From Bacilli bacterium (lineage in GTDB: Bacteria > Bacillota_I > Bacilli_A > RFN20 > CAG-826), in assembly GCA_017470115.1 (NCBI GenBank), contig JAFUEZ010000019.1, positions 1 through 34,032 on the forward strand: DNA of 34,032 bases, in the 5' to 3' direction. The notes below the pieces were generated by a model that was given only the letters and a program-made list of their open reading frames with translations, ran no database searches and was not told the DNA's origin. This document shows positions 1 to 34,032 of this stretch, in pieces. How positions within the stretch are numbered: the stretch's first letter is position 1; each line of letters opens with the position of its first letter. A program made the translations under genes and the position numbers.

Positions 1-1506
1 GCAATGAAACTTGCAAGAGAATTGCATAAAGCACCAAGAGAAATTTCTGAATCACACAAAGCTAATCTTTTAAAAAATTAATTAATCTCAAATGTTGAAA
101 GTGCTGGTCCTGTTGTTATTAATTTCTTAGTTAAGAAAGACTCAATTACTGAAATTATAAAGAAAATTATTACTTCAAAAGAAAACTATGGTAGAAATGA
201 CTTTGGAAAGAAAGAAAAAGTTATGGTTGAATATGTCTCTGCTAATCCAACTGGAGACTTACATTTAGGTCACGCAAGAGGTGCCGCATATGGCGATACT
301 TTGACAAGAGTCTTATCATATTGCGGATATGATGTTTTACGTGAATATTATGTCAATGATGCAGGACACCAAATTGCTGTTTTAGGTGAATCATTATATG
401 AAAGATATAAACAAGCACTTGGTTTAGAATTTGATTTAGAAAAAATTGGTTACCAAGGGAAAGATGTTATTAAACTTGCTGAAAAAATCGCTAAGAAAGA
501 TGGTAATAAATGGTTAAACGATGATTCTGAAGAAAGATTTGATTATTTTAGAAAAATTGGAAGAGATCTCGAACTTGATAAAATTAAGGTCGATTTAAAA
601 CTTTATAGATTGGAATTTGATCATTATCAATCAGAACTTGATCTTTATAAATCAGGAAAAGTTGAAAATGTAATCAAAGAACTCAAAATTTCAAATTACA
701 CATATGAAAAAGATGGTGCTCTTTGGTTAAGAACAACAGATTTTGGTGATGATAAAGATAGAGTTTTAATTAAAAGCGATGGAAGTTTAACATATTTCAC
801 ACCTGATATTGCTTATCATAAAGATAAATTTGATAGAGGTTATAAGCATTTAATAAATCTTTTTGGTGCTGATCATCATGGTTATATTGCTAGATTAAAA
901 GCTGCAATGAAGATTTTAGGTTATGATCCTGATGAATTAGAAATCAAAATAGTCCAAATGGTTAGACTTATGGCAAATGGCGAAGAAATGAAAATGTCTA
1001 AACGTACAGGAAATGCGATTACAATCCGTGAACTTTGCGAAGATGTTGGAGTAGATGTTGCTCGTTATTTCTATATTTCTAAACCAATTATTTCTCAACT
1101 TGATTTTGATTTAGATTTAGCACGCAAACAATCCAATGAAAATCCTGTTTATTATATTCAATATGCCTACGCTAGAATTAATTCGATTTTGAATAAACAA
1201 AGCGATTATGAAGTTAAAGATTCTTATCCTTTATTAAAAGAAGAAAAAGAAATTTCCATACTTAAACATTTAGGTGAATTTGAAGGAGTTTTACTTGATA
1301 TTTGTAAGATTAAAGAAGTGAACATTCTTTGCAATTATGCTTATAAACTTGCTCAACTTTTCCATTCTTTCTATAACGATTTTAAAGTTATTGATCCTGA
1401 AAATATTGAATTAACTCGTGAAAGATTAGCACTTGTAAAAGCGACAGGAATTGTACTTAAAAACGTTTTAAATTTACTTGGAATCGAAGCTAAAGATTCA
1501 ATGTAA
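1..1506 (+). CDS. argS: Arginyl-tRNA synthetase, 5'-partial and interrupted by an in-frame stop
   Basis: Class I synthetase that charges tRNA-Arg in the cytosol. The frame is open from base 1 except for a TAA at 79-81; it runs into the window from the left, so the first residues are missing. After the TAA the reading continues without a shift through the end of the N-terminal add-on domain (VESAGPVVINFLV). The HIGH-type motif HLGH lies in NPTGDLHLGHARGAAYGD just after the ATG at 223, and the KMSKS-type motif appears as KMSKRTGN, followed by the DALR anticodon-binding helices. Without the stop it would have about the normal family length. ATG 223 has no Shine-Dalgarno and a protein begun there would lose the whole tRNA D-loop-binding domain, so it is an unlikely true start. 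Family assignment is sure; whether the gene is intact is not. Confidence 0.9.
79..81 (+). other. In-frame TAA inside argS
   Basis: The codon follows ...ANLLKN and is followed by LISNVESAGP in the same frame. One base change from GAA (Glu) would produce it. Mutation, assembly error and readthrough cannot be told apart from sequence alone. Confidence 0.9.
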
Positions 1507-1558
1507 AAAACAATCAAAAAATCATTGAAAAAATTCATGAGAAAAACACATGAAAATT

Positions 1559-1582
1559 AGAGCAAAAAATTGCTCTTTTTTT
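1559..1582 (+). terminator. Rho-independent terminator after argS
   Basis: Stem AGAGCAA / TTGCTCT with an AAAA loop, followed by a run of T. It lies 53 bases after the argS stop. Confidence 0.85.
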
Positions 1583-1810
1583 CTTATATTTTTTTGTAAT
1601 CTTTTTTATTTTGTAAAATATGAAAAATTTGCGACAACAATCGAATTAATTTAAATTTCAAAATTCTTCAAAAATTAAGTTGAAATTAACATTTAAAAAA
1701 ATGACCAAAATTTTTATTGTTTTTTTCTTGAAAATTCTTTATTCTTTTTTTCGTATATTTTTACACGATTTTTGAAAGAACTTTACTTTCAATTTTATAG
1801 GAGTTTCTAA
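1583..1810 (+). promoter_or_regulatory. AT-rich leader region of the pot operon
   Basis: No gene seen. The sequence is extremely A/T rich and no promoter with good spacing stands out (TTGAAA at 1728 and TATATT at 1754 are 20 bases apart). A 7-bp inverted repeat, TTGAAAG (1772-1778) and CTTTCAA (1786-1792), sits just upstream of the potA Shine-Dalgarno (TAGGAG, about 1799-1804). It could be an operator or a hairpin in the leader. Confidence 0.35.
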
Positions 1811-3481
1811 ATGGAAAATAACTACATTATTGATCTCAAAAACGTAAGTAAAATCTTCGATGATGAAACAATTGCTGTTGATGATTTCAATCTTTACGTC
1901 CGAAAGGGTGAGTTTGTCACTTTCTTGGGACCATCAGGCTGTGGAAAATCAACCACTTTAAGAATGATTGCTGGTTTTGAATTTCCATCAAAAGGTTCAA
2001 TCCTTTTAAACGGTAAAGACATTTCGAATGTGCCACCAAACAAAAGACCAATTAATATGGTTTTTCAACGTTACGCCTTATTCCCACACTTAGATGTTTA
2101 TGAGAATATTGCATTTGGTTTAAGACTTAAACGTATTCCTGTTTTAAAAACTGATAAACAAGGAAATAAAGTTCTTGAAATCGATAAAAAGAAAATTAAA
2201 GAATTAAAAAGCGAATATAAATTAATTCAAAGAAATAAACATCTTGATGAGGCTGAAAAAAGCGAGAAATTAAACGGTTTACAATCTCAAATCGATTATT
2301 TAAAAGCTAATCCTGTTGAAAGCTACAATTATGTTAAACTTTCTGAAAAAGAGATTGATAATAAAGTTGCTCGTGCTTTAAAAATTGTTGACCTTGAAGC
2401 TCTTGAAGATAGAGATATTTCAACTCTTTCTGGTGGTCAACAACAACGTGTTGCTATTGCTAGAGCTATTGTTAACGAGCCAGAAATCTTACTTTTAGAT
2501 GAACCACTTGGTGCACTAGATTTAAAAATGAGAAAAGAGATGCAAATCGAACTTAAAGAAATGCATAAAAAACTTGGCATTACTTTTATTTATGTTACTC
2601 ACGACCAAGAAGAAGCACTCACAATGTCAGATACTATTGTTATTATGAAAGATGGTGTCATTCAACAAATTGGTACACCAAAGAAAATCTATGATGAACC
2701 AAAGAATGCTTTTGTTGCTGACTTTATTGGCGAATCAAATATTTATAACGGAACAATTGTTGGAGATAAGAAGGTTAGATTCTTAGATCATAATTTCGAT
2801 TGTGAAGATGAGTTCCAACTCAATGAGAAAGTTGATGTTGTCGTAAGACCTGAAGATGTCATTATTTCTGAAAAAGGTGGAATGATTGAAGGCGTTATTG
2901 ATAATAAGATTTTTAAAGGTGTTAATTATCAATATGTCATCATGATTGGAAAGAATGAATTACTCTTAAAGTCAACAAAAGATTATGAAGTTGGCACAAA
3001 AGTCGGACTTAATATTGAACCAGATGGCATCCACATCATGAAGAAAGACTTCTTAGTCAATATTTATACAGATGCTTGGATTGATAAAAATAATCATGTC
3101 ATGATTGATGATTCTCCATTTGATTGTGATGTTACTCAACTTTTAGCTGGATCAACTCTTGATGAAGAAGGCTACTTAGTTAGTGCTGATAAAGCTCATA
3201 AATATGATTTAAAAGATGCTGATGTTGTTGCTGAAATCGCAAAAGATAAAATCGAAATTATTGATGATATCGAAAGTGAAGAAGCACAAATTGTTGGCTC
3301 AATTGTTGACTCAATTTATATTGGTGATCACTATAGATACATTGTTAGAACAGAAAACGAAGAGGATTTCGTTTTAGATTCTCAATATTCGTATAACTTA
3401 GATGATAAAGTTGGACTTAAAGTAAATAAGGAAGACATTAAACTTCGACTCAAAAAAGAGGTAAGTGTCTATGAAATTTAG
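1811..3481 (+). CDS. potA: Spermidine/putrescine ABC transporter ATP-binding protein PotA, long form
   Basis: Cytoplasmic ATPase that powers polyamine import through PotB and PotC. Walker A is GPSGCGKST (residues 40-48), the Q-loop is VFQRYALFP, the signature LSGGQ is at 206-210, Walker B LLLDEP starts at 227 and the H-loop His is 264. At 556 aa it is about 200 residues longer than common PotA. A Lys/Glu-rich, probably helical insertion of about 70 residues (109-182) separates the Q-loop from the signature, and the C-terminal half (from about 300) looks like two copies of a TOBE-type beta domain. A similar enlarged PotA is known from mycoplasmas. The start has a Shine-Dalgarno TAGGAG 6 bases upstream. 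First gene of potABCD; its end overlaps potB. Confidence 0.95.
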   Translation: MENNYIIDLKNVSKIFDDETIAVDDFNLYVRKGEFVTFLGPSGCGKSTTLRMIAGFEFPSKGSILLNGKDISNVPPNKRPINMVFQRYALFPHLDVYENIAFGLRLKRIPVLKTDKQGNKVLEIDKKKIKELKSEYKLIQRNKHLDEAEKSEKLNGLQSQIDYLKANPVESYNYVKLSEKEIDNKVARALKIVDLEALEDRDISTLSGGQQQRVAIARAIVNEPEILLLDEPLGALDLKMRKEMQIELKEMHKKLGITFIYVTHDQEEALTMSDTIVIMKDGVIQQIGTPKKIYDEPKNAFVADFIGESNIYNGTIVGDKKVRFLDHNFDCEDEFQLNEKVDVVVRPEDVIISEKGGMIEGVIDNKIFKGVNYQYVIMIGKNELLLKSTKDYEVGTKVGLNIEPDGIHIMKKDFLVNIYTDAWIDKNNHVMIDDSPFDCDVTQLLAGSTLDEEGYLVSADKAHKYDLKDADVVAEIAKDKIEIIDDIESEEAQIVGSIVDSIYIGDHYRYIVRTENEEDFVLDSQYSYNLDDKVGLKVNKEDIKLRLKKEVSVYEI

Positions 3482-4268
3482 ATTTCAAAGAAAGTTTCTT
3501 TGCATCCCTTATTGGCTTTTCTTGGTTCTATTTGTTGTAGTTCCTATTTTCTTTATTGTTTTTTATGCATTTACTGATGGTAGTGGACACTTTACATGGG
3601 ATGCAGTAGTAGAGTTTTTTACAACAAATAATAAATTAAATGTTTTAGTTCAATCTTTACTCTTCTCAACGTTAAACACGATTTTGTGTTTAGCAATTGG
3701 GTATCCAATCTCATATTTACTTGCAAATAAAAAATATAATACAAAATATGTTTTAGTTCTTTTATTTGTCATGCCAATGTGGATTAACTTCGTTTTAAGA
3801 ACTGGTGCTACTCGTGATGTTCTCTCTTGGCTAGGAATCAATGGTGGTACTCATCCTTATGTAGCAACAATGATTGGTTTAGTTTATAACTATTTACCAT
3901 TCGTTATTCTTCCTTTATATACAACCATGTTAAAACTTGATCAATCTCAAATTGAAGCTGCAAGTGATTTAGGTTGTAATAGAATTCAAGTTTTTACAAA
4001 AAGCATTATTCCTCAATCAATACCAGGAATTGTCTCTGCTGCTCAAATGGTTTTCATGCCAACAATGTCAAGTTATGTCATTCCTGAAACATTATCTGAG
4101 GGAAAAATTGTTTTATTTGGTAATTCAATTTATTTAGGTTTTGCAAATAACCAATGGAATTCAAGCTCATTTATGGCAATTATTATGCTTATAATCATTG
4201 GTATTTCAATGCTTGCAACTCGTAATTTTTCTGAAAAAGATTCAGGGAAAGGAGGTACAGCATGGTAA
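3471..4268 (+). CDS. potB: Spermidine/putrescine ABC transporter permease PotB
   Basis: Inner permease subunit, about six membrane helices, of the polyamine importer. The EAA loop that docks on PotA is seen in QIEAASDLGCNRIQVF followed by IIPQSIPGI. I chose ATG 3471 (MKFRFQRK) because GAGG at 3458-3461 lies 9 bases before it. A GTG at 3465 in the same frame is too close to that site. It overlaps the end of potA by 11 bases, and its stop overlaps the potC start, so the three are translationally coupled. Confidence 0.93.
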   Translation: MKFRFQRKFLCIPYWLFLVLFVVVPIFFIVFYAFTDGSGHFTWDAVVEFFTTNNKLNVLVQSLLFSTLNTILCLAIGYPISYLLANKKYNTKYVLVLLFVMPMWINFVLRTGATRDVLSWLGINGGTHPYVATMIGLVYNYLPFVILPLYTTMLKLDQSQIEAASDLGCNRIQVFTKSIIPQSIPGIVSAAQMVFMPTMSSYVIPETLSEGKIVLFGNSIYLGFANNQWNSSSFMAIIMLIIIGISMLATRNFSEKDSGKGGTAW

Positions 4269-5119
4269 AGAAAATATTTGCTTATTCCTACATTTATTTC
4301 ATTCTTCTTTTAATGTATGTTCCAATTTTTGTTTTAATCGTTTTCTCATTTACTAACGCAACTTATATTGGAACATGGAACGGTTTCTCATTTGATTTAT
4401 ATGGAAAATTATTCCAATCAGAAGAAATCATGATTGCTTTAGGAAATACGGTAATCATCGCAATTATTAGTGCTTTTGTTTCAACTGTCTTAGGTACACT
4501 TGGAGCAATTGGTGGCTTCTATAGTAAGAAAAAGAGTAGAGCAGCTTTAGAAACTATTAACCAAATTCCAGTTGTTAATGCTGAAATTGTTATGGCTCTT
4601 TCTCTTGTTGTTATGTTCGTTTTTGTTGGTAATGTTATTTTTAGAGGAGCAAATTTATTTAGCTTCTGGACATTGCTTGCTGGTCATGTTGTTTTAAGCG
4701 CTCCATTTGTTTATTTAAACGTTAAACCTAAATTACAACAAATGGATCCATCACTTTACGAAGCAGCACTTGACTTAGGTTGCTCTCCAAGTAGAGCCTT
4801 ACGTCAAGCTGTTTTACCAGAAATTATTCCTGGAGTTATTAGTGGATTCATGCTTGCAGTAACTCTTTCACTTGATGACTTTATTATTACAGCTTTCACA
4901 AGAGGTTCTGGTTTACTTTCAGGAGAAGGAAACATTGAAACATTATCAACACTTGTTCAAGCAAAAATTAAAAAAGGTCCAATTCCAGCCGAAATGAGAC
5001 CTTTGACAACTATTATCTTTATCATCGTTTTACTTGTTGTCTTATTTATTTCGCTAAATAGAAACAAGAACGTCAGCAGAGGTGCTTTAAGACGTAAGAA
5101 ATTAAGAGAGAGGGCCTAA
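4262..5119 (+). CDS. potC: Spermidine/putrescine ABC transporter permease PotC
   Basis: Second permease subunit, with about six membrane helices. The EAA loop reads SLYEAALDLGCSPSRALRQ and then VLPEIIPGV. A strong Shine-Dalgarno (AAAGGAGGT, from about 4248) lies inside the end of potB, and the ATG overlaps potB's stop by 7 bases. Length of 285 aa is normal for the family. It is followed 2 bases later by the substrate-binding lipoprotein, the usual potABCD order. Confidence 0.93.
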   Translation: MVKKIFAYSYIYFILLLMYVPIFVLIVFSFTNATYIGTWNGFSFDLYGKLFQSEEIMIALGNTVIIAIISAFVSTVLGTLGAIGGFYSKKKSRAALETINQIPVVNAEIVMALSLVVMFVFVGNVIFRGANLFSFWTLLAGHVVLSAPFVYLNVKPKLQQMDPSLYEAALDLGCSPSRALRQAVLPEIIPGVISGFMLAVTLSLDDFIITAFTRGSGLLSGEGNIETLSTLVQAKIKKGPIPAEMRPLTTIIFIIVLLVVLFISLNRNKNVSRGALRRKKLRERA

Positions 5120-5121
5120 AA

Positions 5122-6909
5122 ATGAAAAAAATATTTGCAAATAGAGCAGTTTTAGGTGTTGCTCTTATCTCATTGCTTTCTCCAATTATCTCTTCTTGCT
5201 CAGAAGAAAGTGATGTTGGAAATACAATTTACATCCATGTTTTAAACGCTGAAGATTATATGGATGATGAACTTCTTACAGGTTTTGAAGAAGAAGTTTA
5301 TGAAAATGATCATAAACGTGTCAAGGTTATTTATGAAACATATGACACAAATGAAACCATGTATAACACTTTAAAAACAGGTAAACAAACTTATGACTTA
5401 CTTTGCTGCAGTGACTATATGATTCAACGTCTTGCACGTGAGGAACTTATTGGTTCATTTGCTCCATTTATGGATGATGGATCTTTATCAAATTACACAG
5501 ATTATGTTTCACCATTTTTAGCTGATTATTCAGGTAACGAAGCAGGAAAATTAAATCAAATTGCTGTTCAAATTCCTAACGGAACAGATACTGATGGAAA
5601 CGTAATTTATGATGAGACACATAATTTAAGTGAATATGCTGTTGGTTATATGTGGGGTACATTAGGTATTCTTTATAATCCAGAATTAATCGTTGAGAAA
5701 AACGGAAAAATATTTAAATCAAAAGAAGAATATAAGGACTTAAGTGACGAAGAACTCCAAGAAGCAATTGTTGAAGATTTTTCATCTTTAGATGGCTATT
5801 CTTATCTTTGGGAAGAAGAATTTAAAGGTACTCAATCAATTAAAGACTCAATGAGAGATACTTATGCTGTTGGTATTTTTGAAGTTTATAAAGATCAATT
5901 TAATAAAGAATCAACCTCATATATTTCTGATTATGATGCTAGAAATGAATTATTTAATAGTTGTGATGATGCAACAATTAAAAAAGTTCAAGATGTTTTG
6001 ATTGATTTAAAGGATAATATATTTGGCTTTGAAGTCGATAGTGGAAAAGACGATATCGTTACTAAAAAAATTGGTGTCAATATTGCTTGGAGTGGTGATG
6101 CAACAAACTCAATTGGAAGAGGATATTACGCTGATGATGATTGGGAAGAAGTTAGAGAAGAAGATGATCAAGTTGTTCTTTATTACACAATTCCTCAACT
6201 TGGAGCTAATATTTGGTTTGATGCTTGGGCTCAACCTTTAAGAGATGCTGAATATTACGATTCTGATGAATGTAAATACACCATTGAATTCTTAAATTAT
6301 CTTAATGATCCATGGAATGCAATGGATAACATGTCATATAACGGATATACAACTTTTGTTGGAAGCACATTTGATGATGATGAAGTCTTAAATTATATAC
6401 TTTATTCATATGATTTAACTGATGAAGAGGATCCTGTAGGAACTGCAGAACTTGATGAATATGATTTAAGTTATTATTTCGATTTTGTCGATGATGATGG
6501 AAATCCTTTAACAGAACTTAGCGTTACTGTTCGTGACCCATTTGCAGAAACTGAAGAAGAAGGATTAGAAGCAGATGGAAGAGAATTTACATTTACTGAT
6601 GAAAACGGTGATGGGAAACTCGATATAAAGATTAAAACTGACCTTTCAAGTTATGAAGGGAGAAGTTTAATTGCTCAATATCCATGTACATCTGATATTG
6701 AAAATCTTTATGTTATGAGAGATTTTGGATCTCAAAACGATAAAATTGTCTCAATGTGGGAAAATGTTAAAGTTAACCCTTTACCTGTTTGGGTAGTTGT
6801 TGTACTTGTAACATTTATTGTTGGTGTGTTAGGTTATCTTGCAAGCTTTAATGCAATTAAACGCTATAAAGTTAAAAAGAGAAAAGCCTTAAGAAATCAA
6901 CAACAATAG
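5122..6909 (+). CDS. potD: Polyamine-binding lipoprotein PotD-like, enlarged, with C-terminal membrane anchor
   Basis: Extracytoplasmic solute-binding subunit of the polyamine importer. The N-terminus is a lipoprotein signal with the lipobox ISSC and Cys26. Family features such as YDLLCCSDYMIQRL and YMWGTLGILYNP are present. At 595 aa it is about 240 residues longer than usual PotD. The extra mass includes very acidic segments after residue 400, among them DENGDGKLDI, which resembles a calcium-binding loop. A hydrophobic helix near the C-terminus (about 554-576) is followed by basic residues. The protein would thus be anchored at both ends, by lipid and by a helix. The acidic surface fits binding of polycationic ligands, but that is inference. 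Confidence 0.88.
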   Translation: MKKIFANRAVLGVALISLLSPIISSCSEESDVGNTIYIHVLNAEDYMDDELLTGFEEEVYENDHKRVKVIYETYDTNETMYNTLKTGKQTYDLLCCSDYMIQRLAREELIGSFAPFMDDGSLSNYTDYVSPFLADYSGNEAGKLNQIAVQIPNGTDTDGNVIYDETHNLSEYAVGYMWGTLGILYNPELIVEKNGKIFKSKEEYKDLSDEELQEAIVEDFSSLDGYSYLWEEEFKGTQSIKDSMRDTYAVGIFEVYKDQFNKESTSYISDYDARNELFNSCDDATIKKVQDVLIDLKDNIFGFEVDSGKDDIVTKKIGVNIAWSGDATNSIGRGYYADDDWEEVREEDDQVVLYYTIPQLGANIWFDAWAQPLRDAEYYDSDECKYTIEFLNYLNDPWNAMDNMSYNGYTTFVGSTFDDDEVLNYILYSYDLTDEEDPVGTAELDEYDLSYYFDFVDDDGNPLTELSVTVRDPFAETEEEGLEADGREFTFTDENGDGKLDIKIKTDLSSYEGRSLIAQYPCTSDIENLYVMRDFGSQNDKIVSMWENVKVNPLPVWVVVVLVTFIVGVLGYLASFNAIKRYKVKKRKALRNQQQ

Positions 6910-6920
6910 AATAAATAGAA

Positions 6921-6965
6921 AAATAGGTGCAAGAAATTAAAAATTCTTGCACTTATTACCTATTT
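6921..6965 (+). terminator. Hairpin terminator after potD
   Basis: Stem GTGCAAGAA (6927-6935) / TTCTTGCAC (6944-6952), extended by an outer arm AAATAGG / CCTATTT. The T-run is poor. The 3' arm contains the -35 box of the next promoter. Confidence 0.6.
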
Positions 6966-6976
6966 AATGATATAGT
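6948..6976 (+). promoter_or_regulatory. Promoter of tRNA-Cys
   Basis: TTGCAC (6948-6953), a 17-base spacer, then TATAGT (6971-6976) with an extended TG (6968-6969). The -35 box lies in the 3' arm of the potD terminator hairpin. Confidence 0.65.
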
Positions 6977-6995
6977 TAAAAACGCGCAATTGAAT

Positions 6996-7070
6996 GCTTC
7001 CTTAGCCAAGTTGGTAAGGCAATTGACTGCAACTCAATGATCAGTGGTTCGAGTCCGCTAGGAAGCTCCA
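6996..7070 (+). tRNA. tRNA-Cys (GCA)
   Basis: Acceptor stem GCTTCCT / AGGAAGC, anticodon loop CTGCAAC on stem ATTGA / TCAAT, T-arm GTGGTTCGAGTCCGC, discriminator T as expected for Cys, and an encoded CCA at 7068-7070. Confidence 0.95.
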
Positions 7071-7098
7071 ATTTCCTTATTTAATTTAATTTCAATTG

Positions 7099-7107
7099 TG
7101 CTATAAT
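7099..7107 (+). promoter_or_regulatory. Extended -10 promoter of tRNA-Pro
   Basis: TG at 7099-7100 followed by one base and a perfect TATAAT (7102-7107), 11 bases before the tRNA. No good -35 box is seen, as is common for extended -10 promoters. Confidence 0.6.
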
Positions 7108-7118
7108 ATTAAAACGTT

Positions 7119-7195
7119 CGGGGCGTAGCGTAGCTTGGTATCGCGTCTGCTTTGGGAGCAGAAGGTCGCAGGTTCAAATCCTGTCGCCCCGACCA
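7119..7195 (+). tRNA. tRNA-Pro (TGG)
   Basis: Acceptor stem CGGGGCG / CGCCCCG, anticodon loop TTTGGGA on stem TCTGC / GCAGA, T-arm CAGGTTCAAATCCTG, discriminator A, encoded CCA at 7193-7195. Confidence 0.95.
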
Positions 7196-7209
7196 GATTC
7201 AATTATTTG

Positions 7210-7232
7210 CAACCTATTATAGGTTGTTTTTT
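7210..7232 (+). terminator. Terminator after the tRNA genes
   Basis: Stem CAACCTA / TAGGTTG with a three-base loop and six T. Confidence 0.85.
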
Positions 7233-7233
7233 A

Positions 7234-7473
7234 TTAGAATAAGTTTCAAAATTACAAAATGAAATGTAAAAATTAGAATTAATATCTTTGAAAAACCTTG
7301 CAAATCTTACTTGTTTTTAACTAATTGTCATTTCATCCAGACTATAATGTAATTTTCAGGCGTTTTATAATTTCGGATTTTTATCGCAAAAAATTGAACT
7401 GTTGCAACTATTAAATATTAAATTATGTCTATATAAAATATAATAAGATAGTCACAAGTGAAGGAGTTATATT
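7234..7473 (+). promoter_or_regulatory. Non-coding leader upstream of the DUF1295 gene
   Basis: No gene seen in 240 bases. TATAAT at 7343-7348 and again at 7439-7444 could be -10 boxes but neither has a convincing -35 partner. The segment contains one copy (7291-7304) of the AAAAACCYTGCAAA motif. A Shine-Dalgarno GAAGGAG lies just before the ATG at 7474. Confidence 0.4.
7291..7304 (+). repeat. AAAAACCYTGCAAA motif, copy 1
   Basis: AAAAACCTTGCAAA in the leader of the DUF1295 gene; identical 14-mers occur at 12781 (minus strand) and 19160. Confidence 0.6.
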
Positions 7474-8430
7474 ATGAAGAATATTATCTTAGCTGTTATT
7501 CTTGGTCTAACTATTGCTGCATGTCCTCTTTTATATTTCTTAGTAGGGCCTCAATTAACAGAGGAGCAATTAAGAATTGGGCTAGTATTACTTTATATTG
7601 TTGGTGGTAGTTTCTTATATTGTTTTGTTGTTGGCGAACTTACAAGAAATAACAGTCAAATGGATAAATTATGGTCTATTTTGCCTATTGCTTATACATG
7701 GGTTATTGCTGGAATGGGTGGAATGACACCAAGATTAATAATTATGGCAATTCTTGCGACTTTATGGGGAGTAAGATTGACATTTAATTTTGGAAGAAAA
7801 GGTGCATATAAAATAAAATTCTGGGAAGGAGAAGAAGATTATAGATGGGTTTATTTAAGATCCCAAAAAATATTCCAACCAAGATGGAAATGGATGTTAT
7901 TTAATTTCTTCTTTATTTCTTTATATCAAAATTTAATAGTTTTATTAATTACTATTCCTGCATTAGCTAGTGTTGGGTCTGAAGCAGAACTTAATTGGCT
8001 AGATTTTCTTGCAATTGGTTTATTTGTTGGCTCTCTTTTACTTGAAACAATTGCCGATGAACAACAAAATAAGTTTCAAACCGCAAAACGGAAAATGATT
8101 AAGGAAGGTAAAAAACTTGAAGAATTACCTGATCCATATAATAAAGGATTTAATACATTAGGATTATGGAATCATTCAAGACACCCTAATTATTTAGGCG
8201 AGCAAATGGTTTGGATTTCTTTTTATGTTTTCTCTATGGCAGCAGGAGTTGGTTATTTTAACTGGACTGCAATTGGTGCTTTACTACTGGTAATCTTATT
8301 CTTAGGTAGTTCAACATTTGGTGAAGGAATTAGCGGTTCTAAATATCCTGAATACGCTGAATACAAAAAGAAAGTTTCAAGATATATTCCTTGGATACCT
8401 TATAGAAAGAAAAACCCTGCAAAACCTTAA
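7474..8430 (+). CDS. DUF1295 / steroid-5-alpha-reductase-like membrane protein
   Basis: A 318-aa protein with about seven or eight hydrophobic helices. The family signature is seen in FGRKGAYKIKFWEGEEDYRW, the acidic ADEQQNKFQ segment, and NHSRHPNYLGEQ (from residue 233). The last is the conserved C-terminal motif shared by DUF1295, steroid 5-alpha reductases and isoprenylcysteine methyltransferases, where it helps bind the cofactor. The substrate is unknown; a role in lipid or isoprenoid modification is only family-based. It starts after a good Shine-Dalgarno (GAAGGAG, 7461-7467) and is monocistronic, ending before a small hairpin. The last codons (NPAKP) overlap a copy of the recurrent 14-bp motif. 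Confidence 0.85.
   Translation: MKNIILAVILGLTIAACPLLYFLVGPQLTEEQLRIGLVLLYIVGGSFLYCFVVGELTRNNSQMDKLWSILPIAYTWVIAGMGGMTPRLIIMAILATLWGVRLTFNFGRKGAYKIKFWEGEEDYRWVYLRSQKIFQPRWKWMLFNFFFISLYQNLIVLLITIPALASVGSEAELNWLDFLAIGLFVGSLLLETIADEQQNKFQTAKRKMIKEGKKLEELPDPYNKGFNTLGLWNHSRHPNYLGEQMVWISFYVFSMAAGVGYFNWTAIGALLLVILFLGSSTFGEGISGSKYPEYAEYKKKVSRYIPWIPYRKKNPAKP
8410..8423 (+). repeat. AAAAACCYTGCAAA motif, copy 2
   Basis: AAAAACCCTGCAAA at the very end of the DUF1295 reading frame. The copy at 11114 shares the C variant and the following A. Confidence 0.55.
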
Positions 8431-8467
8431 TAATTTTATAGATTTATTGATAAAATAAAAATACTAG

Positions 8468-8487
8468 AAAACTACTAGTAGTTTTTT
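8468..8487 (+). terminator. Possible terminator after the DUF1295 gene
   Basis: Palindrome AAAACTACTAGTAGTTTT continued by two more T. The stem is weak and A/T rich. Confidence 0.45.
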
Positions 8488-8555
8488 AGTAGTTAAATTG
8501 AAGATATTCGATTACAAAATAGTACAAAAAAATAAAATTTAATATTTATTTTTCT

Positions 8556-8582
8556 TTTCTTTTGAAAAGAAAGTTTTATAAT
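8556..8582 (+). promoter_or_regulatory. MATE gene promoter with palindrome
   Basis: TATAAT at 8577-8582 lies 11 bases before the start codon. Directly upstream is a perfect odd palindrome, TTTCTTTT-G-AAAAGAAA (8556-8572), covering where a -35 box would sit. It may be a repressor site. The transcript would have a leader of only a few bases. Confidence 0.45.
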
Positions 8583-8593
8583 TTTCATTTGTT

Positions 8594-10012
8594 ATGAGAA
8601 AATCGATTTTTATTAACAACATGGATATGGAACACGGTAATTTATTTCTTAAATTAATCGTTTTTGCTGTACCAATAATGTTGACAACAGTTTTACAACT
8701 TTTATATTCCACAATCGATTTGATTTCAGTTCAATTTTGGGGTGGTGGCGACACTTCAATGGGCTCTATTGCAGCTAATGGGGCTCTCATAAATCTTATA
8801 ATTATTGTATTTGCTAATTTATCTTTAGGTGCAAATGTTGCCATTGCAAACGCTAGAGGAGCTAACAATAAGCAAAGAGCTTCAAATATTTTGCACACAT
8901 CACTTGTAATTGCTTTGCTTTCAGGCATTTTTGTTGGTGTGCTTGGCTATTTCTTTAGCGATAATCTTTTAAGATTAATGGGAACTGAACCAGCATATTT
9001 AGATTTAGCTACAACATATTTAAAGATTTATTTTGTTGGCGTTCCATTTTTAATGATCTATAACTATTCCGCTCAAATAATGAGAGCAATGGGAGATTCT
9101 AAAACACCATTTATTATTTTGGCTATTTCAGGTGTCATTAATGTCGTATTTGATTTTGTTTTTGTTTATTTCTTTGGATTAGATGTTGCTGGAGTTGCTT
9201 GGGCAACGGTTATATCTGAATTTGTTTCTTCTGTGTTATCTGGTTTCGCTTTAAGATATTCCAAAAATGCATATTTAAGATTGGATTTAAAATTATTGAG
9301 AATTGATTCTTCTTCCTTAAAAGAAGTCATTAAAATTGGTTTACCTGCAGGTTTACAAGGCTTCTTTTTTGCCTTACCTAATGTTTTTATTCAAGCAAAA
9401 CTTTATACAGTTGATCCTGGAAACGTTGATTTAGAAAATGGAGCAATTGCATCTGGTCAAATTGAAAGCTATTTATATGCAGGTGTATCAGCAATTTTCT
9501 CAGCTTGTATGTCTTTTATTGCAGCTAATTATGGTGCAAATAATAAAGCAAATATTAAGAAGATTTTTTGGTATTCACATATTATTAATATTATTTATAA
9601 TGCGATAACGGTCATAATAATTTTACTTTTACACCGTCAACTTTTACATCTTTTTGTTTCTAGTGAGGCTGCTGTAGATGCTGGTACAGAAAGACTTTAT
9701 ATTGTAGGAATGACTTATGTTCTAGATGGGGCAATGGATGTAAACGCATCTCTTTTAAGAGGCGTTAGAAAATCTTCTTTCCCAATGATTACAACATTCT
9801 TATTCTGCACTTTATTTAGAATTATTTTCCTTGAGACTCTATTTAATTTAGATTTCTTCCATACTATTACTTGGCTTTATGCTGTTTTCCCAATTTCTTG
9901 GGTATTTTGTATTATTTTTTCAATTGTTGGCATCATTATATTATTGCCAAGAGCATATAAAGAAATGGAGCAATATTCTTTAGAGAATAAACTAGCGCTT
10001 CAAAACAATTAA
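8594..10012 (+). CDS. MATE family multidrug/cation exporter
   Basis: A 472-aa integral membrane protein with about 12 helices in two MATE repeats. Family hallmarks: the N-terminal PIMLTTVLQLLYSTID, the ANLSLGANVAIANARGANN loop, RAMGDSKTPF between helices 4 and 5, and in the second half IKIGLPAGLQGFFFALPNVF and CMSFIAANYGANN. It exports small organic cations or drugs using an ion gradient; the substrate cannot be predicted. No Shine-Dalgarno precedes the ATG, and the -10 box lies only 11 bases upstream, so translation probably starts on a very short leader. Stands alone in the operon sense. Confidence 0.93.
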   Translation: MRKSIFINNMDMEHGNLFLKLIVFAVPIMLTTVLQLLYSTIDLISVQFWGGGDTSMGSIAANGALINLIIIVFANLSLGANVAIANARGANNKQRASNILHTSLVIALLSGIFVGVLGYFFSDNLLRLMGTEPAYLDLATTYLKIYFVGVPFLMIYNYSAQIMRAMGDSKTPFIILAISGVINVVFDFVFVYFFGLDVAGVAWATVISEFVSSVLSGFALRYSKNAYLRLDLKLLRIDSSSLKEVIKIGLPAGLQGFFFALPNVFIQAKLYTVDPGNVDLENGAIASGQIESYLYAGVSAIFSACMSFIAANYGANNKANIKKIFWYSHIINIIYNAITVIIILLLHRQLLHLFVSSEAAVDAGTERLYIVGMTYVLDGAMDVNASLLRGVRKSSFPMITTFLFCTLFRIIFLETLFNLDFFHTITWLYAVFPISWVFCIIFSIVGIIILLPRAYKEMEQYSLENKLALQNN

Positions 10013-10078
10013 TCTTAATTTAAAGATTACTAGATTATTTTAAATATAAATGAGATTATGAAATTGGAGGATAATTTC

Positions 10079-10492
10079 ATGAATATTTGCGTAAGATATT
10101 TTAGTCGTGGAGGAAATACTAAAAAGGTCGCAGAAGCTATTGCTGAAGAGTTAGGTGTTGAAGCTTTAGATATAACAAATACAGTTGAAGGAGCAGATGT
10201 ATTATTCTTAGGGTCTTCAATGTATGCTTTTACAGTTGATAAAAATATTAAAAAGTTTGTTAGTGAATTAAAATCAAATAATGCAAAGATGATTGTTAAT
10301 TTCTCAACATCAGCAAGCGATTCATCTACACATAAAAAGGTGAATAAATGCGTAAAGGATCCAAATATTCAATTCTATAAAGAGCATTTTTCAATTCCAG
10401 GCGAATTCTTAAAAATGAATAAAGGTAGGCCAAACGAACAGGATTTAAAAGCTGCAAAAGAATTTGCGCGTAAAGTAATTGAAGAATTATAA
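10079..10492 (+). CDS. Flavodoxin-family protein
   Basis: A 137-aa cytoplasmic FMN protein for low-potential electron transfer. The phosphate-binding loop is SRGGNTKKVAEAIAEEL at the N-terminus, and FLGSSMYAFTVDKNIKKF is the next strand and loop of the fold. I chose ATG 10079 (MNICVRYF) because GGAGG (10066-10070) lies 8 bases before it. An upstream ATG at 10058 would place the Shine-Dalgarno inside the gene. Next to the ferritin gene, though the partner enzyme is not evident. Confidence 0.88.
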   Translation: MNICVRYFSRGGNTKKVAEAIAEELGVEALDITNTVEGADVLFLGSSMYAFTVDKNIKKFVSELKSNNAKMIVNFSTSASDSSTHKKVNKCVKDPNIQFYKEHFSIPGEFLKMNKGRPNEQDLKAAKEFARKVIEEL

Positions 10493-10516
10493 AAATAAAA
10501 AGCATTATTGTTTAAT

Positions 10517-10545
10517 TTGGATTTTAAATATTTTAAAATTACTAT
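10517..10545 (+). promoter_or_regulatory. Ferritin promoter
   Basis: TTGGAT (10517-10522), exactly 17 bases, TACTAT (10540-10545), then a Shine-Dalgarno AAGGAG and the ATG at 10567. Confidence 0.5.
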
Positions 10546-10566
10546 ATCAAAATAAGGAGTACAAAT

Positions 10567-11052
10567 ATGTTAAACAAACAAATCTATAATTTAATCAATT
10601 CACAAATCAATAAGGAATTATATTCAGCCTATTTATATTTAGAAATTTCTAATTATTTTAATGAAAATGGACTTCCAGGATTTGCTTCTTGGTATGTTAA
10701 ACAATCTGAAGAAGAAGTTGAACACGCAATGAAGTTTAATGCATACGTTTATCAACAAGGTGGAAAAGTAGTATTAGAAGCTATCGAGAAACCAGTTGTC
10801 GAATTCAAAAATGCAAGAGAAGCATTAGAAGCTGCATTAGAACACGAAAAGAAAGTTACAGCTTGGATTAATGATATTTATGCTGAAGCTGTTAAACAAG
10901 GCGATTTCAGAACTCAAAAATTCCTTGATTGGTTCATCGCTGAACAAACCGAAGAAGAAGAGAACGCTGATGAAATGATTGCTAAATATGATTTGGCTTC
11001 AAAAGAAGGCAATTTATATCTTCTTAATAAAGAATTAGGTAAGAGAGATTAA
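10567..11052 (+). CDS. ftnA: Ferritin, FtnA type
   Basis: Non-haem iron storage protein that forms a 24-subunit shell and oxidises Fe(II) to a mineral core. The 161-aa length and the ferroxidase residues match E. coli FtnA one for one: Glu17, Glu50, His53, Glu94, Gln127 and Glu130, in NKELYSAYLYLE, EEEVEHAMKF and AEQTEEE. The start follows AAGGAGT. The gene has its own promoter and terminator, so it is a single-gene unit. No Fur box could be recognised with confidence. Confidence 0.96.
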   Translation: MLNKQIYNLINSQINKELYSAYLYLEISNYFNENGLPGFASWYVKQSEEEVEHAMKFNAYVYQQGGKVVLEAIEKPVVEFKNAREALEAALEHEKKVTAWINDIYAEAVKQGDFRTQKFLDWFIAEQTEEEENADEMIAKYDLASKEGNLYLLNKELGKRD

Positions 11053-11074
11053 TTGAAAAAAACATTTTAAATAT

Positions 11075-11098
11075 AGACCTAAGAAATTAGGTCTTTTT
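11075..11098 (+). terminator. Terminator after ferritin
   Basis: Stem AGACCTAA / TTAGGTCT closed by a GAAA tetraloop and followed by T. Confidence 0.9.
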
Positions 11099-11111
11099 AA
11101 ATAAATATTCA

Positions 11112-11136
11112 TGTTTTGCAGGGTTTTTGCAAAACA
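11112..11136 (+). promoter_or_regulatory. Inverted repeat upstream of malQ, with motif copy 3
   Basis: TGTTTTGCA (11112-11120) and TGCAAAACA (11128-11136) form a 9-bp interrupted palindrome. The minus strand of 11114-11128 reads AAAAACCCTGCAAAA, a copy of the recurrent motif. It lies about 70 bases before malQ and may be an operator. Confidence 0.4.
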
Positions 11137-11172
11137 AAGGTATCTAATTAAAAACAAAATCCTATTAAAATA

Positions 11173-11201
11173 TTGAATCTAATTTGATGTTAAATTAAAC
11201 T
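11173..11201 (+). promoter_or_regulatory. malQ promoter, leaderless
   Basis: TTGAAT (11173-11178), 17 bases, TAAACT (11196-11201). The expected start of transcription is at or next to the ATG (11208). Confidence 0.45.
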
Positions 11202-11207
11202 TTTAAT

Positions 11208-12731
11208 ATGTGTAACTTTGAAAAAGAGGCTGGCATTTTATTACATGTTTCTTCTCTACCTTCGAAGTATGGAATTGGCACTTTTGGAGAAGAAGCTTTT
11301 AAGTTTGTTGATTTTTTAGTTCTTTCAAAAATTAAAATTTGGCAGATATTACCACTTAATGTTACAAGTTATGGAGATTCACCTTATCAATCTCCTTCAA
11401 GTAAAGCACTTAATTACTATTTTATTGATTTAGATATATTGTTTTCTAAAAAACTTTTAAAGAAAAGTGAATATAAAAATATAAAATGGTGTGAAAAAAA
11501 GGATAGAGTCGATTATGGCATTCTTTATTCGAAGAAAATCCCTATTTTAAAAAAGGCGTTTTCTCGTTTTGATTGTAATGATAAAGAGTTTAAGAAATTT
11601 GTCGATAGTAATCGAGAAATTTATGAATTCGCTTTATTTATGGCAATAAAAGAAGGTGAAGACTTGAAGCCATGGAATGAGTGGAGAAGCGCTTATAAAA
11701 ATATCGACAATGATGCTATTAATGATTTTATTATTAAGTATAAGAAACTTATTAATTTTTACTTGCGGACTCAATATGAATGTTTTTCTGAATATACTAA
11801 GTTAAAAGAATACGCGAATAGAAAAGGGATAAAGATAATGGGTGATATCCCAATTTATGTTTCTTATGATAGCGTTGAGGTTTGGAAACATCCAGAATTA
11901 TTTGATTTGGATGAAAATGGTAATTTACATAATATGGCTGGTCATCCAGCAGATGTTTATAGTAAAGAAGGTCAACTATGGGGAAATCCTTTATACAATT
12001 GGGAATATCATAAAAAGACAAATTATGAATGGTGGAAAAATCGAATTAATGATTGCTTAAAATTATATGACTTATTAAGAATTGATCATTTTAGAGGTTT
12101 TAGTGCATTTTTTTCAATTCCTTATGGTGATAAAAACGCTTTTAGAGGGAAACGGATTGAAGGGCCTGGAATTGAACTTTTTGAAGATATGCTTAACCTT
12201 CCAATTGTTGCGGAGGATCTTGGTTTATTGGATGATAATTTTTATCAATTTTTTGAGAAAACTGGTTATCCAGGCATGAGATTAATTAATCAAGCTTTTG
12301 ATTATGAAGGTAGAGATGGGTATTGGAGACCATCTAACTACACATATAATTATTTTTCATACTCTTCAACACATGATTCGAATACTTTTCTTGGATTGCT
12401 TAAAGAAAAACACAAAAACAAAAAAGACTATGTTATGTTAAAAAGAATTATAGATGATGAATGTGACTTGTTAGGGATTAAGAAATGCATAAAAGATTAT
12501 AAAAGTATTACATACAAAGCAATAGAATTAATTCTTGCAAGTCAAACAAAAGCATCAATTATTGCAATGCAAGATTTGCTTTTATTAGATGAAAGAGCAA
12601 GGATGAATTACCCTTCTTTAACTGGTTGTCAAAATTGGACTTGGCGTATTAACAAAAGAATTTTCAAAAACAAAGAGAAAAATATAAGTGAATTCTTAAG
12701 ATTAAATGTTCAAAAATATAATAGAGACTAA
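11208..12731 (+). CDS. malQ: 4-alpha-glucanotransferase (amylomaltase)
   Basis: GH77 enzyme that moves alpha-1,4-glucan chains between acceptors in maltodextrin and glycogen use. Length is 507 aa, standard for the family. Catalytic residues are Asp293 (nucleophile, in RIDHFRG), Glu336 (acid/base, in VAEDLG) and Asp390 (in STHDSN). Other conserved parts are the N-terminal GILLHVSSLPSKYGIGTFG, SYGDSPYQSPS and GHPADVYSKEGQLWGNPLYNW. No Shine-Dalgarno precedes the ATG, and the promoter sits so close that the mRNA is probably leaderless. No other maltodextrin gene is nearby. Confidence 0.96.
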   Translation: MCNFEKEAGILLHVSSLPSKYGIGTFGEEAFKFVDFLVLSKIKIWQILPLNVTSYGDSPYQSPSSKALNYYFIDLDILFSKKLLKKSEYKNIKWCEKKDRVDYGILYSKKIPILKKAFSRFDCNDKEFKKFVDSNREIYEFALFMAIKEGEDLKPWNEWRSAYKNIDNDAINDFIIKYKKLINFYLRTQYECFSEYTKLKEYANRKGIKIMGDIPIYVSYDSVEVWKHPELFDLDENGNLHNMAGHPADVYSKEGQLWGNPLYNWEYHKKTNYEWWKNRINDCLKLYDLLRIDHFRGFSAFFSIPYGDKNAFRGKRIEGPGIELFEDMLNLPIVAEDLGLLDDNFYQFFEKTGYPGMRLINQAFDYEGRDGYWRPSNYTYNYFSYSSTHDSNTFLGLLKEKHKNKKDYVMLKRIIDDECDLLGIKKCIKDYKSITYKAIELILASQTKASIIAMQDLLLLDERARMNYPSLTGCQNWTWRINKRIFKNKEKNISEFLRLNVQKYNRD

Positions 12732-12780
12732 TACTAATTAATTACTGTTAATCTACTAAATAATTTACTTTTATTTGGGG

Positions 12781-12794
12781 TTTGCAAGGTTTTT
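12781..12794 (-). repeat. AAAAACCYTGCAAA motif, copy 4
   Basis: Minus strand reads AAAAACCTTGCAAA, identical to copies at 7291 and 19160. It lies in the gap between malQ and the next gene. Confidence 0.6.
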
Positions 12795-12848
12795 GATATA
12801 TTTGAGATTATTTAATATTTAAATGTGTTAAAGAAAATTATTTTGGAT

Positions 12849-12868
12849 TATAATTCTATGGGTAGGAA
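12849..12868 (+). promoter_or_regulatory. -10 box and Shine-Dalgarno of the second flavodoxin-like gene
   Basis: TATAAT at 12849-12854, then AGGAA (12864-12868) 5 bases before the ATG at 12874. An ATG at 12858 opens only a 7-codon frame and is ignored. Confidence 0.45.
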
Positions 12869-12873
12869 ATATT

Positions 12874-13437
12874 ATGGCTAATTTAATTGTTTATAAATCT
12901 AATACTGGTTTTACTAAACAGTATGTTGATAGTTTAGAAAGAAGGGTTCTTCCTTGTGAAGTTGTTGAAGTCTCAAAACTTAAAAAAGATCATATTAAAA
13001 AAGCTGATGCGATTTTTTATGGTGGTCCTTTAAAAAATAATGTAATCGAAGGCGTTGATAAATTATTAAAACACCACAAACTATTTGGCGATAAGGATGT
13101 ATTTATTTTTTGTACTGGAATTCAACCATTAGATGATGATAAAAGAACAAATGTAATTAATGCAAACGGATTATCTTTCTATCATGTAAGACTTTATATT
13201 TATCCAGGCGGAATGGACATATCAAAAATGTCTCCTTTGAAGCAAAAGATTATGAAATTAGGCATGAAAAAAGCTATGAGTTCAGGGCAACTTCCAGAAG
13301 GCGTAACTGAAGAAATGATTGAACAAAGACTTTCTACTCCAATTAATTTAGTAAGGACAGAGGAGATGGATAGAATGATTGATGTCTACCATATGTCTAA
13401 ACTCAGAAAGAAAGCAAACGCTGCTCAAAATGGCTAA
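12874..13437 (+). CDS. Flavodoxin-domain protein
   Basis: A 187-aa protein with an N-terminal flavodoxin-type fold: VYKSNTGFTKQYVDSLERR has the S/T-N-T-G-F-T phosphate loop, ADAIFYGGPLKNNVIEG the second loop. It resembles the flavodoxin_5/HemG-like group, which includes menaquinone-dependent protoporphyrinogen oxidases, but no haem genes are nearby, so I assign only the fold. The basic C-terminal tail is helical. Its stop codon lies in the loop of the terminator hairpin. Confidence 0.75.
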   Translation: MANLIVYKSNTGFTKQYVDSLERRVLPCEVVEVSKLKKDHIKKADAIFYGGPLKNNVIEGVDKLLKHHKLFGDKDVFIFCTGIQPLDDDKRTNVINANGLSFYHVRLYIYPGGMDISKMSPLKQKIMKLGMKKAMSSGQLPEGVTEEMIEQRLSTPINLVRTEEMDRMIDVYHMSKLRKKANAAQNG

Positions 13438-13449
13438 GGCCATTTTTTT
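13427..13449 (+). terminator. Terminator overlapping the flavodoxin-like stop codon
   Basis: Stem AAAATGGC / GCCATTTT, loop TAAG that includes the TAA stop, followed by a T-run. Confidence 0.85.
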
Positions 13450-13461
13450 ATTGCATTTGAA

Positions 13462-13490
13462 TTGATATATACCCCCAGAGGGTATATTAT
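13462..13490 (+). promoter_or_regulatory. csoR-copA promoter with CsoR operator
   Basis: TTGATA (13462-13467), 17 bases, TATTAT (13485-13490). Between the boxes lies TATACCC (13468-13474), a 5-base gap and GGGTATA (13480-13486), the classical CsoR operator pattern of inverted TACCC blocks around a G/C-rich centre. Apo-CsoR bound there would cover the promoter; Cu(I) would release it. Confidence 0.85.
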
Positions 13491-13510
13491 TATTTTAAGA
13501 GGAGTTGAGT

Positions 13511-13801
13511 ATGAGCAATTGTTGTTGTGAAAAGAAAACTGTAAGAGACGAAACGAAAAAGAAATCTTTAAAAAATAGATTAAATCGAATTAATGGACAA
13601 ATCAACGGCATCAAAAACATGATTGATGATGATAGATATTGCCAAGATATTTTAATTCAATTATTGGCTACAGAAAAATCTATCAAAAGTTTGGCAAATC
13701 AAATTTTAAATGATCATGTTCACACTTGTATTGCTCGAGGAATTAAAGATGGAGATGAATCGATAGTTGAAGAACTCTCCAACCTTTTCAAAATGTTTTA
13801 A
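13511..13801 (+). CDS. csoR: CsoR-type copper-sensing repressor
   Basis: All-helical DNA-binding repressor of 96 aa. The Cu(I) ligands are Cys44, His69 and Cys73, with the exact 25- and 4-residue spacing of the mycobacterial Cys36-His61-Cys65 set, so copper sensing is well supported against the RcnR/FrmR branches. An extra Cys-rich start (SNCCCEKK) could add metal binding. I chose ATG 13511 with GGAG (13501-13504) 6 bases before it; a TTG at 13505 overlaps that site. It autoregulates through the operator upstream and is coupled to copA, 2 bases downstream. Confidence 0.93.
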   Translation: MSNCCCEKKTVRDETKKKSLKNRLNRINGQINGIKNMIDDDRYCQDILIQLLATEKSIKSLANQILNDHVHTCIARGIKDGDESIVEELSNLFKMF

Positions 13802-13803
13802 AG

Positions 13804-16092
13804 ATGGAAAAGATTTTTAATTCAAATATGCATTGTGCTGCCTGTAAAGGCAATATCGAATCAAAATTAAAGAAAATTGATGGAGTTTTTTCTGTTGAAG
13901 CTAATTTAGTTACTAATGTTGTCAAAGTAAATTTTAATGATAAGAAAGTTACTTCCGAGGACATAATTTCTGCTTGTAAAGAAATAGGATATAAACTTGA
14001 GGAAATTGAGGGCGATGAAACCGAAATATTAAAAGATAATAGCTACAAGAAAGACATCATCAAATTAATTGTAGGTGGAATTTTATTAATAGCTTTGATG
14101 TATTTATCAATGAGCAATATGCGGGAAGTAGCAGTACTTGATGCACGGAAAGAACCTATTTGGTTATTGCCTATCATTGAATTGATTCTGACTCTAGCAA
14201 TTATTGGTATCTTTTTTAATTATTATATAAGTGGTTTTAAAAGTTTAATTAAACTTTCTCCAAATATGGATAGTTTAATTTTCATTGGATCATTCTTTTC
14301 ATTAGTCTATTCAATCTATCTCCTTATTAAGCTCTTTATTAATCCTGAAATGTATTATATATATGAGTCGCTTAAAACATCAGAATCATCGATGATGTTC
14401 CATAGTTTTTTCGATAGTGCTGCAATGATTTTAGTCATTGTTTCTATAGGAAAACTTATTGAAAATCTATCAAAAAGAAAAGCTAAATCCACAATAAATG
14501 AGTTGTTAAAACTGAGACCAAAATATGCAAATGTTTTAATTGGTAAAGAAGTCAAACAAGTTGAAACTAAATTTTTAAGTAATGGTGATCAAATTATTAT
14601 AAAAGAAGGTGAGACAATACCTTTAGATGGTTTAATTATTGATGGAGTTACTAGCGTTGATGAATCTCTTTTAACAGGTGAATCTCTGCCAGTATTAAAA
14701 AAGGATGGAGATGAAGTTATTGGTGGTTCAATAAATAAAGAAGGCACAATCATAGTACTCATAAACAAAACTAAGAAAGATAATTTATTAAATAAAATCA
14801 TTTCTTTAGTGATGGAAGCTAGTAATATGAATACAAAACTTACTCGTAAAGTTGATAAAGTAGCTAAGATTTTTGTTCCTGTTGTCATATTACTTGCTAT
14901 TTTAGTATTCACTGGATGGTTTATTGGAGATTCGATTCAAGGCAAACCACTAATGCAAACTCACTTTATGTCTCCTTTTGATGAGGCATTCACTTTTGGT
15001 GTTAGTGTTGTTGTAATATCTTGTCCATGTGCACTAGGATTGGCAACCCCAATTTCTTTATTAGTAGGTTCTTCTATATTTGCTAAACGAGGAATTTTAG
15101 TAAATAAAAGTGAAGCTATTGAAAACATTAAAGGAGTTGATGCAATTGTTTTAGACAAAACAAACACAATCACAAATGGAGAGCTTTCAGTAGTTGAAAT
15201 TGAGAAAATAATTGAGAATAGTAAGGTTTTAGATAGAATTTATAGTATTGAATCATTTGCAACCCACCCTTTATCAAAAGGAATCTCAGACTATTTAAAA
15301 GATAAATGTGAATTAGATAAAACATTTATTATGATAAGCAATGTACCTGGAAAAGGTGTAAAAGGTGTTTATAAAGATGAGACTATTTTTATCGGCAACA
15401 TTAATCTTTTCGAAGAAACATATGAAGGTGATGATAAGAGCGATATTCTTATAAAAATGAATGAGAAAATTAAAGAAGGTGTTCTTCCAATCATTGGATT
15501 TAGTAAAAATGAGGCAAATGTAATCTTCCTAATGAAAGATAAATTAAAAGAGAATGCAAAAGATTTCATTTTAGAAATTAAGAAAGCGTTTAAGAGGGTG
15601 ATTTTGCTCACAGGAGATAATGAAATTATTGCAAAAAATATCGCTAAGGAGGTTGGAATTGAAGAAGTAATTAGTGATGTAAAGCCAAGTGATAAGGGAG
15701 AAGTCGTAGCAAAACTTCAAAATGAAGGTTACAAAGTTGTTATGGTTGGTGATGGTGTTAATGACTCGATTGCTTTAACTAAAGCTGATGTAGGAATTGG
15801 GCTTGCTAAAGGAAGTGATGTTGCTTTAGCAAGTAGCGATTTTATTTTAATGAATTCGAATTTATTCGATATTTTAGCGATTTTAAGAGTATCTAAGCTA
15901 ATAAGGCAAAATATAAGTTTTAATCTTTTATGGGCTTTTTTATATAACGTAATTTTAATTCCGCTTGCTGCTGGAGCGTTAGCGTGTTTTGGGGTAATGC
16001 TTACACCAATGCACGCTTCAATGCTTATGGCTTTAAGTAGTGTGACTGTTTGTTTAAACTCCTTAAGTTTATATTTACATAAAAATAAATAA
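13804..16092 (+). CDS. copA: Copper-exporting P1B-type ATPase CopA
   Basis: Membrane ATPase that pumps Cu(I) out of the cell. One N-terminal heavy-metal domain carries MHCAAC (Cys11, Cys14). The membrane part has the ion-binding CPC (407-409, in SCPCALGLATP), and the cytosolic part has TGES, the nucleotide-domain His-Pro (488-489) and GDGVND (649-654). The phosphorylated Asp451 lies in DKTNT, where nearly all P-type ATPases have DKTGT. Length of 762 aa and eight membrane helices are usual for CopA. It has no own Shine-Dalgarno and starts 2 bases after csoR, so it depends on coupling. Copper specificity follows from CPC plus the CsoR partner. Confidence 0.95.
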   Translation: MEKIFNSNMHCAACKGNIESKLKKIDGVFSVEANLVTNVVKVNFNDKKVTSEDIISACKEIGYKLEEIEGDETEILKDNSYKKDIIKLIVGGILLIALMYLSMSNMREVAVLDARKEPIWLLPIIELILTLAIIGIFFNYYISGFKSLIKLSPNMDSLIFIGSFFSLVYSIYLLIKLFINPEMYYIYESLKTSESSMMFHSFFDSAAMILVIVSIGKLIENLSKRKAKSTINELLKLRPKYANVLIGKEVKQVETKFLSNGDQIIIKEGETIPLDGLIIDGVTSVDESLLTGESLPVLKKDGDEVIGGSINKEGTIIVLINKTKKDNLLNKIISLVMEASNMNTKLTRKVDKVAKIFVPVVILLAILVFTGWFIGDSIQGKPLMQTHFMSPFDEAFTFGVSVVVISCPCALGLATPISLLVGSSIFAKRGILVNKSEAIENIKGVDAIVLDKTNTITNGELSVVEIEKIIENSKVLDRIYSIESFATHPLSKGISDYLKDKCELDKTFIMISNVPGKGVKGVYKDETIFIGNINLFEETYEGDDKSDILIKMNEKIKEGVLPIIGFSKNEANVIFLMKDKLKENAKDFILEIKKAFKRVILLTGDNEIIAKNIAKEVGIEEVISDVKPSDKGEVVAKLQNEGYKVVMVGDGVNDSIALTKADVGIGLAKGSDVALASSDFILMNSNLFDILAILRVSKLIRQNISFNLLWAFLYNVILIPLAAGALACFGVMLTPMHASMLMALSSVTVCLNSLSLYLHKNK

Positions 16093-16145
16093 TTTTTTAT
16101 TTTTACTTATCAAAAAATTAACTATCTTAATATTGTTTATAGTTT

Positions 16146-16151
16146 TATAAT
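16146..16151 (+). promoter_or_regulatory. -10 box of smpB, leaderless
   Basis: Perfect TATAAT with six bases between it and the ATG at 16158, so transcription should begin at the start codon. The -35 region is weak. Confidence 0.55.
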
Positions 16152-16157
16152 TTTCTC

Positions 16158-16616
16158 ATGGAAAAAGAAGGAATTAAGATTGTTGTTACAAATAAAAAAG
16201 CTTCTTTTAATTATTTCTTAAGTGACTATATTGAAGCTGGTCTTGTTCTAACAGGAACAGAGATAAAATCTATTCGCGCTCATAAGTGTTCAATAAGTGA
16301 TTCATATGTAGTTTTTAAAGGAAATGAAGCTTTTCTTTTAAATATGAATATTTCTGTTTATGATCTTGGTAACATTTTTAATCATGATCCTTTAAGAAGC
16401 AGAAAACTTCTTTTGAATAAAAGAGAAATCTTAAAATATCAACAAAAAGTCGTTAAAGAAGGTTACACAATTGTTCCTACTAAAGTATATTTACGTAAAG
16501 GTATGGCAAAAGTTGAAATTGCTTTAGCAAAAGGTAAAAAGCTTTATGATAAGCGTGAAACAATTAAGGAACGTGATGATAAACGTTCGATGGAAAAAGC
16601 TGTAAAAAGAGGATAG
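16158..16616 (+). CDS. smpB: SsrA-binding protein SmpB
   Basis: Small protein that binds tmRNA and delivers it to stalled ribosomes for trans-translation. The 152-aa sequence shows the beta-barrel core (NKKASFNYFLSDYIEAGL, LTGTEIKSIRAHKCSISDSY, HDPLRSRKLLLNKREI) and the basic C-terminal tail (KLYDKRETIKERDDKRSMEK). No Shine-Dalgarno precedes the ATG; the -10 box is 6 bases away. It is followed 2 bases later by an ECF S component that has its own Shine-Dalgarno inside the smpB end. Confidence 0.96.
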   Translation: MEKEGIKIVVTNKKASFNYFLSDYIEAGLVLTGTEIKSIRAHKCSISDSYVVFKGNEAFLLNMNISVYDLGNIFNHDPLRSRKLLLNKREILKYQQKVVKEGYTIVPTKVYLRKGMAKVEIALAKGKKLYDKRETIKERDDKRSMEKAVKRG

Positions 16617-16618
16617 TT

Positions 16619-17467
16619 ATGAGAAAAATGTCATTGATTTATAAGATGTCTTATGGTTCCTTATTTATCGCGTTGGGGATTATTTTGTCACGTTTTATTT
16701 CTTTACCTTATTTGTTTGGATTGCCATTTTTAAAAATTTCTTTTTCACCATCAATAGTAATGTTCTCTTCATTTTACTTAGGACCATTATGGGGCTTTAT
16801 TGTTGGAACAGCAGTAGATGTTTTTGGAGCTTTGATTTATCCAACTGGTGGTGCATTTAATCCACTTTATACAATTGCTGCTTCATTAACTGGACTTATT
16901 CCTTTTTTGGCATATAGAGTTATCAGCTATACAAAACTTGATAACAAATATCCAATTCTTTTAGGAATATTGATGGGAGCATTAAATATTTTTACGATAA
17001 TATTCATGATTTTTAATGATACTATCAAGAGTGAATCTGGGAAAACAACATATACTTTATATCCATGGATAAAATGGAGTGTCTGTGGTGTATTGTTAGC
17101 ATTAAGCGTTGTTTTCATCGTTGCAATGTTCTTCATAAAGAAGAAATTTGCAAATCGTAAATTTAATGAAAATTATAATGTTTTCATAGTTGCAAGCAGT
17201 GTTTATGTTACTTATTTCCTTTTTAAAATTCCTGTAGGAAGTTTAGTGCAAGCTTTGCTTTTAAATTGGAATTTCTGGGTAATATTTATTGTAAGGACAT
17301 TGACAGGATTCTTGACAACATTTGTTCATATTATAATCATTTGTTTAGCTTTAGATTTATCACTTCGTTTCAATATGAAAGGTGCTTTGTTAGAGCCAAC
17401 ATTCTTTCAAAGAATTAAAGAAAAACGTGAGCCAAAACCTTTAGAAACAACTGAGGAGAACGCTTAA
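16619..17467 (+). CDS. ECF transporter S component, folate-type
   Basis: Substrate-binding membrane subunit of an energy-coupling-factor vitamin importer; it would share the EcfA1-EcfA2-EcfT module encoded at 19968-22556. The 282-aa sequence has about six helices. The pattern SLPYLFGLPFLKISFSPSIV, then FYLGPLWGFIVGTAVDVFGA and LIYPTGGAFNPLYTIAASL, resembles the FolT family, so folate is the likeliest ligand, but the call rests on motif resemblance. It is longer than typical S components owing to a middle loop (about 120-150) and a charged tail. The start at 16619 follows AGAGG at 16608-16612. Confidence 0.8.
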   Translation: MRKMSLIYKMSYGSLFIALGIILSRFISLPYLFGLPFLKISFSPSIVMFSSFYLGPLWGFIVGTAVDVFGALIYPTGGAFNPLYTIAASLTGLIPFLAYRVISYTKLDNKYPILLGILMGALNIFTIIFMIFNDTIKSESGKTTYTLYPWIKWSVCGVLLALSVVFIVAMFFIKKKFANRKFNENYNVFIVASSVYVTYFLFKIPVGSLVQALLLNWNFWVIFIVRTLTGFLTTFVHIIIICLALDLSLRFNMKGALLEPTFFQRIKEKREPKPLETTEENA

Positions 17468-17469
17468 TT

Positions 17470-17622
17470 ATGGATGAAAAAAATGAAGAAATTTCAGAAA
17501 TAGAAACTACTGAAAAACAGCCAATTATTAAGCAAAAACCCCCTAAAACCCTACTAATTTTAATTATTTCATTATTAGTAGTTATTGTTGCAATTACTAT
17601 TTTTCTACTAATTTTTCACTAA
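17470..17622 (+). CDS. Small single-pass membrane protein, 50 aa
   Basis: An ATG 2 bases after the ECF S component opens 50 codons ending in TAA at 17620. The first 26 residues are charged (MDEKNEEISEIETTEK, then KQKPPK) and the rest is one hydrophobic helix (TLLILIISLLVVIVAITIF). GGAG near 17456 lies about 10 bases before the ATG. Layout suggests an N-in, tail-anchored protein translated with the transporter subunit. Function unknown; it might be a small accessory subunit, but its hydrophobicity could also arise by chance in AT-rich DNA. Confidence 0.55.
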   Translation: MDEKNEEISEIETTEKQPIIKQKPPKTLLILIISLLVVIVAITIFLLIFH

Positions 17623-17648
17623 TCACAAATAAAACAATCTAGAATTAT

Positions 17649-17677
17649 TAATCATTTCAATGATTATAATTTTTTAT
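17649..17677 (+). terminator. Terminator after the ECF S component and small membrane protein
   Basis: TAATCATT (17649-17656) and TAATGATT-type mirror arm (17659-17666) around TC, followed by TAATTTTTT. All-A/T-rich stem, so moderate strength. Confidence 0.55.
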
Positions 17678-17705
17678 TTATCTTTCAATAAATGTTTGAT
17701 TATTT

Positions 17706-17711
17706 TATAAT
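17706..17711 (+). promoter_or_regulatory. -10 box of the 190-aa membrane protein gene, leaderless
   Basis: Perfect TATAAT, seven bases before the ATG at 17719. This placement argues that 17719, not the in-frame ATG at 17692 that lies upstream of the -10 box, is the true start. Confidence 0.6.
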
Positions 17712-17718
17712 CAATTGT

Positions 17719-18291
17719 ATGGAAAAACCTGTTTCAGAAAAGAAAAGTTTTAGCATTAAAATTTGGTTACCTATTTTGATAGGTATTTTTTGCATAGCTG
17801 CTAGTGTGCTTACTTTTGTTGGGATATATATGTCCACTCCAAATTATGTATTGCTTAAAAACGATTATGATGTTTATAAAAATGTAGACAAAAAAGAATT
17901 AACTGAAGAGGATATAAATTATTCTTTTTTAAGAGAAGATGACAAAGAGTTTTTTAATGTTCAAACAAATTATTTCGAGATTAAATTGGAAAAACTATAT
18001 GCTAACAATTCTTCATTTCAATTTTCAAATTATTTAGTTGATGTAGGATTTAAAATTAGTGAAGTTACTCCTGGTAAAGAAAAATCAGTTTATTCATTGA
18101 ATTATTCGATTGATGATAAAACCATCAATAGTAACGAATATAGAAAAACTAAAGGTAGTTCAGTTGTATTTAAAAAGATTAAATTTAAATCGACTGCCTC
18201 AAGTTTAAAATTTAGTTTTGGTAATGTATATATTGATGATGTTACCGACAAACTTGATCGTTTGGTTATTATGTTTTATGGAGAAAAATAG
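17719..18291 (+). CDS. Unknown one-pass membrane protein with extracellular domain
   Basis: Not recognised. A 190-aa protein: short charged N-terminus (MEKPVSEKKSF), one hydrophobic helix (WLPILIGIFCIAASVLTFVGIYM, about 18-40 in two parts here), then a polar 150-residue domain rich in beta-prone segments, Lys, Asn and Tyr, probably outside the cell. No cysteines are in that domain, and no lipobox is seen. It ends 2 bases before the pepT start, so it may be co-transcribed with pepT. The start is set by the -10 box directly upstream, with no Shine-Dalgarno. Confidence 0.7.
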   Translation: MEKPVSEKKSFSIKIWLPILIGIFCIAASVLTFVGIYMSTPNYVLLKNDYDVYKNVDKKELTEEDINYSFLREDDKEFFNVQTNYFEIKLEKLYANNSSFQFSNYLVDVGFKISEVTPGKEKSVYSLNYSIDDKTINSNEYRKTKGSSVVFKKIKFKSTASSLKFSFGNVYIDDVTDKLDRLVIMFYGEK

Positions 18292-18293
18292 TG

Positions 18294-19493
18294 ATGGTTA
18301 TGGATATTTTAGAAAGATTTAAAAAGTATATTGCTTTTGACACAATGAGTGATGAAAATTCATCAACTTATCCAAGTGCAGAAAGCGAACTTCAATTTGG
18401 GAAAATGCTTGAAAAAGATTTAAAAGAGATTGGAGTTACTAATGCATATCAAGATGAATGGGGTTTGGTTTATGGCCACATTGAAAATGGTAGCGAAAAG
18501 ACAATTGGGTTAATCGCTCATATGGACACTGCACCAACAATTAATGGTGGCTGTGTGAACACAAAAGAAGTAGACAATTACGATGGTAACGATATAGTTT
18601 TAAATGACAAATATACGATGAAGGTCGCCGATTTTCCATTTCTAAAGGATCTTGTTGGACAAGATTTACTGTGTACTGATGGTGAGCATTTATTAGGCGC
18701 GGACGATAAAGCTGGCATAGCAATTATTTTTGCTTTTGCTGAATACTATTTAGCTCATAAAGAAGAATTCAAATACAATTTAGCAATTTGTTTTACTCCA
18801 GATGAAGAAATTGGAATGGGTCCTGCTCATTTTGACGTTAATAAAATGAATGCAAATATAGCTTACACAGTTGATGGTGGCCCAATCGATAGAGCAAATT
18901 TTGAAAATTTTAATGCAGCTGCAGCTAAATTAGAAATTGATGGCGTTGGAGTTCATCCTGGATCTGCAAAAGGTATAATGGTTAATGCTGTTTTGCTAGC
19001 TATCGAATTTAATAATTTGTTACCTCAAGATGCTATTCCTTCAAAAACCGAAAACTATGAAGGATTCATTCACTTAGAGCATTTTAAAGGTGATGTAGAG
19101 CACGTTGAACTTGGATACATCTTAAGAGATCATGATGCTAATTTACTTGAAAATCAGAAAAAAACCTTGCAAAAAGCCGCTGAATTTATTCAAAACAAAT
19201 ATCCTACATCCAAAGTTATATTACAAATTAGAGATCAATATAGAAATATGCATGAGTATTTCCTAAAGGATATGACAGCTATTGAAACCCTAAATAAAGC
19301 GTATATTAATTCGCTTACTCCATTACAATATGAACCTATTAGAGGTGGAACAGATGGGGCTACAATTACATACATGGGTCTACCATGTCCTAATATTGGA
19401 ACTGGTGGCTACAACATGCACGGAAGATATGAATTCTTGAGTATTACTCAGATGAAAAAGATGGTAGAGATACTAAAAGAACTATTTAAATAA
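18294..19493 (+). CDS. pepT: Peptidase T (tripeptide aminopeptidase)
   Basis: Cytosolic M20B metallopeptidase that takes the N-terminal residue from tripeptides. Zinc-site and catalytic motifs: GLIAHMDTAP (His and catalytic Asp), GADDKAGIA (bridging Asp), TPDEEIGMG (general-base Glu and ligand Glu), YTVDGGP and, near the end, GGTDGATITYMGLPCPN and GGYNMHGRYE. Length of 399 aa is normal. GGAG at 18280-18283 is 10 bases before ATG 18294; GTG 18291 or ATG 18300 in the same frame are alternatives. First gene of the run to truA, or second after the membrane protein. Confidence 0.96.
   Translation: MVMDILERFKKYIAFDTMSDENSSTYPSAESELQFGKMLEKDLKEIGVTNAYQDEWGLVYGHIENGSEKTIGLIAHMDTAPTINGGCVNTKEVDNYDGNDIVLNDKYTMKVADFPFLKDLVGQDLLCTDGEHLLGADDKAGIAIIFAFAEYYLAHKEEFKYNLAICFTPDEEIGMGPAHFDVNKMNANIAYTVDGGPIDRANFENFNAAAAKLEIDGVGVHPGSAKGIMVNAVLLAIEFNNLLPQDAIPSKTENYEGFIHLEHFKGDVEHVELGYILRDHDANLLENQKKTLQKAAEFIQNKYPTSKVILQIRDQYRNMHEYFLKDMTAIETLNKAYINSLTPLQYEPIRGGTDGATITYMGLPCPNIGTGGYNMHGRYEFLSITQMKKMVEILKELFK
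19160..19173 (+). repeat. AAAAACCYTGCAAA motif, copy 5
   Basis: AAAAACCTTGCAAA within pepT, identical to copies at 7291 and 12781. A one-mismatch relative, AAAAACACTGCAAA, lies in ecfA1 at 20723-20736. Confidence 0.5.
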
Positions 19494-19503
19494 GGAGATG
19501 GTT

Positions 19504-19971
19504 ATGCAAGTTATTAATCGGGATGAATATTTTATGGGTATTGCACTATTAAGTGCTAAAAGAAGTAAAGATCCTTCAACACAAGTTGGTGCTTGTATTG
19601 TAGATAACGACAATAAAGTTGTTTCGATTGGATATAATGGGATGCCACGTGGAATCGCCGATACCGATTTGACTTGGGAAAAAGGTGAAGGCTTACATAG
19701 TAAATATTTATATGTTTGTCACGCTGAATTTAATGCTATTTTAAATATCCGCAATGGCAGCAGCTTAAAAGGATGTACTGTTTATGTAACACTTTTCCCA
19801 TGTAACGAATGTACGAAAGCAATCATCCAAACCGGAATTAAGAAGATAGTTTATTTATCTGATAAATATGCAGATACAATCGGAATGCAAGCATCAAGAA
19901 AGATGTTAAAACTTGCTGGTGTTGAAGTAGAAGAGTATAAAGGAAAGTTTAAAGAAATCGAACTCAAATGA
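19504..19971 (+). CDS. comEB: dCMP deaminase (ComEB type)
   Basis: Zinc enzyme that deaminates dCMP to dUMP for dTMP synthesis. The active site is His73-Ala-Glu75 (in CHAEFNAI) and Cys100-x-x-Cys103 (in PCNEC). The N-terminal MGIALLSAKRSKDPSTQVGA and GYNGMPRGI are typical of the dCMP branch rather than tRNA or riboflavin deaminases. I chose ATG 19504: GGAG (19494-19497) is 6 bases before it, while ATG 19498 touches that site. The stop is TGA and overlaps the ecfA1 ATG by 4 bases, which also shows that TGA is a stop here. No competence genes are beside it. Confidence 0.94.
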   Translation: MQVINRDEYFMGIALLSAKRSKDPSTQVGACIVDNDNKVVSIGYNGMPRGIADTDLTWEKGEGLHSKYLYVCHAEFNAILNIRNGSSLKGCTVYVTLFPCNECTKAIIQTGIKKIVYLSDKYADTIGMQASRKMLKLAGVEVEEYKGKFKEIELK

Positions 19972-20789
19972 GTAAAGCAATCGAAGTAAAAAATCTCTGT
20001 TTTTCTTATGAAAAAGATGTTCAAAAGATTAAGAACATCTCTTTTTCTGTTGAAAAAGGAGAATATGTTACTTTAATTGGTCATAACGGAAGCGGAAAAT
20101 CGACGCTTTCTAAATTGCTTTGTTATCTTTTAGAAGCCGATAGTGGCGAAATTTATCTTAATGGGATCAAAGTTTGTGAAGAAAATTCAGCTAAGATTAG
20201 AAAAATAATTGGAATTGTTTTCCAAAACCCTGATAACCAGTTTATTGGTTCAACTGTAGAAAACGATATAGCGTTTGGCCTTGAAAATAGAAGAGTTCCA
20301 CGTGAAGAGATGAAAGAGCTCGTTTTAAAGTATGCTCAAAAAGTTGGAATGGAGAAATATCTTAAAAAAGCTCCTGATGAATTAAGTGGAGGGCAAAAGC
20401 AACGTGTAGCAATTGCTGGAATTTTATCTCTTAATAACGAAATTGTCATTTTTGATGAAGCAACTTCCATGCTTGATCCTGAAGGTGTTGAAGATATTAA
20501 ACGTTTGATTCGAGAAACAAAAAGAGAACATCCAGATTTAACATTTATATCAATTACTCACGATATTGAAGAAGCGTATATGAGTGATCGAGTGATTATT
20601 TTAAATAAGGGTGAAATATATAAAGATGGGAAACCAGAAGAAGTCTTTAAGGATAAAGATGAAATAAGAAAAATCGGTTTAGATATTCCTTTTGTTTTGA
20701 AAGTTAAAAATGCTTTAAAGACAAAAACACTGCAAATCCCAGATGAAATTAAAAATATTGATGAATTGAGTGACTTTTTATGCAAATAA
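19968..20789 (+). CDS. ecfA1: ECF transporter ATPase EcfA1
   Basis: One of the two ATPases of the energy-coupling module that serves several vitamin S components. Walker A GHNGSGKST, Q-loop FQNPDNQFIGSTV, signature LSGGQKQR, Walker B IVIFDEATSMLD, H-loop SITHDIEEA. The FQNPDNQ loop is the usual EcfA1 form. It starts in a 4-base ATGA overlap with comEB and overlaps ecfA2 by 10 bases, so the module is co-translated. Length of 273 aa is normal. Confidence 0.95.
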   Translation: MSKAIEVKNLCFSYEKDVQKIKNISFSVEKGEYVTLIGHNGSGKSTLSKLLCYLLEADSGEIYLNGIKVCEENSAKIRKIIGIVFQNPDNQFIGSTVENDIAFGLENRRVPREEMKELVLKYAQKVGMEKYLKKAPDELSGGQKQRVAIAGILSLNNEIVIFDEATSMLDPEGVEDIKRLIRETKREHPDLTFISITHDIEEAYMSDRVIILNKGEIYKDGKPEEVFKDKDEIRKIGLDIPFVLKVKNALKTKTLQIPDEIKNIDELSDFLCK

Positions 20790-21676
20790 AATGTGAGAAT
20801 ATAAAATATATTTATAACCCTAAAGATCCTAATTCCTATTATGCTCTTGATGATATTTCTCTTGAAATTGAAAAGGGTGATTTTGTTGCGATTGTAGGTA
20901 AAACTGGTAGTGGCAAATCTACTTTGATTCAAACCTTCAACGGATTGATATTGCCAACTTCTGGATATTCACAGGTCGAATATTTTTATATAACTAGCGA
21001 TAAAAAATTGTTCAAATCAAAAATTAAGAATTTATCTAAACAAGAACAAATAGATAACAAAAAACAATACATGCTTCGTAAAAAAGTTGGTATGGTTTTT
21101 CAATTTCCTGAATATCAACTTTTTGCTGAAACCGTCTTAAAAGACGTGATGTTCGGTCCTAGAAATTTTAAGGTTCCTGAAGAAGAGGCTAAAGAACTAA
21201 GCAAAAAAGCTCTCTCAGAAGTCGGTATTTCAGAAGAATATTATGAAAAATCTCCTTTTGAATTATCGGGCGGAGAAAAACGAAGAGTTGCTATCGCTGG
21301 AATTTTAGCATCTAATCCAGATATTTTAATTTTAGATGAACCAACCGCAGGTTTAGATCCTGATGGTAAAAAAGACTTAATAAAACTAATTAAAGAAATA
21401 CATGAAAGCGGTAAAACTGTGATTTTAGTCACACATGATATGGATGTTGTTATGGAATGCGCTTCTAAAGTTGTCGTTTTAAATGACGCAAAGCTTATGA
21501 AGATTTGTACCCCTGAAGAACTTTTTAATGGTGATGATTTTGAAACTTTTGCTTTAGAGATTCCTACTTTTTATAAATTTAAAAAGATGTTAATAGAAAA
21601 AGGATATAAAAAAGATATTTCAAGTATTAACGACTTCGATTCATTAATGGGAGTTTTAGGAGAAAAACATGAATAG
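20780..21676 (+). CDS. ecfA2: ECF transporter ATPase EcfA2
   Basis: Second ATPase of the module. Walker A GKTGSGKST, Q-loop FQFPEYQLFAETV (the EcfA2 form), signature LSGGEKRR, Walker B ILILDEPTAGLD, H-loop LVTHDMDVV. A polar insertion of about 30 residues with many Lys (KKLFKSKIKNLSKQEQ and following) precedes the Q-loop; EcfA2 of mycoplasma-like bacteria often carry such stretches. Starts inside ecfA1 and overlaps ecfT by 8 bases. Confidence 0.95.
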   Translation: MQIKCENIKYIYNPKDPNSYYALDDISLEIEKGDFVAIVGKTGSGKSTLIQTFNGLILPTSGYSQVEYFYITSDKKLFKSKIKNLSKQEQIDNKKQYMLRKKVGMVFQFPEYQLFAETVLKDVMFGPRNFKVPEEEAKELSKKALSEVGISEEYYEKSPFELSGGEKRRVAIAGILASNPDILILDEPTAGLDPDGKKDLIKLIKEIHESGKTVILVTHDMDVVMECASKVVVLNDAKLMKICTPEELFNGDDFETFALEIPTFYKFKKMLIEKGYKKDISSINDFDSLMGVLGEKHE

Positions 21677-22556
21677 TGTTTTTGGTAAATTAACTCCATA
21701 TAACACGATTATTCATCGACTTGATCCTCGTGTAAAAATCATTTCACTTATTGCCTTGATGGTAATGTGCTTTTTACCATATGGAAATTATGCGAATAGA
21801 TTCATAATTTTAGGTGGTTTGTTTTTAATAATTTTGTTCATAATGCTTCTTGGCAGAGTGTCATTTTTAAGTTTTTTAAAATCATTAAGACATATTTGGT
21901 TCATGATGGTTTTCTTAGTTATTATTTTTGCTTTGATTCCTCAAGCAGGGGATACAAGTACAAAGCATGTAATGATAGCATTTGAAAATGGCTATACGAT
22001 TTATTGGGAAGGCGTTTTGCAAACTCTACATATTTCGTTTAGATTAGGCCTTATGCTTTCTTTAACGCTTATTTTAACTTCAACAACATCTCCAATGGAT
22101 TTGACTTATGCCTTTGAGTGGTTTTTATCTCCGTTACGATTAATTAAATTTCCAACTCAAATTATTTCGATGACTCTTTCTTTAGCTTTACGATTTATTC
22201 CTACTTTATTAAGTGAAGCAAATAAAATAATGAAAGCACAAAAAAGTAGAGGTGTCGATTATCAACGAGGATTTTTAGGCAAGAAAATCAAAAGTGTTAC
22301 TACTTTAATTGTCCCTTTACTTGTTAGTTGTTTTTCAAGAAGTGATGAATTATCTTTGGCGATGAATGCTAGAGGTTATGAACCATATGAAAAGAGAACA
22401 AGTTACAACATCTTAATTTTTGGACTTAAAGATGTTGTGGCGATTTTTGTTGTTTTAATTCTTGTAGGTGGTTTTTCAACCCTTTGTTACTTCACTAATA
22501 ATGTTGAAGGCTTTGATGATATGATTAATATGATATTTGGAGTTGCAACATTCTAA
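21669..22556 (+). CDS. ecfT: ECF transporter transmembrane protein EcfT
   Basis: Membrane scaffold that couples the ATPases to exchangeable S components. About five or six hydrophobic helices over 295 aa. The two coupling-helix motifs are both present: KAQKSRGVDYQRG and SLAMNARGYEP, each with the Ala-Arg-Gly-type core that docks on EcfA. The N-terminal FGKLTPYNTIIHRLDPRVKI is family typical. Its S component in this window is the folate-type gene at 16619; others would be elsewhere. The stop overlaps the truA ATG by 1 base. Confidence 0.95.
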   Translation: MNSVFGKLTPYNTIIHRLDPRVKIISLIALMVMCFLPYGNYANRFIILGGLFLIILFIMLLGRVSFLSFLKSLRHIWFMMVFLVIIFALIPQAGDTSTKHVMIAFENGYTIYWEGVLQTLHISFRLGLMLSLTLILTSTTSPMDLTYAFEWFLSPLRLIKFPTQIISMTLSLALRFIPTLLSEANKIMKAQKSRGVDYQRGFLGKKIKSVTTLIVPLLVSCFSRSDELSLAMNARGYEPYEKRTSYNILIFGLKDVVAIFVVLILVGGFSTLCYFTNNVEGFDDMINMIFGVATF

Positions 22557-23281
22557 TGAGATATAAAATTATTTTTTCATATGATGGAAGTGAGTATTTT
22601 GGCTATGCAAAGCAACCAAATAAAAAAACAATTCAAGGAGAATTGGAAGGGGTTTTGCGGACTATTTTTCAAAAAGACATTATTATTTCAGCTTCTGGAA
22701 GGACAGATAAAGGTGTTCACGCATTAAATCAAGTTGCTCATTTTGATATTGATAAAGAAATAGATGAAAGCAAAATTATAGTCTCTTTAAATAAACTTTT
22801 GCCTACAGATATTCATATTAAATCACTTGAAAAAGTTGATGATGAATTTCATGCGAGATTCTCAGCAAAAGGTAAAATTTATGAATATGTTTTAAATCTT
22901 GGAGAATATAATCCGCTAAAAAGAAACTTTGAATACAACATTAGAAATATAGATGTTGAGAAAATGAAAGAAGCTTCAAAGAAATTTATTGGTACTCATT
23001 CTTTTATGAATTTTACTTCAAAAGAAGAAGATGAAGAGAATTATATTAGAACAATTGAATCGATTGATTTTATTCATGATGGTGACATTCTTAAAATTGA
23101 TTTCAAAGGGAATGGCTTTATGAAGTATCAAGTGAGAAAAATGGTCGGAGTCCTACTTGAAATTGGAAAAGGAAAGATTTCAAGCGAATATATTGATGAA
23201 TTTATGGCGTTGAATGAAAGAAATATAGTAACTTTTACCGCCCCACCTCAAGGTTTATACCTCAAAGAGGTAATTTATTAA
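22556..23281 (+). CDS. truA: tRNA pseudouridine(38-40) synthase TruA
   Basis: Isomerises U38-U40 in the anticodon arm of several tRNAs. Catalytic Asp51 lies in ASGRTDKGVHA, and YDGSEYFGYAKQP, ARFSAKGKIYEY and GNGFMKYQVRKMVG are conserved. Length of 241 aa is normal. The order ecfA1-ecfA2-ecfT-truA is a well-known Firmicutes arrangement. It is the last gene of the run. Confidence 0.96.
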   Translation: MRYKIIFSYDGSEYFGYAKQPNKKTIQGELEGVLRTIFQKDIIISASGRTDKGVHALNQVAHFDIDKEIDESKIIVSLNKLLPTDIHIKSLEKVDDEFHARFSAKGKIYEYVLNLGEYNPLKRNFEYNIRNIDVEKMKEASKKFIGTHSFMNFTSKEEDEENYIRTIESIDFIHDGDILKIDFKGNGFMKYQVRKMVGVLLEIGKGKISSEYIDEFMALNERNIVTFTAPPQGLYLKEVIY

Positions 23282-23290
23282 TGTTTTTCA

Positions 23291-23327
23291 CTAATTCTTG
23301 AAGAATTAGTAGATGTAGTAGTAAAAT
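23291..23327 (+). promoter_or_regulatory. yebC-like gene promoter inside a hairpin
   Basis: Inverted repeat CTAATTC (23291-23297) / GAATTAG (23303-23309) with loop TTGAA. The -35 box TTGAAG (23298-23303) lies in the loop, then 18 bases, then TAAAAT (23322-23327). There is no T-run, so it is a poor terminator; it may be an operator. Confidence 0.45.
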
Positions 23328-23352
23328 ATTTAAGTTAAAAGGAGAGATTCTT

Positions 23353-24057
23353 ATGGGAAGACATTTTGAAGTTAGAGCTGCCTCAATGGCTGCAACAGCT
23401 GCTAAGAAAAGCGCTATATATATGCGTGCCTCAAAAGAAATTTATATGGCCGCAAAAAGAGGTGTTCCAGATCCAAATGCTAATCTCGCTTTAAGAGCTG
23501 CAATCGATAAATATAGAAAGTCATGTCCTAGAGACGTCATTGATAGAGCAATTAAAAAAGCTCAAGGTGGCGATGCAACAAACTACATTGAAGGTAGATA
23601 TGAAGCTTATGGACCTGCTGGAAGTTACTTAATTATCGATACTTTAACAGATAACTCAAATAGAGCTCTTGTTAATGTTAGAACAATTGTTACAAGAAAA
23701 GGTGGTCACTTAGGTGATGTTTCATATAATTTTGAACAATTAGGTTTATTAGATTTCAAATATGAAGGTTCAGAAGAAGAACTCGAAGAATTATTAATTC
23801 TTGGTGATATCGATGTTAGAGAAATTTCTCTTGAAGATGGTATTGCTGAAGTTCAAGTCGAACCATCCGCTTTCAATGCATGTAAAGCTTTACTTGAAGA
23901 AAACGGAATCAATGATTTCGAATATGCTCAAGTTACTTATAAAGCAAATGATGAAATCACTCTTGAAGGTGAAGATTTAAGAAAATTCCAAGAATTATTG
24001 GATCAATTAGATGATTGTGAAGACGTCCAAAACGTTTATCACAATGTTGCACTTTAA
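23353..24057 (+). CDS. YebC/PmpR (TACO1) family protein, YeeI branch
   Basis: A 234-aa cytosolic protein, long annotated as a transcription regulator; recent work on the family points to help in translating proline-rich stretches. The N-terminus MGRHFEVRAASMAATAAKKS and then PDPNANLALRAAIDKYRKSC, RAIKKAQGG, YEAYGPAGSYLIIDTLTDN, RKGGHLGDVSYNF are all family blocks. The MGR rather than MAGHSKW start marks the YeeI-like branch. Strong Shine-Dalgarno AAAGGAG near 23338. Followed by the DUF2188 gene 25 bases on, probably one transcript. Confidence 0.93.
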   Translation: MGRHFEVRAASMAATAAKKSAIYMRASKEIYMAAKRGVPDPNANLALRAAIDKYRKSCPRDVIDRAIKKAQGGDATNYIEGRYEAYGPAGSYLIIDTLTDNSNRALVNVRTIVTRKGGHLGDVSYNFEQLGLLDFKYEGSEEELEELLILGDIDVREISLEDGIAEVQVEPSAFNACKALLEENGINDFEYAQVTYKANDEITLEGEDLRKFQELLDQLDDCEDVQNVYHNVAL

Positions 24058-24082
24058 CTAATTTAAAAAGGAGAAATTATTT

Positions 24083-24292
24083 ATGGCAAAACCTGTTTAT
24101 CATTTAAAGAAAAGACCAGAAGATGGAAAATGGGAAGTTTTAAAACAAGGCGGAGAAAAAGCAATTAAACTTTTTAATACAAAAGTAGAAGCAGAAGCAT
24201 ATTGTGCTAAACTTGCCGAAAATCAAGGTGGTACAGTCTTAGTTCACGCATCAAAAGGTGCTAACAAAGGCAAAATCCAAAAAAGTAAATAA
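24083..24292 (+). CDS. DUF2188-domain protein
   Basis: A 69-aa protein that is a single DUF2188 domain: YHLKKRPEDGKWEVLKQGGE, TKVEAEAYCAKLAENQGG, TVLVHASKG. The domain is small, basic and widespread, without an established function. Good Shine-Dalgarno (AAGGAG, from about 24067). Probably co-transcribed with the yebC-family gene. Ends before a hairpin that may terminate the pair. Confidence 0.85.
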   Translation: MAKPVYHLKKRPEDGKWEVLKQGGEKAIKLFNTKVEAEAYCAKLAENQGGTVLVHASKGANKGKIQKSK

Positions 24293-24316
24293 TTCTTTCT
24301 TTTGATTGAATAATTA

Positions 24317-24340
24317 AATTCTTGCAAAAGAATTAATTTT
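24317..24340 (+). terminator. Hairpin after the DUF2188 gene
   Basis: Stem AATTCTT / AAGAATT closed by a GCAA tetraloop, followed by AATTTT. The -35 box of the tRNA-Trp promoter (24322-24327) overlaps the loop. Confidence 0.5.
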
Positions 24341-24351
24341 AAGTCTATAAT
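24322..24351 (+). promoter_or_regulatory. tRNA-Trp promoter
   Basis: TTGCAA (24322-24327), 18 bases, TATAAT (24346-24351), about 30 bases before the tRNA. Confidence 0.7.
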
Positions 24352-24381
24352 CTTAACACTGACTGTTCAGTTTAAGATTAT
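24347..24381 (+). repeat. Inverted repeat in front of tRNA-Trp
   Basis: ATAATCTTAA (24347-24356) and TTAAGATTAT (24372-24381), a perfect 10-bp repeat with a 15-base loop, from the -10 box to the first base of the tRNA. Confidence 0.6.
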
Positions 24382-24455
24382 GGGGATGTGGTTCAATGGC
24401 AGAACAGCGGTCTCCAAAACCGTTGATGTGGGTTCGATTCCTTCCATCCCCGCCA
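24382..24455 (+). tRNA. tRNA-Trp (CCA), with a T-stem mismatch
   Basis: Acceptor stem GGGGATG / CATCCCC, anticodon loop CTCCAAA, encoded CCA at 24453-24455. The T-stem is GTGGG / CCTTC with T24429 facing T24443; the usual Bacilli sequence is GTGGG / CCTAC. The mismatch is small but real. Anticodon CCA reads UGG only, so UGA is not decoded as Trp. Confidence 0.93.
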
Positions 24456-24470
24456 ACATTAAAATCGTGA

Positions 24471-24500
24471 AATAATACGTCGAAATTGGCGTATTATTTT
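24471..24500 (+). terminator. Terminator after tRNA-Trp
   Basis: Stem AATAATACG (24471-24479) / CGTATTATT (24490-24498), then T-rich. Confidence 0.8.
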
Positions 24501-24568
24501 TGTTTTTAAGGTTTTTGTGTAAACTTGGATGGTTAAAATCATATGGTGATGACATTCTAAATAGAGAA

Positions 24569-24620
24569 GTGGATAGATTAAGTTTCCATACTACCCGAAC
24601 GAAACTTAATTCCTACCACC
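24569..24620. repeat. Long interrupted inverted repeat, candidate attachment site
   Basis: ATTAAGTTTC (24577-24586) and GAAACTTAAT (24601-24610) are perfect 10-bp arms around a 14-base centre. The symmetry reaches further with gaps: GTGGATAG on the left against CCTACCAC on the right. The 50-bp size and position beside the end of the serine recombinase pair fit an att site of a large serine recombinase, but a second copy is not in the window. Confidence 0.45.
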
Positions 24621-24640
24621 CCTGACTTTTTTAGGCAAAA

Positions 24641-24665
24641 GAAAAACCCAGAATGATGATCTGGG
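24641..24665 (-). terminator. Terminator of the serine recombinase operon
   Basis: On the minus strand CCCAGA, an 7-base loop, TCTGGG and then a run of five T; 20 bases after the recombinase stop. Confidence 0.85.
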
Positions 24666-24684
24666 CATTGCTATTATCTATAAT

Positions 24685-26307
24685 TTATTTATTTATGAAC
24701 ATGCTGAAGTTCGTGTGGTAATCGGTACATTTGATTCGATAGTCAACTCTTACCTTAAGGGCACCTGTTAGGTTATAAGGCAAGTTTGATACATCTGGAT
24801 TCCCAATTATCAGGATGACGTTGTTTTTGTCTATCACGTAAGCCCTAGAATAAAGCGATGTCATTAAATCAACCGAGAATTCAGCATTTGATGGTATAGC
24901 GTTTAAACTCTTGATAATTTTCTTTGCTCTATTTTCTGCAGAACCCGTTATTAAAAGGTCGTTTTCCATTTCCAGCTTTGCCATGGTTTTTTCTTTAAAC
25001 TCATCCATTAGAGTTTTCTTTAATTCACAGCTGAAATCATCATAGCGAGATGATATCTCTTCCAGCTTCTTTTTAAGGATGTCTATTTCTTTAGAAAGGC
25101 TTTCAATTTCCTTGGTTGAGGATTCGCTTATTTTGAACCCTTCTAAGAGCATTTCTTTTAGAAGTGGTTGATTGTCCTTTAGTTTCTTGATTGACAGCAT
25201 CACGCCCTTTTTAAATACCTCTAAATCAATGTTCTCGCCATTGCAATCCTTACTGTTTCTATTTTTTCCACACATCAGGAATTTGCTAATCCTATTATTC
25301 ACGCCATGATAGTGGTTTGTTTTTATGATGTAATTGCCCTTGCAATGCGAGCAAACTACGAAACCAACTAAATCAGATTTGACGTATTCGTTTTGCCTAT
25401 GCCCAGTTTGAATGTGGTAGTGGTCGCTTTTGCTTTTTCTTAAAGCTTGAACCTTATTCCAAGTGTCTCTATCGATAATAGCGGGGTGGTCATTTTCGAC
25501 AACAAACATGTCTCTCTCGCCAAGATTCTTCACTTTCTTATGGGTAAGAACATCGACTATGTATGTTTTATTGAGAATTGCATCGCCTACGTATTTCTCG
25601 TTTTCTAATACCTTAAGTATTGTTGATTGATGCCATAATTTGCCTAAAGGTGACTTTACCCCCTTTTGATTCAGGTATTTTGCAATTGCGCATGTTCCGT
25701 TTTCATCAAGATATAAATCGAATATTTCTCTAACTATTTTTGCCTCATCCTCGATGATTCTGACAACTTTGTTGCTTACCCTGTATCCATATAGATTCGT
25801 TGGGAATTGGTAGTGGCCTTCGCGATAATTTTTTCTATATCTCCATTTAACATTCTCGCTGACGTTCTTGACGTATTCTTCGGAGAATTTTGCGAGTATT
25901 GTTATCATCTGGTCGCATTTTTCATCTAAAGATGATATCTCCTGATCCTCGAAGTATATTTCTATTCCGAGCAATCTTGTCTCCCTTACAATTTTAAGGA
26001 AATCAACTAGGTTTCTTGAGAATCTCGATATTGATTTGACTAGGATGATATCGATGAGGCCAAGCTTTGCGTTTTCTATCATTTTCATGAATTCTTTTCT
26101 GTGGGTGATAGAGGTACCGCTGATGCCATCGTCTGGATAGATTCCTGCAAATTCCCAGTCTGGGTTTTCCAAAATAAGTGAAGTGTAGTGGATGATTTGC
26201 TCTTTCATCGATGATTCGAGCACATCTTTAGCGTTTGATATCCTCGCATATGCAGCCACCCTTAATTTTCCGTTCTTTTTAGGTTTATGTAGTGATTTAA
26301 TTACCAT
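24685..26307 (-). CDS. Large serine recombinase B
   Basis: Site-specific integrase/excisionase that cuts DNA through a serine. The N-terminal resolvase domain has Ser24 in AAYARISNA, then DDGISGTSITHRKEF and LVKSISRFSRNLVDF. The middle recombinase domain (about 170-270) is followed by a zinc ribbon (CSHC ... CGKNRNSKDC) and a Lys/Glu-rich coiled coil (about 390-450), the layout of large serine integrases. At 540 aa it is full length. It begins one base after the stop of the other recombinase, with AAAGGA upstream, so the two are one operon. It is the last gene before the terminator and the candidate att repeat. Confidence 0.93.
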   Translation of the reverse strand: MVIKSLHKPKKNGKLRVAAYARISNAKDVLESSMKEQIIHYTSLILENPDWEFAGIYPDDGISGTSITHRKEFMKMIENAKLGLIDIILVKSISRFSRNLVDFLKIVRETRLLGIEIYFEDQEISSLDEKCDQMITILAKFSEEYVKNVSENVKWRYRKNYREGHYQFPTNLYGYRVSNKVVRIIEDEAKIVREIFDLYLDENGTCAIAKYLNQKGVKSPLGKLWHQSTILKVLENEKYVGDAILNKTYIVDVLTHKKVKNLGERDMFVVENDHPAIIDRDTWNKVQALRKSKSDHYHIQTGHRQNEYVKSDLVGFVVCSHCKGNYIIKTNHYHGVNNRISKFLMCGKNRNSKDCNGENIDLEVFKKGVMLSIKKLKDNQPLLKEMLLEGFKISESSTKEIESLSKEIDILKKKLEEISSRYDDFSCELKKTLMDEFKEKTMAKLEMENDLLITGSAENRAKKIIKSLNAIPSNAEFSVDLMTSLYSRAYVIDKNNVILIIGNPDVSNLPYNLTGALKVRVDYRIKCTDYHTNFSMFINK

Positions 26308-26308
26308 A

Positions 26309-27970
26309 CTAGTCCTTTCTCACTAAGTCGTAGGATAGTTTCCTTGTTCCTTCGTTAAGTGTGTTTTCATAAATTGGTTTAAGAGAAAGTAACTCATCAA
26401 TTGAGTTTTCTAGGCAATTGGTAGCAGAAGTTGATGCAACAAATCTAAGACCGCCATCAGGTTTTTTGATGATTACCTTTATGCATTTTTTTAGCAACCT
26501 ACATGTTATTTCTTTAGTATCCAGATAAACAAATGAGTCATGTATCTCTCTAAAATAGTTCGAAGATAACAATATTTGCCTATCCAATTCGCTCAGCTGC
26601 GCTTTCGTATCGTTTAGCTTTGCATTAATCTGATTGAACTCATCGGATTCGGTTATGCTAGCAGTGGAATGGATCGCCTTTTTTAAGACCTCCTGTATTT
26701 CTTCTTGATACCTACTTCTTAATGCTAATAATTCCTCTCTTTTGATATGAATATCCTTTATTGTTTCATCAACAATCTCTTCAAAATTACTGCTAAATAA
26801 GCATTTTTTTGCAAAAAATCTATCGAAAATGTCCTTTGCGGCTTTCATTGCTAGTTCATAATCTACCGTGTGTTTGTTGGGGCATTGTATATAAGATTCA
26901 TTATTGGTTACTATCTTTTTGCATGTTAGGACATCCCTTTGAAATTTTGTGCCAGGATGTTGAGTTAATTTATTCATTGCTCTATGGCAAGATGAGCAGA
27001 TGACAAGATTATGTAGTGGTGAAAGGTCGCCCCTTTCTGCTTTGTTAGTCTTTTGCAGTTCTAGCATTTTTTGAACATAATCAAAATTAACCTTCGAAAC
27101 AATCGCTGGATGGTGATTCTCAAATATGTACTTTGGTTCAATCTCATCATTTTTGTAAGGCTTATGGTCCAAAAAATTAACGATAACCGTTTTCTGCATG
27201 ACAAAGTTGCCGATGTACTTTTCATCGGTGAGGATCCTTTTGACATCGACCGATTCCCATTTCGATTTTCCAGTGCCGGTTTTGATGCCTTGGCTTGTTA
27301 GCATTTTTGCTATCTCGCTAAGCGTGTATCCAAATTTGTAATATGAAAAGATGCTTCTTACGGTTTCTGCCTCTTGTTCCTTTATGACGATTTTCCCGTT
27401 TTCATAGTCGTATCCAAGCGTGCTTTTAACTACCATTTTCCTTTCACCTCTTTTCATGCGGCTTCTGACACCCCATTTAACATTCGAGGAGATGGTTTTA
27501 GATTCCTCTTGCGCCATGGATGCGTAAATGGTTAATTGAAATTCCACATCCTCTTCGAGTGAGTTGATATGCTCTTTGTCAAAGTAGATGGCTATCTTTG
27601 CATCTCTTAATTTCCTATATTCGGTTAGGAAATCTACGGTGTTTCTTGCCCATCTTGATATCGATTTAGTAAGTATAAGGTCAATTTTTCCTGCCAAAGC
27701 ATCATCAATCATCTCTTTGAAGCCTTTTCTATTTTTGAGTGATGTACCAGATATCCCTTCGTCAGAATAGAGTTTGACAAATTCCCATTCTGGGTTTTGT
27801 TTAATCCTCTCGGAATATTCTTCAAGCTGAGCTTTAAAAGAATTCCTTTGATCCTCAAAGTCTGTGGATACTCTTGCGTACGCGGCCACTTTCTTTTTTA
27901 TAATTGCCCCATTAGGGTCTATTGAAGTGGTTTTCTTTGGGATTACCCTTATGATTCTAGTTGTTTCCAT
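26309..27970 (-). CDS. Large serine recombinase A
   Basis: Second large serine recombinase, 553 aa. Catalytic Ser35 is in YARVSTD; DEGISGTSLKNRKGF, LTKSISRWARNTVDF and a zinc ribbon (CSSC ... C ... C) with coiled coil follow. It is clearly a paralogue of the downstream recombinase but diverged. I chose the ATG at 27970 because AAAGGAGG lies 4 bases before it; an ATG at 27985 in the same frame would put that site inside the gene. Tandem pairs such as CcrA/CcrB of SCC elements show that both proteins can be needed together. A palindrome lies just upstream. Confidence 0.92.
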   Translation of the reverse strand: METTRIIRVIPKKTTSIDPNGAIIKKKVAAYARVSTDFEDQRNSFKAQLEEYSERIKQNPEWEFVKLYSDEGISGTSLKNRKGFKEMIDDALAGKIDLILTKSISRWARNTVDFLTEYRKLRDAKIAIYFDKEHINSLEEDVEFQLTIYASMAQEESKTISSNVKWGVRSRMKRGERKMVVKSTLGYDYENGKIVIKEQEAETVRSIFSYYKFGYTLSEIAKMLTSQGIKTGTGKSKWESVDVKRILTDEKYIGNFVMQKTVIVNFLDHKPYKNDEIEPKYIFENHHPAIVSKVNFDYVQKMLELQKTNKAERGDLSPLHNLVICSSCHRAMNKLTQHPGTKFQRDVLTCKKIVTNNESYIQCPNKHTVDYELAMKAAKDIFDRFFAKKCLFSSNFEEIVDETIKDIHIKREELLALRSRYQEEIQEVLKKAIHSTASITESDEFNQINAKLNDTKAQLSELDRQILLSSNYFREIHDSFVYLDTKEITCRLLKKCIKVIIKKPDGGLRFVASTSATNCLENSIDELLSLKPIYENTLNEGTRKLSYDLVRKD

Positions 27971-27991
27971 ACTGCCTCCTTTCATTAGTAT

Positions 27992-28013
27992 TTATCACTC
28001 TAAAGAGTGATAA
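27992..28013. promoter_or_regulatory. 22-bp perfect palindrome upstream of the recombinases
   Basis: TTATCACTCT, AA, AGAGTGATAA: 10-bp arms with a 2-base centre, between the 61-aa gene and recombinase A. It could be an operator or, as RNA, a hairpin. There is no T-run on the minus strand. A half copy, ATCACTCT, recurs at 28256-28263 in the divergent control region. Confidence 0.6.
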
Positions 28014-28015
28014 TA

Positions 28016-28201
28016 TCAATTGTTTTCTACTGAAATAATACCTGTAGAAGGAATATGAAAATGCCTCTGGAAGTTTTCTATTAATTTGGCTCCAGTTGCA
28101 AATGTGATCTTGTTAGAAGTAACTAGGTCAAAGACCTTTTTCTTAAATATATCGTAAGCTGCCCCTTCATTGTCGAAAGGGGTTTTCTTTTCGTTTTTCA
28201 T
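28016..28201 (-). CDS. Small unknown protein upstream of the recombinases, 61 aa
   Basis: Not recognised. The sequence is basic and helical (NEGAAYDIFKKKVFDL, ATGAKLIENFQRHF), without membrane helix. AGGAAAGG lies about 8 bases before the ATG, and it is the first gene of the minus-strand recombinase operon. Position and size would fit a helper or directionality factor for the recombinases, but nothing in the sequence proves it. Confidence 0.65.
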   Translation of the reverse strand: MKNEKKTPFDNEGAAYDIFKKKVFDLVTSNKITFATGAKLIENFQRHFHIPSTGIISVENN

Positions 28202-28502
28202 AGAGTCGCCTTTCCTCTAGAAGAAACGAATGATAAGCATAATTATTAAACCAAAATCACTCTTTGAATGTAATTAACGCGGAATAACTATTTGCTTTTT
28301 CGGGTTTGACAAGACCGTCTTGAAAGAATGTTACTCCGAGTAACTATCGCAAAGTTTACAAAGTAAAAATTCCGCGGAATCCATCAGGATATTCAGAATG
28401 TTACTCCGCGTCAATTATTTTTTCCTGTTTCCCTTTCTACAATTCTATCAACACCTGACACGCAAATAGGTGAGAACCAATTAAGGAAAGGAGGAGTTTT
28501 TA
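28202..28502. promoter_or_regulatory. Divergent control region with four related operator-like sites
   Basis: No gene. Four sites share the core (T/C)TCCG(C/A)G: 28274-28288 (minus strand GTTATTCCGCGTTAA), 28330-28344 (GTTACTCCGAGTAAC, a perfect odd palindrome), 28369-28380 (ATTCCGCGGAAT, a perfect palindrome) and 28400-28414 (GTTACTCCGCGTCAA). The second and fourth also share the preceding AGAAT. TTGACA at 28306-28311 is a -35 candidate whose -10 region would be covered by the second site. TACAAT (28438-28443) may be a second -10 box. A small stem CACCT / AGGTG (28452-28472) and a strong Shine-Dalgarno (AAGGAAAGGAGGAG, 28484) come before the XRE gene. Confidence 0.7.
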
Positions 28503-28784
28503 ATGTCGCAAAAATCCAGAAAAAAGAAACCATTCTTCCCAAGAGATTATCTCCAAAAGATGAGGTATTCGCTCGGGTGGACGCAGAAACAAGTAGCGGT
28601 GAAGATGGGCATCGATACCTTCGTGTATAACGGTATTGAAAATGGACACAGGGGCGCGCTTATGAACGCAAAAAGACTAAAGCAGCTGGCGTTCGCTTTT
28701 GGTGTTCCAGTAGCAGAGCTCATCGATTTAGAAATCGCCTACATGGATGAAGCAATTAAAAGAACCGAAGGGATCAAAGAATGA
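28503..28784 (+). CDS. XRE-family helix-turn-helix regulator
   Basis: A 93-aa DNA-binding protein. The helix-turn-helix spans about residues 17-72: MRYSLGWTQKQVAVKMGID, FVYNGIENGHRG, RLKQLAFAFGVPVAEL. A basic N-terminal tail (SQKSRKKK) precedes it. Very strong Shine-Dalgarno. It is the first gene of the rightward operon and lies beside the four-site array, so it is the best candidate to bind those sites and control both directions. Its TGA overlaps the integrase ATG by 4 bases. Whether it represses or activates is unknown. Confidence 0.87.
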   Translation: MSQKSRKKKPFFPRDYLQKMRYSLGWTQKQVAVKMGIDTFVYNGIENGHRGALMNAKRLKQLAFAFGVPVAELIDLEIAYMDEAIKRTEGIKE

Positions 28785-29749
28785 TCACTGAATTAAAGCA
28801 GAAGATGATGGATGATGCGCCTAGCCATAAGGAGCTGGTGGAGACCTATCTAGGCTCAACCGAGTTCAGAAGCATTAACACCGAAAAAGTCTATGGTTCA
28901 ACGCTTAAGAGGTATCTGAATTATCTAGAAGAAAAACGAATCGATAAGCCAAACGAATTCACTACCAAAGCGTACAAAAAAGAACTTAGAGCGAAAGGGT
29001 TATCCGCTAGAACTCTGCAGTTGGTCACGATAGTGCTAAAAGGCTTTTATTCTTGGTGCTTAGACAATGAGCTTTATCCAAACATGGCCCGCGGACTTCA
29101 AAACGAGAAGATCCAGAAAGACTTTAAAAGAAAGTCCATAGGACTTGATAATGCGAAGAAGCTTATCGAACTATGCAGAAAAGAATACAAAGAGGATCCT
29201 AAAAATCTAGTCAAGTTAAGAAACTACACGATGATCTATCTGATGCTTCATATAGGCCTTAGAACTGTGGAAGTCTCCAACGCTGATTTTTCCAATCTCA
29301 AAACCATTGAAGGGAAGAGGTTCTTGTTTGTGAAAGGTAAAGGACATAATGATCCCGATGACGCTATTAGATTAGAGCCAAAGGTATATCAAGTCCTTAA
29401 TCGTTACATCAAGAAGAGGAAATTGACCGAAGGGGCTATTTTTGTCAACCACAGCAATAGGAATCCTAATGGAAGGATAGAGCCTAAAATCATCTCCAAA
29501 ATAGTGAAGCAGCATCTTAGAGCCATAGGCCTTAACGACGATATCTATACCGCACACGCCTTAAGGCATACATGCGCTGCTATTGCCATTGCTAATGGCG
29601 CCACTATACAGCAAGTTCAACAGTTGTTAAGGCATAAATCCATCGAAACAACAACAATCTATCTCCGTGAAATCACCCCGGAAAATAATCCAAGCCAAGG
29701 ATATATAGAAAGGGCCTTCGATGACGGAGAGGAAAACGAAGAAGAGTGA
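28781..29749 (+). CDS. Tyrosine recombinase (phage integrase family, XerC/D-like)
   Basis: Site-specific recombinase of 322 aa. N-terminal SAM-like core-binding domain (about 18-105) and C-terminal catalytic domain with Arg161 (in GLRTVEVSNADF), Lys near 185 (FVKGKG), His259-x-x-Arg262 (TAHALRHTCA), His285 (LLRHKS) and nucleophile Tyr294. All catalytic residues are present. The ATGA overlap with the XRE gene couples the two. It has no arm-binding domain, as in Xer proteins, so it may resolve or invert DNA rather than integrate the element. Confidence 0.93.
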   Translation: MITELKQKMMDDAPSHKELVETYLGSTEFRSINTEKVYGSTLKRYLNYLEEKRIDKPNEFTTKAYKKELRAKGLSARTLQLVTIVLKGFYSWCLDNELYPNMARGLQNEKIQKDFKRKSIGLDNAKKLIELCRKEYKEDPKNLVKLRNYTMIYLMLHIGLRTVEVSNADFSNLKTIEGKRFLFVKGKGHNDPDDAIRLEPKVYQVLNRYIKKRKLTEGAIFVNHSNRNPNGRIEPKIISKIVKQHLRAIGLNDDIYTAHALRHTCAAIAIANGATIQQVQQLLRHKSIETTTIYLREITPENNPSQGYIERAFDDGEENEEE

Positions 29750-29792
29750 CCATCTAAATGCGTGGAAGATGTGGAAAGACGAGGAAAAAATA

Positions 29793-30608
29793 ATGTCAAA
29801 AAACGAAAATAACGAGGTTATGCAGGGAAATTCCCTAGAAAAAGAAGAGCAAACCTCTCTCAAAATTGAAATCAAAACATTCACATCGGAGTCATTGGGA
29901 AGCTTAAGAACTGCCTATGATAACTACGGTAGACCAGTTGTTTGCCTAAAGGATGCTTGCAACATCTTAGATATCAAGAATCCTAGCGATGCCAAAGGCA
30001 GATTAAAAGCCAGTGGTGTAGTTAGGCTCGTGATGAACGATGGAAGCAAATTCAGAAACTATCTCTATGTCACCGAAGACAACCTTTACCGCTTAATCTT
30101 CCAATCAAGGAAAGAAGAAGCTGTCTTATTCATGGATTGGGTAACCGAGACCGTTCTTCCTACGATTAGGAAATTCGGAAGGTTCGACGTCCAGTTAATC
30201 AATGGATCGCCAGAAGCCGCTTTGTCATTTTTGGATTCATATAGCGAACTCAAGATTCGCAATAACATCCTTGAATCCATAAACGCCGAAACGGTAGAGG
30301 CTAGAGAATACGTCAAAAGGATGACCGATAGCGGTGTCCTCATCGATTTGTTCGACGTGCCTAGCAAACTCAAAATCAAAGGCATTAACAAAGTTAATCT
30401 CTTATCCATTTTAAGAAACAACGATGTCTTAAATAGCGATAATCTCCCTAATCAGGAATTCATCGATAAGGGATGGTTCAGGGTCATCGATTGCACCTAT
30501 AGCGACAAGAAAGCTGGTCAAGTCACTCATAAGAGAGTTTTCTGCTATAAAACCGCCATAAATGGAATGAGAAGAATCATCGAAAAGATGGTTGGAAGGA
30601 AGGACTAA
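29793..30608 (+). CDS. Phage antirepressor (BRO-N plus KilAC-like)
   Basis: A 271-aa regulator typical of temperate phages and integrated elements. The N-terminal BRO domain (about 20-110) shows YDNYGRPVVCLKDACNILDI, YVTEDNLYRLIFQSRK and VTETVLPTIRKFGRF. The C-terminal part resembles KilAC/ANT: LLSILRNNDVLN, LPNQEFIDKGWFRV and the closing KTAINGMRRIIEKM. Such proteins relieve repression of early or excision genes. I chose ATG 29793 since GAGGAA (29781-29786) is 6 bases before it; an ATG at 29721 in the same frame, inside the integrase gene, would add 24 residues. Confidence 0.85.
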   Translation: MSKNENNEVMQGNSLEKEEQTSLKIEIKTFTSESLGSLRTAYDNYGRPVVCLKDACNILDIKNPSDAKGRLKASGVVRLVMNDGSKFRNYLYVTEDNLYRLIFQSRKEEAVLFMDWVTETVLPTIRKFGRFDVQLINGSPEAALSFLDSYSELKIRNNILESINAETVEAREYVKRMTDSGVLIDLFDVPSKLKIKGINKVNLLSILRNNDVLNSDNLPNQEFIDKGWFRVIDCTYSDKKAGQVTHKRVFCYKTAINGMRRIIEKMVGRKD

Positions 30609-30610
30609 CC

Positions 30611-31036
30611 ATGAAAATGACATTAGAAATATTTGGTGAGACCGTAAAGCACGCACCAGATTTAATTGCCGGATACTATTCCGCTCTTTTTGGAGTGAAC
30701 GACAAAATCGATAGCCTTTATTTCAAAGAAGGCAAAACCGAAGAAGATAAGGCGGAGTTAGAAGCTCAGGAGAAACTTCAAAAATATCTTATCAAAAAGA
30801 TAAACAAAACATTTAAAGTCATGAAGGCACTCCCTATGTTCACGGCGATGCTTGGAGAATTTAACACAATTGTGTTTTACATGAAGTTCGTGGATAGAGA
30901 GAAATACGGGGTAAGCAATCAGTCTGAAGGGTTCAATGAGAAGTCCATAAACGAGGCTGTTCTGGCGATTCGTCACAACTATGAATTCTTCTATGAGACA
31001 TACCTTAGGAAAAAATCGAAAAACAATGAGAAATAA
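30611..31036 (+). CDS. Unknown element protein, 141 aa
   Basis: Not recognised. A soluble, charged, mostly helical protein (LEIFGETVKHAPDLIAGYYS, KTEEDKAELEAQEKLQKYL, TFKVMKALPMFTAMLGEF). No motif or cysteine pair is seen. It starts 2 bases after the antirepressor with GGAAGGAAGG upstream, so it is part of the same operon. Its place between the antirepressor and a replication-type protein suggests an early function. Confidence 0.7.
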   Translation: MKMTLEIFGETVKHAPDLIAGYYSALFGVNDKIDSLYFKEGKTEEDKAELEAQEKLQKYLIKKINKTFKVMKALPMFTAMLGEFNTIVFYMKFVDREKYGVSNQSEGFNEKSINEAVLAIRHNYEFFYETYLRKKSKNNEK

Positions 31037-31077
31037 TGCATGTTATTTCGCTTTGAACATAAAGGAGGGTGGTTCCT

Positions 31078-31527
31078 ATGGCTAATCCGAAGAGCAAGCT
31101 CGATTGGTTTCCCGTGGACACGAGAATCCTGGAGGATCCTAAGGTCAGGAAGCTGGTCCATAAATACAAAGTGGAGGGATATGGGCTTTTTCTCCATGTC
31201 CTTTCACGCATCTATCTGAACGGGTATTTCATCAAAGATGACATCGATTCTTTTGCTTTGGATATCGCCTATGACCTCGGCTATAACGATACCGAGGAGC
31301 ATATCGCGTTGGTGAAAGAGGTGATTGAGTACATGATGAAGATCAATCTGCTCGATAGCTTTTCCTATGAATACGAATCCGTTTTTACCTCTAAAGCGAT
31401 ACAGATCCAGTTTGTCAAATCAACTTTGAGGAGAGTGCCTAGGGAGAAGCCGCACTGGTTGTTAACACCAGAAGAGGAAGCTGACGCTAGAACTTACATG
31501 AAGAATAGAGAGGATGATTCCGTGTGA
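31078..31527 (+). CDS. Lin1244/DUF4373-type replication-associated protein, probably truncated
   Basis: The N-terminal domain found in phage and ICE replication-initiation-like proteins: KLDWFPVDTRILEDPKVRKL, KVEGYGLFLHVLSRIYLNGY, then helical segments to about residue 145. I chose ATG 31078 with AAAGGAGG (31061-31068) 9 bases before; GTG 31069 lies inside that site's edge. At 149 aa it is short: relatives usually continue into a low-complexity Cys/Gln/Tyr-rich linker and a basic tail, and just that kind of sequence follows in another frame at 31530-31640. Confidence 0.75.
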   Translation: MANPKSKLDWFPVDTRILEDPKVRKLVHKYKVEGYGLFLHVLSRIYLNGYFIKDDIDSFALDIAYDLGYNDTEEHIALVKEVIEYMMKINLLDSFSYEYESVFTSKAIQIQFVKSTLRRVPREKPHWLLTPEEEADARTYMKNREDDSV

Positions 31528-31529
31528 TT

Positions 31530-31640
31530 ATGCCTACATTATGTTTGCAATATGTGTACAGAAACTATGATTCTGCAGACATTATGTTACATTCGGAAAC
31601 ATTCCTCTCTTTGAGAAAAGGAAAAAGAAATAGAAAGTGA
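31530..31640 (+). CDS. 36-aa frame resembling the lost tail of the Lin1244-type protein
   Basis: ATG 31530 opens 36 codons: MPTLCLQYVYRNYDSADIM, then a basic end SLRKGKRNRK. The composition matches the repetitive linker and Lys/Arg tail that normally follow the Lin1244 domain. The stop TGA (31638-31640) overlaps the next GTG start as GTGA, as a translated upstream frame would. It contains a 10-bp direct repeat, ACATTATGTT (31536-31545 and 31579-31588). Could be a small gene or a frameshifted tail. Confidence 0.4.
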   Translation: MPTLCLQYVYRNYDSADIMLHSETFLSLRKGKRNRK

Positions 31641-32002
31641 AAAAGAGAATAGATATACAAGATAAATACGATATAAGGAACTGTCCGTTCCATTTGAACT
31701 ATTGGACTCGTTGCTTAATCGAGGATCATCTAATCACTGTCTACGACAACGACATATTCCTCTTCAATCAGATGTTTGATGAAAATAGCGACATCGATGA
31801 AGACCTCTTTAGAAGATGCTTCAGATACACTAGGGACTATTGCAGGAAGAACAAAAACGGAATCCATAGGATGTTCAGCTTCTTTAGAGCGGCTTTCTAT
31901 GAAAACCTGAGGAAGATGGATGGATACGATGAAAGGATGGAGAAGTGGTATGAAGAAACGAGTGCCTACCTTAGAGCAATTCGCGAAGATAGTGAGGACT
32001 AA
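31637..32002 (+). CDS. Unknown element protein, 121 aa
   Basis: Not recognised. A helical, Tyr/Phe/Arg-rich soluble protein (RNCPFHLNYWTRCLIEDHLI, CFRYTRDYCRKNKNG, FSFFRAAFYENLRKMDGYDE). The start is a GTG whose nearest Shine-Dalgarno-like AAAGGA is 14 bases away; start by coupling to the 36-aa frame (GTGA) is possible. No ATG is available before codon 46. It overlaps the next gene by 53 bases. Possibly part of the replication block, by position only. Confidence 0.6.
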   Translation: MKKRIDIQDKYDIRNCPFHLNYWTRCLIEDHLITVYDNDIFLFNQMFDENSDIDEDLFRRCFRYTRDYCRKNKNGIHRMFSFFRAAFYENLRKMDGYDERMEKWYEETSAYLRAIREDSED

Positions 32003-32384
32003 TAAAAGAAGGCTTGAAAGGCTATATGAGGAACTAGGCTACGCCAGGTATTTGATGTACGCCGCTCAAGGAATAGATTATTCAAAGCCCAACGTCCAGC
32101 ATTCGACTCCTCAATTCGACAAGATAACCATCGACCTAGATCGAATAGATAGGATTGAAAAGAAAATCGCCTACTATGAATCATTCAATGTCTTATGGAC
32201 TAAATGGCAGAAGAAGATGACCCCTAGAGAGACTGATGTCTTTCATAAATGCTACATGCAAGATAAGGCAGTAGTGGATATTTCTGCCGAGTTACAAGTT
32301 TCAAATGTACGAATTTATGGACTTATAGGCCAATTAGAGGCTAAGTATGAGGAATTTACTAAAGAAAATTCTCAATACTTATAG
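31950..32384 (+). CDS. ArpU/RinA-like phage regulator with sigma-type helix-turn-helix
   Basis: A 144-aa protein. The N-terminal half is helical and basic (FAKIVRTNKRRLERLYEELG), followed by DRIDRIEKKIAYYESF and a C-terminal sigma-70 region-4-like helix-turn-helix: KMTPRETDVFHKCYMQDKAV, then ISAELQVSNVRIYGLIGQLEAKY. This layout is seen in ArpU/RinA late-gene activators next to terminase genes of phages. I chose ATG 31950 with GGAG (31939-31942) 7 bases before; ATG 31920 would add 10 residues. It is the last gene with element-like composition before the restriction-modification module. Confidence 0.72.
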   Translation: MKKRVPTLEQFAKIVRTNKRRLERLYEELGYARYLMYAAQGIDYSKPNVQHSTPQFDKITIDLDRIDRIEKKIAYYESFNVLWTKWQKKMTPRETDVFHKCYMQDKAVVDISAELQVSNVRIYGLIGQLEAKYEEFTKENSQYL

Positions 32385-32397
32385 AGTAAGTTTAATA

Positions 32398-32417
32398 AAA
32401 GTGATATAATTCACTTT
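32398..32417 (+). promoter_or_regulatory. Promoter and probable controller operator of the restriction-modification module
   Basis: Extended -10 TGATATAAT (32402-32410) inside the inverted repeat AAAGTGA (32398-32404) / TCACTTT (32411-32417). A protein bound to the two half-sites would block the promoter. GGAGG lies before the ATG at 32440. Confidence 0.65.
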
Positions 32418-32439
32418 AACAATTATACGGAGGCATATC

Positions 32440-32628
32440 ATGACCTACGCAGAAGCAATAAAGACTTTACGTAAGAAAATGCTCATTACACAGACTGAGT
32501 TAGCCGCCCAATTAGGGGTTGCTTTTGTAAGTGTCAATAGATGGGAAAACGGTTCATATGAGCCAACCATGAAAGCAAAGAGAAAACTTGCTCCGTTGTT
32601 TGAAAAATACGGTATAGAGGTGAAATAG
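32440..32628 (+). CDS. Small XRE regulator, likely controller protein
   Basis: A 62-aa single helix-turn-helix protein: AIKTLRKKMLITQTELAAQL, GVAFVSVNRWENGSYEP, KRKLAPLFEKYGIEV. Shine-Dalgarno GGAGG. It ends 1 base before the methyltransferase GTG, so both are one transcript, and the inverted repeat across its own -10 box suggests it controls itself and the methyltransferase. This is the arrangement of controller proteins in restriction-modification systems, but it is wider in sequence than the classical C proteins, so the role is inferred from context. Confidence 0.85.
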   Translation: MTYAEAIKTLRKKMLITQTELAAQLGVAFVSVNRWENGSYEPTMKAKRKLAPLFEKYGIEVK

Positions 32629-32629
32629 A

Positions 32630-34032
32630 GTGGCAAACAAACTAGAACTCACTTGGTTTGGAAAAGACAATCAGATTGGTATTGAACCAAGAATATTATT
32701 GGAAAACAAATCTCTAAGTCATAAAAGAGAGATGACTTCTTTGTTTGCTGAAGAAGAATATTTCGACAATGTTTTAATCCACGGAGATAATCTATTGGCT
32801 TTAAAGACATTGGAAAATCTTTATCCAAAAAAAATTAAGTGTATTTATATTGATCCTCCTTTTAATACAGGTGTAAGAATTGATGCCGATGGCAAAGAGA
32901 TTGGATACGATGATGGTATTGAACATTCGATATGGCTATCTTTGATGCACGCTAGATTGAAACTGCTCAGAAATCTTTTGAGCGATGATGGCGCAATTTT
33001 TATCCATTTAGATGATAACGAAGTTGATTATTGTAAAGTCTTGTGCGATGAAGTTTTTGGAAGAAAAAATTTCATGAATAGAATCACGGTTGACTCAAGA
33101 TCTCCTTCAGCATTTAGCACAGTCAATCCTGGAGTGTTTAAGGCTGCTGAATATATTTTGTTTTATGCCAAAGATAGAAGCCAGCTCGTAGAAAACCAAT
33201 TAAGAACCGCTAGAGATCCAGATTATGCTTATGACAAATATATTTTAAATATTGATGATGACTATAAAAAATGGCAATTCATTAATGTTTCTGACGCTTA
33301 TCAAAGATTTAATTCCAATAATTCTGGAAAGCCTCAGCAAGTATTAAATAGTTATCACAAATTCATTGTTGAAAACGCTCACAGAATCTTTAGATTCACC
33401 GCAATTAGCGATACAGGTGCTGGTCAAGCGGTGGTTGAGTTGAAATACAAATCAAAAGAAACTCCAACAGAAATTCTAAAAATGGAGAGAGGAAATGGTC
33501 TTGATGACGTTTATGTTTTGAATGGACAACAAATCTCTTTTTACTCCAAAAACATTGCTGTTATTGATGGCAAGAAAACCCCGTCTATGATTTTGACTGA
33601 TATTTGGAAAGATATAGCATGGGAAGGTATTGCATCTGAAGGTGGTGTAAGATTTAAAAAAGGCAAGAAACCAGAAAAGCTCATTAAACGCTGCTTAGAT
33701 TTAGTTACTAAGCCGGGTGATTGGGTTTTAGATTCATTCCTTGGTTCCGGTACAACAGCGGCAGTTGCTCATAAAATGCATAGACGTTGGATCGGCATTG
33801 AAATGGGTGAACACGCTTATTCTCTTTGCAAGCCACGATTAGACAGGATAATCAATGATGAAGATAAAAGCGGTATTTCAAAACTTGTTAATTGGACCGG
33901 TGGTGGTGGCTACAAGTTCTATGAATTAGCTCCAACCCTTATCAATATCGATGCTTTCGGCCAACCAGTTATCAATAAAGATTACAATTCTGACATGCTT
34001 GCAGCAGCTGTTGCTATGCACGAAGGATTCAA
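32630..34032 (+). CDS. DNA adenine methyltransferase, type III Mod-like, 3'-partial
   Basis: Modifies adenine N6 in a specific DNA sequence. The frame stays open for 467 codons to the window edge. Motif IV DPPF is at 75-78 (IYIDPPFNTG) and motif I FLGSGTT at 370-376, so the order is that of the beta class used by type III Mod proteins. The variable stretch between them (about 150-340) would be the target-recognition region. HGDNLLALKTLENL and WLSLMHARLKLLRNLLSDDG are typical. The GTG start has AGAGG 9 bases upstream; no ATG fits better. The nuclease partner should lie downstream. Codon use is closer to the host than the preceding element genes. Confidence 0.9.
   Translation, partial: MANKLELTWFGKDNQIGIEPRILLENKSLSHKREMTSLFAEEEYFDNVLIHGDNLLALKTLENLYPKKIKCIYIDPPFNTGVRIDADGKEIGYDDGIEHSIWLSLMHARLKLLRNLLSDDGAIFIHLDDNEVDYCKVLCDEVFGRKNFMNRITVDSRSPSAFSTVNPGVFKAAEYILFYAKDRSQLVENQLRTARDPDYAYDKYILNIDDDYKKWQFINVSDAYQRFNSNNSGKPQQVLNSYHKFIVENAHRIFRFTAISDTGAGQAVVELKYKSKETPTEILKMERGNGLDDVYVLNGQQISFYSKNIAVIDGKKTPSMILTDIWKDIAWEGIASEGGVRFKKGKKPEKLIKRCLDLVTKPGDWVLDSFLGSGTTAAVAHKMHRRWIGIEMGEHAYSLCKPRLDRIINDEDKSGISKLVNWTGGGGYKFYELAPTLINIDAFGQPVINKDYNSDMLAAAVAMHEGF

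Follow-up and report, generated by a model that had tools for sequence, protein, structure and literature searches.

Tandem large serine recombinases as the probable integration module of a prophage-like element at the 3' end of a tRNA-Trp gene

The window, a stretch of 34,032 nucleotides from a Bacilli bacterium, carries two large serine recombinase (LSR) genes in tandem beside a phage-like early region. The genes concerned lie head to tail on the minus strand in the order 61-aa ORF (28016..28201), LSR-B (26309..27985) and LSR-A (24685..26307), with intergenic gaps of 30 and 1 bp, respectively, a spacing from which transcription as a single operon is presumed. Together they probably form the integration module by which a prophage or prophage-like element entered the 3' end of the host tRNA-Trp gene, where the paired LSRs would recombine attP with the tRNA end at CA. 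Specialisation of the LSR pair on tRNA 3' ends is the most likely reading of the comparisons below.

Two diverged recombinases and a small companion

LSR-A (540 aa) was characterised with Pfam, PHROG, alignment, tree and an AlphaFold model, and its partner paralog LSR-B (558 aa) with Pfam, PHROG, alignment and tree. The Pfam domains Resolvase and Recombinase are both above their curated cut-offs in each protein, Zn_ribbon_recom scores below its cut-off in both, with CxxC pairs visible in the alignments, and PHROG_95 (integrase) matches the two large proteins with E 3.6e-110 and 8e-106. The sequence-only reading had proposed two complete recombinases that are diverged from each other; both ORFs are indeed present, the catalytic motif YARxS and nearby conserved residues are intact in the two alignments, and the proteins are diverged paralogs (36% identical across LSR-A residues 14-427). 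The AlphaFold model of LSR-A has long helices at 395-418 and 424-454 (mean pLDDT 76.9, pTM 0.41).

Relatives were drawn from 80 of 564 confirmed genome loci and 80 of 476 viral loci, and clade membership was set at a score of 430 or more with an LSR-A profile. This profile was made after the tRNA scan had been seen, from the window protein and its seven best matches; the next matches, G062:C69 and G060, both without a tRNA, were excluded. In a FastTree tree of 116 rows (candidates thinned by similarity from 328 to 238, outsiders limited to the best 75), the LSR-A relatives form one clade with a support of 100, and the LSR-B partners fall within a second clade. LSR-A and LSR-B coevolve (Mantel r 0.876, 0/20000 permutations) across 24 pairs that include two nearly identical couples (L118/L235 and L104/L210); the 24/24 in this set is only descriptive, because the YxRxS motif was required for entry. 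The two LSRs are probably an ancient paralog pair acting together, with both presumably contributing to catalysis.

A tandem arrangement is found for 33 of the 36 unique terminal LSRs of the LSR-A clade among the relatives listed, a set that includes a fragment of the window LSR-A (L002) and L295, which is cut at the edge of the extracted region. Association with prophages, earlier thought to be uncommon for such pairs, does not appear so here, since tailed-phage genes for head, tail and packaging occur in some owners (G290, G251, G282, G284 and G286). The window contig stops before any such gene, and a search of the window's own genome with the G290 terminase, run without a positive control, gave no match. 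A search for LSR-B in viral contigs likewise gave none. Decay of one recombinase in related elements, which the sequence-only reading had named as evidence against its proposal, is seen in part: four relatives with a full-length LSR-A lack the N-terminal part of LSR-B. As the LSR-B N-terminus is farthest from the tRNA, these truncations can also be explained by interior deletion of old elements.

The 61-aa protein, a helical hairpin encoded on the minus strand as the first gene of the presumed operon, has a weak SHOCT-like match below the cut-off, and its position is kept in relatives. A small ORF judged by eye to be of the same pattern precedes LSR-B in 24/24 readable pairs of the LSR-A clade, the two nearly identical couples counted among them, and the 61-aa ORF is therefore unlikely to be a chance ORF; a conserved small helical companion of the LSRs beside the phage early region, as first suggested, is thus confirmed. 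A PDB profile and fold search of the family returned chance-level matches only, none informative. It is a possible candidate directionality factor, and may have a directionality or regulatory role.

The tRNA-Trp gene and the attachment site

A tRNA-Trp gene (CCA anticodon; ARAGORN) is located at 24382..24455 on the plus strand, convergent with LSR-A, with 229 bp between the end of LSR-A and the tRNA 3' end. This gene is the predicted host target, and its 3' part, with the T-loop GTTCGA located by pattern search at 24432-24437 (plus), would be the chromosomal half of the attachment site. The CCA end (24453..24455, plus) is the predicted crossover core, with the central dinucleotide CA at 24454-24455, by comparison with the att sites of the relatives G251 and G018. 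The putative element-derived half-site P' follows at 24456..24479 (plus; P' profile and pattern search), with AATAC at +19 to +23 from CCA (24474-24478). The signature pattern is matched once in the window, at P', and in 0 of 100 shuffles. A hairpin followed by a T run at 24469..24500 (plus; RNA fold z -4.04) is a probable terminator supplied by the element to the tRNA. This hairpin overlaps P' and could by itself conserve sequence there. The contig stops short of the distal boundary of the element in the window, and the genome to which the window belongs gave no second copy of the tRNA-Trp end that could be its attR.

In the complete G251 prophage both ends can be read, and attL and attR are identical in GCCA only. 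The distal flank is common to G252, where other sequence stands ahead of it and homology begins at GCCA. The reconstructed G251 attP has 14/26 palindromic matches about CA, including GAACG and GATAC, and in the tRNA half of the site the T-loop lies near register, agreeing with the left phage arm at 4/6 positions. A second such site, beside an LSR pair in G018, has TGATAC on both sides of CA in the same register. The G251 and G018 sequences are thus consistent with a 2-bp crossover flanked by symmetric half-sites, at a place where the window's own element is not readable. Among 37 members of the genus, none was found to have the G251 attB in joined, empty form, and a P-arm scan with the P' profile returned no distal ends, the true G251 P arm lying outside the top four matches.

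These sites suggest a mechanism in which the pair would act on two sites, the end of the tRNA gene and a partly palindromic phage sequence (GTATC-N18-CA-N18-GATAC), and would cross them over at the CA within the CCA tail that the gene encodes. The T-loop of tRNA genes stands at a fixed distance from CCA. If the recombinases recognise the T-loop (GGTTCRA) where the phage site has its outer motif, the same kind of enzyme could therefore act on many tRNA and tmRNA genes of different kinds. The tRNA would be left undamaged because the crossover falls in CCA, and the phage half-site would bring a new terminator for it. As a tentative extension, in which our belief is somewhat below even, a heteromeric serine integrase pair might read T-loop and CCA as a general landing site, giving phages entry into nearly any tRNA or tmRNA gene, unharmed and supplied with a terminator, and a larger set of elements with the same half-site and no recombinase seen, some with defence-like cargo, might move in trans.

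The XerC/D-like tyrosine recombinase encoded at 28781..29749 (plus; Pfam, NCBIfam, relatives search) offers the best surviving alternative, an improbable one, namely that it is the true tRNA integrase and that the LSR pair serves another task, for example inversion or resolution. Insertion at tRNA genes is usually the work of tyrosine integrases (PMC4383910, in the part consulted). Of the related loci tested, most have a XerC-like gene: 15/17 with LSR-A and 3/8 of the other LSR-tRNA loci. However, a shared identity of GCCA only, with half-sites symmetric about a 2-bp centre, as in G251, is what one expects of serine recombinases but not of tyrosine recombinases, and in the counted cases the site is abutted by LSR-A rather than by the tyrosine gene. 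Moreover, an LSR and a tRNA are found without a XerC-like match at L205, L147 and L079 (about 6, 9.9 and 7.9 kb of element side, respectively), the remaining negatives being short-flanked. Long direct repeats at the element ends were sought because they are expected for a tyrosine system, and 12-mers of the tRNA region in seven contigs gave no convincing end pair.

tRNA adjacency and half-site motif across relatives

Integration by the LSR pair at tRNA ends is also favoured by the distribution of tRNA genes beside its relatives. Among the relatives listed, a convergent tRNA or tmRNA lies within 450 bp of 20 of the 26 unique clade terminal LSRs that have 450 bp or more of downstream sequence (window included), and of 13/19 when seven profile-building members are removed. 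The distances, counted from the last sense codon, range from 183 to 397 bp. ARAGORN found no tRNA in reach for the other six (L009, L190, L191, L121, L210 and L207); a tmRNA end was recognised by eye in L207, which, like L097 (tRNA or tmRNA by eye), is not counted within the 20. The targets span 13 anticodons (Trp, Arg, Leu, Gly, His, Glu, Thr, Met, Ser and Cys) plus tmRNA. L118 at tRNA-Leu(GAG) and L235 at tRNA-Cys(GCA), from different genomes, are 95.8% identical in LSR-A and 98.1% in LSR-B, and their element sequence is near-identical from directly after CCA.

Flanks of LSR-adjacent tRNA genes were separated from 74 other tRNA flanks by the P' profile with p 1.5e-9 (leave-one-out), with the profile built from 20 of 24 collected flanks after the divergent L104, L118, L235 and L211 had been excluded, and with controls that include many deliberately chosen tRNA-Trp flanks from the genus, as well as several (among them L103 and L295) that later proved to be LSR-adjacent. 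RATRC at +19 occurs in 11/25 LSR-A flanks, some of them belonging to the second tRNA gene of a row (as in L104, L204 and L034), versus 12/60 tRNA genes that have no LSR nearby (Fisher p 0.03); for other LSR flanks the figure is 5/11 (p 0.12 against the same 60). The 12/60 weaken RATRC as a specific LSR marker. The RATAC form is found in 111/144 genomes, with an LSR seen at 2/30 fetched loci in the sequence available. As the half-site motif also follows tRNAs with no LSR in sight, it is no proof of an LSR element.

Such occurrences bear on a less probable alternative, which we would give little credence: that the LSRs lie near tRNAs only incidentally, because unrelated elements accumulate behind tRNA genes as a general hotspot, and that RATAC is just a host terminator motif. 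The tRNA-Trp flank is hypervariable in the genus, with integrase-like, methylase or transposase genes seen by eye in some genomes, and the motif sits in terminator-like hairpins behind many tRNAs without a visible LSR. However, the adjacency is concentrated in one LSR clade (the 13/19 above) and is found for only 1/64 of the next-scoring LSRs (370-430 with the LSR-A profile), that one (L195) being a truncated LSR-A relative. In addition, orientation is convergent in all 20 counted cases, nearly the same element stands at two different tRNAs, and the motif is seen again in G251, in the far arm, and in G018, where it flanks CA on either side.

Comparison with known systems

CcrA and CcrB of SCC elements have rlmH as their integration target. 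A role of the pair as CcrAB-like cassette recombinases serving an SCC or ICE-like element, in place of phage integration, which tandem LSRs, CcrB and CcrC as best NCBIfam matches and the serine integrases in rows reported from ICEs (PMC4701971, in part) might suggest, is highly improbable, since scores are far below the cut-offs (CcrB 132.3 of 900 and CcrA 46.8 of 700 bits for LSR-A; 95.5 and 78.1 for LSR-B), phage early genes adjoin the pair, relatives lie in prophages with structural genes, and the neighbour is tRNA-Trp and not rlmH. CcrA/CcrB membership is accordingly rejected.

The serine integrase triplets of streptococcal ICEs also have LSRs in a row, in the same orientation to the target, with a shared core of 2-8 bp and paralogs that cluster by position, but they comprise three genes and target mutT, traG and hsdM, and the sections consulted describe no tRNA target for them (PMC4701971). 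Serine recombinases of mycobacterial AICEs at tRNA-Leu and of phage phiRSM1 at tRNA-Ser share enzyme type and target class with the window pair, but each uses one tRNA and, in the part consulted, is not described as paired; serine-mediated tRNA integration is there called rare (PMC3218068). The multi-targeting DUF4368 LSRs likewise reach many targets with one recombinase type, but in the example given the motif is AT-rich and its core is TT, and the word tRNA is absent from the main text as consulted (PMC10083194). LSR-A and LSR-B have no DUF4368 match (Pfam, E 0.01), and their placement in this multi-targeting clade was rejected for that reason. Islands of tyrosine integrases share tRNA and tmRNA targets and preserved tRNA function, but belong to another enzyme family with a tRNA fragment in attP, whereas the single case examined here has no more than GCCA in common; in the part consulted, Islander gives tyrosine integrases as the only family known to target tRNA genes (PMC4383910).

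A clade of serine integrase pairs at many tRNA genes would alter the prediction of prophage ends, would indicate a little-noticed prophage class in Bacilli known mostly from metagenomes, and would offer integrases with a landing site present in bacteria at large. It also raises the questions of why two recombinases are needed and how T-loop recognition could substitute for a phage motif.

Neighbouring genes of the element

Divergent from the recombinases, an early operon on the plus strand includes a helix-turn-helix regulator (28503..28784; Pfam, PHROG). Beyond the tyrosine recombinase gene lie a phage antirepressor with Bro-N and ANT (29721..30608; Pfam, PHROG), a Lin1244-type replication initiation protein (31069..31527; Pfam, PHROG) and a phage transcription regulator (31920..32384; phrog_36, E 9.4e-05). 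The remaining plus-strand stretch (32440..34032), read by eye, holds what we take to be a small HTH-like gene and then an adenine methylase-like gene (DPPFNT motif) that is truncated where the contig ends; probably both are cargo.

Organization of the element

The window is one complete contig (34,032 bp) of a 1.4 Mb genome. Chromosomal-looking genes fill its first 24 kb (gene reading by eye), and the last gene ahead of the element is a tRNA-Trp gene (24382-24455). The 61-aa ORF (28016-28201), LSR-B (558 aa, 26309-27985) and LSR-A (540 aa, 24685-26307) are transcribed in this order on the minus strand, so that the large serine recombinase (LSR) LSR-A is convergent with the tRNA gene, its end lying 229 bp from it. 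The genes divergent from this module encode a helix-turn-helix protein, a XerC-like tyrosine recombinase (28781-29749), a Bro-N/ANT antirepressor, a Lin1244-type replication initiator and a phage regulator. Next, by eye, come a small HTH-like gene and a methylase-like one that is cut by the contig end; the contig stops before the right end of the element.

Conservation and decay of the LSR pair

Relatives of LSR-A were gathered by sequence similarity from the same order, public genomes and viral contigs, among the matches listed. A FastTree tree of 116 rows groups the LSR-A members into a single clade (27 rows, local support 100) and places their upstream partners in a second one (36 rows, support 87) alongside some other LSRs. 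A-A and B-B distances are correlated (r 0.876 over 24 pairs; 0 of 20000 permutations as high), and upstream of LSR-B all 24 readable clade pairs carry a small ORF (45-90 aa) whose pattern is shared (by eye). Judged from these comparisons, the LSR pair is ancient and conserved. The small-ORF family is modeled as a two-helix hairpin (mean pLDDT 75), with only weak SHOCT-like matches in Pfam (SHOCT_2 in 4 of 21 members, best E 0.0014).

The sequence-only reading held that decay and dispensability of either recombinase in related elements would speak against the pair. Decay is indeed found: a full-length LSR-A accompanies an LSR-B missing its N-terminal part in four relatives (G049, G116, G287:C9 and G227), and in G274 LSR-A is reduced to its last part. 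Dispensability of LSR-B does not follow, since its N-terminus lies at the greatest distance from the tRNA, and the order of loss thus fits interior deletion of old elements.

Association with tRNA genes

A tRNA or tmRNA gene lies within 450 bp of 20 of the 26 unique terminal LSRs of the LSR-A clade, among the matches listed and counting those with at least 450 bp past the stop codon. All 20 neighbors are convergent with the LSR, at 183-397 bp, and there are further tRNA cases with less flank or with the tRNA cut by a contig end. None was counted within 450 bp of the other six (L009, L190, L191, L121, L210 and L207), of which L207 shows a tmRNA end by eye. At lower profile scores, adjacency is 0/7 (400-430), 1/57 (370-400, the one case being itself a truncated LSR-A clade member), 6/39 (330-370), 3/20 (250-330) and 0/5 (below 250). 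The profile was built from eight members, the window and the seven best matches of an earlier relative search, after the tRNA scan results were known, and the next-best matches, without tRNA, were left out. Without the seven countable profile members adjacency is 13/19, which against 1/64 at scores 370-430 gives the same message.

The targets comprise Trp, Arg (two anticodons), Leu (three), Gly, His, Glu, Thr, Met, Ser, Cys and tmRNA. Loci L118 (tRNA-Leu) and L235 (tRNA-Cys) have pairs 95.8 and 98.1% identical, and their near-identical element sequence starts immediately 3' of CCA. Together with the many targets, this argues that the target is a feature common to tRNA genes, not one gene. LSR pairs that do not belong to the LSR-A clade also adjoin tRNA 3' ends at L114, L147, L156 and L259; three have RATAC at +19 from CCA, and L259 is one base off.

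According to PMC4383910 (Islander), tyrosine integrases are the sole family known to use tRNA genes as targets. PMC3218068 calls serine-type integration at tRNA genes rare, naming two exceptions, PMC4701971 describes serine triplets at other targets, and the main text of PMC10083194 does not contain the word tRNA. No description of paired serine integrases that target tRNA genes was recognized among the literature matches listed, whose scope leaves out most subscription journals and preprints; large genomic-island databases may hold such cases without comment.

Attachment sites and the tyrosine recombinase

Both ends could be read in the G251 prophage (approximately 43.8 kb). At the LSR end, a tRNA-Trp gene finishing in CCA is followed by the element; at the opposite end, CCA closes an arm of the element and a terminator-like flank comes next. 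GCCA is common to both ends. Another genome, G252, has the same distal flank behind a different sequence, with identity starting at GCCA; the empty site was absent from 37 genomes searched. Around the dinucleotide CA, the reconstructed phage site (attP) is palindromic at 14 of 26 positions, with GAACG at 9-13 and GATAC at 19-23 outward on both sides. Of 1813 CCA sites in the same 60 kb, 5 reach 14 matches and none more; thus it is motif placement, not match count alone, that is decisive. G018 has a contiguous site next to a further LSR pair, with TGATAC at 18-23 outward on either side of CA. In the tRNA half, the T-loop, whose distance to CCA is constant in tRNAs, supplies CGAACC at 18-23, of which 4 of 6 bases agree with the left phage arm.

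A second tRNA-Trp copy lies approximately 6.4 kb past the distal prophage flank (G251:C1:22151 and G252:C3:11930). In the Izimaplasma contig L121 (3211-3550), the element-side arm is as in L207, with non-tRNA sequence before it and an IS-like gene (by eye) nearby; possible explanations are a secondary site, a rearrangement and a tandem copy.

That the co-conserved XerC-like recombinase is the tRNA integrase must be taken seriously as a rival reading: among the loci tested, 15 of 17 with LSR-A and 3 of 8 other LSR-tRNA loci have its gene, such that most of the tested LSR-A elements carry three recombinases. Evidence against this reading comes from the core shared by the G251 ends, which is four bases long, and from L205, L147 and L079, which combine LSR and tRNA without this gene. 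The XerC-like copy of the tRNA-His element of G165 (L300) is 88.9% identical to that of the window, while their LSR-As fall in different subclades of the tree, suggesting module exchange.

The half-site and a predicted terminator

The window half-site, ACATTAAAATCGTGAAATAATACG, follows CCA of tRNA-Trp. The combined signature has one match in the 34-kb window and 0 in 100 shuffles, and a half-site profile drawing on 20 of 24 collected flanks distinguishes these from 74 further tRNA flanks (p 1.5e-9 by leave-one-out). The half-site sits within a hairpin followed by T residues (z -4.04), as do many of 23 other flanks (by eye); the tRNA thus gets its predicted terminator from the element.

RATRC at +19 is found in 11/25 LSR-A flanks, 5/11 other LSR flanks and 12/60 flanks without a close LSR (Fisher p 0.03 and 0.12 against the last), and so is not exclusive to LSR flanks. 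tRNA-CCA-N18-RATAC is present in 111 of 144 genomes, where a reversed control pattern has no match; of 30 loci fetched, some with very little downstream sequence, only 2 show an LSR. Separate genera share identical half-sites behind different tRNA genes, as suits mobile elements, but the motif may also be a conserved terminator.

One or two inverted T-arm-like motifs (e.g. GGATTTGAACTT; by eye), spaced approximately 45 bp, lie between half-site and LSR-A gene in L118, L207, L229 and L008. A recurring sequence, TCTTATAACTAACATTTTGATAC, or near variants directly follow CCA of different tRNA genes (L085, L042, L038, L330, L335, L339 and L324), accompanied in several loci by iterons like CTACTAGAAAAACG. 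In L085 and L335 methylase-like genes (by eye) lie behind it, and no recombinase was seen there in the sequence examined; such loci are possibly non-autonomous elements.

Phages carrying the module

The G290 terminase has no match in the window's own assembly (search without positive control). G290, an IMG/VR record, has portal, large terminase, head protease, major head protein, major tail protein, tape measure and holin genes. All seven proteins are found in G251, six each in G282 and G284, and four in G286, where the contig starts within the prophage; their terminases share 75-76% identity with the G290 one. These five are temperate tailed phages. The early genes of the window element, the part that the contig covers, resemble those of these tailed-phage relatives.
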